Shown here in pieces: positions 1 through 64,000 of a stretch of DNA of 64,000 nt. Position 1 is the stretch's first letter. Every line of letters begins with the position of its first letter. The position numbers and the translations under genes are program-made. Below the pieces are notes generated by a model, which was given only the letters and a program-made list of their open reading frames with translations, did not search any database and was not told the origin of the DNA. This stretch comes from Haloplanus salinus. Its GTDB lineage: Archaea > Halobacteriota > Halobacteria > Halobacteriales > Haloferacaceae. Location of the stretch: contig NZ_QPHM01000001.1 in NCBI RefSeq assembly GCF_003336245.1, positions 2,670,113 through 2,734,112 of the forward strand. The letters are read 5' to 3'.

Positions 1-189
1 ATCGAACTCGACGTGGTCGACGAGACGGTCACCTACGACGGCAACACGGTCGGCGTCGACATCGACGAGGCGATGCACGGGGCCTTGGTCCAGGGCATCT
101 GGGACACGGTTGCCCTGCTTCGGTCGAACATGGACACCATCGACGAGACGGCGACGAACCTGCCGTACGTCGACTCGCGGTCGCGATGA
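1..189 (+). CDS. leuD: 3-isopropylmalate dehydratase small subunit, C-terminal end (partial)
   Basis: The reading frame is open from the first base and ends in TGA at 187-189, so only about 62 C-terminal residues are present. The residues around '[17 protein letters not shown]' resemble the tail of LeuD, which with LeuC isomerises isopropylmalate in leucine biosynthesis. The stop overlaps the ATG of leuB (ATGA), which supports a leu operon with translational coupling. The identification rests mainly on this neighbour, since the swivel-domain core lies outside the window. Confidence 0.8.
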
Positions 190-1166
190 GCGAGACCATC
201 GCGGTCGTCCCCGGCGACGGCATCGGCCACGAAGTCGTGCCCGCCACGCTGCGCGTCCTCGACGCCGTCGCGGACTTCGAGTACGACCACGTCGAGGCGG
301 GCGACGCCGTGGCGGAGCGGACGGGCGAGCCGCTGCCCGAGGAGACGCTCGCGGCCGTGACGAACGCCGACGCGACGCTGTTCGGCGCGACGGGCGAAAC
401 CTCGGCGGACGTCATCCTGCCGCTGCGGGACGCGGTGGACTCCTTTGTCAACATCCGCCCGGCGCGGACGTATCCGGGCGTCGACGCGGTGCAACCGGAG
501 ACGGACCTCGTCATCCTGCGGGAGAACACGGAGGGCGTCTACGCGGGGATCGAGGATCGTCTGACCGAGGACGTGTCGACGTTGACGCGGCTAATCACGC
601 GGTCGGCGTCCAGACGCCTCGGCGAATTCGCCTGCGAGTACGTCGCGGAGCAGGGGCTAGATGGGTTCACGATCGCCCACAAGAGCAACGTGATGCGCGT
701 GACCGACGGCCTGTTCGTCGATACTATCCACGAGGTGGCCGACGAACGCGGCGTCGCCGCCGACGAGGCGTACATGGACGCCATGGCGACGGGCTTAGCC
801 ATGGACCCGACGGGGTACGACGTGATCGTCTGTCCCAATCTGGCGGGCGACGTGCTGTCCGACCTCGCGGCGGGCCTGGTCGGTGGCCTGGGCCTCCTGC
901 CGAGCGCGAACGTCGGCTCCGAGCGGGGCATCTTCGAGCCAGTCCACGGCTGTGCGCCGGACATCGCGGGCGAGGGCGTCGCCAACCCGGCGGCGACGAT
1001 CCTCTCGGCGGCGATGCTGCTCGACTTCCTCGACCACGACGACGAGGCGGCGGCCGTGCGGACGGCCGTCGAAACGACGCTGGCCGAGGGGCCGCGGACG
1101 CCCGACCTCGGCGGGGAGGCGACGACCGACGCGGTCGCGGACGCGGTCGTCGACCGCCTGCCGTAG
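186..1166 (+). CDS. leuB: 3-isopropylmalate dehydrogenase
   Basis: This 326-residue protein belongs to the isocitrate/isopropylmalate dehydrogenase family, which oxidatively decarboxylates 3-isopropylmalate with NAD+ in leucine synthesis. Visible features are the N-terminal '[11 protein letters not shown]', the substrate-loop segment '[14 protein letters not shown]', the metal-binding '[17 protein letters not shown]' and the cofactor-binding '[18 protein letters not shown]'. Its length fits archaeal LeuB. The ATG overlaps the leuD stop, which fixes the start and supports co-transcription. An isocitrate or homoisocitrate dehydrogenase is less likely given the leuD neighbour. Confidence 0.94.
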
Positions 1167-1213
1167 CGGGCACGGGACGACGATTTAGGTCGGGGCTGCC
1201 TCGTTCCCCACCC

Positions 1214-1363
1214 ATGCCCCAGGTTCACCCCGACGACGAGACGGCCGAACGGCTCGACGGACTGCGACAGGCGGACGAGGAGTACGACGAGACCGTCACC
1301 GAGCTCATCGACATCTACGAGGCGGAGGAGCTGACGTCGTTCCGGACCGGCGACGAGATTTAA
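1214..1363 (+). CDS. small acidic protein, VapB/DUF7557-like
   Basis: The frame encodes 49 residues beginning 'MPQVHPDDETAERLDGLRQ' and ending 'SFRTGDEI'. The pattern of an N-terminal strand, a helix with 'ETAERLDGLR' and a second helix 'DETVTELIDIYE' resembles short antitoxin-like proteins (VapB/RHH-type) that are common as solitary genes in haloarchaea. No toxin gene is adjacent. The stop overlaps the stop of the convergent gene at 1360-1797. A TATA-like 'gatttagg' lies about 30 nt before the ATG. Confidence 0.7.
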   Translation: MPQVHPDDETAERLDGLRQADEEYDETVTELIDIYEAEELTSFRTGDEI

Positions 1364-1797
1364 CTTTCGGCGTACGCCTCGCGAACGTCTTCCCACTTCC
1401 CCCTCTCCTCTAGCCGCGCCTGCAGCGCGTCGGCGTACTCGTCGACGAGTCGTTCGGCGGCGTCGAGGCGTTCCTCGCCGTCGTCGTCGTCCATCCCCAG
1501 AGCGCCGCGGATGGCGTCGAGGACGCCGGTGCCGCTGTCAGCCCGTTGCCCCCCGTCCGCCCCGCCGGGCATCCCCTGTTGCACCTTCTCCAGCTCCGGG
1601 AGCATCTGTGGGAGGCGCTCGGTGTCGGCGACGACCCGCGCCCGCTCCGGGTCGCCGGCGCGTTCGATGTCGAACTCGACGGCGGTCATGATCAACCCCC
1701 ACTCTTGATTCGAGAACTCCGACTCGCGGACCCGGTCGTTGAACTCCCGGTCGACGGCCATGCGGTCGCCGACGATCCGGTCGGTCCAGTCAGACAT
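1360..1797 (-). CDS. conserved haloarchaeal protein (DUF5799-like)
   Basis: The 145-residue protein begins 'MSDWTDRIVGDRMAVD' and contains 'NQEWGLIMTAVEFDIE', typical of a small soluble haloarchaeal family of unknown function (DUF5799 by recollection). The middle is a Gly/Asp-rich linker (about residues 75-105) followed by a helical C-terminus. The start was placed at the MSDW methionine because residues upstream are Arg-rich and unlike haloarchaeal coding sequence. It has no signal peptide or membrane segment. Function unknown. Confidence 0.75.
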   Translation of the reverse strand: MSDWTDRIVGDRMAVDREFNDRVRESEFSNQEWGLIMTAVEFDIERAGDPERARVVADTERLPQMLPELEKVQQGMPGGADGGQRADSGTGVLDAIRGALGMDDDDGEERLDAAERLVDEYADALQARLEERGKWEDVREAYAES

Positions 1798-2040
1798 GGC
1801 TGGTGGTACGGCGAGCCGGCGTATCAGGGTTTCCCACCGCGTACGCCGCCTCGATGACACGCATAACTTACGCGTGAGACGGCGGTACCACACGCGGGTT
1901 ATCGCGGCGTCCGGGCGGCCGGCACCGTTCACGCCGGCCGCCCGTCGTCGCCCGGCATAATCGAGGGACAGCGTCGGGGTCGCGCTGCCGACGGAGCCGG
2001 TGGATTTATACGCACACGTCGCTCGACGGAGGCTACGCAG

Positions 2041-2211
2041 ATGTTCGAATCACTGTATCGCGTTGGCGCGTTCGCGGCGTATCAGCTCACCCTGGCCGTC
2101 GGCATCGCTCTGATGCCGCTGGCCTTGCTCGCCCGCCGTCTCGGCGTCACGGTGCCGGTTGGCGATCTGGTGGCGGCGGCGGGGCGGGCGTACGACGGCG
2201 CCCGTCGGTAG
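2041..2211 (+). CDS. small membrane protein (56 aa)
   Basis: The frame encodes 56 residues starting 'MFESLYRVGAFAAYQLTLAV' with one hydrophobic segment (about residues 9-32) followed by a basic stretch 'LLARRLGV', so a single-pass membrane protein is likely. A TATA-like 'ggatttata' lies at 2003-2010, about 30 nt before the ATG, consistent with a leaderless transcript. No function can be assigned. It ends 41 nt before psmB, which has its own promoter. Confidence 0.6.
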   Translation: MFESLYRVGAFAAYQLTLAVGIALMPLALLARRLGVTVPVGDLVAAAGRAYDGARR

Positions 2212-2220
2212 GAAGGGTTG

Positions 2221-2228
2221 CATTTATC
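2221..2228 (+). promoter_or_regulatory. TATA element of psmB
   Basis: The motif 'catttatc' is centred about 28 nt before the ATG at 2253, the spacing expected of a haloarchaeal leaderless promoter. It supports the ATG rather than the GTG directly before it as the psmB start. Confidence 0.5.
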
Positions 2229-2252
2229 AGCGCGCCCCCGCAAGAATCGGTG

Positions 2253-2990
2253 ATGCGTACCCCGACGAATCAGGACTTTTCACGGACGCAAGACCGTCTC
2301 GACGGGAACGACCGCCCGGTCTTCGGGCCGGAGATCGGCGAGTTCACGAACACCGACGAGCGCCTCGCCGCAGCGGGCGACGAGGACAAGGAACTGAAAA
2401 CCGGCACGACGACCGTCGGCCTCTCGACGGAACACGGCGTCGTGATGGCGACGGACATGCGCGCGAGCGCGGGCCGGATGGTCTCCAGCAAGGACGTCCA
2501 GAAGGTCGAGCAGATCCATCCGACCGGCGCGCTCACCATCGCCGGATCGGTGTCGGCCGCCCAGTCGCTCATCCGCTCGCTCCGCTCGGAGACGAGCCTC
2601 TACGAGACGCGGCGGGGTAAGGACATGAGCATGGAGGCGCTGTCGACGCTCACGAGCAACTTCCTCCGCTCCGGCGCCTTCTTCATCGTCTCGCCGCTCC
2701 TCGGCGGCGTCGACGAGGACGGCGCTCACGTCTACAGCCTCGACCCCCTCGGCGGCATGATGGAGGAGGACTACGCCGTCTCCGGGTCGGGCAGCCAGTA
2801 CGCCCTCGGTGTCCTCGAACAGGAGTACGACGAGGGCCTGACGATGGACGAGGCGAAATCCGTCGCCGCTCACGCCATCCAGAGCGCCGTCGAGCGCGAC
2901 TTGGCCTCGGGCAACGGTATCAACGTCGCCGTGGTCACCGACGACGGCGTCGACATCACGAAACACAAGGAGTTCGAGGCGCTTCTCTGA
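2253..2990 (+). CDS. psmB: 20S proteasome beta subunit
   Basis: This 245-residue protein is the catalytic beta subunit of the archaeal 20S proteasome. An N-terminal propeptide of about 51 residues precedes 'TGTTTVGL'; autocleavage between Gly51 and Thr52 would expose the nucleophilic Thr. The later 'DMRASAGRMVSSKDVQKVEQ' contains the conserved Asp and Lys of the active site. The alpha subunit is not in the window. A PAC2-family protein, possibly a proteasome assembly chaperone, lies 30 kb away. The propeptide length resembles that of other haloarchaeal beta subunits. Confidence 0.95.
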   Translation: MRTPTNQDFSRTQDRLDGNDRPVFGPEIGEFTNTDERLAAAGDEDKELKTGTTTVGLSTEHGVVMATDMRASAGRMVSSKDVQKVEQIHPTGALTIAGSVSAAQSLIRSLRSETSLYETRRGKDMSMEALSTLTSNFLRSGAFFIVSPLLGGVDEDGAHVYSLDPLGGMMEEDYAVSGSGSQYALGVLEQEYDEGLTMDEAKSVAAHAIQSAVERDLASGNGINVAVVTDDGVDITKHKEFEALL

Positions 2991-3074
2991 GGCGGCTCGT
3001 TGGAACTGGTCACCGGCGGCTACCGTCTCCCGTCGACGACCGACGGTACAGGCTTACGACAACCCGTATGACGC

Positions 3075-4616
3075 TCACCACCACTCGGTGAACGTCCCGT
3101 CGAGCAGCGTTTCGGTCTGGCTGTCCACGTACGCCCGCTGCATCGCTGGAATCGCCGCCGCCAGCGACTCGCCGTCGTCGACCCGCGCCCGCACCCGGTC
3201 CCGCTTCCATTCGGCCGGCGTGATGCCCGAGTCGACACGCGCCCTGAGCGGAGCGACGTACGACTCCGCGTCCGCCTCCGTACAGCCCGCGCTCCGGAGG
3301 CCGTCGACGGCGTGTGAGAGGATGTCGTCGTACAGGCGTTCGGGGGCGGTCGTCTCCTCGCCGCTGTTGGTGATCCAGCGCTGCTCGCTTTTCAGCCCTC
3401 CACGGGCGGCCGCGTAGAAGTTCTCGCGGGCGGTCGTCCAGTCCTGCCCGATGACCGGATGCTCGTGTCGGGGCAGGCTCTCCATCAGCCCGGCGAACGT
3501 CGCCATGAACGAGATGGAGTCGCGGACGGTCGGTTGGGCGGCAATCGGCCGGAACTCGATGCGTGCGTTGGCCGACGAGCGGTCGGCGCCGTCGAAGACG
3601 GGGCGGACCCATCGCCAGAACGTGCCGTGTTTGCGCCGGAGCGTGGCGAACTTGTCGTCGAAGCGGTCACCGCGGTCGACGGGCATGGGGACTACCGTCG
3701 GGTCGTTGGCGACGCGGTCGACCGCCTCCTCGACGGTATTTAAATCCTCGGGGAACCGCACTTTCCGGGCGTTCTCGTTGTTGAGGACGGATTCGAAGAC
3801 GTGCACTCGGTTCTCGGCGCGGGCGTCGGCGACCACCGTCCCGGGGTCGACGCCGTCGTCGTAGAGATCCGGCGGGAAGAACGGGGAGTTGACGCCAAGC
3901 GCGAGGAGGGGGCCGGCGACCCGGAGGGCGTAGTTGTGGTAGGTCGGCAGGTCGGAGGCGTGGGGAACCTGGTAGTGGGGCTGGATCGACGTGATGAGGC
4001 TCTCGGGCATCACGGTGTCGGCTTCGAGGGTGACGTGTGGCGCGTCGACGCTAAATGGCGTCGGCGTGTTCGGCCCGTTAGCCATCGCGTGATACCGCAC
4101 GGCGTCAGTCATGTTGGTGGCGATGCGGACGCCCCCGTCCTCGACGCTGTCGGTCAGGTACCCCCGCGCCGTCTCGCCCGACGGCGGAATCGTCCAGATG
4201 CCGTCGCTGACGAGACGCATCCCCTCGATGCGCGTCGTCTGAAGCGCCGAGGAGAGATGCGACCGAACGCCGGCGGCCTGCGCCCGGAGCCCCTCGGCGT
4301 TCAGGGGCTGGGGGCTGGTCGTCAACTCGGCGTTGTGGAGCCCGAGTTCCTTCTCGAAGCGGATGAGTTCGAGGAGGCGACGCGGGACGCGGACGAGTTC
4401 CGCGCCCGTTTCGCCGTCCGCGCTCTCCCGTCGCCACCGCCCGTCCGCGACGGCGTAGAACTCGTACTCGAGTCCGACGATCGACCGGTGGTTGTCGAAC
4501 GTGCCGTCCTTGAGCTCGCTTTTGACCACCTCCGCGTCGGCCTGCGCCTGCGCCCGAAACTCCGAGACGTCGACGTCGAGTACGTCCCGGACCTGCGCCG
4601 CCAGGTCGCTGTCCAT
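3075..4616 (-). CDS. GCS2-superfamily carboxylate-amine ligase-like protein
   Basis: The 513-residue protein shows the hallmarks of the GCS2 (gamma-glutamylcysteine synthetase type 2) superfamily: 'GLEYEFYAV' near residue 48, 'HNAELTTSP' near 94, 'SIQPHYQVP', 'LALGVNSPFF', 'RIEFRPIAAQPTVRD' and 'ENFYAAARGGL'. The family joins a carboxylate to an amine using ATP. Haloarchaea make gamma-glutamylcysteine, but this protein is longer than the usual GCS2 enzyme, with an extra C-terminal helical region of about 100 residues. The substrate is therefore left open. It is convergent with psmB and divergent from the DNA ligase gene. Confidence 0.75.
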   Translation of the reverse strand: MDSDLAAQVRDVLDVDVSEFRAQAQADAEVVKSELKDGTFDNHRSIVGLEYEFYAVADGRWRRESADGETGAELVRVPRRLLELIRFEKELGLHNAELTTSPQPLNAEGLRAQAAGVRSHLSSALQTTRIEGMRLVSDGIWTIPPSGETARGYLTDSVEDGGVRIATNMTDAVRYHAMANGPNTPTPFSVDAPHVTLEADTVMPESLITSIQPHYQVPHASDLPTYHNYALRVAGPLLALGVNSPFFPPDLYDDGVDPGTVVADARAENRVHVFESVLNNENARKVRFPEDLNTVEEAVDRVANDPTVVPMPVDRGDRFDDKFATLRRKHGTFWRWVRPVFDGADRSSANARIEFRPIAAQPTVRDSISFMATFAGLMESLPRHEHPVIGQDWTTARENFYAAARGGLKSEQRWITNSGEETTAPERLYDDILSHAVDGLRSAGCTEADAESYVAPLRARVDSGITPAEWKRDRVRARVDDGESLAAAIPAMQRAYVDSQTETLLDGTFTEWW

Positions 4617-4708
4617 ACCCCCCCGTGTACGCTCAGCGTCTTGAATCCGGTGTCTTCAGCGGCCCCAACCCGCCGCGCTTAACCTCCGCGCGGACGGACT
4701 TCGAACGG

Positions 4709-6394
4709 ATGGACTTCGCCGACTTCGCCGACCGCGCCGCCGCCGTCGAGGCCGAATCCGCCGACCTCGAAGTTACCTCGCTGGTTGCGGACCTGTTCGT
4801 CGACTCCGGCATCGACCTCCCCGTCGTCGCCCGTCTCCTGCTCGGGCGCGTCGTCCCCGCGTGGGACTCGACGACCCTCGACGTGGGGCCCTCGCTCTGC
4901 CACGAGGCGCTCGCCCGCGCCGCCGGGCCGAACGTCATCGCCGACGACGTGGCCGACCGACTCGCCGAGGCGGGCGAAATCGGCGCCGTCGCCGAGTCGC
5001 TGGACCTCGACGGCCAGCAGGGACTCGCCACGTTCGGCGCCGCCGACCCCGAGCCGCTGACCGTCGCCGAGGTGGACACCCGTCTCCGTGACCTCGCCGC
5101 CGCCGCCGGCGCCGGGAGCCACGACCACAAGGTGGACGTCCTCTTCGGCCTGTTCAACCGGGCCGACTCGCTCTCGGCGCGCTATCTGGCGCGGCTCGTC
5201 CTCTCTGAGATGCGCGTCGGCGTCGGCGAGGGTATCGTCCGCGACGCCATCGCCGAGGCGTTCGACGTGCCCGTCGCCGCGGTCGAACGCGCCCTGCAGG
5301 TGGAGAACGACTGCGGTGCGGTTGCCGTCCGCGCCCGCGACAAGGGAACGGACGGGTTGAACGCGGCGGCACTCGTCGTCGGCCGACCGGTGAGCGCGAT
5401 GCTCGCGCAGGCCGGCACGGCGGTCGACGCCCTCGACGCCTGGGCGTCGGTCGCCGTCGAGACCAAGTTCGACGGCGCACGGGTCCAGGTCCACCACGAT
5501 CCGGCGGGCGACACCCGCGTGTTCTCCAGAAACCTGGAGGACGTGACCGACGCCCTGCCGGAGATCGTCGAGTTCGTCGCCGGGATCGACGTCCCCGTCA
5601 TCCTGGATGGCGAGGCGCTCGCCGTCGACGACGCGGGCGACCCGCTTCCCTTTCAGGAGGTGCTCCGCCGGTTCCGCCGCAAACACGACGTGGCACGGAT
5701 GCGCGAGGAGGTGACGATCGAGTTCAGGGCGTTCGACTGCCTCCACGTCGACGGGACGGACCTGCTCGACGCGCCGTTGCTCGACCGGCGGGAGCGACTG
5801 ACCGACGTACTGTCGCCGGTCGTCGACCGCCGGGCCACGGACGCAGCTCGTGGCGCCGCGCTCTCCCCGTTCGCCGTCGTCGACGGCGCAGACGCCATCG
5901 CCGCGCACGAGGCCGACGCCCTCGACGCGGGCCACGAAGGGATCATGCTCAAGGACCCCGACTCGGCGTACACGCCGGGCAAGCGGGGGCAGAACTGGCT
6001 GAAACGCAAGCCGGACGTCGAGACGCTGGACCTCGTAGTCACGGGCGCCGAGTGGGGGGAGGGGCGCCGGGCGAACCACCTCGGGACGTTCCTGCTGTCG
6101 GCACGGGCCGAAGACGGCTTCGTCACCATCGGCAAGGTGGCGACGGGGATCACGGACGAGCGGCTGGCGGACTTGACCGACCGGCTCGAACCCCTGATCC
6201 GGGGGCGGGAGGGGACCGAGGTGGACGTCGAGCCACGGGTCGTCTTGGAGGTGGGTTACGAGGAGATCCAGGCGTCGCCGACTTACGGGTCGGGCTACGC
6301 GCTCCGGTTCCCGCGCTTCGTCGCGGTCCGGGAGGACAAGACGCCGAATGAGGCGGACTCGCTGGCGCGGGTGGAGCGGCTGGTCGACGGCTGA
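4709..6394 (+). CDS. lig: ATP-dependent DNA ligase
   Basis: The 561-residue protein is a family B-type archaeal DNA ligase that seals nicks in replication and repair. The adenylated lysine lies in 'ETKFDGARVQVHH' (Lys253). An N-terminal DNA-binding domain precedes it, followed by motifs 'FSRNLEDVTDALPE', 'ILDGEALAV', 'EGIMLKDPDSAYTPG' and 'WLKRKPD', then an OB-fold ending 'LRFPRFVAVREDKTP'. The start at 'MDFADFADRA' was preferred because the upstream frame is unlike coding sequence. Length matches haloarchaeal ligases. Confidence 0.95.
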   Translation: MDFADFADRAAAVEAESADLEVTSLVADLFVDSGIDLPVVARLLLGRVVPAWDSTTLDVGPSLCHEALARAAGPNVIADDVADRLAEAGEIGAVAESLDLDGQQGLATFGAADPEPLTVAEVDTRLRDLAAAAGAGSHDHKVDVLFGLFNRADSLSARYLARLVLSEMRVGVGEGIVRDAIAEAFDVPVAAVERALQVENDCGAVAVRARDKGTDGLNAAALVVGRPVSAMLAQAGTAVDALDAWASVAVETKFDGARVQVHHDPAGDTRVFSRNLEDVTDALPEIVEFVAGIDVPVILDGEALAVDDAGDPLPFQEVLRRFRRKHDVARMREEVTIEFRAFDCLHVDGTDLLDAPLLDRRERLTDVLSPVVDRRATDAARGAALSPFAVVDGADAIAAHEADALDAGHEGIMLKDPDSAYTPGKRGQNWLKRKPDVETLDLVVTGAEWGEGRRANHLGTFLLSARAEDGFVTIGKVATGITDERLADLTDRLEPLIRGREGTEVDVEPRVVLEVGYEEIQASPTYGSGYALRFPRFVAVREDKTPNEADSLARVERLVDG

Positions 6395-6535
6395 CGACCC
6401 GGTTAACCTTCCGTTACGGCGTTTCAGCCCGGCCGTACCGAATTCTTTCAGCCACTTAACGATGCAATAGCTATCACCCGTAGCTCACACGTCACGTCCG
6501 AGGGGCACCCGTGGCCCATCGATCCCCGATCACCA

Positions 6536-8179
6536 ATGACGGACGAACGATTCGACGTTTCACGGCGGAAGGCACTGGCCGCACTCGGCACCATCGGCGT
6601 CGCCTCGGCGGGGGCGGGCCTCGGGACGAGCGCGTACTTCTCCGATCAGGAGACGTTCGAAAACAACCGGTTGGCCGCGGGGACGCTGGACATGAAGGTA
6701 GCGGCGACCGAGTACTACTCCGACTGGTCGTCCGACGAGGCCGAACTCGCGGGCATGGCGTCCGACGTGGACTCGACCGACATCCGCCTGCCGCCGGGCG
6801 AGGGCCAGAGCGACGCACAGGCCATCGCGCTCGACTTCGACGACGACTATCGGGGAGACGTGTACGGCGCGTTCTTCGGTACGACCGCCTCGGACGCGGA
6901 CGGAACCCCGTACAACGAGGTCAACGGCGGCGTCGCAGCCGCCGAGGACGGCGGCCTCTGTGGGACCGAGAGCGACGCCGACGGGCCGATGATCATCGAT
7001 ATCGGCGACGTGAAACCGGGTGACTTCGGCGGCGCGCAGTTCGCGTTCGAACTGTGTGACAACCCCGGCTACGTCTGGCTCACGGGTGGTCTCCGGGACG
7101 CCAACGAGAACGGGCGGACCGAACCCGAGGCGGACGACCCCGACGAGGAGGACGGCGTCGTGGAACTTCTCGACGAGATCCAGGTCGCCTCCAGCGTCGG
7201 TGCGATCAACGCGGATCCGTCGGGGTTCGAGGACACCGGGTCCGGCTTCCAGCCCGTCGAGCAGTACACGCTCCGAGAGTTCCTGACTCGTCTCAGCGAC
7301 GGCCCCGGCGAGGAGTTCTCCGCCGGGACGATGAACGCCGAGCTAGGTGGCGGCACGGGCGAACAGGGCTGTTTCGCCGGCGAGACGGTCCATCAGGTGA
7401 GCGTCGTCTGGTGGCTCCCGATCAACCACGGGAACCAGGTTCAGTCCGACTCCGTCAGCTTCGACCTCGGGTTCTACACCGAGCAGTGCCGGCACAACGA
7501 CGGCGAGGGGACGGCCGTCCGGACGCTTACCGACGCGAACGACTACGGCTTCGAGGCGGAGAGCGGTGGCGGGACGAGGGGTGACGGCTACTGGACCGAC
7601 GCCGACGGCGTCGACAACTCCAACGACGACCCGTACGAACAGCTCTATCTCGGCGGATTCCCGGACGTAGCGACGCTCGATCCGCTCCCAACGCCGTTCA
7701 CGCTCGGCGACATAGGGAGCGTCAGCTATCGGACCCGCACGGACGCGGACGAGACGCAGGACTACTTCCTGGAAATCTACACCGTCACCGACGGCACGAA
7801 CGACGACGCTTGGTATGGCCGGCTGTTACAGGCGTTACCCGGCGACGCGCTGAACCGGAACGCGCCCGCGGGCGAGTGGGTCACTTGGTCGACCGATCCG
7901 GGTCGGAATCAGCTCACGTGGAAAGACTACAACCGGAGTGGCATCTCCTTCGGCACACGGACCGGCGTTACGCTCGCCGATCTGCAGTCGACGACTGCCT
8001 TCGACTGGTCGGGCTTCGTGAGCGGTGCCGGCCCGACGGCGATCAACTACCGTGACGAGGAGATACTGACGTTCCGCGTCGCCACCGCCAGTGGGTGGTA
8101 CGACTCCCACGAAGGCGACCTCGACGCGGTTCAGATCGACCTCACCTCCGGCGACAGCGTGCTGTTCGATCTGGAGTAA
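6536..8179 (+). CDS. SipW-type signal peptide exported protein
   Basis: The 547-residue protein starts with 'SRRKALAALGTIG' and a hydrophobic stretch, then 'AYFSDQE' and 'NNRLAAGTLDMKV', the arrangement of TasA/CalY-like proteins cleaved by SipW-type signal peptidases. The N-terminal half (to about residue 320) is acidic with several Cys, including 'GGLCGTESD', 'FELCDNPGY' and 'EQGCFAGETVHQVSVVWWL'. A second part (about 330-547) looks like an added beta-rich domain. It is probably secreted or surface-bound. No adjacent SipW peptidase gene is seen. Confidence 0.75.
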   Translation: MTDERFDVSRRKALAALGTIGVASAGAGLGTSAYFSDQETFENNRLAAGTLDMKVAATEYYSDWSSDEAELAGMASDVDSTDIRLPPGEGQSDAQAIALDFDDDYRGDVYGAFFGTTASDADGTPYNEVNGGVAAAEDGGLCGTESDADGPMIIDIGDVKPGDFGGAQFAFELCDNPGYVWLTGGLRDANENGRTEPEADDPDEEDGVVELLDEIQVASSVGAINADPSGFEDTGSGFQPVEQYTLREFLTRLSDGPGEEFSAGTMNAELGGGTGEQGCFAGETVHQVSVVWWLPINHGNQVQSDSVSFDLGFYTEQCRHNDGEGTAVRTLTDANDYGFEAESGGGTRGDGYWTDADGVDNSNDDPYEQLYLGGFPDVATLDPLPTPFTLGDIGSVSYRTRTDADETQDYFLEIYTVTDGTNDDAWYGRLLQALPGDALNRNAPAGEWVTWSTDPGRNQLTWKDYNRSGISFGTRTGVTLADLQSTTAFDWSGFVSGAGPTAINYRDEEILTFRVATASGWYDSHEGDLDAVQIDLTSGDSVLFDLE

Positions 8180-8288
8180 TCCTCCGGCCGATCCCCCTTC
8201 CACGTCGTGACCGTCAGACGGCCGGCGTCGTCGCCGGACTCGATCGGGAGCGGGGCGGCCACGGGCGACCGAAAACCAGCCGCAAGAG

Positions 8289-8296
8289 GGTATATG
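8289..8296 (+). promoter_or_regulatory. TATA element of the MBL-fold gene
   Basis: The motif 'ggtatatg' is centred 28 nt upstream of the ATG at 8321, consistent with leaderless transcription of the hydrolase gene. Confidence 0.45.
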
Positions 8297-8320
8297 TGCG
8301 AGTAGCACTCTCGTTCCACG

Positions 8321-9085
8321 ATGACCGTCCGCCACGACAGCCTCTCGATCCGCTGGCTCGGCTACGCCACCGCCCGCCTCAGCGACGGCGAGACGACCGT
8401 CTACACCGATCCCGGCCGCTACGGCGTCCTGACCGGCGAGTGGGACGCCCCCGCGGGCGTCGATACCCGTCACCCCGCTGGCCCGGCATACGACGCCCGC
8501 GACGGCGACGTGGTCCTCGTCACCCACGACCACCACTACGATCCCGACGGGATTCGCCGCGTCGCCGCGCCCGACGCGACGCTCGTCGTCTACGACGGCG
8601 TCGACGCCGAACGGGCGGGGCGTCCACCTGCGCCCGAGGCGCTCGCGGGGACGGAGGGGTACGACCTGCTCCGGATCGGGGAGCGGGAGACGGTCGCGGC
8701 GGGAGACGTTCCGGTCCGAAGCGTGCCCGCGTACAACGACCCCGACGGGCCGCACGCAGGGCCGGACGGCTCGGTCACGCATCCCGAGGGGTTCGGCGTC
8801 GGCTACCGCTTCGTCGTCGGTGGCGTGTCGATCCTCTGGCCCGGCGACTCCGACACGTTACCCCTGCATCGCGAACTCGACGTCTCACTCCTCCTCGCCA
8901 ACGTCTCGGGATCGGTGTGTATGGACCGCCACGAGGCCGCCGGCCTCGCCGAGGCGCTCGACCCGAATCTCGTCTGTCCGATCCACTACGACACACAGTC
9001 GTTCCTCGCGGCGGATTCGCGGGCGTTCGCGGCCGACGTGGCCGGCCGCGGGGTTCCGGTCGTCCTCGACGAGGGGTGGGCGTAG
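8321..9085 (+). CDS. metallo-beta-lactamase-fold metal-dependent hydrolase
   Basis: The 254-residue protein resembles UlaG/UPF0173-type MBL-fold hydrolases. It begins with 'SIRWLGYATARL', has the metal site 'VTHDHHYDPDG' (HxHxxDG-like), then 'ILWPGDSDTLPLHRELDVS' with the conserved Asp, and a final His in 'VCPIHYDTQSF'. It is cytosolic with no signal peptide. The substrate cannot be inferred. It is convergent with the gene at 9088-9612. Confidence 0.85.
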   Translation: MTVRHDSLSIRWLGYATARLSDGETTVYTDPGRYGVLTGEWDAPAGVDTRHPAGPAYDARDGDVVLVTHDHHYDPDGIRRVAAPDATLVVYDGVDAERAGRPPAPEALAGTEGYDLLRIGERETVAAGDVPVRSVPAYNDPDGPHAGPDGSVTHPEGFGVGYRFVVGGVSILWPGDSDTLPLHRELDVSLLLANVSGSVCMDRHEAAGLAEALDPNLVCPIHYDTQSFLAADSRAFAADVAGRGVPVVLDEGWA

Positions 9086-9087
9086 GC

Positions 9088-9612
9088 TCAGGCGTCGACG
9101 TCGACGGTCGTGCCGTCGGCTGCCGCGTCGATGTCCGCGTCCTCCCAGTCCCCGGTCCGCCGGAACTCGACACCCGCCTCCTCCAAGATGCCGGCCAGCG
9201 TCGCGTTCCCTCGCGGCACGTCGATGTAGTCACCGTCGACGTGGGCGTCGGGGTGTTCGGCGGGTTCGGGCTCGAAATGGGCCGCGAGTTCGAGGCCGTC
9301 CGGATGCGCATAGCCACGGATGTGGGTCTGCCACCAGTGCATCCCCGACGGGTGCTCCCGCACGTAGCGCACCCGCCGCAGGTTCACGATTTCGTTACGG
9401 TAGCTGTAGGACAGCTCCCACCCCGGTTCGAAGAAGCGCTCGCCCAGAAACGCCTCCGCCTCGGGGTCGTCCATCGCGACGACGACGGCCGGGTTCTCGG
9501 GTTTGGGCTTCGAGAAGAACGTCTTCCGAACCCACCAGAACGAACGTCGGAGCGTCTTGAGCGGCGTCTCGGGCAGGTGGCGTAGCCGCTCGGCGTCGAA
9601 TTCGAACGTCAT
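9088..9612 (-). CDS. conserved haloarchaeal protein, function unknown
   Basis: The 174-residue protein begins 'MTFEFDAERLRHLPETPLKT' and has a Trp/Arg-rich region 'LRRSFWWVRKTFFSKPKPEN' and a central 'GMHWWQTHIRGYAHPDG'. The C-terminal third is acidic. It has no clear signal peptide or membrane span. The aromatic and basic residues suggest a compact soluble domain, but no family is recognised. It lies directly downstream of top6A on the same strand (41 nt gap), so co-transcription with top6BA is possible. Confidence 0.65.
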   Translation of the reverse strand: MTFEFDAERLRHLPETPLKTLRRSFWWVRKTFFSKPKPENPAVVVAMDDPEAEAFLGERFFEPGWELSYSYRNEIVNLRRVRYVREHPSGMHWWQTHIRGYAHPDGLELAAHFEPEPAEHPDAHVDGDYIDVPRGNATLAGILEEAGVEFRRTGDWEDADIDAAADGTTVDVDA

Positions 9613-9652
9613 ACATCCTATACGTTCGCGGAGGATATAATCCCCGCCGTCG

Positions 9653-10741
9653 CTACAGGACCCCCATCTCGTGCAGCCGGGTCGGGAGGTACTCGTCGGT
9701 GACGAAATCCAGACCCCGGGAGGCGAGCGCCTGCTGTTCGGCTTTCTTGCCGATATCGAGCTGGAGTTCGATCTGTTCCGTCCAGTAGTCGGTCATGAAG
9801 CGCGGGTCCTCCAGTTCGGACTCCAGCGCGTTGACGTCCGAGTCGGCGAGCGGATCGGTCGGCAGGTCGTACTCCACGATATCCGCGGGCTGGATGCCGA
9901 CGAACTCGGCTTCGGGCGTCGCGAGATACTCCGAGAGGTGGGCGCTCTTGATCGACCCGTAGGCGACGGAGCCGTAGATGCGATACGACCACGGATCGCC
10001 GTCGGTGAACACGACGACGGGGAGGTCGAGTTCGTCGTGAAGCCGCTTGGTGATTCGCCGAGTCGCGCGCGCCGGCTGGCCCTTGAGGTGGACGATGAGG
10101 GCGTTGTAGTCGGTGTCGAAGCCGTTCTCGACCAGCCGATCACGCATTCCACCGGTCTCGACACAGAGGATGAAATCGACGTCGTGGTCGAGGAAGTCGA
10201 TGGTGTCGGGGTTGTTCGGAATCTGGTACCCCCCCTCGCCCACGTCCTCCTGACAGTGAATCTCGCGCTCGCCCCGGCGGGTCTGCTCGCGGAGTTCGAG
10301 CGGTCCCATCAGCGTCGCCCCCGATTCCTCCGGCCGCATGTGGAAGTCCTCGCGGGTCACCTCGGAGACGATTTCGAGGTCCTCGATCAGTTGGTTCGAC
10401 TCGTCCTGATCCGAGAAGGCCGCCTCCTCGGCGTCCCACGACTCCGAGAGGTAGTAGAGTTCACGGAGCGTCGAGGACCGGCCCTCCTCCAACTGCCGGG
10501 CGAGGAAGTCGATGGTGTAGGTCGCTTTGAGGAGCTTCCGGGCGCCGCGGACGGAGTTGGCCGACCGGGTGGAGGTGCGGTCGCCGTACACCCACACGCC
10601 GCTCTCCTCGTCGTACTCGATGTTGCTTTTCGTTCGCGTGGGGAGGGTCATCTCCGGCACCTCGCCGCCGGCGAACTGATCGTAGAACTCCGCCGCGAGG
10701 TCGATCAACTGCTGTCTGGCGCGTTCGTCCTGTGTACTCAT
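9653..10741 (-). CDS. top6A: DNA topoisomerase VI subunit A
   Basis: This 362-residue Spo11-like subunit makes the double-strand break in type IIB topoisomerase. The catalytic tyrosine lies in '[12 protein letters not shown]' (Tyr96/97) within the 5Y-CAP domain. The Toprim domain shows the Glu of '[13 protein letters not shown]' and the Asp pair of '[10 protein letters not shown]', followed by '[12 protein letters not shown]'. It is encoded immediately after top6B (no gap), so the two are co-translated. Top6A and Top6B form an A2B2 enzyme that relaxes and decatenates DNA with ATP. Confidence 0.96.
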
Positions 10742-13700
10742 TTAAGCGTTCACCGTGAGTTTCTCGCTCTCGACGCCCTCTACGTCGACGTCGAAGGTCG
10801 CCGCCTCGCTCACCTCGTAGGTGAGCGTCGCCGTCTCGCCCGCCGACACCGACGGGGACCACTGCACGAACCACTCGTCGTCCAAGTCGACCACCGACGC
10901 ACCGTCGCCCACCGCCGTCGGTGCCGCGGTGACGATGTCGGTTACCTCCGGCGTCTCCGTTCGGTCCGAGTGGTTCCGCACCGCGAGCGTCACCGTTCCG
11001 TCTTCCACCGCTCGCTCGACGATCACGTTGTTCATGATGCGGCCGAGCGCGCCGTCGATGTTCGGGCGGTCACGGCCGGTCACTGCGGCGAGCTTATCGG
11101 CCATCTCCGGCAGGATGCGCCCGAGCACGTCCTGTTTTTTTCGCCGCTTCTCCAGCGACCGCCGACGGTTGAGGTAGGATTTCAGCTCCCGCGCGGCCTC
11201 GCGGATGGCGAGTTCGACCTCGTCCTCGATTTCGGGGACGTTCGCCACCGCGTCCTTCGACTCGCTGGTGAAGGGGACGTTCGTCGAGGCGACGTGGACC
11301 ATGATCACCGCGGGGCCGGACGGGAGGCCACTCCCGCCCGGTTGGTCGAGCCCGTAGTTGCGCCAGCCGATGCCTTTCACCACGTCGGTGATGGCACACG
11401 CCCCGCGCTGATAGACGAGGGGGACGCGGTTGGCGAAGCGCATCACGTCGACCGACCCCTCGCTCTCCAAGTCGTCGCCGTAGGCGATGCCCGCCTCGAC
11501 GATGAAGGGGTCACCGCCGTGGACCTCGGCGTCGCGGGTCGCGGCCGCGTAGAAGTCCGCATCGAACTCCTTGCGGAGGCCGGCCTCGACCAGGTCGGCG
11601 GTGATGGGGGAAAGGCAGTCCGTCGGCGGCGCGAGGATGTCCGTCCCGCGCATCGCCTCCAGTAACTCGGAGGCGGTGTCGCGGTCGTCGGCGATCGTCC
11701 GCACCCGTGGAAGGTCGTCGGGCACCGTCCGCATGTGGGTCCAGAGTGCCTCGACGACGTTCCCGCGGGCCGTCTCGCCGAACGTCGCGTCCGCGGCTTC
11801 CTCGACCCGATCCGCGGAGCGGTCGACGTACGCCACGAGTTCGTCCCGGGCTGCCCGGTGGCGCGAGTCGTCGGCCGCCGCGAACTTGTCCGTGAGGCGT
11901 TCGGCCAGCCCCCGCACCGCCGCGTCGGCCTTCCGAGTACTGGTCGCGTCGTCGATCCGCTCGTACAGCGACGCGGTCAGCAGTTCGGGGCGCGTGAGTT
12001 CGCCCCACGCCGCCGCAACGGCGTTTTCCCGGACCGTGGTGCCGAACGTCTCGTCGAACTCCTCCTCGGTCGCGTCCGCGAGGGTGCTGACGACGCCGCC
12101 GAGTTCGTGGTGGGCGAGGCGCTCCCGGTCGCCGACCGTCTCCGCCACCCGCCCGGCGAACCACGCCGTCGCCTCGGCGCTCTTGTTGGCGACGGCGTCG
12201 AGAACGGCGTCTTCGACGTCCGCCTCGTCGTGTGGGCTCGGCGTCGTCCACGCCATCTCCCGCCCGAAGTGTTCGTCGCGGAAGCGGTCACACACCTTCG
12301 TGGCCGTCTTCCCGCCGACGCGCGTGAACTCGCCTTGGAGGAAGCCCGAGACCGAGTACGACTCCGTCGCCTCCAGCATCTTCAGGAGCGTCCCGAGCTC
12401 GACGCCGTGTGGGTGTGGGCGGATCTCCTCCGTTTCGTCGGGCAACTGGTCGGTCCCGCGCTCGAACTTCAACGGCTCGTCCAGCCCCGGTTCCCGGAGT
12501 TCGACGCGGGCGTGCGGGTTGACGACCGCGGTGTGTTTGATGTAGTCGTGGAGCTGGTTGCGCGCCCGCATGTTCGCCTCCATCTCCAACTCGATCCGGG
12601 TGCCGTGAGGACGGTCCCACGAGGTCGTTCTCTCCTCCCTGATCTCCGGTTCGTTGTCGTCGGTGTCGACGATCAGTTCGAAGTACTCGGCGTCGGCGCT
12701 CCCCTGGGTGCGGCTGGTGATCTTGGCGGGTTTGCCGGACGTTAGCTGGGAGTAGAGGACGGCGGCGGAGATTCCGATCCCCTGCTGACCGCGGCTGTTC
12801 TTCACGCTCAGTGCGCCTTCGTTGGCGACGACGAAGTTCTCGTCGTGCCCGGTCGCACCGGGCACCGAGATGTCGTAAACGTACTCCGGCGGCTCGGTTT
12901 CTTCGACGGAGGTCACCGGGAGGAGGCACATGTCGGAGTCGGTGAGCCCGTGGAGATTCATCACGGTTTCCCAGAGTTCTTCTAGGTGCTCTGTCGGCTG
13001 GTGATCGCCGTCGAGCAGCCCCGCTTCCACGAGGTTGTTGACGTAGCGCGGCTTCTCGACGCGTTCGCCGTCAAGGGCGCGTTCGATGAGCGACCGATAC
13101 ACTTCGGCGTGTTCGATCTTCGAGCCAACGCCGGCACCCATCAACAGCCCCGGTATCGTGTCGGGAACCGTCTCGTGGCGCGCGTCCGCAACGCGAACGT
13201 CGTCGAGAAGCGAGGTGGGGATTCGCTTGTACCCCTGTTCGCCGGCATCGGTCGCCGTCTCGAACACGTCTCCTATCGCCGCGTCCTCGCCGTACACTTT
13301 GGTCCGGTAGGTCGTCGACGGATCGTCGGCGTAGCCGCTCGTATCCTCGTGTACTTCCGTACTCGCCAGCACCCCTTGCACGTTCCAGAGGGCTGAGAGC
13401 TGTCGAGCGAGCGTTTCACTCGTCGTCGTATGTGAGAGTTCGTTGCTTGGGTGGGAGTCGGAGCCGTCGCCCTCGTAGAGTGCGGCGATGAACCGCCGCT
13501 GATATTCGCTCGCCATTTCGAAGACGAATCCTGGGATTCGTTTGTTCGTCGCTTTATCGCCACAGACGGAGTCGAGGAACCTCGCGAGCGGTGAGCCGAA
13601 GGCCTTCACGCGCGTCGAGTTTCGTTCGCGCTCGACGGTCGTCGTCGAGCCGGTGATTCCCGCCACGGCCCGTTCGGTCGATTCGATTAAGTCCGCCTCG

Positions 13701-14851
13701 TGGCTACCGAAGGTGAACCCCACCTGTCGGTCTCCCGTGTGTCCCTCGGAGATGTAGTACGCGAGTAGTTCGACGAGCGCGTCGTCGACCGGGAGCGTAA
13801 CCGGTACCGTCGTCTCGTCGCCACCGACCCGGTAGGCCTTGAACTCGCAGTCGGCGGCTTTCTCCTCCCAACCGAGTTCGAGCACCGTCTCCGCCGGCAG
13901 GTAGCCCTTCTCGACGTAGTTGCTCTCCAGGCTGTCCCGAAGGATGTCGACGCCGTCGTACCGATAGTAGTAGCGTTCGCGGGCACTGTCCGGATTCGGT
14001 TTCTTCCGTACCGTCTCGCCGGTCCGAAGCTCGGCCAGCGTCTCCTCGTCGAAGCCGTAGACGTAGACGCGACGGCCGTCCAGCTGCTCGGGCGTGATAT
14101 GTTCGAGGAGGTTCACCGACTCGACCGTCTCGTCGGGTGATGGGAGCCGACGCGGCGTCAGAATCGTGTCACCGGAATCGAGGTCGGACGCGCGAACCTC
14201 CTTCGTCTCCCCATCTTGCGTGACACTGAAGACGCTGTGATTGCCGGTCACTTCGACCGTCCGGCCTTTCTCCGTGGTGATCTCGTACGTTCGCTCCTCG
14301 GTCTCGTGTCGGATCGCGTGTGTCACCGGCTCCCACGTCATCTCGTGGGTGTCGCGGTCGAACGCGGGCGCTTCGATGTCGTCGGGAATCGGGGCGGTGC
14401 CCTCCCCATCGACGGGGAGATAGGCATCACAGAGGATCCCGATGGGTACGAATTCGATGTCGCCATCGCGACGAACCAACACCCGCTGGTCCGGCGTCAA
14501 CGACTGCTCACGGGCGTGAAATCGGGACCCGTACAGTAGTTTCCCGAACACACGTGGGATCTGTTCTTTCGTGATTCCCGGGCCGTTGTCCTCGACGATC
14601 AGTTTGTAGTAGTCGCCCGCCTCGGCGATTTCGACGTAGATGTCGGGGGCGATGCCGGCTTCCTCCGTGGCGTCGAGGGCGTTGTCCACCGCCTCCTTGA
14701 CGGCGGTCACCAGCCCTCTGGCCCCGGAGTCGAAGCCGAGCATGTGTTTGTTCTTCTCGAAGAACTCGGCGATGGAGATGGCCCGCTGGTTCTCGGCCAG
14801 CTCCTCGGCGATCCCCCCTTCGTCGCCGAGCGTCGACTGGAACGATGTCAT
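10742..14851 (-). CDS. top6B: DNA topoisomerase VI subunit B, intein-containing precursor
   Basis: The 1369-residue precursor is the GHKL ATPase subunit of topoisomerase VI. N-extein residues 1-116 hold the N box '[16 protein letters not shown]' and '[15 protein letters not shown]'. An intein occupies residues 117-685. The C-extein resumes at '[16 protein letters not shown]', the ATP-lid/G-box. The transducer domain follows, then '[20 protein letters not shown]' and a C-terminal beta-rich tail. Removing 569 residues leaves 800, as expected for haloarchaeal Top6B. The ATG at 14851 lies 26 nt from a TATA-like 'ttttaaac'. Confidence 0.96.
12797..14503 (-). other. Top6B intein with LAGLIDADG homing endonuclease
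   Basis: The intein is 569 residues long, from Ser117 ('[10 protein letters not shown]', block A) to Asn685 ('EGALSVKN', block G), and is followed by the +1 nucleophile Ser686. Block B is '[12 protein letters not shown]'. Two dodecapeptide endonuclease motifs are visible, '[12 protein letters not shown]' and '[12 protein letters not shown]', so it is a full-size rather than a mini intein. Block F is '[20 protein letters not shown]'. Splicing should join Gln116 to Ser686 in the ATPase core. Ends were placed by family motifs and by the continuity of the extein. Confidence 0.93.
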
Positions 14852-19514
<4,663 letters not shown>

Positions 19515-19555
19515 GCCGTCCGCCTCGAACCCGTCGGGCCTCGCGCTCGCACCCC

Positions 19556-20476
19556 TCACTCGGACTCCAGATACGGCTCGCACACCCGCGCGACGCCCTC
19601 CTCGAACCCCACCTCCGGCTCCCACCCCGTCGCCTCGCGCAGTTTCGTCGCGTCGGCCATCGTGTCGTGAACGTACACGTCGAGGGGGTTCTCGATGTAC
19701 TCGGGGTCGATGTCGGTGCCGAGTTCGTCGTTGATCATCTCGACCATCGTGTTGAAGTCGTAGCTCTCCCCCGTCCCGACGTTGTAGATGCCCTCCAGTT
19801 CGTGATCGGCCGCGAGTTCGATGGCCCGGACGACGTCGTCGACGTGGGTGAAATCCCGCGTTTGGGTACCGTCACCGAACAGGACCGGCGCCTCGCCGCT
19901 CGCGATGTCGTCGGCGAACTGCGCGACGGTGTTGGCGTACTCCCCTTTGTGCTCCTCGGCGCCCCCGTAGCCCTGATAGACGGAGAAGAATCGGAGGCCG
20001 GCCAGGGTCGTGTCGTAGTGGTGGCCGAAGTATTCGGCGTAGCGCTCGCGGGCGAGTTTCGACGCCTCGTAGCAGGTGCGCGCCTCGACGGGCATGTCCT
20101 CGGGCGAGGGCTCGGTTCGGGAGCCGTAGATCGAGGAGGTGGAGGCGTAAACCACGGTGTCACAGCCGTCTTCGCGGGCCTGTTCGACCGCGTTGACGAA
20201 CCCCTCGACGTTGACCCGGGTTGCCTCCCGCTTGTGTTCCTCGACCATCGTGTACGAGGAGTACGCCGCGAGGTGAAAGAGGACGTCGACGTCGGTCGGG
20301 AGGTCGTCGTCGAGGACGCTCCTGTCGACGAACCGCACGTCGTCGTCGACGTTCTCCGGCGTCCCGAGGTGGCAGTCGTCGAGGGCGATGACCTCGTTGT
20401 CGACCGCTAGACGGTTCGCCAGGTTCGACCCGATGAAGCCTGCACCGCCCGTAACGAGAACGCGGTTCCCTTCCAT
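19556..20476 (-). CDS. NAD-dependent epimerase/dehydratase (GalE/RfbB-type SDR)
   Basis: The 306-residue extended SDR has the Rossmann motif 'VLVTGGAGFIGSNLANRL', the Ser of 'VVYASTSSIYG' and the catalytic 'CYEASK' (YxxxK). 'GLRFFSVYQGYGG' and 'NVGTGESYDFNTMVEMI' are typical of UDP-sugar 4-epimerases and dTDP-glucose dehydratases. It probably makes an activated sugar for glycans or glycoproteins. No glycosyltransferase genes are adjacent, so the substrate is undetermined. The ATG in 'MEGNRVLVTG' was chosen because the Rossmann strand begins there. Confidence 0.85.
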   Translation of the reverse strand: MEGNRVLVTGGAGFIGSNLANRLAVDNEVIALDDCHLGTPENVDDDVRFVDRSVLDDDLPTDVDVLFHLAAYSSYTMVEEHKREATRVNVEGFVNAVEQAREDGCDTVVYASTSSIYGSRTEPSPEDMPVEARTCYEASKLARERYAEYFGHHYDTTLAGLRFFSVYQGYGGAEEHKGEYANTVAQFADDIASGEAPVLFGDGTQTRDFTHVDDVVRAIELAADHELEGIYNVGTGESYDFNTMVEMINDELGTDIDPEYIENPLDVYVHDTMADATKLREATGWEPEVGFEEGVARVCEPYLESE

Positions 20477-20566
20477 GACTGGGGTCACGTCAGACGAATG
20501 GAAAGCCGTATCGCTTTCGTATCGACGGTCGGCCCGAAATTCGAAACCGATCACAACATCCATCGA

Positions 20567-20574
20567 ATTTAATA
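20567..20574 (+). promoter_or_regulatory. TATA element of the HTH gene
   Basis: The motif 'tttaataa' is centred about 27 nt before the ATG at 20598, in an AT-rich part of the 121-nt gap to the epimerase gene. Confidence 0.45.
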
Positions 20575-20597
20575 ACGCGAGCGACCAACCGTAAGCT

Positions 20598-21131
20598 ATG
20601 TCATCAATCGAACTAACGTCGAGCCAGAAGACGATTCTCACGGCCCTCATCAACCTCCACCGCGAGACTGAGGACGCGGTGAAAGGGGAGGACATCGCGG
20701 CGGAAGTCGACCGGAATCCGGGCACGATCCGTAACCAGATGCAGAGTCTGAAGGCCCTCCAACTCGTCGAGGGCGTACCGGGGCCGAAAGGCGGCTACAA
20801 GCCGACGGCGAACGCCTACGAGGCTCTCGACGTGGACCAGATGGACGAACCCGCGGCCGTTCCCCTCCTCCACAACGGCGAACCCGTCGACACGGCGAAC
20901 GTCGGCGAGATCGATCTCTCCTCGGTTCACCACCCCGACCTGTGCCGGGCGGAAATTCACGTCCAGGGGTCGGTTCGGGCGTTCCACGAGGGCGACGAGG
21001 TCCGCGTCGGCCCGACGCCGCTGTCGAAACTGGTCATCGACGGTACGGTCGACGGGAAAGACGACACCGACAACATTCTCATCCTCCGGATCGACGACAT
21101 GCGGGCGCCGGCGGAGACGCCGGAACACTGA
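20598..21131 (+). CDS. winged-helix regulator (Rrf2-like N-terminus)
   Basis: The 177-residue protein opens with a winged-helix domain (about residues 1-70): 'SSQKTILTALINLH', 'KGEDIAAEVDRNPGTIRNQM' and the wing 'EGVPGPKGGYKPTANA', as in Rrf2/MarR-type regulators. Residues 100-170 form a beta-rich domain with 'HVQGSVRAFHEGDEVRVGPT' that could sense a ligand or form a dimer. No Fe-S cysteine cluster is seen. The target genes are unknown. It is conserved as a single-copy gene in haloarchaea by recollection. Confidence 0.75.
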   Translation: MSSIELTSSQKTILTALINLHRETEDAVKGEDIAAEVDRNPGTIRNQMQSLKALQLVEGVPGPKGGYKPTANAYEALDVDQMDEPAAVPLLHNGEPVDTANVGEIDLSSVHHPDLCRAEIHVQGSVRAFHEGDEVRVGPTPLSKLVIDGTVDGKDDTDNILILRIDDMRAPAETPEH

Positions 21132-21144
21132 CGCGCCGGTCGCG

Positions 21145-22323
21145 TCACATATCGGACCAGGCGTCGACCGCCCGGCCGATGGAGGATACGTCGGCGATCC
21201 ACCGCGCGGCGACGAACTTCTTGAGCGTCTCGGCGCCGAAGCCGCCGAAGGTGTCGACGGGGAGTACGTCGACGCCGTGGGCGACCGCTTCGTCGCCGAC
21301 CGAGATGAGCGTCCCCTTGTCGTCGTGGGTCCACGTCCGAAGCGACTGCCCGTTGGCGGCTCGGAAGAGGTTCTCGCCCGCAACCTCGGCGGCCTGCCAC
21401 GCGGCCTGTGCCGTGGGCGGCGCGAACTCTTCGGGACCCTGTTCGATCAGCGCGGTGTCGCCGATGGCGAACACGCGGTCGTCGCTCGTCCGGAAATCGC
21501 GGTCAGCGTACACCCGGTTGCTCCGGTCGTCCTTGTCGACCGCGGCGCCTTCGAGTTCACCCTGTCCCGTGATGCCGCCGGTCCAGAGGAACACGTCGTA
21601 GTCGAGTTCGGCCGGGTCCTCGTCCTCGCCGCCGCCGACGTAGATGGTGTCCGCGTCGACCTTCGAGACGAACTCGCCACACATGATGTCGACGCCGGCT
21701 TCTTCCAGACGCCTGCGGAGCGCGCCCTGCAGTTCGGGATCGTTGCCGGGCAGCACCTCGTCCAGTCCCTCGACGAGCGTCACGTCGATCGGGGCGCGGT
21801 GTTCGTCGCGGTAGGCGGCGACTTCGCCGGCGGACTGGATACCGGAGAGACCGGCACCCCCGATGACGACCTGTGCCGGGTCGGATCGGGTGGCGTCGGC
21901 CGCTGCCGCGGCCACGTCCTCGTGCATCTCGCGGGCGTCGTCCAGCCCTTTGAGCGTGTGCGCGTGTTCTTCCAGCCCCTCGATCCCGTAGAAGGCGGTC
22001 GCACTTCCGAGCGCGACGAGGAGGTAGTCGTAGTCGACCGCGTCGCCGGAGTCGAGTTCGACGCTCCGGTCCTCGACGTCGATGCCCGTGACGCGCCCCT
22101 GTCGAAACGTCGTCGCGGGGGATTTGATCTCGTCGACCGGAATCGTGATTTTCGGCGCGACGCTCGTGTCACGGATGACGCGGTGAGACTCGTGGAGGAC
22201 GAGATGATAGTCGTGCTCGGAGATCCAGGTCAGTTCGGCGGTGCCGTCGCTTACCTCTTCGAACCGTTTGACGGCGCCCGCGCCCGCGTACCCGGAGCCG
22301 AGAACGACGACCTGAGCAGTCAT
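21145..22323 (-). CDS. FAD-dependent NADH dehydrogenase-type oxidoreductase
   Basis: The 392-residue protein is a pyridine nucleotide-disulfide oxidoreductase of the type II NADH dehydrogenase group. It has the FAD motif 'VVVLGSGYAGAGAVKRFEEV', an NAD motif 'VVIGGAGLSGIQSAGEVAAY', the strand 'DYDYLLVALGSAT' and the FAD motif 'DDRVFAIGDTALIEQGPEE'. Such enzymes pass electrons from NADH to quinone at the membrane without pumping. No transmembrane span is visible, so attachment would be peripheral. Sulfide:quinone reductase is an alternative, but its catalytic Cys pattern is not evident. Confidence 0.85.
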   Translation of the reverse strand: MTAQVVVLGSGYAGAGAVKRFEEVSDGTAELTWISEHDYHLVLHESHRVIRDTSVAPKITIPVDEIKSPATTFRQGRVTGIDVEDRSVELDSGDAVDYDYLLVALGSATAFYGIEGLEEHAHTLKGLDDAREMHEDVAAAAADATRSDPAQVVIGGAGLSGIQSAGEVAAYRDEHRAPIDVTLVEGLDEVLPGNDPELQGALRRRLEEAGVDIMCGEFVSKVDADTIYVGGGEDEDPAELDYDVFLWTGGITGQGELEGAAVDKDDRSNRVYADRDFRTSDDRVFAIGDTALIEQGPEEFAPPTAQAAWQAAEVAGENLFRAANGQSLRTWTHDDKGTLISVGDEAVAHGVDVLPVDTFGGFGAETLKKFVAARWIADVSSIGRAVDAWSDM

Positions 22324-22423
22324 ACGCGCAAGTCGGCAGTCGTCCGTTATAGGGGTGTTGAAACGCCCGCGAGACGGCCTGAATCGGCTGTCTGTCGAAC
22401 TTGTTGTCGACGACCGTCGATGT

Positions 22424-23230
22424 CTACAGCGAGATGTCGGCGTGCCACGCGTCGGCGCCCGCCTCCCCCCGGCGCTCGTCCATCTCGTGGAGGAGCGCCG
22501 CGGCGAGGCTCCCGACTTCGGCGGCCCGGCCTTCGCCTTCGGTGCGGAACTCGCCCGTCGTCCGGTTGGCGAAGACGGTACACACCGCGCCGGCTCGCAG
22601 CCCGTACAGGTTCGCGAGCGTGAGGATCGCACTCGCTTCCATCTCGACGTTCTTGACGTTCGCCGCCCGAAGGTCGTCGAGCAGCGTGTCGCTGCCGGCG
22701 GCCTCGAATCCGTCGAACCCCTCGCGGGCTTGGCCGGCGTAGAAGCTATCGGTGCTCATCGTCACGCCGCAGTGGTAGTCGTAACCGAGGCGCTCGGCGG
22801 CGGCGACGAGCGCCGAGACGACGGCGTGGTCGGCGGCAGCGGGGTAGTCCCCGCGGACGTACTCCTCGCTCGTTCCCTCCCCTCTCACTGCCCCGGTGGT
22901 GATGACGAGGTCACCCACGTCCATCTCGGGCTGGAGCGCGCCACAGGAGCCGACACGGAGAAACGTCTCCGCGCCGACGCGGGCGAGTTCCTCGACGGCG
23001 ATGGCCGCCGACGGACTGCCGATGCCCGTGGAGGTGACCGACAGCGGCGCGCCCTCGTAGGTACCCGTCGCCGTCCGATACTCCCGGTGTTCGGCCACCG
23101 TCTCGGCGTCGTCCCAGCGCTCCGTGATCAGGGAGACGCGCTCCGGGTCGCCGGGCAGGAGGACGGTGTCGGCGACGTCGCCGGGGGCGACGTCGAGGTG
23201 GTACTGTCGGTCGGTCGCGTCGCTAGCCAT
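22424..23230 (-). CDS. udp: uridine phosphorylase / nucleoside phosphorylase
   Basis: The 268-residue protein is of the PNP/UDP phosphorylase family. The phosphate site appears in 'VLLPGDPERVSLITERW' and 'FLRVGSCGALQPEMDVGDLV'; the nucleoside region is 'MSTDSFYAGQ' and 'NVEMEASAILTLANLYGLRA' with the conserved EMExS-like motif. It cleaves a nucleoside with phosphate in pyrimidine or purine salvage. A cytidine deaminase gene follows upstream on the same strand, which favours uridine as substrate. Confidence 0.85.
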   Translation of the reverse strand: MASDATDRQYHLDVAPGDVADTVLLPGDPERVSLITERWDDAETVAEHREYRTATGTYEGAPLSVTSTGIGSPSAAIAVEELARVGAETFLRVGSCGALQPEMDVGDLVITTGAVRGEGTSEEYVRGDYPAAADHAVVSALVAAAERLGYDYHCGVTMSTDSFYAGQAREGFDGFEAAGSDTLLDDLRAANVKNVEMEASAILTLANLYGLRAGAVCTVFANRTTGEFRTEGEGRAAEVGSLAAALLHEMDERRGEAGADAWHADISL

Positions 23231-23267
23231 GCACGACCTACGGCGAGGAGCGTAAAGTATCGTCGCG

Positions 23268-23390
23268 TTACCGGTACTCGGGAGCGACCCAGCTACAGGT
23301 AGAGCAGGTATGGATGCCGTGAACGTTGGTCACGTCGCTCTCGCAGGACGGACAGGTCGAGAGCTCCGTCGGGTCGGTGGTCGGGGTCAT
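23268..23390 (-). CDS. small CPxCG-type zinc-finger protein (40 aa)
   Basis: This 40-residue protein begins 'MTPTTDPTELSTCPSCESDV' and contains two Cys pairs, 'CPSC' and 'CSTC', about 17 residues apart, so it probably binds one zinc ion. Such micro-proteins are abundant in haloarchaea and several are regulatory. It sits between udp and the AT-rich gap before cdd. Codon use is GC3-rich like neighbouring genes, which supports real coding. Function unknown. Confidence 0.75.
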   Translation of the reverse strand: MTPTTDPTELSTCPSCESDVTNVHGIHTCSTCSWVAPEYR

Positions 23391-23518
23391 GAGTTCTACC
23401 ATCTCGTTACTACGATGACACCCCACTTATAAAAATCTTTTCCAAATTCTTCACGCTATATGGCAGTATTGTGCATGATACTTCACCGTATATCGAGCTA
23501 ATTGTAAGAACGTTGTTT
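23391..23518. other. AT-rich intergenic segment
   Basis: This 128-nt gap is much richer in A and T than its surroundings, with 'cccacttataaaaatctttt' and 'tcaccgtatatcgagctaat'. The first TATA-like stretch on the minus-strand side could drive the zinc-finger gene, and the T-rich runs could end cdd transcription. No ORF or RNA gene was recognised. Confidence 0.4.
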
Positions 23519-23938
23519 TCAATCCGGTTTCTCACTACGTTCGGCTGATTCTAACGTTTCCGGGCCGATGGTTGCGGGGAGGAGTTCGCCGAGGGTGTAC
23601 GTCGTCGTCGATTCGCCGCCCTCGTCACAGACGACCGGTAGGTCGTCGGCACAGAACTCCGCGAGCGTCTGCCGGCACATCCCGCAGGGGGTGACGCCGT
23701 CGCGGACGCCCGACGAGACGGCGAGGCGGTCGAACTCACGGTAACCGCTTTTCACCGCCCCCGCGACGGCGACTTCCTCCGCGTGGAGGCTGTTGCTGTA
23801 GTTGGCGTTCTCGACGTTACAGCCCGTGAAGACGGTGCCGTCTGCGGTTCGAAGTGCGGCGCCGACGGTGTAGTCGGAGTAGGGAACGTACGCCGCGTCG
23901 AGGGCCGACCGGGCCGCCTGGATGAGTTCGTCGGTCAC
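23519..23938 (-). CDS. cdd: cytidine deaminase
   Basis: The 139-residue enzyme deaminates cytidine/deoxycytidine to uridine in pyrimidine salvage. The zinc site shows 'GCNVENANYSNSLHAEEVAV' (HAE) and 'TPCGMCRQTLAEF' (PCxxC). A GTG at 23938 was chosen: it gives the normal length and lies about 28 nt from a minus-strand TATA 'gtatatcc', fitting a leaderless transcript. A longer frame exists but crosses this promoter. The C-terminus 'TLESAERSEKPD' is slightly extended. Confidence 0.9.
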   Translation of the reverse strand: MTDELIQAARSALDAAYVPYSDYTVGAALRTADGTVFTGCNVENANYSNSLHAEEVAVAGAVKSGYREFDRLAVSSGVRDGVTPCGMCRQTLAEFCADDLPVVCDEGGESTTTYTLGELLPATIGPETLESAERSEKPD

Positions 23939-24018
23939 GCCGGCGATTACGGTCGGGGCGGGGATATACGCTCGCCCGTGGCCGGAAATATATGCCGGCG
24001 CCGTCCCAACGGTGAACG
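23939..24018. promoter_or_regulatory. compact divergent leaderless promoters (cdd / small membrane gene)
   Basis: Within 80 nt lie two TATA elements: 'gtatatcc' on the minus strand (about 23966) for cdd and 'aaatatat' on the plus strand (about 23988-23995) for the gene at 24019. Each is 25-28 nt from its start codon. The plus-strand element is flanked by CCGG on both sides ('gccggaaatatatgccggc'). Confidence 0.5.
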
Positions 24019-24252
24019 ATGCCATCGTATCGAACCCTCGCCCGACGGCTCTCGGCGTTCGGCGCCTTGGCCGGCCTCGCCCATCTCCTCGTCCCGGCCC
24101 GACTGCTCGCGGCGGCCGAGTGGGGCTACGACCGCGCCCTCGCCGTCGAGTTCGCCCCGCGCCCGGCCGCCCCCCGACGCGTCAGACTGATCGGCCTCGT
24201 GATGCTCGTCGGCGCGGCGCTCTGCTACCGCCTCCTCGGCCGGTCACGCTGA
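24019..24252 (+). CDS. small membrane protein (77 aa)
   Basis: The 77-residue protein has two hydrophobic segments, about residues 10-33 ('LSAFGALAGLAHLLVPARLL') and 57-73 ('LIGLVMLVGAALCYRLLG'), separated by an Arg/Pro-rich loop. It is likely a two-pass membrane protein. It starts 27 nt from a TATA element. No family is recognised, although similar small proteins are widespread in haloarchaea. Confidence 0.65.
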   Translation: MPSYRTLARRLSAFGALAGLAHLLVPARLLAAAEWGYDRALAVEFAPRPAAPRRVRLIGLVMLVGAALCYRLLGRSR

Positions 24253-24326
24253 CGCGTCGCCCCGCGACGTCTCGGCCGGCACCGGCGACCCGGGGGGCTT
24301 TTGTCTCCGGAACACCCACGTCGACC

Positions 24327-24542
24327 ATGGCACTTTCCCAGGGCGAGGACGCGGGGCCGAACCGGCGACGGGCGCTCCTGGCCGTCACGCCATTCCTGTT
24401 GCTCGGCCTCGCCGACGTTCTCCTGCTTCTGTTCTGGGGCATCGAACCGCTCTGGGCCTTCGCCATCCTCCCGCCCATCCTCTTTTGTACGGTGCTCGCG
24501 TGGCTCGCGTTCAGCACCGACTTCCTCGACGAGCGAACTTAG
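24327..24542 (+). CDS. small two-helix membrane protein (71 aa)
   Basis: The 71-residue protein has a charged N-terminus 'MALSQGEDAGPNRRRAL' and two hydrophobic helices (about residues 17-37 and 42-63), ending 'FSTDFLDERT'. The layout resembles small DUF3311-like partners of solute symporters, but no symporter gene is adjacent, so this is weak. Its stop overlaps the stop of the convergent GNAT gene. Confidence 0.6.
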   Translation: MALSQGEDAGPNRRRALLAVTPFLLLGLADVLLLLFWGIEPLWAFAILPPILFCTVLAWLAFSTDFLDERT

Positions 24543-25123
24543 CGCCCCGTGTCGTACTTGTAAGTCGCGCTGTCGGGGTCGATTCCGAAGTCCTCGGCCG
24601 CCTCCGCCGGCGAGTCCTCGCTCGGATCACGGGGGGCCGCGTTCTTGAACGCCTCGCGCAACCGGCCGGGCATGGTGAAGTCGTCGACGCCGATGCTCGT
24701 CGCGACGGCGTCGGGCTGGATCGTCTCCCGCTTGATCGACAGTCGCTCGCGCATTTTTTCGGGTAACGCGCTCGATTCGACGGGGTCGAAGCCGAACTGC
24801 GTCAGATACCCCGCCTCGTCGGTCAACGAATACACCCGCTCGAACCCCTCCGCCGTCGCCGTCTCGACCAGTCGCTCCACGACGTGTGCACCGACGCCTT
24901 GCCCGCGCCACGCGGGCAGGACGCCCAGCCCCGTGAGTTCACAGAACTCGCCGTCGTCGGTCTTGTGGATGCGAACGCGGCCGAACCCCGCCCGCTCGTC
25001 CGTCTCCTCGTCGACCGCGATGACGTAGTCCCGGGACCGGAAGCCGGCGTCGTCCAGGGCCATCTCCTCGATGTGGTCGAGCAACCAAACCTCGTCTCGG
25101 TTCTTGGCATCCCGGACGTACAT
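24539..25123 (-). CDS. GNAT family N-acetyltransferase
   Basis: The 194-residue protein has a GNAT core with the acetyl-CoA motif 'GLGVLPAWRGQGVGAHVVE' (about residues 73-91) and 'SLTDEAGYLTQFGFDPVE'. The start 'MYVRDAKNRDEV' was chosen because the fold begins there. A C-terminal extension of about 60 residues includes 'TIQPDAVATSIGVDDF' and an acidic segment. The substrate is unknown; N-terminal or small-molecule acetylation is possible. Confidence 0.8.
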   Translation of the reverse strand: MYVRDAKNRDEVWLLDHIEEMALDDAGFRSRDYVIAVDEETDERAGFGRVRIHKTDDGEFCELTGLGVLPAWRGQGVGAHVVERLVETATAEGFERVYSLTDEAGYLTQFGFDPVESSALPEKMRERLSIKRETIQPDAVATSIGVDDFTMPGRLREAFKNAAPRDPSEDSPAEAAEDFGIDPDSATYKYDTGR

Positions 25124-25235
25124 GCTCCGAGGTAGTCGACGCGGGACAAAAAGGATTTGCCGGACGGACGGGCCGATTCTCACCGACTGGTAAGCATCGC
25201 GTATTACTTGTCAACGGAATGAATTTATTTCCCGT

Positions 25236-25664
25236 ATGCCTGTCGAACATCTCGCAGTCGACGTAGAGACCGCCCGGAAAGACACGCCGCTCGCGGAACT
25301 CGCCCAGCGAATGCTGGACGAGGAACTCGGCGACCTCGTCATCGCCGAGGACGACCGGCCGGTCGGTATCGTCACCGACCGGGACGTCGCGCTCGCGGTG
25401 GCGCGATACGACGACCTCTCGGCGCTCACCGCGGCGGACGTGATGGCACGCGATCCGGTGACGATTCACCGGGACGCTACCGCCATCGACCTCCCTGCCA
25501 CGATGGCCGAGGGTCGCGTGCGCCGCATCCCAGTCGTCGACGACGACGGCCGCCTCGTGGGCATCGCGACGCTCGACGACGTGGTTGCGACCGTCGGCGA
25601 GATGTTGAAAGACGTCGCGACGGTCATCGAAGGGCAATCCCGGGAGTACGAACCGAAGGAGTGA
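25236..25664 (+). CDS. two-CBS-domain protein
   Basis: The 142-residue protein consists of a pair of CBS domains: the first around 'DDRPVGIVTDRDVALAVARY', the second around 'RIPVVDDDGRLVGIATLDDV'. Linked CBS pairs bind adenosyl nucleotides and act as energy sensors or regulatory modules. No catalytic domain is attached. It stands alone, with a 'gaatttattt' TATA-like element shortly before the ATG. The partner protein is unknown. Confidence 0.85.
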   Translation: MPVEHLAVDVETARKDTPLAELAQRMLDEELGDLVIAEDDRPVGIVTDRDVALAVARYDDLSALTAADVMARDPVTIHRDATAIDLPATMAEGRVRRIPVVDDDGRLVGIATLDDVVATVGEMLKDVATVIEGQSREYEPKE

Positions 25665-26093
25665 CTGCACCGACGTCTGCCGAGCCCGGTCACTCCGGCG
25701 GCGACGCCGTCCGCGTCGGGGTGATCGGCACGGCCACGGGGATGCGTCGCGGCTTCGGCTCGCGTCTTCTCCGCTTCGGCTTCGATTTTACCCACGCTGG
25801 CTGACCGGAAGGGCGGACACATCGGGTCGCCTGCTGGAACGCCCCGTCCGCGGGGAGCCCTGCGGCGAACGACCGCCGCCGTGCCCTCCGGGGGATCGGG
25901 GGAGTACTCCGCCGGAAACACTCGTGTGTGACCGTTCGGAACGACTGACGTGACGTTTCGAACGGGTCGACCACGGCGGCGGCGGGCGCTGGCACGACGG
26001 GCAGCGGTCCGATCCTGGTCCCGACGGACGGTAGCGCCGTCAGCGGGTGCGCCGAGACGCCGAGTCGAGTCGAGTCGGGCGCCACCGGCGCCT
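25665..26093. other. 429-nt gap without a recognised gene
   Basis: The stretch is GC-rich and has open frames on both strands, but their products are Arg/Pro-rich with poor codon bias, so none is accepted. No tRNA, repeat or clear promoter was seen. It may hold the untranslated ends of the converging CBS and atoE transcripts, or an eroded gene. Confidence 0.4.
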
Positions 26094-27497
26094 TCAGTAC
26101 GGCAGGAAGTACAGCCCGACGGCGAACACCGGGAACAACACCAGCATGACGATCATCGTGTAACCGAGGATGTCGCGGGCGCGAACCTTCGTCAGCCCCA
26201 GGAGCGGAATCGCCCAGAACGGCTGGAACATGTTCGTCCACATGTCGCCGACGCCGTAGGCGACGATTGCCTTGCCCGGGGAGACGCCGAGTTCGATCGC
26301 CGCACTACCGACGACGCCGCCGATGATACCCCACTCGCCGCCGCCGCTCGGGACGAACAGGTTCATGACGCCGCCGAGGAGCCACGCGATCACCGGGAAC
26401 GTCTGCGGCGTCGCCACCGCGAGCAGCCCCTCCGCGATCAGATCCGAGAGGCCGGAGTTGCTGATGATCCCCAAGATGCCCGCGTAGAAGGGGAACTGCA
26501 GGATGATGCCCGCCGCACCCTCCGTGGCGTCACGGATCGTCTCCATGTACGCCGCCGGCGTCTTGTGTAGGATGAGGCCGAGCGCGATGAACGTGAAGTT
26601 GAAGACGTTCAGGTCGAGCGCCTCCCCGATCCCACCGGCGTTGACGAAGTACTGTCCGACGTAGACTAGCATCCCCATAGCGATGATGTAGGCGACGGCT
26701 CGGCTGTCGTTGAGGCGGTCCGCCGGCGACCGGCTCAGCTCGACGCCCCCCGCCGTCGGCGTTCCACCGTCCGCGACTGCCTCCTCGGGGTCGTCACCCT
26801 TCAGCAGGCTCGGGGCGTACTCGTCGATGCCCGTCGCGTCCTCCTCGTCCGGGGAGAGAAACGCCAGCACGGGGATCACCGTCACGAACACGAGGATGGC
26901 GATGCCGAACGCGTAGATCGTGAAAACGCTCTCGTTCAGCGGGACGATACCGATGATGTCCTCGAAGGGGTGGCCCTCCGTCGCGGAGAGCAGCCCGGCG
27001 CTCGTCGACGGGCCGACGTGCCAGATGGTCTGGCTCGTATAGCCCGCGGCACACAGGATGGGGTAGTGGAACGTCTTCCCCCGTTCGTGGCCCGCTCGCG
27101 CCACGAAGATGGCGAAGATGGCGCCGACGATGAGACCGATTCCCCAGTGGAGGTAGCCGAAGATCAACGAGATGGCGGCCACCAACGCCGCCGCCTGCGT
27201 GTTGCTGTTCGGTACCGACGCGAGTTTGTTCAGATAGCCACTCACGAAGTCCGAGTCCGCGACGGCGTACCCCGTCACGAGGATGAGCACCATCTGCATC
27301 GCAAAGGTCAACAGCGTCCAGAAGCCGTCGTACCAGTTCACGATGTTCTGGTACGGCCCATCCGGGGTGAGCGCGATCGCTGCGACGTACGCGATGAGCG
27401 TCAAAATCACCGCGAACAGGAACGGGCTCGGCACCCACCTTTCAGACCAATCCGCCATCGACCGTCCGAACGATTGCACGCGCTGTCTGGCTGTCAT
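26094..27497 (-). CDS. atoE: short-chain fatty acid transporter, AtoE family
   Basis: The 467-residue polytopic membrane protein matches the AtoE/DcuC-like family that takes up short-chain fatty acids. It has about 11-12 hydrophobic helices, with family features 'WSERWVPSPFLFAVILTLI', 'NWYDGFWTLLTFAMQM', 'YLHWGIGLIVGAIFAIFVA' and 'FVPSGGGEWGIIGGVVGSAA'. A charged loop at about 225-255 contains the acidic linker typical of haloarchaea. It is monocistronic here. Propionyl-CoA carboxylase genes lie 10 kb away, compatible with but not proving short-chain acid use. Confidence 0.88.
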   Translation of the reverse strand: MTARQRVQSFGRSMADWSERWVPSPFLFAVILTLIAYVAAIALTPDGPYQNIVNWYDGFWTLLTFAMQMVLILVTGYAVADSDFVSGYLNKLASVPNSNTQAAALVAAISLIFGYLHWGIGLIVGAIFAIFVARAGHERGKTFHYPILCAAGYTSQTIWHVGPSTSAGLLSATEGHPFEDIIGIVPLNESVFTIYAFGIAILVFVTVIPVLAFLSPDEEDATGIDEYAPSLLKGDDPEEAVADGGTPTAGGVELSRSPADRLNDSRAVAYIIAMGMLVYVGQYFVNAGGIGEALDLNVFNFTFIALGLILHKTPAAYMETIRDATEGAAGIILQFPFYAGILGIISNSGLSDLIAEGLLAVATPQTFPVIAWLLGGVMNLFVPSGGGEWGIIGGVVGSAAIELGVSPGKAIVAYGVGDMWTNMFQPFWAIPLLGLTKVRARDILGYTMIVMLVLFPVFAVGLYFLPY

Positions 27498-27572
27498 GCG
27501 TTCACACGGATAATGATGAACGTTGATAAATCTGTCCGTAGTCGGCGGACGGATCGTCGATCCGAGGTGTCG

Positions 27573-28325
27573 TTACAGTGGTACGTCGGCGAGACGGACG
27601 TCGGCGTCGTCGCCGCCGACCACCACGTCCGCGTTCGCGCCCGGCTCTCCCGCCGGCAGCACGACCGTTCCCCCCACCGACAGCGGGGCCACCACGCCCG
27701 CGACGACCGTACGCGGCTCGGTCAGCGATGCCCGGAGCGCGACCGACGTCGCGGCGTCGATGCCCGCCGCGTCGACGACGCTCGCCGCCGCCCGCAACAC
27801 TTCACGGTGCGTGTACGTCGCCGCGTCGGCCCTCGGTCGGCTGCCCGCGCCCGTGTCCGTGTCCGCGGACCGTCGTTCCGCACCGTCCAAGACGGCCTCC
27901 TCGGGGTCACGCTCGCCCGGCGGCTGAACGGGGTTCTCGCTCCAGACCGTTCGCTCCCAGTGGACGACTCCCGGGTCGTCGGGCGCGTCGCCGTAGGCGA
28001 CGACCTTCCGATCGGGCCGCGCCGCCACGTCGCCCTCGCGGTCGGCGGGGACGAGGACGGCCCGTGACTCCGCCGCCGTGTCGAAGGTGACGCGTGCGCC
28101 GAGACACGCGGCACCGAACAGGGTCAGCAGCGGCTGCGGTGCCGGTTCGGGCGCGAGGGCCACCCGCGCCCCCGGGTGGACGCCACAGTGGCTGAGGGCG
28201 TGGCCCGCCTTCCACGCGGTGGTGCAGAAATCCCGGTAGCTGAACTCGCGGCCGGTCGCGTCGACGCGGAGCGCCACCTCGTCGCTTCGGCGGTCACGCG
28301 CGACGACGTCGCAGAGGACGTGCAT
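27573..28325 (-). CDS. truncated AMP-dependent acyl-CoA ligase-like protein
   Basis: The 250-residue protein resembles only the N-terminal part of ANL-superfamily ligases: 'GREFSYRDFCTTAWKAGHAL', 'HPGARVALAPEPAPQPLLTL' and 'ATYTHREVLRAA', which normally follows the P-loop. The P-loop TSGTTGxPKG is missing, as are the adenylate-binding and C-terminal Lys motifs, so it cannot be a normal ligase. It may be a degenerate paralogue kept for another role. It lies 6 nt downstream of dnaJ on the same strand. Confidence 0.7.
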   Translation of the reverse strand: MHVLCDVVARDRRSDEVALRVDATGREFSYRDFCTTAWKAGHALSHCGVHPGARVALAPEPAPQPLLTLFGAACLGARVTFDTAAESRAVLVPADREGDVAARPDRKVVAYGDAPDDPGVVHWERTVWSENPVQPPGERDPEEAVLDGAERRSADTDTGAGSRPRADAATYTHREVLRAAASVVDAAGIDAATSVALRASLTEPRTVVAGVVAPLSVGGTVVLPAGEPGANADVVVGGDDADVRLADVPL

Positions 28326-28331
28326 CCGTGA

Positions 28332-29474
28332 TCAGAAACTGCTCTTGATCCGCTCGAAGAAGCCCTCGTTCACGTCGACTTCCTCGCCGCCGGCCTCGGC
28401 GAAACGCTCCAGCGCCTCGCGTTGTTCGGCGTTCAGGCTGTCCGGCGTCACGACCTGCACCTGCACGAAGAGGTCGCCCCGCCCGCGACGGCGAAGGCGC
28501 GGCATCCCCTTGCCCTGCAGCCGGAACGTCTCGCCGCTCTGGGTCCCCGCGGGTACGTCCATCTCGACGGTTCCGTCGAGGGTCGGCACCTCCACCGTGT
28601 CGCCGAACGTCGCCTGCGGGAAGGAGATGGGGTACTGGTAGTGCAGGTCGTCGCCGTCGCGGTCGAAGTCTGGGTGGTCCGCGACCGACACCTCGATCAG
28701 CAGATCGCCGTTCGGTCCGCGGTTCTGCCCCGGTGCCCCCTCGCCCTCCATCCGGAGGGTCTGTCCGTCGCGGATGCCGGCCGGAATGTCGACCGAGAGC
28801 GTCGACTCCTCGCGCACCTGTCCTTCGCCGCCACAGGTCGAGCACGTCTCGCTGTAGAGGGTCCCCTCGCCGTCGCATCGGCGACAAGTCCCCGTCTGTT
28901 GCATCCGTCCGAACGGCGTCTGCTGGACCTGCGTCACCTGTCCCTGCCCGTCGCAGTTCGGACACGTCCGCTCGTCGGCGCCCGGCGGGTGGCCCGACCC
29001 GTCGCAGTCCGAACACCGCGACGGCCGGGTGACGGTGAACTCGCGTTCGATGCCCTCGAACGCCTCCTCCAGGTCCAGCGAGAGCGACGTGCGGAGGTCC
29101 TGACCCTGTCGGGGGCGGTTGCCACCGCGACCGCCGCCGCCGAAGAACTGCTCGAAGATGTCGCCGAAGCCGCCGGCCCCGCCGCCACCGCCGCCGAATG
29201 GGTTGCCCCCCGCGCCGCCGCCGGCACCGTCGAATCCGCCGCGCTTCTCGGCCTGTTCGAAGCGGTCGTGACCCATCCGGTCGTACGCCTGTCGCTTCTC
29301 CTCGTCCGTGAGAACCTCCTTGGCCTTCTTTGCCTTCTTGAACTTCTCCTCGGCGTCGGGGTCGTCGCTCACGTCCGGATGGTACTTCGATGCCTTCGTT
29401 CGGTACGCCTGCTTGATCTCGTCCTCGTCGGCGTCCCGAGACACCCCGAGCACGTCGTAGAAGTCCTCCGTCAT
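28332..29474 (-). CDS. dnaJ: chaperone DnaJ
   Basis: The 380-residue type I Hsp40 has a J-domain with the HPD motif ('SKYHPDVSDDP', about residue 32), a Gly/Phe-rich linker (70-110), and four zinc-binding CxxCxGxG repeats ('CSDCDGSG', 'CPNCDGQG', 'CRRCDGEG', 'CSTCGGEG'). C-terminal substrate-binding domains follow. It stimulates the DnaK ATPase and delivers unfolded clients. It lies 47 nt downstream of dnaK. Confidence 0.96.
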   Translation of the reverse strand: MTEDFYDVLGVSRDADEDEIKQAYRTKASKYHPDVSDDPDAEEKFKKAKKAKEVLTDEEKRQAYDRMGHDRFEQAEKRGGFDGAGGGAGGNPFGGGGGGAGGFGDIFEQFFGGGGRGGNRPRQGQDLRTSLSLDLEEAFEGIEREFTVTRPSRCSDCDGSGHPPGADERTCPNCDGQGQVTQVQQTPFGRMQQTGTCRRCDGEGTLYSETCSTCGGEGQVREESTLSVDIPAGIRDGQTLRMEGEGAPGQNRGPNGDLLIEVSVADHPDFDRDGDDLHYQYPISFPQATFGDTVEVPTLDGTVEMDVPAGTQSGETFRLQGKGMPRLRRRGRGDLFVQVQVVTPDSLNAEQREALERFAEAGGEEVDVNEGFFERIKSSF

Positions 29475-29521
29475 TTGTGTGAAGTACTGAAGCTACCTAT
29501 TTGAAAAACGCGGCTCTCCGG

Positions 29522-31408
29522 TCAGGCGTCGTCGTCCTTCTCCTCGAAGTCGGCATCGACGTACTCGTCGCCGTCGGCAGCGCCGGCGCCACCCGGCCCG
29601 GCACCGCCCATGCCACCCATGCCGCCGGGGTCGGCACCCGCGCCGCCCGCGCCGGCCTGTGCCTGCTGCTGGTACATCTGCTTGCCGATCTCCTGGAGTT
29701 CGTCGGAGAGCGCCTCCGTGACCTCCTGAAGGTCCTCCGTCGTGGCGTCGTCGTCAGCCAACGTCTCCTCGACGTCGCCGATGGCGTCCTCGATGGACTC
29801 CTGCAGGTCGTCGTCGACGTTCTCGTCGTTCTCCTCGAGCAGGGTTTCGGCCCGCTGGATCGCGCTCTCGGCCTCGTTACGCGCCTCGATGCGCTCGCGG
29901 CGCTGCTGGTCCTCCTCGGCGTGTTCCTCGGCCTCCTGTTGCATCTCCTCGATCTCCTCGTCGGAGAGGCCGGCGCCGCCCTCGATGGTGATGGATTCGG
30001 CGTTGCCCGAGCCCTTGTCCTCGGCCTCGACGTTGACGATGCCGTTCTCGTCGATGTTGAAGCCGACTTCGATCTGGGGCGTGCCGGCGGGCGCGGGCGG
30101 GATGCCCGTCAGCTGGAACTCGCCGAGCAGTTCGTTCTCCTCCGCGATTTCGCGCTCACCCTGGAACACCCGGACCTGTACCGACGTCTGGTTGTCCGCC
30201 GCGGTAGTGAATATCTTCGACTCCTCGGTCGGGATCGTGGTGTTCTTTTCGATCAGGCGCTCGAACAGGCCGCCCTTGACCTCGATCCCCAGCGAGAGGG
30301 GCGTCACGTCGAGCAGGACGATGTCGTCGACTTCGCCGCCGAGGACGCCACCCTGGATCGCCGCCCCCAGCGCGACGGCCTCGTCCGGGTTGACGTTCTT
30401 TTTCGGCTCCTGACCGACCAGCTCTTCGACCTTTTCTTGGACCTGCGGCATCCGGGTCGACCCGCCGACGAGGATCACCTCGTCGATGTCGTCTTTCGAG
30501 TAGCCGGCGTCGGAGAGCGCCTGCTCGGTCGGCTCGACGGTGCGTTCCAGCAGGTCGCCCGTCAGCGACTCGAACTTCGCCCGCGTCAGGGACGTTTCGA
30601 GGTGGATCGGACCGCTGTCCGTCGCCGTGATGAACGGCAGGTTGATGTCCGTCTCCTTGCGCGAGGAGAGTTCGACCTTGGCCTCCTCGGCGGCGTCTTT
30701 CAGCCGCTGGAGCGCCTGTCGGTCCTCGCGGAGGTCGACGCCGTGATCCGACTTGAACTCCTCGGCGAGGTGGTCGATGATCGCCCCGTCCCAGTCGTCG
30801 CCGCCGAGGCCGTTGTCCCCGTTCGTGGCGACGACTTCGTAGACGCCGCCGCCCAGATCGAGGACGCTCACGTCGAACGTACCGCCCCCGAGGTCGAACA
30901 CGAGGACGGTCTGGTCGGACTCGTCGTCGAGGCCGTAGGCCATCGAGGCGGCCGTCGGCTCGTTGACGATACGTTCGACCTCGAAGCCGGCGATTTCGCC
31001 GGCGTCTTTCGTCGCCTGGCGCTGGCGGTCGTTGAAGTACGCCGGCACCGTGATGACGGCCTTCTCCACGTCGTCGCCGAGGTACTCCTCGGCGTCCCGC
31101 TTGATCTTCTGGAGGATCATCGCCGAGATCTGCTCCGGCGTGTACTCGTCGTCGTCGATTTCGACGGTGTGATCCTCCTCACCCATGTGGCGCTTGATCG
31201 ACTGGATCGTACGCTCGGGGTTCTGTACGGCCTGGTTCTTCGCCGGTTTCCCGACGAGCCGTTCGTCGTCGTCGGTGAACGCGACGACCGAGGGCGTCGT
31301 CCGGTCGCCCTCGCCGTTGACGATGATCTCGGGGTCGCCCCCTTCCATCACCGCGAACGCGCTGTTCGTGGTCCCGAGGTCGATTCCCAGAATCTTGTTG
31401 CTCGCCAT
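29522..31408 (-). CDS. dnaK: chaperone DnaK (Hsp70)
   Basis: The 628-residue Hsp70 starts '[20 protein letters not shown]'. The nucleotide-binding domain shows '[20 protein letters not shown]' and '[18 protein letters not shown]'; the substrate-binding domain begins near '[19 protein letters not shown]'. A helical lid and an acidic Gly/Met-rich tail ending '[13 protein letters not shown]' complete it. It refolds proteins with DnaJ and GrpE, which flank it. Gene order grpE-dnaK-dnaJ is the common archaeal arrangement. Confidence 0.97.
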
Positions 31409-31528
31409 CTTGTCCGTGATTACCGGTTTTGGTCGGTTAAAGGTTACTAGACGGGGTGAGGTGCCGGTCCGATCCGGGGCGTCGCCGTCTGTCGATTAGG
31501 AATCGTGTGAACGACTCACATTAACCAC

Positions 31529-31538
31529 GTTTATATAG
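31529..31538 (-). promoter_or_regulatory. TATA element upstream of dnaK
   Basis: On the minus strand this reads 'ctatataaac', a strong TATA-like element in the 149-nt grpE-dnaK gap. It lies about 120 nt before the dnaK ATG, so dnaK would have its own promoter and a 5' leader, separate from grpE. Confidence 0.5.
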
Positions 31539-31557
31539 AACTGCAATCCGGCCGGGG

Positions 31558-32172
31558 TCACTCGCTCCCGCCGTCGCTGACCGTCACCTGCGCCTCCTGG
31601 ATGATCGACCCGGCCATCTCGTACCCGGGGCGATAGCGGTCGACGACCGTCCCCTCCGGCCGGTCGCTCTCGACGCGCATCATCACCTGGTGACGGGTGG
31701 GATCGACCTCGTCGCCGGCGACCGGTTCGATCGGCGTCACGCCCTCCTCTTCGAGCACCCGATCGAACGACGAGAGCGTCGACTCGACGCCATCGCGGAT
31801 GTCGACCCCTTCGTCCTGATCGAGCGCGCGGACCAGGTCGTCGCGGACCGGGACTAACCGGGCGAGGAAATCCTCGGTCGCCCGCTCTTTGATCTCCTCT
31901 TGGCGCTTTTTCGCGCGCTTCTTGTAGTTCTGGAAGTCGGCCTGCGTGCGCTTCAGCTTGGATTCGAGGTCGTCGACGCGTGCCTCGGCGTCCGACAGGT
32001 CGGCTTCGAGTTCCGCGGTCCGTTCCTCCAAGTTCTCGACGGCCGCGCCGAGTTCGGCGTCGTGCTCCGCGACCCGATCCGCAAGGTCGGTCACCTCGTT
32101 CCCCTCGGCGGCGCCCGTTCCCGGGTCGTCCTCGGGGGCGTCCGCCGTCTCTTCGGCCGCATCCTCGTGCAT
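31558..32172 (-). CDS. grpE: nucleotide exchange factor GrpE
   Basis: The 204-residue GrpE has an acidic N-terminus, a long coiled coil (about residues 30-90, 'LEERTAELEADLSDAEARVD', 'KLKRTQADFQNYKKRAKKRQ') and a C-terminal beta domain with 'EGVTPIEPVAGDEVDPTRHQ' and 'VVDRYRPGYEMAGSIIQEAQ'. It releases ADP from DnaK. It is the first gene of the grpE-dnaK-dnaJ group, separated from dnaK by an AT-rich promoter. Confidence 0.95.
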   Translation of the reverse strand: MHEDAAEETADAPEDDPGTGAAEGNEVTDLADRVAEHDAELGAAVENLEERTAELEADLSDAEARVDDLESKLKRTQADFQNYKKRAKKRQEEIKERATEDFLARLVPVRDDLVRALDQDEGVDIRDGVESTLSSFDRVLEEEGVTPIEPVAGDEVDPTRHQVMMRVESDRPEGTVVDRYRPGYEMAGSIIQEAQVTVSDGGSE

Positions 32173-32217
32173 GGTCGAACGAAACGCCTCGGGTTGCTTA
32201 AGACTTGCAGAACGCGT

Positions 32218-32961
32218 TCACTGATACATGCCCAGCGGTCGCGCCTGCGAACTCGTCTCCTCGGCGTTCCGCATCTGTTCGGCGAGGCGTCGCTTCGCCT
32301 GCCGAATCTCCGCCGCGTGTTCGGTGAGTTCGCCGACCGGTATCTCGACGTCGAGCAACGGTCCGATGCCGGCGTCGAGGAGCCGTGCCGCCGCCTCCGG
32401 GTCCGGGAACTGCGGCGTCGCCTCGACGATCAGGCAGATGGCGTGCTCGCCGGTGCGCACCGCGTGGCTCAGCAGCGCCCCAGTCGGTCCCGATACCAAC
32501 CCCGACTCCGTCGGGGGTTGGACCTCGACGGCGTCGAGTTCGTCGCTCGCCCCGCCCGTACCGACGCCGTACAGCGCCGGCGGCTCCGCGTCCTCGCGCT
32601 CCCGTCCGATCCCGCTGAGGTAGATGGGCGTCACCTCGCTCCCGGCCGCCCACTCCCCCAGACACTCGGCGAACTCGAGCGCCGCCACCGGCGACACGGG
32701 CACGTCACTCCGGAGGGCCAGCAGGTCGCGGCTCGGGTCGGCGTACAGCCGAACCGGCGACGACAGGTCGTGCTCGCCGCCCGCGTACGTCGCCACCGGC
32801 GGTAGTCCCTCGCAGTGGACGTTGGCGTAGTGGGCCATCCCGAACGTCTCCGCGAGGTGGTCGGTCGCGAGTTTCCCCACGAGGCCCACGCCCGGCAGGC
32901 CCTCGATCAGCGTCGGTTCGTCGAGCGACACGTCGCTCCGGAGGACGTCGATGCGACTCAT
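32218..32961 (-). CDS. PAC2 family protein (possible proteasome assembly chaperone)
   Basis: The 247-residue protein has the PAC2 signature '[20 protein letters not shown]' near the start, then '[17 protein letters not shown]', '[13 protein letters not shown]' and 'ALYGVGTGG'. The archaeal family (PbaB/COG2047-like) is thought to act in proteasome assembly or as an ATP-independent chaperone. A helical C-terminus with '[17 protein letters not shown]' follows. It lies 45 nt downstream of grpE, next to chaperone genes. Confidence 0.82.
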
Positions 32962-33066
32962 AGTCGTGGTTCGGCCGGCACGGGTGTAAAGGCTCACACC
33001 CCGTGCGGACCGGGCGCGCGCGCGCCGCTCCCAAAGGCACAAATCCACCCACGCGTTACGCGAAGC

Positions 33067-34056
33067 ATGGTTACGTTCCTCGCTGGCGGGACGGGAACGC
33101 CGAAGCTCCTCGACGGTGTCGACGCCACGTTCGACCCGACCGAGATCACCGTCGTCGCCAACACCGGCGACGACGTGGCACTCGGCGGCCACCTCGTCTG
33201 TCCCGACCTCGACACCGTCCTCTTTTCGGGCGGTGGCGTCCTCGACCGCAAGACGTGGTGGGGGATCGACGGTGATACGACCGCCACCCACGACGAACTC
33301 GCGCGACTCGCCGACGCCGCCGGCTTCGACGCCGGCCCGCGGTATCTCTCCCCGGACCGACAGACTGCGGGCCGACGCATCGCCCGCTGGCGTCGCTTCT
33401 CCGGCGTCGCGGAGTTCATGGAGATCGGCGACCGCGACCGAGCCGTCCACGTCACGCGAACGAGCCTCCTCGACGAGGGGCTGACGCTGACCGAGGTAAC
33501 CCGCACCCTCGCCGACGCCTTCGGCCTCGACTACACCCTCCTCCCGATGAGCGACGACCCCGTGGCCACCATCGTCCACACCGACGCGGGCGCGATGCAC
33601 TTCCAGGAGTACTGGGTGGCCCGCCGTGCCGACCCGGCCGTCGAGGACGTGGAGTTCCGCGGCTCGGGAGCCGCCGAGCCGACGCCGGCCGTCCGCGACG
33701 CCCTCGACGCTCCGGTCGTGATCGGTCCGTCCAACCCGGTGACGAGCGTCGGCCCCATCCGCGCGCTCCCCGGCGTCGACGACGCCCTCGCCGAGACGAC
33801 CGTCGTCGCCGTCTCCCCGTTCGTCGAGGACGAGGCTTTCTCCGGCCCCGCCGCCGCGCTCATGCGCGGCGTCGGTCTCGACCCCTCGACCGCCGGCGTC
33901 GCCGACGCCTACCCTTTCGTCGACGCGTTCGTCCTCGACTCCGACGACGGTACCGACCTCGACCGTCCGGTCGTCCGCACCGAGACGCTGATCGACGGCC
34001 CCGACGACGCTCGTCGGGTCGTCCGCGCCGTCGCGGACGCCTTCGAGGTGGCCTGA
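33067..34056 (+). CDS. cofD: 2-phospho-L-lactate transferase (coenzyme F420 synthesis)
   Basis: The 329-residue CofD joins a lactyl or phosphoenolpyruvyl phospho-nucleotide to the deazaflavin Fo to form F420-0. It opens with '[19 protein letters not shown]', then '[20 protein letters not shown]' and '[16 protein letters not shown]'. The later '[19 protein letters not shown]' and '[20 protein letters not shown]' are family hallmarks. It heads a four-gene operon: its TGA shares a base with the next ATG (TGATG). Confidence 0.95.
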
Positions 34057-34817
34057 TGCTCGCGCTCGCCAGCCTCAGCGGCGCCGCCGACGCCGACTGG
34101 GCGCGGGCCGGCGCCCCCTACGCCGACCTCGCCGTCCTCGGCGGCATCGCCATCGATTCGGCGTCGCGGGACGCCGCCCGCGAACTCGTCGCCCGCGGGC
34201 GCGAGGAGTTCCTCCCTGACGACCCGCTCGCCTTCGTCGACGCCCAACTCGCCGCCCTCGGCGGCGCGCCGATCCGTGCCGGGATGAACGTCCGGAGCGC
34301 GACGGTCGACCCGATCCGTGAGGCCGCCGCGATCTGTGCCGATCACGACGCAGTTCTGGAGATCAACGCCCACTGTCGGCAGGGCGAACTGTGCGCCGTC
34401 GGCTGTGGCGAGACGCTGCTCCGCGACCGGGACCGACTCGCCACCTACGTCGCCGCCGCCGCTGACGCCGGCGCGACGGTGAGCGTGAAGATGCGTGCCG
34501 AAGTCGACGGGGTGGACCCGTCCGCCACCGCGCGTGCCGTCGCCGACGCGGGTGCGGACGTGATTCACGTCGACGCGATGGACTCCGAGCCCCTGATCGC
34601 CGACGTGGCGGCCGCGGCCGACGCCTTCGTCCTCGCCAACAACGGCGTCCGCGACCGGGCCACGGCCTGGGAGTACCTCGCTTACGGCGCCGACGGCGTC
34701 AGCGTCGGCCGCCCGAGCGACGACCCGACGGTCCTCGAACGGGTCGCCCGCGCGGTGACGGACTGGCGGGGCCACGAGCACCGTGACGCCGACTCCGACG
34801 GGGAGGTGCCGGGATGA
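34056..34817 (+). CDS. dihydrouridine-synthase-like TIM-barrel protein
   Basis: The 253-residue protein looks like a small Dus/dihydropyrimidine dehydrogenase-type FMN barrel. Segments include 'PIRAGMNVRSATVDP', 'LEINAHCRQGELCAVGCGE', 'VSVKMRAEVDGVDP', 'ADVIHVDAMDSE', 'ANNGVRDRAT' and 'GADGVSVGRPSDDP', the last forming the phosphate-binding end of the barrel. It is shorter than true tRNA Dus enzymes and lacks their RNA-binding domain. Its place between cofD and a CitG-like gene suggests a cofactor-related role. Confidence 0.75.
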   Translation: MLALASLSGAADADWARAGAPYADLAVLGGIAIDSASRDAARELVARGREEFLPDDPLAFVDAQLAALGGAPIRAGMNVRSATVDPIREAAAICADHDAVLEINAHCRQGELCAVGCGETLLRDRDRLATYVAAAADAGATVSVKMRAEVDGVDPSATARAVADAGADVIHVDAMDSEPLIADVAAAADAFVLANNGVRDRATAWEYLAYGADGVSVGRPSDDPTVLERVARAVTDWRGHEHRDADSDGEVPG

Positions 34818-35692
34818 GTGGGGAGGAGCCGCGCGCCCCGCGCCCCCACATGTCGCCCGTCGACCACGCCGCACTCGCGCTCACGCTGGAGGTGGCGAGT
34901 ACGCCCAAACCCGGGAACGTGGACCGTCATCGCGACCACGAGGACCTGCGGTTCGAACACTTCCTGGCCGGCGCGGTGGGGGCACGCTCGGGGTTGGAAC
35001 TGGCCGGGACCGTCGGCGACGACCCACCCTCGCTCGGCGACGCCTTCGAACGCGCGGTTCGGGGCATGAGCCAGCAGTCGGGCGGCAACACGCAGTTCGG
35101 CTGTCTGCTCCTGCTCGTCCCCCTCGTCCGCGCCGCGGCGACGGACCGCCTCTCGCCCGACGGGCTCCGGGGGACCACCGCCGCGACGACCGTCGACGAC
35201 GCCGCCGGCTTCTACCGCGCGTTCGAACACGTCGACGTGGCGGTCGACGACCCTCCGGCCGACGCCCCCGACCTGGACGTGCGCCGCGGTGCCGACGCGG
35301 TGCCGACGCTCCGCGACCGTGGCCTCACGCTCGCTGACGTGATGGACCTGAGCGCGGACCGCGACGGCAACGCCGCCGAGTGGTCGAGCGGCTTCGAACG
35401 GGTGTTCGACGCCGCGGAGGGGGTGCTCGACGACGACGGCCCGCTCACCGACCGTCTCGCGCGCGCCTTCCTCGACCTCCTCGCCGAGCGCCCCGACACG
35501 CTCGTCGCCGTCGAACACGGGCGCGAACGGGCCGCGGCCGTGAGCCGCGAGGCCGCCGCAGTGTGCGGTGATCTCGATGCCGCCGAGGACCTGGCCGACC
35601 GCTTCCTCGACGAGGGGATCAACCCCGGAACGACCGCGGACCTCACCGCCGCCGCCGCGTTCGTCGCCCTCGAACGGGGGGTGTCGCTGTGA
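34814..35692 (+). CDS. triphosphoribosyl-dephospho-CoA synthase-like protein (CitG/MdcB family)
   Basis: The 292-residue protein carries the CitG family motifs 'STPKPGNVDRHRDHEDLRFE', 'GGNTQFGCLLLLVPLV' and 'EGINPGTTADLTAAAAFVAL'. Bacterial CitG builds a prosthetic group for citrate or malonate decarboxylase, but no such decarboxylase is present here, and archaeal members occur beside cofactor genes. It probably performs a related nucleotidyl or ribosyl transfer. Its ATG overlaps the upstream gene by 4 nt and its stop overlaps the next. Confidence 0.8.
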   Translation: MSGEEPRAPRPHMSPVDHAALALTLEVASTPKPGNVDRHRDHEDLRFEHFLAGAVGARSGLELAGTVGDDPPSLGDAFERAVRGMSQQSGGNTQFGCLLLLVPLVRAAATDRLSPDGLRGTTAATTVDDAAGFYRAFEHVDVAVDDPPADAPDLDVRRGADAVPTLRDRGLTLADVMDLSADRDGNAAEWSSGFERVFDAAEGVLDDDGPLTDRLARAFLDLLAERPDTLVAVEHGRERAAAVSREAAAVCGDLDAAEDLADRFLDEGINPGTTADLTAAAAFVALERGVSL

Positions 35693-36291
35693 GCGACTCG
35701 GGGTGGCCCGTCTCCCTCCGCGGCGTCACCGAGTCGGTCGTCGCGACGCTCGGCCCGAACGACCGCTGGAATCAGGCGGCGCTCGGCCTCCACGCCCCCG
35801 ACGACGCGGGCGATCCCGTGACCGCGGTGACGTGGGGAAAGACCCGGACCCGCGGCAACTTCGAGCGCCGCGGAGGCGGCGTGATACAGTTCACGACCGA
35901 CCCCCGCGAGTTCGTCGACGCGGCCCTCGACGTGACCGAGACGGCGGAGCCGGTCCGGGACGGCGCCGCCGCGTGGGTCGAGGTGGACGCCCGCCGGATC
36001 GAGGACGGCGAGGACGAGGGGACCGAGTGGGTGCGTTGGGCGCTCACCCCGCAGTCCGCAACCGTCCGCGACCGGCCCGTCCCGGCGATCAACCGCGGGT
36101 TCTACGCCGTCGTCGACGCGACGGTGGCCGCGTCGCGACTGGACGTGCCCGCCTTCGACACCGAGACGCTGCTCGACCGCCTCGACTACTTCGCGGAGAC
36201 GGTCGAGCGCTGTGGCGGGCCGGCGGAGCGCGAGGCGTTCGCGCGGGTCGACGACCTGACTGGGTGGCGCGAACGGAACGAATCGCTTTAG
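35689..36291 (+). CDS. DUF447 family protein
   Basis: The 200-residue protein matches DUF447, a split-barrel flavin-reductase-like family: 'ESVVATLGPNDRWNQAALGL', 'TRGNFERRGGGVIQFTTDPR' and 'PAINRGFYAVVDATVAASRL'. In methylotrophs and methanogens relatives occur with tetrahydromethanopterin genes, but their reaction is not settled. The GTG start overlaps the CitG-like gene by 4 nt. The last residues 'GWRERNESL' end just before the rps17e promoter. Confidence 0.82.
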   Translation: MSDSGWPVSLRGVTESVVATLGPNDRWNQAALGLHAPDDAGDPVTAVTWGKTRTRGNFERRGGGVIQFTTDPREFVDAALDVTETAEPVRDGAAAWVEVDARRIEDGEDEGTEWVRWALTPQSATVRDRPVPAINRGFYAVVDATVAASRLDVPAFDTETLLDRLDYFAETVERCGGPAEREAFARVDDLTGWRERNESL

Positions 36292-36316
36292 TGGCCCAGC
36301 GGCAGAACGTACGAAT

Positions 36317-36511
36317 ATGGCCATCAAACCCAAATACGTCAAACAGCTCGGAGGCATCCTCCTGGAGCGGTATCCGGAGGCGTTCAACACCGACTTCGAG
36401 ACCAACAAGGACAGCGTCACGAAGCTGACGAACGTGGAGTCGAAGGGCGTCCGCAACCGCATCGCGGGCTACATCACGCGCAAGAAATCGAGCGCGGCGG
36501 CCAACGCCTGA
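36317..36511 (+). CDS. rps17e: 30S ribosomal protein S17e
   Basis: The 64-residue protein begins 'MAIKPKYVKQLGGILLERYP' and contains 'DSVTKLTNVESKGVRNRIAG', matching archaeal/eukaryotic S17e. It binds the head of the small ribosomal subunit. Length matches other archaeal S17e. It follows DUF447 by 25 nt and could be read from the same transcript. Confidence 0.95.
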   Translation: MAIKPKYVKQLGGILLERYPEAFNTDFETNKDSVTKLTNVESKGVRNRIAGYITRKKSSAAANA

Positions 36512-36674
36512 TCGGAAGTTCTCCCCGACGATCACTCGCGCCGACGAGTTACGACCGTGCCGTCGGCGCGGACGGTCGCCGATCCGTCGGGAACGGTGCA
36601 GTCGACCGACGCCGCGGGGTGCGCACACGCCGGCTGGACGGGCCGCCGCCGACGGACGGCGCCTCGAGCCGGTG

Positions 36675-36929
36675 TCAGAACCGATCCGTCCGCCCGGCCG
36701 CCGTCCAGGCGTCGGTCGGCGTCGTCTCCGGGACGCGGATCGACCGCCCCTGCAGGCCGTCGACCCGGCCGGCGAAGGCCCACTCCCGCCCCCACCACGT
36801 CCCCTCGTCGTCGCTCGCTTCGGCCGCCGCGGCCGCTGCGGCCGCCGAGGAGGAGACGTGAGCCGCGACGGCGGCGGCGATGGCGGCCGCCTCCGCCTCG
36901 TCGGCGTCGTCGGGAACGTGCAGGTTCAT
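36675..36929 (-). CDS. pccX: propionyl-CoA carboxylase small subunit PccX
   Basis: The 84-residue protein begins '[20 protein letters not shown]' and has a run of eight Ala ('[13 protein letters not shown]') before '[17 protein letters not shown]'. It matches the small third subunit that follows pccB in haloarchaea and is needed for the PccABX complex characterised in Haloferax mediterranei. Its ATG overlaps the pccB stop by 4 nt (ATGA), so the two are coupled. Confidence 0.82.
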
Positions 36930-38476
36930 ATCGGGATGTTTCCGTGTTTCTTCTCCGGATTCCGCTCGCGTTTCGTCTTGAGCATGTCTAAGTCGTCGAC
37001 GAGGCGCGCACGGGTGTCCTGTGGCTCGATCACGTCGTCGATGAACCCACGGTCGGCGGCGGTGTACGGGTTGGCGAACTCCTCGCGGTACTCCTCGACG
37101 AGGTCCGCACGCCGGGCGTCGGGGTCGTCCGCGTCCGCCAGTTCGCCGCTGTAGAGGACGTTCACGGCGCCTTCCGGCCCCATGACGGCGAGTTCGGCGG
37201 TCGGCCACGCGTAGTTCACGTCGGCGCCGAGATGTTTCGACGCCATGACGCAGTAGGCACCGCCGTAGGCCTTCCGGGTGATGACGGTCAGGAGTGGCAC
37301 CGTCGCCTCGGAGTACGCGTAGAGCAGTTTCGCGCCGTGGCGGATGATTCCCCGATGCTCTTGCTCAGTCCCGGGCATGTAGCCGGGCACGTCGACGAAC
37401 GTGAGGATGGGGACGTTGAAGGCATCACAGAAGCGGACGAACCGCGAGGCCTTCATGCTCGCGTCGACGGTCAGCGTCCCGGCGTTCGACCGGGGCTGGT
37501 TGGCGACGACGCCGACCGAGTGGCCGTCGAGGCGCCCGAAGCCGACGACGACGTTTGTTGCCCAACTGTCGTGGACCTCGAAGAAGGAGCCCTCGTCGAC
37601 GGTGCCGCCGATCACGTCGGTCATGTCGTACGGCTTCTGGGGCTGATCGGGGACGACCGTCTTCAGTTCCTCTGCCGACCGCCGGGGGTCGTCCCACGGG
37701 TCGACCCGTGGCGGGTCCTCGACGTTGTTCTGCGGGAGATAGGAGAGGAGGCGCCGGATGTTGTCCAGTGCCGTCTCCTCGTCCTCGAAGGCGCGGTGAG
37801 CGACGCCGGTGCGGGAGGCGTGGGTGGTCGCCCCGCCGAGTTCCTCAAAGCTCACCTCCTCGCCCGTGACCGTTTTGATCACGTCCGGGCCGGTGATGAA
37901 CATGTGGCTCGTGTCCTTCACCATGAAGATGAAGTCGGTGATGGCGGGCGAGTAGACGGCGCCGCCGGCACAGGGACCCATGATCCCCGAAATCTGGGGG
38001 ACGACGCCGCTGGCCTGTTCGTTTCGGTGGAAGATGTCGGTAAAGCCAGCGAGGCTCCGGACCCCTTCCTGGATGCGCGCGCCCGCCGAGTCGTTGAGGC
38101 CGACGATGGGCGCGCCCACGTCCATCGCCTTGTCCATCACCTTACAGATCTTCTGGGACATCACCTCGCCGAGCGAGCCGCCGAAGACGGTGAAGTCGTG
38201 GGCGAAGACGAACGTCTTCCGGCCGTTCACCTCGCCGTACCCCGTCACCACGCCGTCGCCGGGGAGTTTTCGCTCCTCCATACCGAACTTGCTGGTCCGA
38301 TGGGTACGGAACTGGTCGAACTCGCGGAAGGTCCCGTCGTCGAGGAAGTAGTCGACCCGCTCCCGGGCGGTCATCTTCCCTTTCGAGTGCTGGGACTCGA
38401 TCCGGTCTTCGCCCCCACCGAGGAGCGCCCGCTCCCGCTTCTCCCGGAGCTCCTCGATCCGATCTTCCATGGTCAT
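36926..38476 (-). CDS. pccB: propionyl-CoA (acyl-CoA) carboxylase carboxyltransferase subunit
   Basis: The 516-residue carboxyltransferase has '[20 protein letters not shown]', '[19 protein letters not shown]', '[20 protein letters not shown]' and '[20 protein letters not shown]', with the end '[15 protein letters not shown]' typical of PccB. It transfers carboxyl from carboxybiotin to propionyl- or acetyl-CoA. The biotin carboxylase/BCCP subunit (PccA) is not in the window. The start was placed at '[10 protein letters not shown]'. It is co-transcribed with pccX. Confidence 0.93.
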
Positions 38477-38539
38477 GGGCGACCACCTTTCATTATGCAC
38501 TAAAGGTTCGAGGACTGGCAAAAGGATTCCGCCGCGGAA

Positions 38540-39949
38540 TCAGACCGTCGCCCGCTGTCGCAGTCCGACGAGTACGGCGGCGACGGCGACGACGGCGGCG
38601 CCGACGGTCGGCCAGAACCCCAGTCGGCCGTCGACCCCCGCCGTCGTCAGCAGCGTGAAGGTGAGGAAGACGGGGATGACGACGCCGACGGCGAACAGCC
38701 ACGGCGTCGCCAGCCGGGTCGCGGCCGATCCGGCGCCGGTGACGTACTCCGCCACCGCGTCGCGACCGAGCACCCACCCGGCGAAGAGGAGAAAGGCGAG
38801 GAGGCCACCGGTGAGCAGGAAGTCGACCAGCGTGCCGGAGACGAAATCGAACAGCCCGGGTTGGAACGCGGTGACCGTCCCCGTCGCCGCGATGAGCGTG
38901 AGGAGCGTTCCCACGGCCCGCCGGCGCGACCAGCCGACTTCGTCGACGAGAACGGCGACCGGAATTTCGAGCATGCTGATCGAACTCGACAGCGCGGCGA
39001 AGGCGACGACGCCGAAAAACAGGATCGAAAGCGCCTCCCCGCCGGGGAGGGCGCCAAACGCGCCCGCGATGCCGACGAAGAGCGTGCCCGGCCCGCCGCT
39101 TCCGGGATCGATGCCCTGCGAGAACAGGAGCGGGAAGACGACCAGCCCGGCGAGAATCCCGACGCCCGTGTTGAGCAGGGCGATGACCGAGCCGTCGAAC
39201 GGGAGCGACCGGTCCTCGTCGATGTAGGAGGCGTAAGTGATCATGGTGCCGGCGCCGACCGAGAGGGTAAAGAGCGCCTGGCCGGCCGCCGGGCCGAGGA
39301 TCGAGAAGAAGTTCGTGCGGATGGTCTCGAAGTCGAAGGTGAGAAAGAAGTCGTACCCGGCGCCCGCACCCGACCGTGTGGAGACCCAGACGGCCATCCC
39401 CACGAGGAGGGCGAGGACGGCGGGCATCATCACCTTCGTCCCCAGTTCGATGCCGCGGCGCACGCCCCCGAGGACGATCAGGCCGGTGAGCGCGAGAAAG
39501 AGGAGGTGATAGCCCGCGGCGCCGACGCCGAAGGAGATGCTCCCGAAGTACGCGCCCGGGTCGGCGAGGTAGGCCGCACCGCCGGTGAAGGGACCGGCTA
39601 ACGAGACCAGCAGATAGCGCAGGATCCAGCCGCCGACGACGCTGTAAAATGAGAGGAGCGCGACGCCCGTAATCGCGGAGATGCCGCCGACGGTGGCCCA
39701 GACCCGCGACCCGGAGAGGTTTCGAAGCGCGCCGACCGGGTTCCGGCGCGCCCGCCGGCCGATCACGAACTCGCCGAGGAGGCCGGGGACGCCGACGCCC
39801 AGAACGACGATCAGATACACCAGCAGGAAGGCGCTCCCGCCGTTCTCCGCGGTCATCCACGGGAACCGCCAGATGTTTCCGAGACCGACGGCGCTCCCGG
39901 CGGCGGCGAGGATGAAGCCCGTCCGCGTCGCCCACGTCTCTCGTGTCAT
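38540..39949 (-). CDS. NSS family sodium-dependent transporter (copy 1)
   Basis: The 469-residue protein is a neurotransmitter:sodium symporter-type (SNF) transporter with about 12 helices. It begins 'MTRETWATRTGFILAAAGSA' and continues 'VGLGNIWRFPWMTAENGGSA', the unwound TM1/Na+-site motif. TM6 appears in 'QALFTLSVGAGTMITYASYI'. Substrates of haloarchaeal NSS are probably amino acids but are untested. It is a tandem paralogue of 40013-41356, 63 nt upstream on the same strand. Confidence 0.9.
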   Translation of the reverse strand: MTRETWATRTGFILAAAGSAVGLGNIWRFPWMTAENGGSAFLLVYLIVVLGVGVPGLLGEFVIGRRARRNPVGALRNLSGSRVWATVGGISAITGVALLSFYSVVGGWILRYLLVSLAGPFTGGAAYLADPGAYFGSISFGVGAAGYHLLFLALTGLIVLGGVRRGIELGTKVMMPAVLALLVGMAVWVSTRSGAGAGYDFFLTFDFETIRTNFFSILGPAAGQALFTLSVGAGTMITYASYIDEDRSLPFDGSVIALLNTGVGILAGLVVFPLLFSQGIDPGSGGPGTLFVGIAGAFGALPGGEALSILFFGVVAFAALSSSISMLEIPVAVLVDEVGWSRRRAVGTLLTLIAATGTVTAFQPGLFDFVSGTLVDFLLTGGLLAFLLFAGWVLGRDAVAEYVTGAGSAATRLATPWLFAVGVVIPVFLTFTLLTTAGVDGRLGFWPTVGAAVVAVAAVLVGLRQRATV

Positions 39950-40012
39950 CGTTTCCCGGTCGGCGAACGCGGCTCAAGTGGGTTTCGAGTCGGCCGCAGT
40001 CCCTCGGTGAGC

Positions 40013-41356
40013 CTACACGATGGCCTCGGCGAGCAACCCCGCGCGGACGGCGAGGCTCTGCAGGCCGAGCAGAAGCGTCACCAGGACGCCGAACGGCACG
40101 ACGGTGCGGACGAACCAGAGCCACGCGACGGCGCCCGACTCGCTCAGACCGGTGCCACGTCGGAGTTCGGCGACGGCGTCGCCCGCGTCGACCCATCCGA
40201 CGAACAAGAGCAGGGCAAGCACCGAGAGCGGGAGCAGGAGGTTGTACGCGACGGCGTTGTACCAGCCGAGGATCGGCACGCCGAACGCGCTCGGAACCCC
40301 GAGGAGGAAGATGCCGAGGCCGAGGGCGACGGCGAGCGTCGAGCGCGACCGGTCGGTGTTGTCGACGAGGTACGACGTGACGACTTCGAGCAGGCTGATC
40401 GCCGAGGAGAGCGCGGCCAAGAGGAGGACGACGAAGAAGGCGACGCCGAGGACCCGACCCGCGGGGAGCTGTGCGAACGCGCCGGCGAGCGTGATGAACG
40501 CCGCGCCGAGGCCGCCGCTCCCGGGGTCGATGCCGAGCGAGAAGAGGATGGGGAAGACCACCAGCCCCGCCAGCAGGCCGACGAACGTGTTGAGAACGAC
40601 GATGGTCGCGCCGTCGGTCGGCAGGGAGTCGTCGCGGCCGAGATAGGAGGCGTAGGTGATCATCGCGCCCATCCCGAGCGAGAGGGTGAAGAAGGCTTGG
40701 CCGACGGCGGCAGGAAGGATCGAGCCGACGTTCGCGGTCAGCGTCCCGATGTCGGGCGAGAGGTAGTACGCGTAGCCGGCGGCGCCCCCGTCCAACGTTC
40801 CGGCCCAGACGGCCAGACCACCGAGGAGGAGGACGATGCTCGGCACCATCAGTTTGGTCGAGCGCTCGATGCCGTCGGTGACGCCGAAGGCGACGACGCC
40901 GACGGTCAGGGCCATGAAGACGGCGTGGAAGCCGACCGCCTCGGGACCGGCGGCGATGGCGCCGAAGTACGCTTCCGACCCGTCGAAGTACGCGCCGGTG
41001 GCGCTCCCGAGGACGTACCGAATCACCCAGCCGCCGACGACGCTGTAAAACGAGAGGATCCAGAACGCCGAGACGGTGCCGAGGACGCCGACGACTTTCC
41101 AGTTCCGGTGACCGAGGCGGGCGAAGGCGTCGATGGGGTTGCGCTCGGCCCGCCGGCCGACCACGAACTCGGAGAGCATTGCGGGGAAGCCGATCAGGAA
41201 GACGGCGAGAAGGTAGACGACGATGAACGCCGCGCCGCCGTTCGCACCCGTCTGGAACGGGAACTGCCAGACGTTGCCGAGGCCGACGGCGCTCCCGACG
41301 GCCGCGAGGATGAACCCGAGGCGCGTCGCCCACGTCTCGCGCTGTTGCTGTGCCAT
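40013..41356 (-). CDS. NSS family sodium-dependent transporter (copy 2)
   Basis: The 447-residue protein matches its downstream neighbour along its length: 'RETWATRLGFILAAVGSA', 'VGLGNVWQFPFQTGANGGAA', 'QAFFTLSLGMGAMITYASYL'. The TM1 motif reads NVWQFPF here and NIWRFPW in the other copy, a difference in the substrate/ion site region. About 11-12 helices are visible. The start 'MAQQQRETWA' was chosen because upstream residues are Arg/Pro-rich. The pair probably arose by tandem duplication. Confidence 0.9.
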   Translation of the reverse strand: MAQQQRETWATRLGFILAAVGSAVGLGNVWQFPFQTGANGGAAFIVVYLLAVFLIGFPAMLSEFVVGRRAERNPIDAFARLGHRNWKVVGVLGTVSAFWILSFYSVVGGWVIRYVLGSATGAYFDGSEAYFGAIAAGPEAVGFHAVFMALTVGVVAFGVTDGIERSTKLMVPSIVLLLGGLAVWAGTLDGGAAGYAYYLSPDIGTLTANVGSILPAAVGQAFFTLSLGMGAMITYASYLGRDDSLPTDGATIVVLNTFVGLLAGLVVFPILFSLGIDPGSGGLGAAFITLAGAFAQLPAGRVLGVAFFVVLLLAALSSAISLLEVVTSYLVDNTDRSRSTLAVALGLGIFLLGVPSAFGVPILGWYNAVAYNLLLPLSVLALLLFVGWVDAGDAVAELRRGTGLSESGAVAWLWFVRTVVPFGVLVTLLLGLQSLAVRAGLLAEAIV

Positions 41357-41586
41357 AGGCCGGCTACCTCCACCCCGAAAAAAAGGGTCACGATCCGGCC
41401 GCCGGCGTGGGGATCGGCGCCGTGGCACACGATTTCATCGGGCGACCCGCCGGGACGGTCCTCGTTTCCGACTCCCACGCCTTCCCCGGCCACGCACGAA
41501 CCGACTCCGACTCCACTGGCCGACACCCGTCGACACGGCGCCCGTTCTGGCGTACGCTTATCCGATCGCCACCCCATAAGACGAAC

Positions 41587-42288
41587 ATGGATGCTTCGTT
41601 CGACTTCACCGGCGACGTGGCGCTCGTAACGGGAGCCTGTGGCGCGCTCGGGAGCGCCGTCGCGACGGCCTTCGCCGACGCGGGAGCGACGGTCTGTGGC
41701 ACCGATATCGTCTCGCCCGACGACGAGGACGCACAGGTCGACCCGGCGGTCATCGACTACTATCGGGGCGACTTCACCGACGAGACGGACGTGGAACGGG
41801 TCGTCGACGCGGTGGTCGACGATCACGGCCAATTGGACGCGCTCGTCAACGTCGCGGGAACGTGGCGGGGCGGCGACCCCATCCACGAGACGGACGCCGA
41901 CCTGTTCGACTTCCTCTTCGACGTGAACCTGAAGACCATGTTCCTCGCCTCGAAACACGCCCTTCCCCACCTGCAGGAGACGGAAGGGGCCGTCGTCTCG
42001 GTGTCCGCCCAGTCGTCGCTGGAGGGTGGCGAGGGCGACGGGGTCTACCGGGCGAGCAAGGCCGGCGTGCGCCTCCTGACCGAGACCATCGCCGCGGAGA
42101 ACTTGGGAACGGTGCGGGCCAACGCCGTCATGCCGAGCGTCATCGACACGCCGATGAACCGCGAGATGATGAGTTACGACGAGTCGTGGGTGGACCCCGC
42201 CGACATCGCCGCCGTCGTGCTGTTCCTCTGTTCCGACGCCGCCACGGTAACCAGCGGGGCCGCGGTGCCCGTCTACGGCGAGGCCTAG
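41587..42288 (+). CDS. short-chain dehydrogenase/reductase
   Basis: The 233-residue classical SDR has the cofactor motif 'ALVTGACGALGSAVATAFAD', the 'LVNVAGTW' strand, the catalytic Ser in 'VVSVSAQSSLEGGEG' and 'YRASK' (YxxxK). The Asp after the second strand ('GTDIVSPDD') suggests NAD+ preference. The C-terminal 'VLFLCSDAATVTSGAAVPVY' is typical of FabG-like members. The substrate is unknown. Its stop overlaps that of the convergent quinone reductase gene. Confidence 0.87.
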   Translation: MDASFDFTGDVALVTGACGALGSAVATAFADAGATVCGTDIVSPDDEDAQVDPAVIDYYRGDFTDETDVERVVDAVVDDHGQLDALVNVAGTWRGGDPIHETDADLFDFLFDVNLKTMFLASKHALPHLQETEGAVVSVSAQSSLEGGEGDGVYRASKAGVRLLTETIAAENLGTVRANAVMPSVIDTPMNREMMSYDESWVDPADIAAVVLFLCSDAATVTSGAAVPVYGEA

Positions 42289-43241
42289 GGCGTCACGACC
42301 AGTTTCCCGAGGAAGCTGTCGGCCATCACGTCCTCGTGGGCCGCCGCAACCTCCGCCAGATCGTAGGTTCGGGCCACCTCGATATCCAGCCTTCCGTCGC
42401 CGAGCAGGTGGGCGACGCGTCCGAGCGGGTCGGCCAGCACCGGCGTGTTGAACATACTCATGAACTGGCAGGTGAGGTCCTTGCCGCGGGCGACGCCGTC
42501 GTTCGTGAACCCGATTTGGGGATCGTTCTCGCCGATGCCGACGATCCGGCCGTCGTGCGCGGCCACGTCGGCGTCGAACTGCAGGTAGTCGTCGAGGCGG
42601 TGGTCGAGGATCACGTCGGGGGCGCCGACGTCGGCCACCGCCGCCCGCAGGTCGTCGCGGCCGTAGTCGAGGACGGCATCGGCGCCGAGTTCGTGGAGTC
42701 GGTCGTGGTACGCCGGCGCGGCGGTGGTAACCACCCGCGCGCCGGCGACGCTCGCGAGCTGGACGGCCGCGTGGCCGACGCCCCCGCTCCCGCCGTGGAT
42801 CAGCGCGGTTTCGGCGGGTTCGAGCCGAGCGTGATCGATCAGCGCGCGCCACGCCGTCACCGCGGCGACGCCCGCGCCGCCGGCCTCGACCGGGTCGACG
42901 CCCGCCGGCAGGACCGCGAGTCGGTCGCTCGGCACGGCGACGTACTCCGCGCAGGCGCCGTAGTGGTCCTTGCTTAACCCGGTGGCGACGACGGTGTCAC
43001 CCGCGCTCACCCCCTCGACGGCCGCCCCGACAGAGACGGCCTCGCCCGCGGCGTCGACGCCGGGGATCATCGGGAGCGTGAACGGCTCGTACGACCCCGC
43101 GACGAAGTAGGTGTCGACGGGGTTGATTCCCGCCGCCGCCACCTCGATCAGCACCTCGTCGTCGCCCGGGTCGGGTCGGTCGATCTCGTCGACTCGCAGT
43201 ACCTCGGAACCGCCGTAGTCGTGGTAGCGAACTGCGCGCAT
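42285..43241 (-). CDS. NADPH:quinone reductase-type (zinc-independent MDR) oxidoreductase
   Basis: The 318-residue protein is a QOR-like medium-chain reductase: 'MRAVRYHDYGGSEVLRVDEI', 'EVAAAGINPVDTYFVAGSYE', 'PMIPGVDAAGEAVSVGAAVE' and the nucleotide motif 'ALIHGGSGGVGHAAVQLASV'. The zinc ligands of alcohol dehydrogenases are lacking, as expected for QOR. It likely reduces quinones or enones with NADPH. It diverges from the small gene at 43340 across an AT-rich promoter. Confidence 0.88.
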   Translation of the reverse strand: MRAVRYHDYGGSEVLRVDEIDRPDPGDDEVLIEVAAAGINPVDTYFVAGSYEPFTLPMIPGVDAAGEAVSVGAAVEGVSAGDTVVATGLSKDHYGACAEYVAVPSDRLAVLPAGVDPVEAGGAGVAAVTAWRALIDHARLEPAETALIHGGSGGVGHAAVQLASVAGARVVTTAAPAYHDRLHELGADAVLDYGRDDLRAAVADVGAPDVILDHRLDDYLQFDADVAAHDGRIVGIGENDPQIGFTNDGVARGKDLTCQFMSMFNTPVLADPLGRVAHLLGDGRLDIEVARTYDLAEVAAAHEDVMADSFLGKLVVTP

Positions 43242-43284
43242 GGGCGGCGATACGAACAGCGGGCGAATAAACCTGCCCGACGGT

Positions 43285-43328
43285 AGTATAAAAATAACGA
43301 CACCTAACGTATATAGTGGTATGTATAC
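43285..43328. promoter_or_regulatory. AT-rich divergent promoter with inverted repeat
   Basis: This short segment contains 'agtataaaaata' (43285-43296) and 'gtatata' (43309-43315), the latter about 29 nt before the ATG at 43340. A 5-bp inverted repeat GTATA (43309-43313) / TATAC (43324-43328) overlaps the second element and could be an operator. The inference rests on spacing and composition only. Confidence 0.4.
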
Positions 43329-43339
43329 AATGACAAATA

Positions 43340-43549
43340 ATGACGTACAAACTCGCCTGCCTTGCGGACTGCGACTGCGTGTTCTACGGCGACGACCCGA
43401 CCGATCTGGGCCGACGGCTGCGGGCGCATCTGGACGCGGCCCACGGCGTTCCGGCCGATCCGACCGAGCTTGCGGCGCTCGCACTCCCCGTCGCGGGCGT
43501 TCGCCCCGGGGAGTCGACGGCACGGACGGTGGCCGACGCGACCGAGTAG
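43340..43549 (+). CDS. small DUF1059-like protein (69 aa)
   Basis: The 69-residue protein begins 'MTYKLACLADCDCVFYGDDP' and contains 'LGRRLRAHLDAAHGVPADP'. The pattern of an N-terminal Cys-containing strand, a helix and a conserved His resembles DUF1059-like small proteins, though only over the first 35-40 residues. Two close Cys and the His could bind a metal. It stands alone upstream of sucC with its own promoter. Confidence 0.6.
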   Translation: MTYKLACLADCDCVFYGDDPTDLGRRLRAHLDAAHGVPADPTELAALALPVAGVRPGESTARTVADATE

Positions 43550-43635
43550 CGCCTTACCCCTGCCGGTTCGGCACGTGTCGCAACGCCGACCCCCCGATCG
43601 GTACTACTAACTCCCGTTCGACAGAAACCCGGACG

Positions 43636-44781
43636 ATGAGATTACACGAGTATCAGGCGAAGGGGCTCTTCGCCGACGCCGGGATTCCGACGCCCGACTC
43701 CCGGCTGGCGACGAGCGTCGACGAAGCGGTCGACGCCGGCCGCGACATGGGGTACCCCGTCGCGGTCAAGGCACAGGTCCACGTCGGCGGGCGTGGGAAG
43801 GCCGGCGGCATCGAGATCGCGAGCGACGAGGACGAACTCCGCGAGGCCGCCGAGTCGATTCTCGGCATGGATCTCAAAGGCTACCACGTGGATCGGGTCC
43901 TCGTCGAGTCGGCGGTCGACTTCACGGACGAACTCTACCTCGGCGTGACCCTCGACCGTGGCGAGGGTGAACCCGTCGTCATGGTCTCCTCGGAGGGTGG
44001 GGTCGACATCGAGGACGTCGCCGCCGAGACGCCGGCGGCCATCGCTCGCGAGGGCGTCGACCCGGCGTACGGACTCCACCCCTTCCAGGCGCGGAAGGCG
44101 GTGTACGAGGCGGGCGTTCCCGGCGACGTGGCCCGCGCGGTGTCGAGCGTTCTGGAGACGCTGTACGACCTCTGGGAGCACAACGACGCCAGCGAGGCGG
44201 AGGTCAATCCGCTGATGGTCACGAGCGAGGGCGACGTCGTCGCCGCCGACGCCGTGATGAACGTCGACGACGACGCCCTCTTCCGGCATTCGGCCCTCGC
44301 CGAGATGGAAGAGGAGTCCTACACCGACGACTTGGAGCGCAAGGCCGGCGAGTACGGCTTCGACTACGTCCGTCTCTCGGGCAACGTCGGTATCATCGGC
44401 AACGGGGCCGGACTGGTGATGACGACGCTCGACCTGGTGGATTACTACGGCGGCGACCCCGCGAACTTCCTCGACATCGGCGGCGGCGCCAAGGCCGAAC
44501 GCGTCGCCAACGCCCTCGATATGGTGTTTTCCGACCCCAACGTCGACTCGGTCGTCTTCAACATCTTCGGGGGTATCACCCGCGGCGACGAGGTGGCCCG
44601 CGGCATCAACGACGCCCTCGCGCAGTTCGACGAGATACCCAAACCGGTCGTCGTCCGCCTCGCAGGCACCAACGCCGAAGAAGGCATGGAGATCCTGAAC
44701 ACGGAACTCGTCCAGGTCGAACGGACGCTGGAAGAAGCGGTCCAACGTGCGGTCGAGAACGCCGAAGGGGGTACTCTATGA
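43636..44781 (+). CDS. sucC: succinate-CoA ligase (ADP-forming) subunit beta
   Basis: The 381-residue ATP-grasp subunit of the citric-acid-cycle succinyl-CoA synthetase begins '[20 protein letters not shown]', with '[17 protein letters not shown]' (nucleotide site), '[20 protein letters not shown]' (metal) and '[20 protein letters not shown]'. It ends overlapping the sucD ATG by 4 nt. Length matches SucC. Confidence 0.96.
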
Positions 44782-45647
44782 GCGTGTTAGTCGACGAAGA
44801 CACCCGCGTGGTCGTCCAGGGAATCACCGGCGGCGAGGGCAAGTTCCACGCCGGGCAGATGATCGAATACGGGACGAACGTCGTCGCCGGTGCGGTGCCG
44901 GGCAAGGGGGGCCAGGAGGTCGACGGCGTCCCCGTCTACGACACGGTCCACGAGGCGGTTCGCCGCGAGGACGCCGACGCCTCCGTCGTCTTCGTCCCGC
45001 CCGCGTTCGCGGCCGACGCCCTGTTCGAGGCGCTCGACACCTCGCTGGACCTCGTGGTCGCCATCACCGAGGGCATCCCGACCCAAGACGTGATGACGGT
45101 GAACCGCCGGCTCTCGGAGACCGATACGCATCTCGTTGGACCGAACTGTCCCGGCGTCATCACGCCCGGCGAGGCGAAACTCGGCATCCTGCCGGGTAAC
45201 ATCTTCTCCTCGGGTAACGTCGGCCTGGTCTCCCGGTCCGGTACCCTCACCTACCAGGTGGTCGACAACCTGACCAAGCGGGGGATGGGGCAGACCACCG
45301 CCATCGGCATCGGCGGCGACCCGATCATCGGCACCTCCTTCGTCGACGCCCTGGAACTCTTCGAAGCCGACCCGGACACCGAGGCCATCGCCATGTGTGG
45401 CGAAATCGGCGGCGAGGACGAGGAGCAGGCCGCGAAGTTCATCGCAAGCGAGATGGACACGCCGGTCGCGGGCTTCATCGCCGGGCGGACGGCGCCGCCG
45501 GGCAAGCGCATGGGCCACGCCGGCGCCATCGTCTCCGGGAGCGGGACGGGCACGGCCGAGAGCAAGATCCGGGCGCTCAACGAGGCTGGCGTCCCCGTCG
45601 GCGACACGCCCGAGGAAGTCGCGGACCACATCGAGGGGTTCCTGTAG
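44778..45647 (+). CDS. sucD: succinate-CoA ligase subunit alpha
   Basis: The 289-residue subunit has a CoA-binding Rossmann domain ('[20 protein letters not shown]', '[20 protein letters not shown]') and the phosphorylated His in '[13 protein letters not shown]'. The ligase signature '[20 protein letters not shown]' is present. With SucC it converts succinyl-CoA to succinate with substrate-level phosphorylation. It is translationally coupled to sucC. Confidence 0.97.
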
Positions 45648-45678
45648 GCTTTTCGACGCGGGGTGGCTACGTCACCCC

Positions 45679-46320
45679 GTGACCGATCCCCTTCGTCGCT
45701 GTCCGACCCACGGGGTCGTCGACGGCGTCTGTCCCGACTGCGGGACCGCCGGCGACGTGGTCCTCACCGCGGACCGCCGGCCCCAACTTTCCACATTTCT
45801 GAGCGACGCGCTCCGGCACGTTCCCGGAGACGCGGGGCTGGACCTCGACGACGCCGGGTGGACCCCCTGGGCCGACCTCGTGGCCGCGGCGACGGACCCC
45901 TACCCGTGGGCCGACGCGGCGGCGGTCGAGGGCGTCGTCGCCACCGACCCGAAGGGGCGATTCGAACGGGACGGCGCGGCCGACGGCAGTCGCGTCCGCG
46001 CGGCCTACGGGCACTCCGTCGACGTGACGCTCGACCCGACCGACGAACCGATCCCCGACGAGTTGTACCACGGGACGGCACCCCGAAACGTCGACGCCAT
46101 CGAGCGCGAGGGCCTGCGGCCGATGGGGCGTCAGCAAGTGCATCTGTCGGCGTCCGTCGCCGACGCCGAGGCGGTCGGTCGACGCCACGCCCACGCCGCC
46201 GATCCGGTGGTGTTCGTGGTCGATGCGGCGGCGCTACTGGACGCACACCGGATCACGAAACGGGGGACCGAGACGTACGCCGTCGACCGCGTGCCGCCGG
46301 CGTATCTGACCCGTCGTTAG
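45679..46320 (+). CDS. kptA: RNA 2'-phosphotransferase Tpt1/KptA
   Basis: The 213-residue protein has an N-terminal Cys cluster ('RRCPTHGVVDGVCPDCGTAG') followed by the KptA fold: 'LSTFLSDALRHVPGDAGLDL', 'ELYHGTAPRNVDAIEREGLR' (the HGT motif), 'VHLSASVADAEAVGRRH' and 'KRGTETYAVDRVPP'. The enzyme transfers a 2'-phosphate to NAD+, as in tRNA splicing. The GTG start keeps the zinc motif and lies 31 nt after sucD. Its stop overlaps the next convergent gene. Confidence 0.88.
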   Translation: MTDPLRRCPTHGVVDGVCPDCGTAGDVVLTADRRPQLSTFLSDALRHVPGDAGLDLDDAGWTPWADLVAAATDPYPWADAAAVEGVVATDPKGRFERDGAADGSRVRAAYGHSVDVTLDPTDEPIPDELYHGTAPRNVDAIEREGLRPMGRQQVHLSASVADAEAVGRRHAHAADPVVFVVDAAALLDAHRITKRGTETYAVDRVPPAYLTRR

Positions 46321-47162
46321 TCGTCCGTCGCGTCGGATGCCCGGTCGGCGGCGCCCGTCGCATCTGCCGTGGGATCGCCGCCCGTCGAGAGCGGGCCGCG
46401 GTAGGTCGAGCGGTAGCCGAGCAGTGTGTCGTGGCCCGCGGCGGACATGAGGACGGGCCAGAACGCGTCGTCGGCGACGAGCGGGTCGCCGTCGACGGTG
46501 GCGAACGTCTCCCCCGGCGCGACGCGTTCGAAGTTCTCGGCGTGGACGCGGTAGGTCCGGGTCGGCTCCTTGTAGATAGCCTCGTCGACCGCGTAGAGGC
46601 CGGGGTCCGGTGTCGGCGGATCGCCGCCGAGGACGCCCGTCGTCCGCAGGAAGGCGACGAGGCAGTCGTAGGCGTTGTCGACGGCTTCCTCGCTCCCTTG
46701 GTGGCCGGCTTCGATGTCGACGAAACCGGGAAGCTCGACGGACCGACCGTCGGAGACGGCGGTGAAATCGACGATACTGGTGACGGGGAGGTGGGCCGCG
46801 ATCTCCCGTTTGCGGTCGTTCAGATAGGCGACGTTGGCGAAGGCCTCGTCGTAGGAGACGGTCGAGTGGATGCCGAGCGAGAGACAGCCCGCGACTTCCG
46901 TCGTCAGGGCGTGCGCGAGGCGTTCCTCGTACAGATCGCTCTCGGGGTCGCCGGGGAGCGCGCGGTTCAGGTCGGCCTCGACGTAGCGGACGCCCCGCTC
47001 CAGCGCGCGTTCGTTCGCGACGATCAACTTCGCCGGGCGGTCGACCTCGGGGTCGGTCGCGAGGAAGCGTTCGATGGCGCGGGCCCCGCAGGGTTCGTCC
47101 CCGTGGACCGCACCGACGACCGCCACCCCGGGGTCCCCCTCACCGACCGTATGGACCTGCAT
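46317..47162 (-). CDS. succinylglutamate desuccinylase/aspartoacylase-family hydrolase
   Basis: The 281-residue zinc carboxypeptidase-like protein has the metal motif 'VVGAVHGDEPCGARAIERFL' (HxxE), 'EADLNRALPGDPESDLYEER' and 'GCLSLGIHSTVSYDEAF' with the third His ligand. The family deacylates N-acyl amino acids. The ATG at 47162 was preferred to a GTG 21 nt upstream because a TATA-like 'gttagact' lies about 30 nt before the ATG. The C-terminal tail is Asp/Ala-rich. Substrate not assigned. Confidence 0.8.
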   Translation of the reverse strand: MQVHTVGEGDPGVAVVGAVHGDEPCGARAIERFLATDPEVDRPAKLIVANERALERGVRYVEADLNRALPGDPESDLYEERLAHALTTEVAGCLSLGIHSTVSYDEAFANVAYLNDRKREIAAHLPVTSIVDFTAVSDGRSVELPGFVDIEAGHQGSEEAVDNAYDCLVAFLRTTGVLGGDPPTPDPGLYAVDEAIYKEPTRTYRVHAENFERVAPGETFATVDGDPLVADDAFWPVLMSAAGHDTLLGYRSTYRGPLSTGGDPTADATGAADRASDATDD

Positions 47163-47316
47163 GACCCCGTCTGGGTGGTCCACGACCGAAAGTCTAACTC
47201 ATCACGGCGGGGGCGATGGCAAGGTTGATGCCCGTCGCCGGGCACCTCCCCCCAATGCGTCCCCGAGACTCCCGTCGGGAGGTGAGTGCGGCGGCCGCGG
47301 TGGACCGCCCCGACCG

Positions 47317-48489
47317 GTGAACCGTTCGCCGCCGCGGGCCGTCGCCGCCCGTCTCGCCGACGTCGACCGGCTATCGACCGCCCAGCGGGCGATCATAGGC
47401 TACTACGCCGAAACCGGCCGCCTCGACTACCGGGCGCTCCGGATCAAGTCCGCCGTCGACGACACCCTCGACGCCATCCTCGAGTCGGTGTACGGCGAAC
47501 TCGAGTCGGCGGTCGCCGCCGAGTTCGGCGTCGACGACGCCACCTTCGGGTACGAGACGAAGCTCACCCTCCCCGCGGAACTGACGCTCGGCTACCTCTA
47601 CCGGCGAGCGCTCGCCCGCGCGACGGGCGGGTACGACCCCATCACGGACGAGGCCGGGTGGCTCCCGTTCGGCGGCGACCCGTCGGCCCCCGCCAACCGC
47701 GAGGCCCGGGAGTACGTCGAGACGGCGGACGGGACGACGGCGCTCATCGTGCAGGCACTGCTCGACGGCGACATGCGCGACGCCATCAACGACGACGAGT
47801 TCGAGGACTTCGAGGTCGACCTCGCCGGCGACCCCGACCCGGATCGACGCCGAGTCGCCGAATGCGCCCAGTCGTATCTCCAGGGTGTCGTCGAGGACGC
47901 CTTCGACCGGGCGCCCGACGCGGTCCGGGACGCCTACGATGCGGCGGTCGAGATGTCCGAGGCCCACCAGGACCGGGACGAGGGCTTCCGCGACCTGTTG
48001 CGGGCGGCCGACGACGGCGACGCGGCGGCGATGGCGAGCATCGAGGACGAGTACAAGTTCGCCCCCGTTCCCGACGCCGCCCCGTTCGGCGAGCGCGAAC
48101 GCGACCTTCCCTACCTCAAGACCCAGTACGACCGGGTGGGTGTCATCTACGATGGGATGCTCGACGCCTACCGCGGCGTCGGCTTCGAGATCCCCGAGGC
48201 GTTCGGCGCCTCGATCGTCCTCGCTATCGTCGGCGCCCAGATCTGGTTGGACGACGTGGACGACTACCACGACGACGTAGCTGAGGGACAGCTCACCCCC
48301 GTCACCGCCGAATACGTCCTCGCCGACAGCGACGCGGCGGCCTACGAAAACGTCGTCTCGATCACGATGGACTACTTCGACTTAGCGCGGGAACACGCCG
48401 CGGCGGCGGACTCGCCGCTCAACGGCATCGCCATCGAATACATCCTTCGGTCGGGCGATCCGTGCCGGCTTCCGGGCGGGTCGGGGTAG
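47317..48489 (+). CDS. conserved haloarchaeal protein with an Asp-rich DDVDDYHDD motif
   Basis: The 390-residue protein is largely helical and acidic. A helical region ('DRLSTAQRAIIGYYAETGRL', 'VDDTLDAILESVYGELESAV') is followed by 'AFGASIVLAIVGAQIWLDDV' and 'DDYHDDVAEGQLTPVTAEYV' near residues 290-330. The DDxxD-like cluster recalls metal sites of isoprenoid synthases and related helical enzymes, but no second such motif is evident, so a function is not claimed. The GTG in 'VNRSPPRAVAARL' is the best start available. Confidence 0.65.
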   Translation: MNRSPPRAVAARLADVDRLSTAQRAIIGYYAETGRLDYRALRIKSAVDDTLDAILESVYGELESAVAAEFGVDDATFGYETKLTLPAELTLGYLYRRALARATGGYDPITDEAGWLPFGGDPSAPANREAREYVETADGTTALIVQALLDGDMRDAINDDEFEDFEVDLAGDPDPDRRRVAECAQSYLQGVVEDAFDRAPDAVRDAYDAAVEMSEAHQDRDEGFRDLLRAADDGDAAAMASIEDEYKFAPVPDAAPFGERERDLPYLKTQYDRVGVIYDGMLDAYRGVGFEIPEAFGASIVLAIVGAQIWLDDVDDYHDDVAEGQLTPVTAEYVLADSDAAAYENVVSITMDYFDLAREHAAAADSPLNGIAIEYILRSGDPCRLPGGSG

Positions 48490-48551
48490 CGGCCGGCAGC
48501 GCCGACGCTCGATGGGGCACGTCCGAACGAATCCGGTGTCCCCCGGCTTCG

Positions 48552-48758
48552 TCACCCGGCGCCGCCACCGCCACCGCCGCCGGCGTACATCTTCCCGACT
48601 TCCTTCAGGTCCGACGAGCCGCAGTTCCTGCACGTGGCTGTTTCGGGCTCGTCGCTGGACGTGATCGTTTTCTCACAGTCCTGGCACTCGTAGTCGTACA
48701 GGACCGTCTCCGCCTCGTCCGGGGCCAGTAGTTCCTTCACCTTGTCCATGAGGCTCAT
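48552..48758 (-). CDS. zinc-ribbon protein (68 aa)
   Basis: The 68-residue protein begins 'MSLMDKVKELLAPDEAETV', followed by a zinc ribbon with 'YECQDCEKTI' and 'ATCRNCGSSDL', and ends in a Gly-rich tail ('YAGGGGGGGAG'). It probably binds one zinc ion. The Gly tail is unusual and could be an unstructured interaction region. No function known. Confidence 0.75.
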   Translation of the reverse strand: MSLMDKVKELLAPDEAETVLYDYECQDCEKTITSSDEPETATCRNCGSSDLKEVGKMYAGGGGGGGAG

Positions 48759-48855
48759 TCGCTACCACCAGTCGAACGGTATCAATTCTCAATCATAACT
48801 GTTCCTGTCTTCCCGGCGTCGACATGGTCGACGCCCGCGGTGCCGGCCGCCCGGT

Positions 48856-49437
48856 TCAGCCCCGACCGGTGTCGAGCGTCGAGCCGTCCGCGACCAACAC
48901 GCCGCGTTCGACGGCCGTCTCTACGATGCGGTCACACTGTGGCTCGGAGACGTCGTACGCGCCGGTCACCAGCGCGGTCAGGTCGGCCCGCTCCATCGGG
49001 AACTCGCGGTTCTGAAGCAGACGGAGGACTTTGTAGTAGCCGTCGGGCACGTCGTCGTCGTGGCCGGCCGTCCGCTCCGCGTCGTCGTCGTCGTCCGCGC
49101 CGCCGTCTTGGCCGTCGGCCGTCCGCTCCGCATCGTCGTCGTCCCCGCCGCCGTCTCGGCCGTCGGCCGTCCGCTCCGCGTCGCCGGCCGTCGCATCGGC
49201 GGCTTCGAACGTGACTTCCCCGATGTCGGTGGCGTGTGGCTCGGAGCGGTCGGTGCCCGTGGCCTCCGTCGACTCGATGAGCGGTTCGAGCACGCGCCGA
49301 AGTTTCTCCCGACAGTCCGAACAGAGCACCGCCGACCGGGACTCACCCGCCGCTACCAGCCGTTCGGGGACGAGTTCGTACTCTCGGAGCGAGTCGCCGA
49401 CGGAACCACAGAAGTAACACGACCGCAACTGGGGCAT
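48856..49437 (-). CDS. zinc-finger and helical-domain protein with acidic tandem repeats
   Basis: The 193-residue protein has an N-terminal Cys4 zinc finger ('SCYFCGSVGD' and 'VLCSDCREKL'), a variable middle of tandem acidic repeats (about residues 85-125, core 'DAERTADG'), and a C-terminal helical domain ('YYKVLRLLQNREFPMERADL', 'VSEPQCDRIVETAVERGVLV'). The last part resembles a winged-helix-like DNA- or protein-binding module, which is an inference. The linker repeats are encoded by a DNA repeat. Confidence 0.7.
   Translation of the reverse strand: MPQLRSCYFCGSVGDSLREYELVPERLVAAGESRSAVLCSDCREKLRRVLEPLIESTEATGTDRSEPHATDIGEVTFEAADATAGDAERTADGRDGGGDDDDAERTADGQDGGADDDDDAERTAGHDDDVPDGYYKVLRLLQNREFPMERADLTALVTGAYDVSEPQCDRIVETAVERGVLVADGSTLDTGRG
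49066..49179 (-). repeat. three-copy tandem repeat inside an acidic linker gene
   Basis: The string 'ggccgtccgctccgc' (plus strand) ends at 49080, 49131 and 49179, giving periods of 51 and 48 nt, i.e. 17 and 16 codons. It encodes repeats of 'DAERTADG' followed by Gly/Asp. The periods being multiples of three keeps the frame, so copy-number changes are tolerated. Confidence 0.8.
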
Positions 49438-49588
49438 ACCCGACTCTGTGGCGGGCGCCGGCTAAGTGTTTTCCCTCCACCCCTCGCTAAGAATTCGAAC
49501 TCCGGCAGGAATAATCCGGAAAAGCGTACGATCGGGTTTCCTCAGCACGAAAATGTTTAATTAGAATGGGCGCTATGCTGTGGACGTG

Positions 49589-49702
49589 ATGGCACGCTAC
49601 GTCTGTCCGGGATGCGACCGGGAACTCGAGGCGGGGCCGTTTCGGATGACCTGTCCCTCCTGTGGTGGCCGCCTCGCGAACTATCGGCGTTCCCGTTCCT
49701 GA
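49589..49702 (+). CDS. small CPxCG zinc-ribbon protein (37 aa)
   Basis: The 37-residue protein 'MARYVCPGCDRELEAGPFRM' continues with 'TCPSCGGRLANYRRSRS', giving two CPxCG knuckles that probably bind one zinc. Basic residues at the C-terminus could contact nucleic acid. An AT-rich element 'gtttaattag' lies 25-35 nt before the ATG. Such rubredoxin-like micro-proteins are common in haloarchaea. Confidence 0.8.
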   Translation: MARYVCPGCDRELEAGPFRMTCPSCGGRLANYRRSRS

Positions 49703-49747
49703 CCGGACACGCGCAGCGTCACAGACGGCTCAATCCGGCGCCGGTGA

Positions 49748-50548
49748 TCATCGGCCCGCGCCGATGTCGTCGTCCCCGAGTGCGACCGCCTCCTCCCAGT
49801 ACCGTTCGAACCGTCCCTGCGCCCAGTCGTGGACGACTGGATCGTCGGTGTCGACCGAGGCCTGCAACACGCCGTTCGCGTCGCGAAGGAGGAGATGAAC
49901 CGTGTCGTCGGCGACGGTCACGGCCAGCGGAATTTCCGCCGGCCGAACCCGGAGGCTCGCACCGGGCGCGTCGAGGAGGGATGCGAGCCGCCGTCGTAGC
50001 CCCTCGTCGTCGGCCACGGCGTCGATAGCGCCCCGGGAGAACACCCCCTCGAAGGTCAACTCCCCCGCGGTCACGCGCCGTTCGACGACGCTCAGGCTCC
50101 CTTCGTTGAACGCGTGGGAGAACGCCCGGACCGACGACGCCCCGCCGACCAGGTCGAGGACGCGCCCCACCGGCGCGTTCGGTTTCGTCCCGCTGGGCAC
50201 GGTGATGGTCGCGTCGCCGAACCGGCGGAGGTCGACGTCGATGGCGTCCGTCGGGAGGTAGTCGACGATCGGTCGGAGTTCCGTCTCCGTCTCCACGATG
50301 TCCAGCAGGTCGAAGAAACCGTCGGCGACGAGTTCGCCCGTCGCGGTGGCGGCGTACCCGCCGTCGACGCGTTCGATCCACGAGCGCTCCTCGAAGTCGC
50401 GGAGAATCCGGCCGAGCGTCGCCTGCGAGGCACCGGTCGCCACTACGAGGTCCGTGCGCGTGTGCCGTTCCTCGGCCAGACGACGGAGGACCGACACCCG
50501 ATTGGGCGAGCGCGCGAGGAACTCGATCTCCGCGAGTGCGGACTCCAT
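49748..50548 (-). CDS. winged-helix transcriptional regulator with FilR1-like domain
   Basis: The 266-residue protein has an N-terminal winged helix ('LARSPNRVSVLRRLAEERHT', 'VVATGASQATLGRILRDFEE', 'GGYAATATGELVADGF') and a ligand domain (about 110-266) of the DUF1724/FilR1-type found in archaeal regulators: 'ATITVPSGTKPNAPVGRVLD' and 'LAVTVADDTVHLLLRDANGV'. It diverges from the EamA transporter gene, which may be its target (inference). The ATG in 'MESALAEIEFLA' was chosen as the domain start. Confidence 0.78.
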   Translation of the reverse strand: MESALAEIEFLARSPNRVSVLRRLAEERHTRTDLVVATGASQATLGRILRDFEERSWIERVDGGYAATATGELVADGFFDLLDIVETETELRPIVDYLPTDAIDVDLRRFGDATITVPSGTKPNAPVGRVLDLVGGASSVRAFSHAFNEGSLSVVERRVTAGELTFEGVFSRGAIDAVADDEGLRRRLASLLDAPGASLRVRPAEIPLAVTVADDTVHLLLRDANGVLQASVDTDDPVVHDWAQGRFERYWEEAVALGDDDIGAGR

Positions 50549-50660
50549 ACTACCCTGTGCGCTCCGTGTGGGAAACAACTTTCGCACCCTGAAAGCGTTG
50601 CACGGCGTGAGCACCGCGATCCGGGTCGCACGACTTTCTTGCCGTGAAATATTTTACGAA

Positions 50661-50670
50661 TTAAAATAAG
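50661..50670 (+). promoter_or_regulatory. TATA-like element before the 23-codon ORF
   Basis: The sequence 'ttaaaataag' begins about 30-35 nt before the ATG at 50696, and 95-100 nt before the EamA GTG. Its position fits leaderless initiation at the short upstream ORF rather than at the transporter start. Confidence 0.4.
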
Positions 50671-50695
50671 TAGCCCCGAGCCCTACGTCGACTCG

Positions 50696-50767
50696 ATGAT
50701 CCACCACCTGCGGATTTCGACTCCCGGAACGGTTCCCGAACGGCACGGCAGCGAGGGTGCGGAGTGA
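50696..50767 (+). CDS. 23-codon upstream ORF overlapping the EamA gene
   Basis: An ATG opens a frame of 23 codons beginning 'MIHHLRISTPGTVPERHG', ending in TGA at 50765-50767. The TGA overlaps the GTG of the transporter (GTGA). The leading TATA-like element sits 30 nt before it. It could be a leader peptide that couples translation to the transporter, but composition alone cannot prove that it is translated. Confidence 0.4.
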   Translation: MIHHLRISTPGTVPERHGSEGAE

Positions 50768-51756
50768 CCGCGGCCGACCGTCGCGCGCTGGCCGCGTTCG
50801 CGGTCGCGGGCATCCTCTTCGGCGGCACCTTCGTCGCGGCGAAGGCCGGCCTCGACTACTTTCCGCCCCTCCTGTTCGTCGCGCTCCGTTTCGACGTGGC
50901 GGCCGTCGCGCTCGGCGCGTACGCCGTCGCGACGACGCCGCGTGACCGACTCCTCCCACGCACCCGCCGCGACGCCGCCGGCATCCTCGCCACCGGCGTT
51001 CTCGCCATCGGTCTGACGAACGCCTTGCTGTTCGTAGGGCAGGGGTACACCACGAGCGCCGTCGCCGCCATCGTCTTCAGCCTCAACCCCATCCTGACGC
51101 CCATCTTCGCCGCGCTCCTGTTGGCGGACGAGCGCCTCTCGCGTCGGGGCGTCGCGGGCATGGCCCTCGGGTTCGTCGGCGTCGCCCTCGTGGTGAACCC
51201 CGACCCCGCGACCCTCCTCGACCTCGGCGTCGGCAAGGCCATCCTGCTCGCCGGAGCGGTCACCGGCGCGCTCGGGAGCGTCCTCATCCGCTGGAGCGGT
51301 GGCGCCCTGTCGAGCACCGTTCGCACCGCGTGGGGGCTTCCGCTCGCGGCGGCGCTCGCGCACCTGCTCAGCTGGTGGACCGGCGAGTCGCCGAGCGCGG
51401 TCGTCTGGCACCCGGAGGCCGTCGCTGCACTGGCGTACGTCGGCTTGCTGGCCGGCGCCGCTGCGTACATCGCCTACTTCGGCCTCCTCGACGCCGCGGG
51501 GGCGATTCGGGCGAACCTCGTTTTCTACGCGGTGCCCGTCGTCGCTGCCGTGGGTGGCTGGGCGCTTCTCGGCGAACTCGTCTCCGCCGTGGCCGTCGGC
51601 GGTTTCGTGACCATCTTCGCCGGCTTCGCCGTCATCGGGAGCGAGTCGCTGGACGTTCACGCGACGTACTGCCGGCTCCGTGCCCGTCTCCGGCCCTCCA
51701 CCGCCGACGCCGCGACCGACGCCATGGACGGCTCCCGTGGCGTCGAGGCGGACTGA
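50764..51756 (+). CDS. EamA/DMT family transporter
   Basis: The 330-residue membrane protein has about ten hydrophobic helices in two EamA repeats: the first around 'GILFGGTFVAAKAGLDYFPP', the second beginning near 'LAGAVTGALGSVLIRWSG'. Family features include 'VFSLNPILTPIFAALLLADE' and 'RANLVFYAVPVVAAVGGWAL'. EamA proteins usually export amino acids or metabolites; the substrate here is unknown. A GTG start overlaps a short upstream ORF. The C-terminal tail is acidic. Confidence 0.88.
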   Translation: MTAADRRALAAFAVAGILFGGTFVAAKAGLDYFPPLLFVALRFDVAAVALGAYAVATTPRDRLLPRTRRDAAGILATGVLAIGLTNALLFVGQGYTTSAVAAIVFSLNPILTPIFAALLLADERLSRRGVAGMALGFVGVALVVNPDPATLLDLGVGKAILLAGAVTGALGSVLIRWSGGALSSTVRTAWGLPLAAALAHLLSWWTGESPSAVVWHPEAVAALAYVGLLAGAAAYIAYFGLLDAAGAIRANLVFYAVPVVAAVGGWALLGELVSAVAVGGFVTIFAGFAVIGSESLDVHATYCRLRARLRPSTADAATDAMDGSRGVEAD

Positions 51757-51801
51757 TCGACCCCCAGCCGGATATATCATCCACCGCGGCGTAGTTCCAC
51801 C

Positions 51802-52230
51802 ATGGATCACGTCGAGTACGTCTACACCGTCGGCATGGACGCCACCGAGTTGGACGACTACCTTCGCGCCGGCTCCCACGGCGTCCTCGCCCTCGCCGCC
51901 GGGGACGACGCGTACGCGGTGCCGCTGAGCTACCACTACGATGGCGACCGACTCCTCCTTCGCGTCAGTAGCCACGACGACGGCGAGAAGCGTCGCTACC
52001 TCGACGCCACCGGGACGGCGACGTTCATCGTCTTCGCGGCCGATACCGACGAGTCGTGGAGCATCCACGTCCGCGGTCCGGTCACGGAGTCGTCGGCCCC
52101 CGTCGACGAGGCGACGCTCAACGAGTGGTTCCCGCCCTTTCGGCTGTTCGACGAGGCCGTCGAGGACGTCGACTTCACCCTGTACGAACTCGGGATGGAG
52201 TCCGTCGTCGGCCGGCGGACCCTCGACTGA
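51802..52230 (+). CDS. pyridoxamine 5'-phosphate oxidase-like flavin protein
   Basis: The 142-residue protein has a PNPOx split-barrel: 'HGVLALAAGDDAYAVPLSYH' at about residues 30-50, 'LLLRVSSHDDGEKRRYL', 'TATFIVFAADTDESWSIHVR' and 'VDFTLYELGMESVVGRR'. Such small proteins bind FMN or F420 and act as oxidoreductases. Cofactor and substrate cannot be told apart here. Confidence 0.8.
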   Translation: MDHVEYVYTVGMDATELDDYLRAGSHGVLALAAGDDAYAVPLSYHYDGDRLLLRVSSHDDGEKRRYLDATGTATFIVFAADTDESWSIHVRGPVTESSAPVDEATLNEWFPPFRLFDEAVEDVDFTLYELGMESVVGRRTLD

Positions 52231-52298
52231 CCGCTCGCCGGGGCGGGCGGGCGAACCGTCCGCCAGCGGTCACCACGGACCGGACGGGACTCGGTCTC

Positions 52299-52517
52299 GT
52301 GGCCACATTTCCCGCGGTCCTCACACTTAAGATACGGGCGGGCTACGACGCCCCCGCCGCGGGCGAAGTCGTCGCGGACGCCCTTCTCGAGGGCTCGCTC
52401 GTCGTCTCACAGACGAGCGGGGACGTGGCAGTCCAGCACTCGACCCCACTCGTCGCCGCCGACCACGAGGTAGTCGACGAGGTGCTCTCTCAGCTCCGCG
52501 GCGACGCCGGCGCCTGA
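52299..52517 (+). CDS. candidate 72-aa protein (uncertain)
   Basis: From a GTG the frame encodes 72 residues, beginning 'VATFPAVLTLKIRAGYDAPA' and ending 'EVLSQLRGDAGA'. Codon use (gac, gag, gtc, ctc) is like neighbouring genes, which suggests coding. No family is recognised and no promoter is clear. It may be a short gene or the front of an eroded one, since the following 270 nt look broken. Confidence 0.35.
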   Translation: MATFPAVLTLKIRAGYDAPAAGEVVADALLEGSLVVSQTSGDVAVQHSTPLVAADHEVVDEVLSQLRGDAGA

Positions 52518-52518
52518 C

Positions 52519-52784
52519 GGAACGCTCGATCCGGCCCCCGCGTCGCTCACCCGTGCGGTCCGTGGCGCGGCCGTCGAGGACGCCGGCTACCTCCCGGCGA
52601 CCGCCCCGGAGGGGAGCTACCGTCCCCTCCCGACGACGCCGTCCGCGGCGCCTGCGGGTTCGCCGAGGGTGACACGTCCGGCTGCGCACCCGAGCCCGAC
52701 GAAGCGGTCGCTCCCGCCCCCGACGGCGTACTGCTGTACGCGGAACGGACCTCCGGAGGGTTCGACGCGGTGTCGGCGAAGTGA
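52519..52784 (+). pseudogene. frameshifted remnant, possibly heavy-metal-associated-domain-like
   Basis: One frame gives 'SLTRAVRGAAVEDAGYLPAT', which recalls the last helix and strand of HMA domains. Near 52620-52631, in the C-rich 'tcccctccc', coding character moves to another frame, giving 'DDAVRGACGFAEGD' and 'PDGVLLYAERTSGGFDA', ending in TGA at 52782-52784. Neither part is complete. A frameshifted remnant is the simplest reading, but no metal-binding CxxC motif remains. Confidence 0.35.
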
Positions 52785-52841
52785 GCGCCCCACCTCGTAA
52801 CTGCCAGTTGAGTTAAGCCCGTCCTCCCGTCTTGTGACTGT

Positions 52842-53324
52842 ATGGTCCCGGTCGACGAGGCGTGGGAGTACTTGATCGCACAGTACGGCGACGCGCTCCG
52901 CGCAGTGACGCGGCTCCGGAACGGACGGTTCGAACGGCGGATGCGCGAGGACGTCCAGTCGCTCTACACCGACCGGGAGGGCCAACGGGTCGTCGACGAA
53001 ATCACGCTCGGCCAGCTCCTCTCCGAACGACTCGAAAGCGAGTTCAACTGAAGCGGTCGCGCGGAGTCCCCTTCCTCAAGGCGCGACCGAAGGGAGCGAG
53101 TAGGGAGGGGAGGAGCGCGTTCGTATAGGATACAAACACTATTTTTTAACTGTGGCCGCCTCACCGGAACGCTCCACCTCTTCGACGAGGCGTTCGTCGT
53201 CGTCCAGGCCGATCCTGCCTCCCGAAAGTCGGGGTATCTCGCGACGATCGACCGCGACCACGACGTGGCGATGGTCGACCTGGAGGACTGCTTCGAGTAT
53301 TTCCGTACGGAAGCCGTCGAGTAG
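52842..53324 (+). pseudogene. small conserved gene split by a 102-bp insertion
   Basis: The first part (52842-53050) encodes 69 residues starting 'MVPVDEAWEYLIAQYGDALR' and stops at TGA (53049-53051). After 53152, the same frame continues as 'CGRLTGTLHLFDEAFVVVQA' and ends at 53322-53324. Deleting 53051-53152 rejoins the two parts in frame at 'ESEFN-CGRLTG', giving about 126 residues, the size of a haloarchaeal family I recall with an N-terminal 'EYLIAQYG' region. The intervening segment ends the frame, so the gene looks inactivated. Confidence 0.6.
53051..53152. mobile_element. 102-bp insertion flanked by AACTG duplications
   Basis: The segment lies between two copies of AACTG (53046-53050 and 53148-53152), like a target-site duplication. 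It contains an imperfect inverted repeat (53067-53076 and 53102-53111, one mismatch in ten) and an AT-rich right end. No ORF of its own is seen. It could be a tiny MITE-like element, but terminal inverted repeats are not obvious. Confidence 0.45.
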
Positions 53325-53388
53325 GTCGACGACGGCGTGCCCGGCGCGAACGGCGATCCGCGCCGGTCACGCTTCGCGTCGTCGGCAG

Positions 53389-53462
53389 AGCCAGGGGTGG
53401 GAGTTGAACCCACGAAATCTCGATTACAAGTCGAGTGCATGTGCCACCCATGCTCCCCTGGC
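53389..53462 (-). tRNA. tRNA-Thr (anticodon TGT)
   Basis: On the minus strand the acceptor arm pairs GCCAGGG with CCCTGGC, followed by discriminator T. The D arm is GCAT/ATGC, the anticodon stem CTCGA/TCGAG encloses 'CTTGTAA' with anticodon TGT, and the T arm is GTGGG 'TTCAACT' CCCAC. No intron is seen. Length 74 nt. Confidence 0.93.
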
Positions 53463-53473
53463 ACGGCGGCAGG

Positions 53474-53959
53474 TTACCGGTCCCTGCGTGGACGTTTATC
53501 GTTTTCGACCTCCCGCTCGAACTCGATTCGGTGGGGACGATACCCCCGCTGCTCGTAGAATCGAATCGCGTCCGCGTTACGGGCGAGCGCCTCGACGGCG
53601 ACGGCGTCGACGCCGCGGTCCCGGAGCGTCGCCTCGGCGGCGTCGAGCAGGCGTGTTCCCACGCCCTCGTCGCGGGCGTCGGGGACGACGTACAGGTCGC
53701 GGACGACGCCGCGGGCGCAGTCCTGTGTCAGCGGGCCACGCTCTACGCCGAAGCGGACGAAGCCGACGAGTTCCCCGTCCGACCGGGCCACCGTGAGGCC
53801 GCCGTCGGCCGCGTGGCGAGCCAGCGACGCCCGAACGGCGTCGCGGCTCGCCTCGGCGCGGAGGTGGGAGCCGTGCCGTCGCTGATCCGCCGCGAGCGCA
53901 ACCCAGAGGTCGGCGACGGCGTCGGCCTCGGCGGGCGCCGCCGGTTCGACCGTGACCAT
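53474..53959 (-). CDS. GNAT family N-acetyltransferase
   Basis: The 161-residue protein has a GNAT fold with 'DLYVVPDARDEGVGTRLLDA' as the acetyl-CoA motif and 'VEALARNADAIRFYEQRGYR' near the C-terminus. The N-terminus 'MVTVEPAAPAEADAVADLWV' is typical. The substrate is unknown. It lies 12 nt from the tRNA-Thr gene and diverges from the liv operon. Confidence 0.85.
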   Translation of the reverse strand: MVTVEPAAPAEADAVADLWVALAADQRRHGSHLRAEASRDAVRASLARHAADGGLTVARSDGELVGFVRFGVERGPLTQDCARGVVRDLYVVPDARDEGVGTRLLDAAEATLRDRGVDAVAVEALARNADAIRFYEQRGYRPHRIEFEREVENDKRPRRDR

Positions 53960-54063
53960 GTGGTGGCGTAACGGTACGGGCCGTAAGTCAGTTCCCCCGA
54001 ACGCGTCGGCCGCCCGGAAGAAAGGTTTATGCCTGCGTCACGTCCGCACACAGCACGAGAGAC

Positions 54064-55197
54064 ATGGCATCGGGAACTGAGGCTGGAGTTACGGAAACGC
54101 CGGGAGCGTGGCTGGAACTTGCGGTCGACCGGCCGCTGACGGTCGCTTTCGCCGCGGTCGGGCTGTTACTTCTCGGATCGCTCGCTTGGGGGTTGCTGAT
54201 CTCCGGCGCCGTCACGTTCTCACGGCTCGGCTCGCTCGTCTGGGACGGCGTGATGCGCGGTCTGGTGATCGGCCTCGCCGGCATCGGCCTGTCGATGACT
54301 TACAGCATCCTGAACTTCGCGAACTTCTCGCACGGCGACTACATTACGAGCGGCGCCTTCGCCGGGTGGGCAACGACGTACGTCGTCGCCGGCCTGGGGC
54401 GGGCCGACATCGGCTCACTCCTCCTCGTCGGCGCCGGGGGGTCCGTCTTCGGCGGCGCACTCGGCATCGGCGTAACGACGACGCCCGTCGCCGTCGTCGC
54501 CGGCATCGTCGTCGCGGGCGTCACCACGGTGGTGCTCGCGCTGGCCATCGACCGCGCCGTCTACAAACCCATCCGCGACGAGAGCGGGATCACCCTGCTC
54601 ATCACCAGCATCGGGGTGGCCTTCGCCCTCCGATACCTGATCCAGTTCGTCTTCGGCTCCAGCGTCCGTGGCACGACCGCCGCCGGATCGGTTCCACAAC
54701 TGTCGCTGTACTTCGTCGACGGCGCGGTTCGAATCGACGCCCACGACGTCACGCTCCTCGTCGTCGCCGGCGGCCTCATGCTCGGCGTCCACGTCCTCCT
54801 CCAGACGACGAAGCTCGGCAAAGCGATGCGCGCCATGTCGGACGACGAGGACCTCGCCCGCGTGACCGGGATTCCGACCGAACGGGTCGTCCGCGCGACG
54901 TGGATCATCGGCGGCGGCCTGACCGGCGTCGCCGGCTACGTGTTCATCCTCTGGAAGGGCACCCTCGGCTTCAACGACGGCTGGCTCCTCCTCCTGTTGA
55001 TCTTCGCCGCCGTCATCCTCGGCGGCATCGGCTCCATCTACGGCGCCATCGCCGGGGGCCTCGTCATCGGCGTCGCGGCGTCGGTGTCCGTCATCTGGAT
55101 CCCCTCCGCGTTCTCCCGTGCCGCCGCGTTCGTCGTCATGATCGTCATTCTGATCGTGCGTCCGCAGGGGCTGTTCTCCGGGAGGTCGACCGCATGA
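54064..55197 (+). CDS. livH: branched-chain amino acid ABC transporter permease LivH
   Basis: The 377-residue permease has about eight to nine helices. After a unique N-terminal helix it shows 'DGVMRGLVIGLAGIGLSMTY' and 'ILNFANFSHGDYITSGAFAG', the LivH hallmark, then 'LITSIGVAFALRYLIQFVFG' and 'ARVTGIPTERVVRATWIIGG' (EAA-like coupling loop). It forms the channel with LivM. A TATA-like 'gtttatg' lies about 35 nt before the ATG. Its stop overlaps livM. Confidence 0.93.
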   Translation: MASGTEAGVTETPGAWLELAVDRPLTVAFAAVGLLLLGSLAWGLLISGAVTFSRLGSLVWDGVMRGLVIGLAGIGLSMTYSILNFANFSHGDYITSGAFAGWATTYVVAGLGRADIGSLLLVGAGGSVFGGALGIGVTTTPVAVVAGIVVAGVTTVVLALAIDRAVYKPIRDESGITLLITSIGVAFALRYLIQFVFGSSVRGTTAAGSVPQLSLYFVDGAVRIDAHDVTLLVVAGGLMLGVHVLLQTTKLGKAMRAMSDDEDLARVTGIPTERVVRATWIIGGGLTGVAGYVFILWKGTLGFNDGWLLLLLIFAAVILGGIGSIYGAIAGGLVIGVAASVSVIWIPSAFSRAAAFVVMIVILIVRPQGLFSGRSTA

Positions 55198-56576
55198 GCG
55201 ACGCCGCCACCACGGTCCGCCGGCTCTGGGCGCAGGACGCCGTCAAAATCGCCGCCCTCCTGCTGATCATCTACGGGGCGTATCTCGTCAGCGGTCTCGT
55301 CCTCGGCTACAGCGTCCGCGGGCAGCTGAACTCCCTGGCCTCGCTGACCTTCTACATCGGCGTCTTCGCTACCCTCGCGCTCGCCTTGAACCTCCACTGG
55401 GGCTACACCGGCCTGTTCAACATCGGCGTCGTCGGCTTCATGGCCGTCGGTATCTACGTGATGGCGTTCGTCTCGAAGCCGCTCTACGGCTCCGGGGGCG
55501 CGGCCCAGGTCGGCGGTCTCGGCCTCCCCATCCCCGTCGGCATCCTCGCCGGGATGATCGCCGCTGCGGTGTTCGGCCTCGTCGTCGCCCTCCCTGCGCT
55601 TCGGCTTCGCGCCGACTACCTCGCCATCGTCACCATCGCGATGTCCGAAATCGTCCGCTTTGCCTTCCTCTCCTCGACCTTCCAGCGGTTCCAGTTCCCA
55701 CACACCCTCGCCGGCGACACTACCCGCGTCGGCTTCGGCGGCGGGAGCGGCCTCATCCTCGATTTCCCCGACCCCCTCCTCGCGTTCATCGACGCCATCG
55801 GCCTCTCCGGGGCGTACGACGGTCTCGTCGGCCTCGTCGGCGGCGTCGTCCCGAACAACCCCGAACCGATCGTCCACAGCCTCGTCTACGGCGTCGTCCT
55901 CCTCGGCATCGTCGCCGCGTACTTCTGGCTCCTGAAGCGAACGGGCGAGTCTCCCTTCGGCCGGGTGTTGAAGGCGATCCGCGAGGACGAAGACGTGGCT
56001 CGTGCCCTCGGGAAGAACACCGATCGCTTCAAAATCGTCTCCTTCATGCTCGGCTGTGCGCTGATGGGGCTGGCCGGAATCCTCTGGCTGATGGGTCAGG
56101 GCGCGGTGACCCCCAACTTCTTCCGCCCGCGACTCACCTTCTTCGTCTGGATCGCGCTCATCGTCGGCGGCGCCGGCTCGAACACCGGGAGCGTCATGGG
56201 CGGTGCCGTCTTCGCCGCCGTCCTCTATCAGGGACCGCTCTACTTCCAGAACGTCGTCACCGCCGTCTTCCAGCCCGGCGAGGCACCGAGTAGCTTCGGC
56301 CCGGCGATTTCGCCGCTACTCTCCAGCTTCGATCCCGTCCCCTTCCTGCTCTACACGCTCGATTCGGTCCGCCAGCTTCAACTCGTCATCATGGGCGTCG
56401 CGCTCGTCTGGCTGATGCATAACCGCCCGGAGGGGATGCTCGGCCATCGTAAGGAGACGGCTGCGGCCATCCCGCTGGCTCGGTCGAGCGGGGCAACGGC
56501 TCCGAGCGGCGAGACCGACTCGGAGCCGACGCCACGGGGCGACGGGGACGGCACCGGAGGTGGGGGCGATGAGTAA
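55194..56576 (+). CDS. livM: branched-chain amino acid ABC transporter permease LivM
   Basis: The 460-residue permease is longer than usual. LivM features are 'ALNLHWGYTGLFNIGVVGFM', 'ALRLRADYLAIVTIAMSEIV', 'GRVLKAIREDEDVARALGKN' (coupling loop) and 'LIVGGAGSNTGSVMGGAVFA'. An extra C-terminal hydrophilic tail of about 45 residues is rich in Ser, Thr, Gly and Asp. Start and stop overlap livH and livG, so the four genes are coupled. Confidence 0.92.
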   Translation: MSDAATTVRRLWAQDAVKIAALLLIIYGAYLVSGLVLGYSVRGQLNSLASLTFYIGVFATLALALNLHWGYTGLFNIGVVGFMAVGIYVMAFVSKPLYGSGGAAQVGGLGLPIPVGILAGMIAAAVFGLVVALPALRLRADYLAIVTIAMSEIVRFAFLSSTFQRFQFPHTLAGDTTRVGFGGGSGLILDFPDPLLAFIDAIGLSGAYDGLVGLVGGVVPNNPEPIVHSLVYGVVLLGIVAAYFWLLKRTGESPFGRVLKAIREDEDVARALGKNTDRFKIVSFMLGCALMGLAGILWLMGQGAVTPNFFRPRLTFFVWIALIVGGAGSNTGSVMGGAVFAAVLYQGPLYFQNVVTAVFQPGEAPSSFGPAISPLLSSFDPVPFLLYTLDSVRQLQLVIMGVALVWLMHNRPEGMLGHRKETAAAIPLARSSGATAPSGETDSEPTPRGDGDGTGGGGDE

Positions 56577-57375
56577 GTCGGTCACGCAGTCCCGCCCCGA
56601 CGTGAGCGACACGCCGCTCCGGATCGAGGGGCTGACGAAACGCTTCGGCGGGATCACGGCCGTCGACGGTGCGAGCTTCGAGGTCGAACGTGGGACGCTC
56701 ACGGGGTTGATCGGACCGAACGGCGCCGGCAAGTCGACGACGTTCAACCTCATCACCGGCATGCTCTCGCCCGACGCGGGGACGATCACCTTCGACGGCG
56801 ACGACATCACGGGCGACGAACCCTACGACATCGCCAACCGTGGGTTGGTTCGAACCTTCCAGATCGCCCGCGAACTCGGCGAGATGACCGTCCTCGAGAA
56901 CATGATGCTCGCGCCGAAAGGGCAGCGCGGCGAACACCTCTGGCGGTCGGTCCTCCCCGGTGTCCGCGGGAGCGTCCGCAGGCAGGAAGCCGAACTCCTC
57001 GACCGGGTGTGGGAGACGCTGGAGTTTTTCGACATCGAACACCTCGCCGAGGAGTACGCGGGCAACCTCTCGGGCGGCCAGCGCAAACTGCTGGAGATGG
57101 CGCGGGCGCTCCTGACCGACCCCGACATGCTCCTCCTCGACGAACCGTTCGCGGGCGTCAACCCGACGCTGGAGAATCGACTCCTCGAACACATCCACGA
57201 CCTCCGCGACCAGGGGTACACGTTCCTCCTGGTCGAACACGACATGGACCTCATCATGAACAACTGTCGGCACGTGATCGTGATGCACCAAGGGAGGATT
57301 CTGACCGAAGGGACGCCCGCGGAGATCAAATCGAACGAGGAGGTCATCGAGGCGTATCTGGGGGGTGACGTATGA
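56569..57375 (+). CDS. livG: branched-chain amino acid ABC transporter ATPase LivG
   Basis: The 268-residue ATPase has Walker A 'GLIGPNGAGKSTTFNLITG', the signature 'NLSGGQRKLLEMARALL' and Walker B 'DMLLLDEPFAGVNP', followed by 'LLVEHDMDLIMNNCRHVIVM'. It powers LivHM transport. The ATG at 56569 ('MSKSVTQSR') was chosen over an upstream GTG. It overlaps livM by 8 nt. Confidence 0.94.
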   Translation: MSKSVTQSRPDVSDTPLRIEGLTKRFGGITAVDGASFEVERGTLTGLIGPNGAGKSTTFNLITGMLSPDAGTITFDGDDITGDEPYDIANRGLVRTFQIARELGEMTVLENMMLAPKGQRGEHLWRSVLPGVRGSVRRQEAELLDRVWETLEFFDIEHLAEEYAGNLSGGQRKLLEMARALLTDPDMLLLDEPFAGVNPTLENRLLEHIHDLRDQGYTFLLVEHDMDLIMNNCRHVIVMHQGRILTEGTPAEIKSNEEVIEAYLGGDV

Positions 57376-58076
57376 GCCTGCTGACCGTCCGCGACCTCGA
57401 CGCCGGCTACGGCGACCTCCAGATCCTGAGCGGCGTCGATATGGACGTCGGCGCCGAGGAGTACGTCACCATCGTCGGCCCGAACGGCGCCGGCAAGTCG
57501 ACGGTGATGAAGTCGGTTTTCGGTCTCACTACCTACATGGGTGGGGAGGTGACCTTCGACGGCGAGGACATCACCGGTCGCCCCCCCGAGGAGATCATCC
57601 ACGAGGGGATCGGCTACGTCCCACAGTCGGACAACGTGTTCGCGTCGCTGTCGGTCCGGGAGAACTTGGAGATGGGCGCGTACATCCTCGACGACGTCCC
57701 GGCGGACCGCCTGCAGGCGGTGTTCGACCGGTTCCCGATCCTCGAGGAACGACAGGCCCAGGCGGCAGGCACGATGAGCGGTGGGCAACGACAGATGCTC
57801 GCCATGGGCCGGGCGCTGATGCTCGATCCCGCGCTCCTCCTCCTCGACGAGCCGAGCGCCGGCCTCGCTCCCGACCTCGTCGACGAGATGTTCGACCGGA
57901 TCGACGAGATCAACGACGCCGGCACGGCGATCCTGATGGTCGAACAGAACGCGAAGGAGGCGCTTCGGCGCTGTGATCGGGGGTACGTCCTCGCGAACGG
58001 GCAGAATCGGTTCGAAGGCGACGGGCGGACGCTCCTCGGCGACGAGGAGGTTCGCCAGCAGTTCTTGGGTGGTTAG
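57372..58076 (+). CDS. livF: branched-chain amino acid ABC transporter ATPase LivF
   Basis: The 234-residue ATPase has Walker A 'TIVGPNGAGKSTVMKSVFG', signature 'TMSGGQRQMLAMGRALM', Walker B 'ALLLLDEPSAGLAPDLV' and 'ILMVEQNAKEALRRCDRGYV', typical of LivF. It pairs with LivG. Its ATG overlaps the livG stop, and its own stop overlaps that of the convergent livK gene by 4 nt. Confidence 0.94.
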   Translation: MSLLTVRDLDAGYGDLQILSGVDMDVGAEEYVTIVGPNGAGKSTVMKSVFGLTTYMGGEVTFDGEDITGRPPEEIIHEGIGYVPQSDNVFASLSVRENLEMGAYILDDVPADRLQAVFDRFPILEERQAQAAGTMSGGQRQMLAMGRALMLDPALLLLDEPSAGLAPDLVDEMFDRIDEINDAGTAILMVEQNAKEALRRCDRGYVLANGQNRFEGDGRTLLGDEEVRQQFLGG

Positions 58077-59455
58077 GCCGAGAGCGCCGTCTCGATCACC
58101 GACGTGTACGACGACTCGCCGATGTTGAACGCCACCTGATCCGTCACGGTGCCGTCGAACTCCTCCTCGAAGACTTCGGTGAAACGGTTCGAGAGCTGCT
58201 GGCCGTAGTCGTTGTTGACGTACAGCGTCGCCGCCGTCGAGTTTTCGAGGCGTTCCGAGGCGACCTGTGCCATCACGCGACCCTGCAGCTGGTCGGAGGG
58301 AGCGGTCCGGAAGATGTAGTCGTCGTCGTCGAGACTGGTGACCGACAGCGCCGTACTGGACGGCGAACAGCCGACGATCTGGTTGGGAATGAACACTTCC
58401 TGCGAGACGGGGACGTTCACGCCGGAGGACGCGGAGCCACAGACGCTCGGCATCCCGGCGTTGACGAGGGCCTCGGCCGCCGACACGCCCGCCGAGGGCG
58501 AGGTCTGAGTGTCCTCGACCTGCGCGTTCACCTCCAGATCTAGATCGGAGTCGTTGACCTGCCGCGCCGGCAACTGCGCCGCCTGGATCATCGGGCCACC
58601 GACGGACGCGAGGTCACCCGTCTCGGGCAGGAGAATCCCCACGTCGATGGTGCGGCCCATGCCACCGGGTGCGCTGCCGGCCATCGCACCGCCGCCGGAG
58701 GGGTTCGCACCCTCGAAGCTCTGAACTTCGACTTGGTTGGTCCCCTCCTGACTGGCGCCCCGGAACTCCCAGATGGCGTACGCCGCGGACGCCGGGTCGC
58801 CGGCCTGATTGAAGTTGGTCGCACTGGAGGCGCCCTGATAGTTGATGTCCTCGCCGTTGGCCGCCGCCTCGACGGCGTCGAGGAAGTTCTGGGGGCCGTA
58901 CTCGGTACCCTCGGGGTTGGCGATGCGGCGCATCTGGTCGCGGATGGCCTCCCCGTCGTTCTCGCCCGCCGCCGCGTTCGCGAGAATCTGGAGGGCGACC
59001 GAGTCGTACGACTGAGAGGTGAACACGCCAGGCTCCTTGTCGTACTGGTCCTGGAACATCGTCGTGAACGCCTCCTGATTCGGGCCGCCCGCCGCCGGCG
59101 CCGTCCCGATGACGTTCGCCATGTCGTTGCCGACCTGGCCGGGCATGGCGCCGTCGCGGAGGCCGTCCGGCACGAGGATGTCGTGTTCCTCGCTCGCCAT
59201 CGAGTAGTAGTCGCGGAACAGTTGAATCCCGCTCTGGGGGTAGCCGATGACGGCGAGCATGTCGGGGCCGCCGTCGCCGCCGTCGCCGCCGTCGCCACCG
59301 TAGCCGCCACCGTCGCCACCACCGTCGCCGCCGTCGCCACCGTCGCCACCGTCACCGTCGCCGTCGCCCCCGCCACCGATGCAGCCTGCTAGTCCAACGG
59401 CGCCGGCCGTCCCGGCACCGACGAGGAAGTCGCGTCGTTCAATGTCACGTGCCAT
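58073..59455 (-). CDS. livK: branched-chain amino acid ABC transporter substrate-binding protein, apparently circularly permuted
   Basis: The 460-residue Tat lipoprotein has 'ERRDFLVGAGTAG' and a lipobox ending at Cys25 ('GLAGC'), then a Gly/Asp linker (26-62). Residues 63-249 match what is normally the second half of LivK ('PDMLAVIGYPQSGIQLFRDY', 'NPEGTEYGPQNFLDAVEAAA', 'NYQGASSATNF'). After a Gly/Ala/Met linker (250-268), residues 269-460 match the normal first half ('TIDVGILLPETGDLASVGGP', 'YIFRTAPSDQLQGRVMAQVA', 'LYVNNDYGQQLSNRF'), ending 'YTSVIETALSA' where the other half would normally begin. It should bind the ligand for LivHMGF. Confidence 0.88.
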   Translation of the reverse strand: MARDIERRDFLVGAGTAGAVGLAGCIGGGGDGDGDGGDGGDGGDGGGDGGGYGGDGGDGGDGGPDMLAVIGYPQSGIQLFRDYYSMASEEHDILVPDGLRDGAMPGQVGNDMANVIGTAPAAGGPNQEAFTTMFQDQYDKEPGVFTSQSYDSVALQILANAAAGENDGEAIRDQMRRIANPEGTEYGPQNFLDAVEAAANGEDINYQGASSATNFNQAGDPASAAYAIWEFRGASQEGTNQVEVQSFEGANPSGGGAMAGSAPGGMGRTIDVGILLPETGDLASVGGPMIQAAQLPARQVNDSDLDLEVNAQVEDTQTSPSAGVSAAEALVNAGMPSVCGSASSGVNVPVSQEVFIPNQIVGCSPSSTALSVTSLDDDDYIFRTAPSDQLQGRVMAQVASERLENSTAATLYVNNDYGQQLSNRFTEVFEEEFDGTVTDQVAFNIGESSYTSVIETALSA

Positions 59456-59477
59456 ATGCGCACGAATGGCCGGATCA

Positions 59478-59485
59478 TTTATAAA
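59478..59485 (-). promoter_or_regulatory. TATA element of livK
   Basis: The palindromic 'tttataaa' is centred about 27 nt before the livK ATG at 59455, fitting a leaderless promoter. livK is thus transcribed separately from livHMGF. Confidence 0.55.
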
Positions 59486-59512
59486 CCCTTCCGCGCCGCC
59501 CGAGGGCGTCCC

Positions 59513-59827
59513 TCAGGCGTCGCCGACGAACGCGTCCGCGCCCTCGTAGGACCAGTAGCCGTTCGCGCGCATCGCTTCGCCGAGCGCCCGATGCATCTCG
59601 ACGAAGTCGCCGAACTCCGCGGCGTCGACGCCCTCGAAGATGTCCCGGAGCGGGACGACCGTCTCGTGGTCGATCCGTACGGGGTCGTCGCCGTACTCGT
59701 CGACGAAGGCCGCGACGTCGAGCGGGAAGTCCTCCGCCTCGTCGACTTTCTTGGCGATGACGGCGTGGCCGTACTTGCGGCCGCCCTCGCTACCCTCTTC
59801 ACCGTCCGGGTCGTGTGGCCAGTCCAT
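59513..59827 (-). CDS. conserved haloarchaeal protein (DUF5785-like)
   Basis: The 104-residue acidic protein begins 'MDWPHDPDGEEGSEGGRKYG' and contains 'VPLRDIFEGVDAAEFGDFVE', ending 'GYWSYEGADAFVGDA'. It matches a widespread small haloarchaeal family (DUF5785 by recollection) with no known activity. It is soluble. The high Asp/Glu content is typical of haloarchaeal proteins. Confidence 0.75.
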   Translation of the reverse strand: MDWPHDPDGEEGSEGGRKYGHAVIAKKVDEAEDFPLDVAAFVDEYGDDPVRIDHETVVPLRDIFEGVDAAEFGDFVEMHRALGEAMRANGYWSYEGADAFVGDA

Positions 59828-59898
59828 ACCCGACCGTTAGCCGCGTGGCTCAAAGCCGTTACGTTCGAAATCGGGGAGTCGCCGCGCCCGTCGCCGCC

Positions 59899-60018
59899 CT
59901 ACAGCGGGGAGAACCGGTGTACCTCTCGCGCGTGTCGAAGAAGTTCCTCCGTCGACTCGAACGTCTCTCCACATCCGCACCGGTGCGAAGCTGTCGTCGA
60001 CGGCTGCTGTGTCGACAT
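59899..60018 (-). CDS. C2H2-type zinc-finger micro-protein (39 aa)
   Basis: The 39-residue protein begins 'MSTQQPSTTASHRCGCGETF' and continues 'ESTEELLRHAREVHRFSPL'. Cys14 and Cys16 with His30 and His35 give a C2H2-like zinc site with a short CxC knuckle, and a helix carries both His. It could bind DNA or RNA. It lies between the DUF5785-like gene and the folA remnant. Confidence 0.72.
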   Translation of the reverse strand: MSTQQPSTTASHRCGCGETFESTEELLRHAREVHRFSPL

Positions 60019-60049
60019 ACGCGTGGTTTGAACACCCATCTATATGTAA

Positions 60050-60442
60050 TCATCGTTCAGGCTGTTCGTGAGCATTGGCCAAACGGGGAGCGTTGTCACG
60101 GGGCGTGGCGACGGCGCCCTCCTCCCGTCGCTCCCATCGCTCCAGCGTGAACTCGTCGAACGCCGTTCGTGCCCGCAGCGTCCACGCGTCGCGATCCCAG
60201 TCCGGAACGGTCGCATCGCCGCCGTATCGCCCGGGAATTCGACTGAGCACCATCCGCGTCACGCGGGGCTGGAACCCCTCGTAGATGGCGGCGCCGCCGA
60301 GGACGAACGCCCGGTCCGCATCCCGCGCGCCGAGGGCGTCGAGCGCCGCGTCGACGCCGGTGACGTACGTCGTCGTGTCGAGCGACCCACCCCGCCCGAT
60401 CACCCCGTCGTCCGCGACGGCGGCCACCGAGACGAGTTCCGT
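60050..60442 (-). pseudogene. folA: dihydrofolate reductase remnant
   Basis: The frame reads 'ELVSVAAVADDGVIGRGGS', the start of DHFR, then jumps directly to 'YVTGVDAALDALGARDADR' and 'AFVLGGAAIYEGFQPRVTRM', the C-terminal half. The segment with the catalytic Asp and the NADPH-binding GRxT motif is missing. The codon where ATG is expected (60440-60442) is ACG; the first usable start is GTG at 60427. An Arg/Pro-rich tail follows 'FTLERWER'. The gene is almost certainly inactive. Confidence 0.72.
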
Positions 60443-60554
60443 ATCGGGCCGTTCGGTCGCGGCAGCATAACGGCTGCCGTCCGGGGGGTGTAGACGGGTG
60501 CCCGTCGAGGGCAGTCGGTCGGACTGGTCCCCGACGACGGGACGCGTGATCCGG

Positions 60555-60725
60555 ATCCCAGCGGCCGCTCTTCGTTCGCCAGCGCTCGTGAAAATCGGTG
60601 GGACTGGGATTCGAACCCGATGGCGAGACGCTCGCTACGCTCGCGACTCGCGTGGTTCGAATCCCAGCGGCCGCTCTCCGCTCACTAGCGTTCGCGGAGA
60701 AGCGGTGGGACTGGGATTCGAACCC
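60555..60725. repeat. two-copy repeat carrying the 3' end of tRNA-Ser (att-like scar)
   Basis: The last 23 nt of tRNA-Ser, 'cggtgggactgggattcga' plus 'accc', occur at 60703-60725 (in the gene) and again at 60596-60618. The preceding 'atcccagcggccgctct' also recurs (60555 and 60661), so a unit of about 106 nt is duplicated with divergence. Such a tRNA 3' end duplication is the classical mark of integration by a tyrosine recombinase. Confidence 0.7.
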
Positions 60726-60786
60726 AGGAAGCCGTGAGGCTACCTGCTTTCAAGGCAGGCGCAATAGGCCGCTCTGCCATCCCACC
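60703..60786 (-). tRNA. tRNA-Ser (anticodon TGA)
   Basis: On the minus strand the acceptor stem pairs GGTGGGA with TCCCACC, followed by discriminator G. The anticodon arm CCTGC 'CTTGAAA' GCAGG holds anticodon TGA, and a long variable arm ('TAGCCTCACGGCTTC') makes it type II, as required for serine. The T arm is CTGGG 'TTCGAAT' CCCAG. Length 84 nt. Confidence 0.92.
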
Positions 60787-60998
60787 ACAGCCTACGGGTC
60801 AGTGAGTCGGCAACTAAGGACTGTCGATTCACGCCCACAGGCCCGCAAAAGCCCGATTTCGAAATCCGCCAGGGGCGCCGAGCCGGGCTAACACTGCGGT
60901 TACGGAACATCGAGCCCAACGGTGACCAATCTAATCCAACCTCGATTGACCGACCGCATCGTCCGCCGATCACCGCCGGCAGCCAGCCCCATCTCAGC

Positions 60999-61523
60999 AT
61001 GACCACGCGCGCCTTCGACCGACAGAAAACACCCGAGGCGGATCGTTACGACGGGATCATCCTCGTGCCAGCGCCCACGCGCCAGCGCCTCAACGAGAAA
61101 CAGCGCGTCAACTACCGCGACCACCGACGGCGCTTCGTCAGGTGGCTCCTGGCCTTCGGCAAAGACCCCGATACCGCCGAGGGTTACGCACGAGATGTCG
61201 TTGAGCGGCGTGCACACGACACTGAGGCCTTCTATCGCTGGGTGTGGGACCATCGGGCCGACGGGTACACGACCGTCATCACGACCGATCAGGCCGACGA
61301 GCTGGTCGAAGAATACGCCGACGCCGAGCACCGTCGAGAGAGACGCGAAATTGAGAACAGGGTACTGGCCGAGACTGTCTGGCAAGTGCCGGAAAATCAG
61401 GGGGATCACGAGGGCGATTTCGTATCGAAGCACTACGAGATAGATAGGATTCGACAGAAACTGCCAGACGATGCTATCGAAGCTAATCGACTACTGAAAA
61501 AACACCGTACCGAAGACCGGTGA
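60999..61523 (+). CDS. truncated tyrosine recombinase (integrase) N-terminal fragment
   Basis: The 174-residue product has the N-terminal SAM-like core-binding domain of haloarchaeal phage integrases: 'LNEKQRVNYRDHRRRFVRWL', 'DPDTAEGYARDVVERRAHDT', 'AFYRWVWDHRADGYTTVITT'. The catalytic domain (R-HxxR-Y) is absent; the last 60 residues are unrelated and charged. It lies about 210 nt from tRNA-Ser, a usual integration target. It might be inactive or bind DNA only. Confidence 0.7.
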   Translation: MTTRAFDRQKTPEADRYDGIILVPAPTRQRLNEKQRVNYRDHRRRFVRWLLAFGKDPDTAEGYARDVVERRAHDTEAFYRWVWDHRADGYTTVITTDQADELVEEYADAEHRRERREIENRVLAETVWQVPENQGDHEGDFVSKHYEIDRIRQKLPDDAIEANRLLKKHRTEDR

Positions 61524-61710
61524 CCAGTAGCCAGTACTGCCCTATCAACACTCTCAACCGTTGGTAAGAACCGCGTGCTGAATACAGAGGGTAGGCCTTG
61601 TTTAGACGGTGAGGCTCGGTTAGTCTGAGAGGTGTTTCACTAGTATCGTCGTACTAATAACTCCAATGAAGTACCAAATCTACTAGGAAGTGAAGCGGGA
61701 CGGATTGGGT

Positions 61711-62597
61711 GTGCAAACCAAGACCTCCCGCTTCGCAGAGGCGGTCGTATCGCTCTCGAAAAAACCGTCGCTGGCGAGCCAGCTCCGGCATACCAGCCCG
61801 GGAAAGAGGGGTATGCCGACTGGGTGATTCTCGCCGTTCAGGGCTTCAAAGAGTATCTCAACCACGATTACCGGAAGCTGATGGATGTTCTGCGAGAGAT
61901 GCCGAGAGTCGCGGAATCGCTCGGTTTGACGGTTGAGACACTCCCTCACTTCTCGACCGTGTGTGCGCGGAAGCAAGTGATTCCGATGAAGCGGTGACGG
62001 GCGATCCTCGACGCGTCGGTCGGCCTGTACGAACTCGGAGATGTCCAAGCAATCGACGCAACCGGCGTGGATCGTGTCCAAGCGAGTCAGCACTACGCGA
62101 AACGGACGGATTACACGTTCGAGGCGGTGAAGACCACGCTGCCCGTCGATTGTGAAACGAGTGCGATTCTAGATATACACTGTTCGATGAAACAACTGCA
62201 CGATACCCAGGTCGGTTGGCAGGTGTTGGTGCGGAATCTAAACGATTCGACGGCTGTGGCGGTTCATAAAGGATATGACTGGGAAGCACTTCGGACGAGG
62301 TTGCGTGCTGAAAGTATCACACTGCTGATTCCGCAACGCGGTCCTGGTTTCCGAGGATGGGCGAGAAACTTACTCACCCAGGACCGGGCGTAAAACCGGC
62401 GTTCGAACGCTGAATCGGTGTTTTTCGATCTGCGGCAGCGATACGGTGAGACGCTGTGGGCGAGAACGTGGTTCGGTCAATTCCACGAACTTGTCATGAA
62501 ATCAGCGGTGCGAAATATCGAACGCGCAATCGAGGTGGCTGACCGCCGAACGCTGGCGTCTAGACAACGTCTAGAGGTTCTATTCAGCAGCGTCTGA
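61711..62597 (+). pseudogene. IS5-family transposase, inactivated
   Basis: The pieces read in order as an ISH-type IS5 transposase: 'TSRFAEAVVSLSKK', then after a frameshift near 61790-61812 'YADWVILAVQGFKEYLNHDY', 'AIDATGVDRVQASQHYAKRT' (first Asp of DDE), 'LDIHCSMKQLHDTQVGWQVL', 'SNAESVFFDLRQRYGETLWA' and 'RTWFGQFHELVMKSAVRNIE'. In-frame stops occur at 61995-61997 and 62391-62393. No functional transposase can be made. Terminal inverted repeats were not recognised. Confidence 0.8.
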
Positions 62598-62696
62598 GTG
62601 AGCTACCCGGCTGTTCAGAACGGTATGCGAGATACAGGACACGAAGACAATTTCCGATGCTGCGGTTCAGATTGCAGAGTGCAGACAACAGCGGCG

Positions 62697-63074
62697 TCAA
62701 AGGATGCCACAGGACGGGTCGGAATCGGGCGTTGGGGCAGTGTCCACTCGGATGGTATCTTGGATTCGGATCCACAGGCCGTACGCCGTCCCCTGATACC
62801 TCAGATATGAACTGTCTATCGTCGAAAAACGCTCTGAGAACGAGTAGAGCGCGTCCGGTAGATTGGGGCAGGCGTGATAGAACTCTTCCTCGACAGCTGT
62901 TTTGGCTATCTGTTGCTCGGCCCCTGGGAGGTCGGCGTACGAGATTACCTCCGCGTCGTCTGTCGGCGACTGCTCGGCTGTATTGACGACGGCGTCGCGT
63001 GAGTTCCCTCCAATACATCCAGCCAGAGGTGCGACGGCAACCCCGGCAGCCGATAATAGTGCGCGACGGTTCAC
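62697..63074 (-). CDS. predicted lipoprotein (125 aa)
   Basis: The 125-residue protein starts from GTG with 'MNRRALLSAAGVAVAPLAGC', a short signal with a lipobox ending at Cys20 and a twin-Arg (RR) motif, so Tat export and lipid anchoring are likely. The mature part is small, with 'ADLPGAEQQIAKTAVEEEFY' and two further Cys. It lies between the transposase remnant and an unannotated stretch, so it may belong to the mobile zone. Function unknown. Confidence 0.65.
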   Translation of the reverse strand: MNRRALLSAAGVAVAPLAGCIGGNSRDAVVNTAEQSPTDDAEVISYADLPGAEQQIAKTAVEEEFYHACPNLPDALYSFSERFSTIDSSYLRYQGTAYGLWIRIQDTIRVDTAPTPDSDPSCGIL

Positions 63075-63558
63075 ACCAGCTATTCTTTCAGACGTTCACA
63101 AATGGCTTTCCGTGGCCGTATTATAGCGGCTGGTGGTGTGCTCAACGCTCACTGTGTAGCTTGCACAGCTATCGAACCATCTGTTTAAATTGATAGACGC
63201 CTCGGTGGTCGAAACGGAGGAACAGGCTCCGTTGAAATATTTGGAGAGTGACACGTTTGCCCCCCCCTGCGGTTAGCACGGACGGGTTGTTTCACGAGCG
63301 CCGGTTGAGTGAAACTGGTCCGCGAGACGGGGTCGGACGCGAACTGCGCGTCGCTCAGCCAGTGTCGCGCGATGAGGCTGGATGTCACGGGAGGTTCGCT
63401 CTGAGATGGTCAAGCGCTTCGATCACCGTTCGCGGTGTACAGGCGGTGAATCGGTCAAATACGCCGTCCTCGAACAGCTCGTCTCTCGCGAGTGGGATGG
63501 AGACGCCACCTCATGGCTATCCTAGAGACACATATGACCTCGCACCCCTCATCAGTAT
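63075..63558. other. 484-nt region with eroded coding fragments
   Basis: No intact gene is accepted. The plus strand has a coding-like run reading 'EMVKRFDHRSRCTGGESVKY' (about 63400-63460), ending at a stop near 63525. The minus strand near 63175-63240 reads 'RFDHRGVYQF', which may be a piece of an insertion sequence. Codon use is poorer than in core genes and AT content is higher. These look like remnants of mobile DNA. Confidence 0.4.
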
Positions 63559-64000
63559 ATGGAAGAGATCGAGGGAACCATCCTCACCGGGCGGTCGTTC
63601 GAGCCGGTCCACGGCCGGGTCGTCGTCGAGGACGGCCGCATCACGGCCGTCGAGGAGACGACCGGGCGCGACGGCGACCCGAACCGCATCGTGCTGCCGG
63701 CGTTCGTGAACGCACACACCCACGTCGGTGACTCGGTCGCCAAGGAAGCGGCTGTCGGGCTCGGCCTGAAAGAGGCGGTAGTGCCGCCGGACAGCCGGAA
63801 GCATCGGCGGCTGGCGGCAGCCGACCGCGAGACGCTGGTCGGTGAGATGCACCGTACGCTCCGTTTCATGCAGCGAACCGGAACCGCGGCGTTTCTCGAC
63901 TTCCGCGAGTTCGGCGTCGACGGCGCCCGGGCACTACGTGAGGCCGCCGAGGGACTCGATATCGAGGCGTTCGTGTTCGGTAGCGACGACCCGGCCGTCC
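63559..64000 (+). CDS. amidohydrolase family protein (partial, runs off the end)
   Basis: The frame is open to the last base and encodes at least 147 residues starting 'MEEIEGTILTGRSFEPVHGR'. 'VLPAFVNAHTHVGDSVAKEA' contains the HxH metal site of amidohydrolases, and 'LRFMQRTGTAAFLDFREFGV' follows as in cytosine deaminase/chlorohydrolase-like members. The C-terminal ligands lie outside the window, so the substrate is unknown. The ATG follows 'tcagtat' with no clear promoter spacing. Confidence 0.8.
   Translation, partial: MEEIEGTILTGRSFEPVHGRVVVEDGRITAVEETTGRDGDPNRIVLPAFVNAHTHVGDSVAKEAAVGLGLKEAVVPPDSRKHRRLAAADRETLVGEMHRTLRFMQRTGTAAFLDFREFGVDGARALREAAEGLDIEAFVFGSDDPAV

Follow-up and report, generated by a model that had tools for sequence, protein, structure and literature searches.

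Which cofactor, or cofactors, do four overlapping genes serve in the genome of Haloplanus salinus? In the window, the whole stretch of 64,000 nucleotides that we analysed, a preliminary description had noted four genes overlapping by 1–4 nt and had suggested that together they carry out one step in an F420 or pterin-like cofactor pathway. All four open reading frames are present on the + strand as described: cofD (33067–34056), encoding the 2-phospho-L-lactate transferase of F420-0 synthesis; a gene for a Dus-like FMN TIM barrel of 253 aa (34056–34817); a gene for a CitG-like protein, a putative ribosyl transferase (34814–35692); and a gene for a DUF447 FMN split barrel (35689–36291). Successive overlaps measure 1 nt (TGATG), 4 nt (ATGA) and 4 nt (GTGA). 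The identity given to CofD also holds, as its score against the F420_cofD equivalog TIGR01819 was 372 bits (cut-off 257.45) and the genome has this one match only. The operon is followed by rps17e for ribosomal protein S17e (36317–36511, + strand; NF002242, 95 bits), a synteny anchor outside the pathway, and preceded by a divergent PAC2 family gene (32218–32967, − strand; PF09754, 149 bits), which lies outside the finding.

The four-gene array is not a product of chance, as its order recurs among 30 haloarchaea (29 in addition to H. salinus itself): in 20 of them all four genes occur in the same order with less than 300 nt between alignment ends, and rps17e is the usual neighbour, since of the 27 genomes with DUF447, 21 have it no more than 500 nt downstream of that gene. 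This conservation would favour a single pathway for all four proteins, leading either to F420 or to one pterin-like cofactor, and so would the Dus-like gene adjoining CitG in eight of ten loci (L062–L071) from other Halobacteriota, presumably mostly methanogens; these loci were picked around known CitG or Dus places and are thus non-random, and no CofD match was present within the ~10–13 kb read around them.

Against a single pathway, the operon is a composite of two separable modules, cofD with the Dus-like gene (module 1) and CitG with DUF447 (module 2). The first pair is adjacent in 28 of the 30 haloarchaea (G017 has cofD and no Dus match, and G116 has a Dus-like gene without an adjoining cofD), the second in all 27 genomes that have both genes. 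Among the best 80 of 404 Dus-anchored haloarchaeal loci, cofD adjoined the Dus-like gene in every case, CitG lay away from this pair in 24, and in another four CitG was near while the DUF447 pair was not found. Because all 24 loci with a separated CitG come from genera that we assign to the Natrialbaceae, they represent few independent separation events. Moreover, three haloarchaea keep cofD and the Dus-like gene without CitG, DUF447 and MptG, and Sulfolobus acidocaldarius has CitG, DUF447 and MptG without CofD and TIGR00736 matches. On the strength of this separation we rejected a single pathway for all four genes, which we consider improbable. Of the preliminary description, the cofactor role and the connection with methanopterin genes are supported, but not the idea of one shared step, since the modules separate and are lost independently. 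That the operon joins an F420 module to a methanopterin-type side-chain module is a reading to which we give even chances.

CitG and DUF447 track MptG, not CofD, and this co-occurrence is strong. CitG was absent in three of 193 haloarchaea and MptG in the same three and in G247 (TIGR00144 matched at E ≤ 0.001 in 189 of the 193 and above its cut-off in 187), and DUF447 was absent in the same three among the 30 haloarchaea tested for it. The co-loss of CitG and MptG involves two lineages, with a chance probability of 3.4 × 10−6 per genome and 1.5 × 10−3 at the genus level. The mptG gene itself is unlinked, ~0.8 Mb from the operon, and inspection by eye of four of 16 haloarchaeal mptG neighbourhoods (L072, L073, L075 and L082) revealed no pathway partner. 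Outside the haloarchaea the coupling is imperfect, which counts against the two-module reading: MptG was present without CitG in G068, G078, G088 and G151 and without DUF447 in G016, G093 and G151, and G081 has CitG and DUF447 and lacks MptG.

The preliminary description had pointed out that DUF447 and CitG-like genes occur near pterin or methanopterin genes elsewhere, and the bacterial relatives bear this out. All 15 bacterial plasmid matches to the CitG-like protein, which come from five genera only, lie in methanopterin islands with mptG and mch; the same loci carry fae (14/15), DUF6513 (14/15) and DUF447 (13/15). CitG, DUF447 and DUF6513 are likewise clustered in the archaeal loci L099–L102, three of which also contain AfpA. 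In the Phyllobacterium island, the scores of AfpA against models of dihydromethanopterin reductase and of DUF6513 against a DHPS-like model point to a resemblance but fall under the cut-offs.

These islands also bear on whether the CitG-like protein makes triphosphoribosyl-dephospho-CoA for citrate lyase or malonate decarboxylase. It does belong to the Pfam CitG family (PF01874, 210.6 bits, cut-off 27) and shares with E. coli CitG 24 of 39 archaeal-conserved columns, including PKPG, NT and PG..AD, in an alignment from which the length filter left out no row. Residues of the motifs PKPGNVDR, NT.FG and INPGTTADL are partly common to the CitG-like protein, E. coli CitG and the Phyllobacterium protein, and may bind the donor. 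However, its scores of 23.2 and 27.4 bits against TIGR03125 and TIGR03132 (CitG/MdcB) missed the equivalog cut-offs of 272.3 and 282.35 by ~250 bits, and an acyl carrier protein of the CitD/MdcC type (PF06857) was found in none of 44 genomes, with a positive E. coli control, in agreement with the earlier remark that a decarboxylase partner is missing. We rejected CitG proper on these two grounds, and with the bacterial relatives residing in methanopterin islands we give it next to no credence. No paper joining methanopterin and triphosphoribosyl was found.

The DUF447 protein scored 62.6 bits against PF04289 (cut-off 24) and 63.6 bits against PF20766 (cut-off 24.8), and its structural model (pLDDT 93.6) has the FMN-bound DUF447 structures 2ptf, 2iml and 2nr4 among the matches listed. 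The N- and C-terminal Pfam domains and the model thus predict an FMN-binding split barrel, the flavin-type barrel that had been proposed. The alignment of DUF447 sequences, likewise unaffected by the length filter, contains two duplicates, and none of its conserved columns enters the argument. Judged by title, none of the DUF447 papers dealt with methanopterin.

Methanopterin side-chain chemistry includes a ring opening and a ribosyl transfer, for which we know of no assigned enzyme. From co-occurrence, co-loss, clusters, folds and motifs we infer every substrate and reaction of the following scheme, in which the CitG-like protein, DUF447 and the unlinked mptG would build a methanopterin-type side chain. 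MptG would yield an aryl C-riboside 5-phosphate, the ribose of which FMN-bound DUF447 would open reductively to 1-deoxyribitol via a quinone-methide-type intermediate; the CitG-like protein would then attach an alpha-ribosyl unit to this ribitol, with the same chemistry that CitG applies to dephospho-CoA. Haloarchaea lack the coupling enzyme of the methanopterin type, so that they may or may not attach a pterin, for example by FolP.

Because PF20123 is insensitive (70/156, with M. acetivorans missed), we used TIGR00284 to search for this DHPS-like coupling enzyme. It scored above cut-off in 12 of 12 other Halobacteriota tested and above 27 bits in none of 32 haloarchaea, ten of which have weak matches, mostly inside long ORFs. 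Haloarchaeal MptG is itself divergent, with Asn at the D19-equivalent position in 17 of 17 sequences while the R26-equivalent is kept; this divergence and the lack of TIGR00284 weigh against the two-module reading. Furthermore, because Mch is present in 193 of 193 haloarchaea, including the three that lack the trio of MptG, DUF447 and CitG, we discarded the idea that this trio supplies the Mch cofactor. The missing coupling enzyme, the altered MptG pocket and the retention of Mch all favour a repurposed methanopterin side chain, the trio making a non-pterin aryl-ribitol compound; we consider this quite possible, if short of even chances, and the weak TIGR00284 matches argue against it insofar as they may be FolP, possibly able to couple the arene. 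Service of the trio in folate synthesis itself would suit the use of tetrahydrofolate by haloarchaea, given in PMC8305020 (section 3.5), but is highly improbable, as the three trio-less genomes keep both Mch and weak DHPS-type matches and the bacterial clusters place trio genes beside methanopterin C1 genes.

The Dus-like protein of module 1 scored 31.6 bits against PF01207 (cut-off 20.4) and is a clear relative of the MJ0144 family TIGR00736 (133.1 bits, under the cut-off of 218.7). Its residues C107, K145, R147 and H171, the Cys, Lys, Arg and His of Dus enzymes, which we take to be catalytic, are invariant in 38 sequences. The best structural matches listed for its AlphaFold model (pLDDT 93.6) are Dus, DPD and DHODH proteins, with Dus at Z ~22. 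This nearest fold and the invariant residues would fit a dihydrouridine synthase acting on RNA, possibly rRNA, and linked to cofD by no more than a shared promoter, and the H. volcanii gene HVO_2478 was deleted along with many RNA-modification genes (PMC3017900; the aim of that set is our reading of its gene list). Nonetheless, the model aligns only to residues 2–241 of DusC (chain of 311–318 residues), so that the 253-aa protein lacks the C-terminal RNA-binding helical domain, as had been noted, and dihydrouridine is reported as absent from H. volcanii tRNA (PMC2584109). The adjacency to cofD in all 80 Dus-anchored loci and the growth of the deletion mutant, normal in rich medium and reduced in defined medium (0.0075 versus 0.0133 per h; PMC3017900 Table 1), also speak against an RNA substrate, which we regard as unlikely. 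We place HVO_2478 in the Dus-like family by its COG number (0042 in the same table) and its locus tag next to cofD HVO_2479, and its growth defect may or may not stem from F420. Because HVO_2477 is listed there as COG 2890, CitG may not follow HVO_2478; the literature search yielded no paper that names HVO_2480, HVO_2481 or HVO_2482.

We propose instead that the Dus-like protein is a candidate for the archaeal enzyme whose reduction step yields the lactyl part of F420, the dehydro-F420-0 reductase 'CofX' that Bashiri 2019 (PMC6450877) expected in archaea without identifying it. Module 1 would make F420: CofD would couple a phospho-acid to FO, and the FMN barrel would turn an enolpyruvyl into a lactyl moiety by reducing its C=C, with dehydro-F420-0 or, at an earlier stage, PEP as the substrate. 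Three observations speak against this role. The Dus-like gene adjoins CitG and DUF447, not cofD, in other Halobacteriota, and the haloarchaeon G017 has cofD without a Dus match. Archaeal CofC/CofD pairs are also reported to be highly specific for 2-phospholactate (2-PL; PMC8764529), so that a CofX acting after CofD would be unneeded.

The boldest combination, that nearly all haloarchaea make a methanopterin-type aryl-ribitol-riboside cofactor through MptG, DUF447 and CitG and that CofX is the Dus-like protein coupled to cofD, with either dehydro-F420-0 as its substrate or PEP, from which it would form 2-phospholactate, strikes us as unlikely. It would name candidate genes for the archaeal F420 lactyl step and for two steps of the methanopterin side chain, ring opening and ribosyl transfer. 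Haloarchaea have no methanopterin-specific enzymes according to PMC8305020, the supplement of which reportedly argues against HVO_2628; our reading questions this claim and is contrary to a folate-only view. Because CofD, TIGR00736, CitG, DUF447 and MptG all have matches in the Haloferax volcanii control genome, the proposals can be tested in a model organism.

Compared with bacterial F420 synthesis by FbiA/FbiB (Bashiri 2019), CofD is common to both; FbiB has a domain of the NTR fold, whereas in haloarchaea the proposed enzyme is a TIM barrel of the Dus type, the gene of which accompanies cofD in place of an NTR gene accompanying cofE. The tRNA dihydrouridine synthases DusB and DusC have the same FMN-barrel fold and Cys/Lys/Arg/His set as the Dus-like protein, which differs in its cofD linkage and in having no RNA-recognition domain. 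Its counterpart in other Halobacteriota stands in the same Dus-CitG-DUF447 order but is longer, with a methanogenesis-marker-9 domain in L063 (NCBIfam; one protein scanned) and no CofD match in the stretches read; Pfam left the C-terminal region unnamed in the two such longer proteins scanned, and no literature on a methanogenesis marker, TIM barrel and F420 together was found. With the triphosphoribosyl-dephospho-CoA synthases CitG and MdcB, the CitG-like protein has in common the Pfam family and the PKPG..DR, NT and PG..AD residues; it differs in lacking the carrier-protein partner and at N35 and N270, which are among the residues that deviate from E. coli CitG. Methylobacterium Orf5 is the glutamate ligase MyfB (PMC8141765), so orf5 was ruled out as the CitG-like gene, and we relied on gene order to assign the positions orf7 and orf19. 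On that assignment, in the 'archaeal-like' C1 islands of methylotrophs (mch-orf5-orf7-fae and orf19-orf20-afpA-orf21-orf22), the CitG-like gene holds the orf7 position and DUF447 that of orf19, together with MptG, whereas haloarchaea lack the DUF6513/TIGR00284 coupling enzyme of these islands.

Four ORFs on the + strand, cofD (33067-34056), a Dus-like FMN barrel (34056-34817), a CitG-like transferase (34814-35692) and DUF447 (35689-36291), succeed one another with overlaps of 1, 4 and 4 nt, as the preliminary description of an overlapping operon had it. The family assignments of cofD, CitG-like and DUF447 are firm, and that of the Dus-like protein, whose closest named relative is from Haloplanus ruber (81% identity; best 80 of 404 matches), is at superfamily level. 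The genome, haloarchaeal judging from the relatives of the Dus-like protein, measures 3.55 Mb. At the far end of the window, a dihydrofolate-reductase-like ORF (60050-60427, - strand) is truncated, its match to PF00186 being confined to profile positions 73-143 of 159, and GC is 0.62 and then 0.59 in the final two 2-kb steps (60001-64000), the window minimum.

We compared the window proteins by tblastn with the neighbourhoods of 29 haloarchaea, the window's own genome being the 30th. The results showed that cofD adjoins Dus in 28/30 genomes and CitG adjoins DUF447 in all 27 that have both, and that the complete ordered set (<300 nt between alignment ends) occurs in 20. The CitG-DUF447 pair is located elsewhere in G032 and G152, displaced 0.5-1.3 kb downstream in G038, G133 and G148, and lost from G008, G049 and G104, where cofD-Dus is kept. 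In G008 and G049 the Dus stop and the rps17e start are <60 bases apart, which excludes a contig break as the cause of the absence; in G104 a different gene sits between Dus and rps17e. G116 has Dus-CitG-DUF447 and no cofD within the stretch read. Another 80 loci were taken as the best 80 of 404 in a Dus alignment, a set selected for Dus and, judging by the titles, haloarchaeal. All of them have cofD adjoining Dus. CitG lies <300 nt beyond Dus in 45 and <2.5 kb beyond it in 11; in the other 24 it is elsewhere or missing from the locus. Because all 24 carry genus names that we take to be Natrialbaceae, these separations represent few events; one of these loci (L139) is a short contig of 4.7 kb, and the sequence of another (L109) ends just upstream. 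A single joint step for the four genes, as initially suggested, is not borne out, cofD-Dus and CitG-DUF447 being separated or lost independently.

The AlphaFold model of the Dus-like protein (pLDDT 93.6) has Dus, DPD and DHODH among its top structural matches, Dus chains aligning over the catalytic barrel only, and Cys107, Lys145, Arg147 and His171 do not vary among 38 sequences. COG0042 is the Dus group. In H. volcanii, for which a passage of PMC2584109 reports no D in tRNAs, HVO_2478 is listed under COG 0042 (PMC3017900), and its tag number adjoins that of cofD, HVO_2479 (PMC8305020). Growth rates of the HVO_2478 deletion and the wild type are 0.0243 and 0.0227 per h in rich medium, and 0.0075 and 0.0133 per h in defined medium (PMC3017900, Table 1). 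Bashiri 2019 expects an archaeal reductase, CofX, and reports no convincing NTR candidate near cofE except in Lokiarchaeum (PMC6450877); in Hasan 2022, the archaeal CofC/CofD pairs tested were specific for 2-phospholactate (2-PL; PMC8764529). FMN-dependent reduction of PEP to 2-PL by the Dus-like protein would fit both. We regard its involvement in F420 as a tentative possibility, slightly under even, and the specific enolpyruvyl reduction as rather doubtful. Several observations count against the proposal: among the 10 loci fetched from other Halobacteriota, the Dus-like gene adjoins CitG and not cofD in 8; the one such protein scanned (L063, 4759-5889; NCBIfam) has a methanogenesis marker 9 domain; the growth defect of the HVO_2478 deletion is unspecific; and G017 has cofD-CitG-DUF447 without Dus, the Dus-like family TIGR00736 being unmatched in its whole genome (locus L061), so that it constitutes a natural test of whether F420 requires Dus. 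Non-haloarchaeal Dus-like ORFs in L062, L063, L064, L067 and L070 span 376-384 aa, that of L063 lying beside CitG-DUF447; in L064 and L070, Dus-CitG-DUF447 diverges from neighbours that by eye resemble F430 (Cfb) genes.

Of the 156 genomes examined in the phylum, 150 have DUF447, 149 CitG and 152 MptG. All three are missing only in the haloarchaea G008, G049 and G104; additionally missing are CitG in G068, G078, G088 and G151, DUF447 in G016, G093 and G151, and MptG in G081. In 193 haloarchaea, CitG occurs in 190 and MptG in 189 (187 above the curated cut-off), and the three CitG-less genomes are all among the four MptG-less ones. The fourth, G247, has CitG with MptG unmatched in an assembly of 70 contigs, possibly a gap. 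By chance, such co-loss would have a probability of 3.4e-6 counted per genome and of 1.5e-3 counted by genus, two lineages being involved. Because MptG lies ~0.8 Mb from the operon, the co-occurrence is not due to linkage. In the control S. acidocaldarius, DUF447, CitG and MptG are present, and CofD and TIGR00736 unmatched. CitG, DUF447 and MptG very probably belong to a shared pathway.

The suspected tie of the operon to pterin genes is upheld by this co-occurrence and by bacterial relatives in methanopterin islands. The A. fulgidus-type CitG of G102, a query that favours relatives of the archaeal type, matched 16 plasmids, 15 bacterial and one from Natrinema; in G102, the match of DUF447 to the A. 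fulgidus entry 2iml extends over all 189 residues. Because the bacterial records come from only five genera (Rhizobium 6, Phyllobacterium 4, Paraburkholderia 3, Sinorhizobium 1, Azospirillum 1), they are not independent; in the stretches fetched, mptG and mch lie near CitG in 15/15, fae and DUF6513 each in 14/15, and DUF447 in 13/15. CitG typically has a RimK ligase, in the orf5 position, on one side and fae on the other, and DUF447 precedes DUF6513, a flavoprotein, a kinase and MfnB, which is the orf19 position; the island order given in PMC3615186 includes mch-orf5-orf7-fae and orf19-orf20-afpA-orf21-orf22. The Phyllobacterium flavoprotein and DUF6513 resemble, below cut-off, dihydromethanopterin reductase and a DHPS-like family, respectively (NCBIfam). 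On Phyllobacterium sp. A18/5-2 plasmid NZ_CP104968.1 (L199), the CitG-like gene is annotated as two overlapping pieces. CitG, DUF447 and DUF6513 also cluster in 4/4 archaeal loci (L099-L102), with AfpA in 3/4.

TIGR00284, the DHPS-like coupling enzyme of methanopterin type, scores above cut-off in 12/12 other Halobacteriota and in 0/32 haloarchaea, where the best matches (10/32) reach <=26.1 bits, mostly within long ORFs; by these profile matches, the haloarchaeal version of the methanopterin pathway is truncated. In an alignment of MptG, all 17 haloarchaeal sequences have the phosphate loop GxGSGT, which is followed by Q in 16 of them; all 17 also retain the counterpart of R26, an Arg that Phyllobacterium MptG lacks, and carry Asn in place of D19. 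The D19N variant of the M. thermautotrophicus enzyme is described as still partly active, its KM for pABA being raised threefold (PMC6787355). Because Mch occurs in 193/193 haloarchaea, it is independent of CitG, DUF447 and MptG, in agreement with its folate dependence in section 3.5 of PMC8305020. The same source states that haloarchaea have no methanopterin-specific enzymes and regards the MptG-like HVO_2628 as not isofunctional. The full pathway is absent, in agreement with that source, yet three of its genes persist together. In our reading, the tight haloarchaeal overlap unites an F420 module with a methanopterin side-chain module that is either a relic or repurposed. One haloarchaeon (G303:C1:131130-131960, locus L096) has a second, much more canonical MptG (9.7e-86) in addition to the haloarchaeal-type one; over the 19 kb of that locus, no further member of the Phyllobacterium methanopterin gene set was matched.

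Once MptG has acted and the pterin is coupled, the side chain that archaeal and bacterial methanopterin share requires its aryl riboside to be opened reductively and an alpha-ribosyl group to be transferred. The shared-cluster genes without an assigned reaction include two, the DUF447 FMN split barrel, three homologues of which were solved with FMN, and the CitG-family transferase, whose family is known to move a ribosyl moiety from ATP onto a hydroxyl. By elimination, DUF447 would perform the opening and CitG-like the transfer, specific assignments to which we give an even chance. The ACP partner that true CitG has was found in 0/44 genomes, while the CitG motif residues recur in haloarchaea, in other archaea, in Phyllobacterium and in the E. 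coli enzyme, with which 24 of 39 conserved columns are shared.
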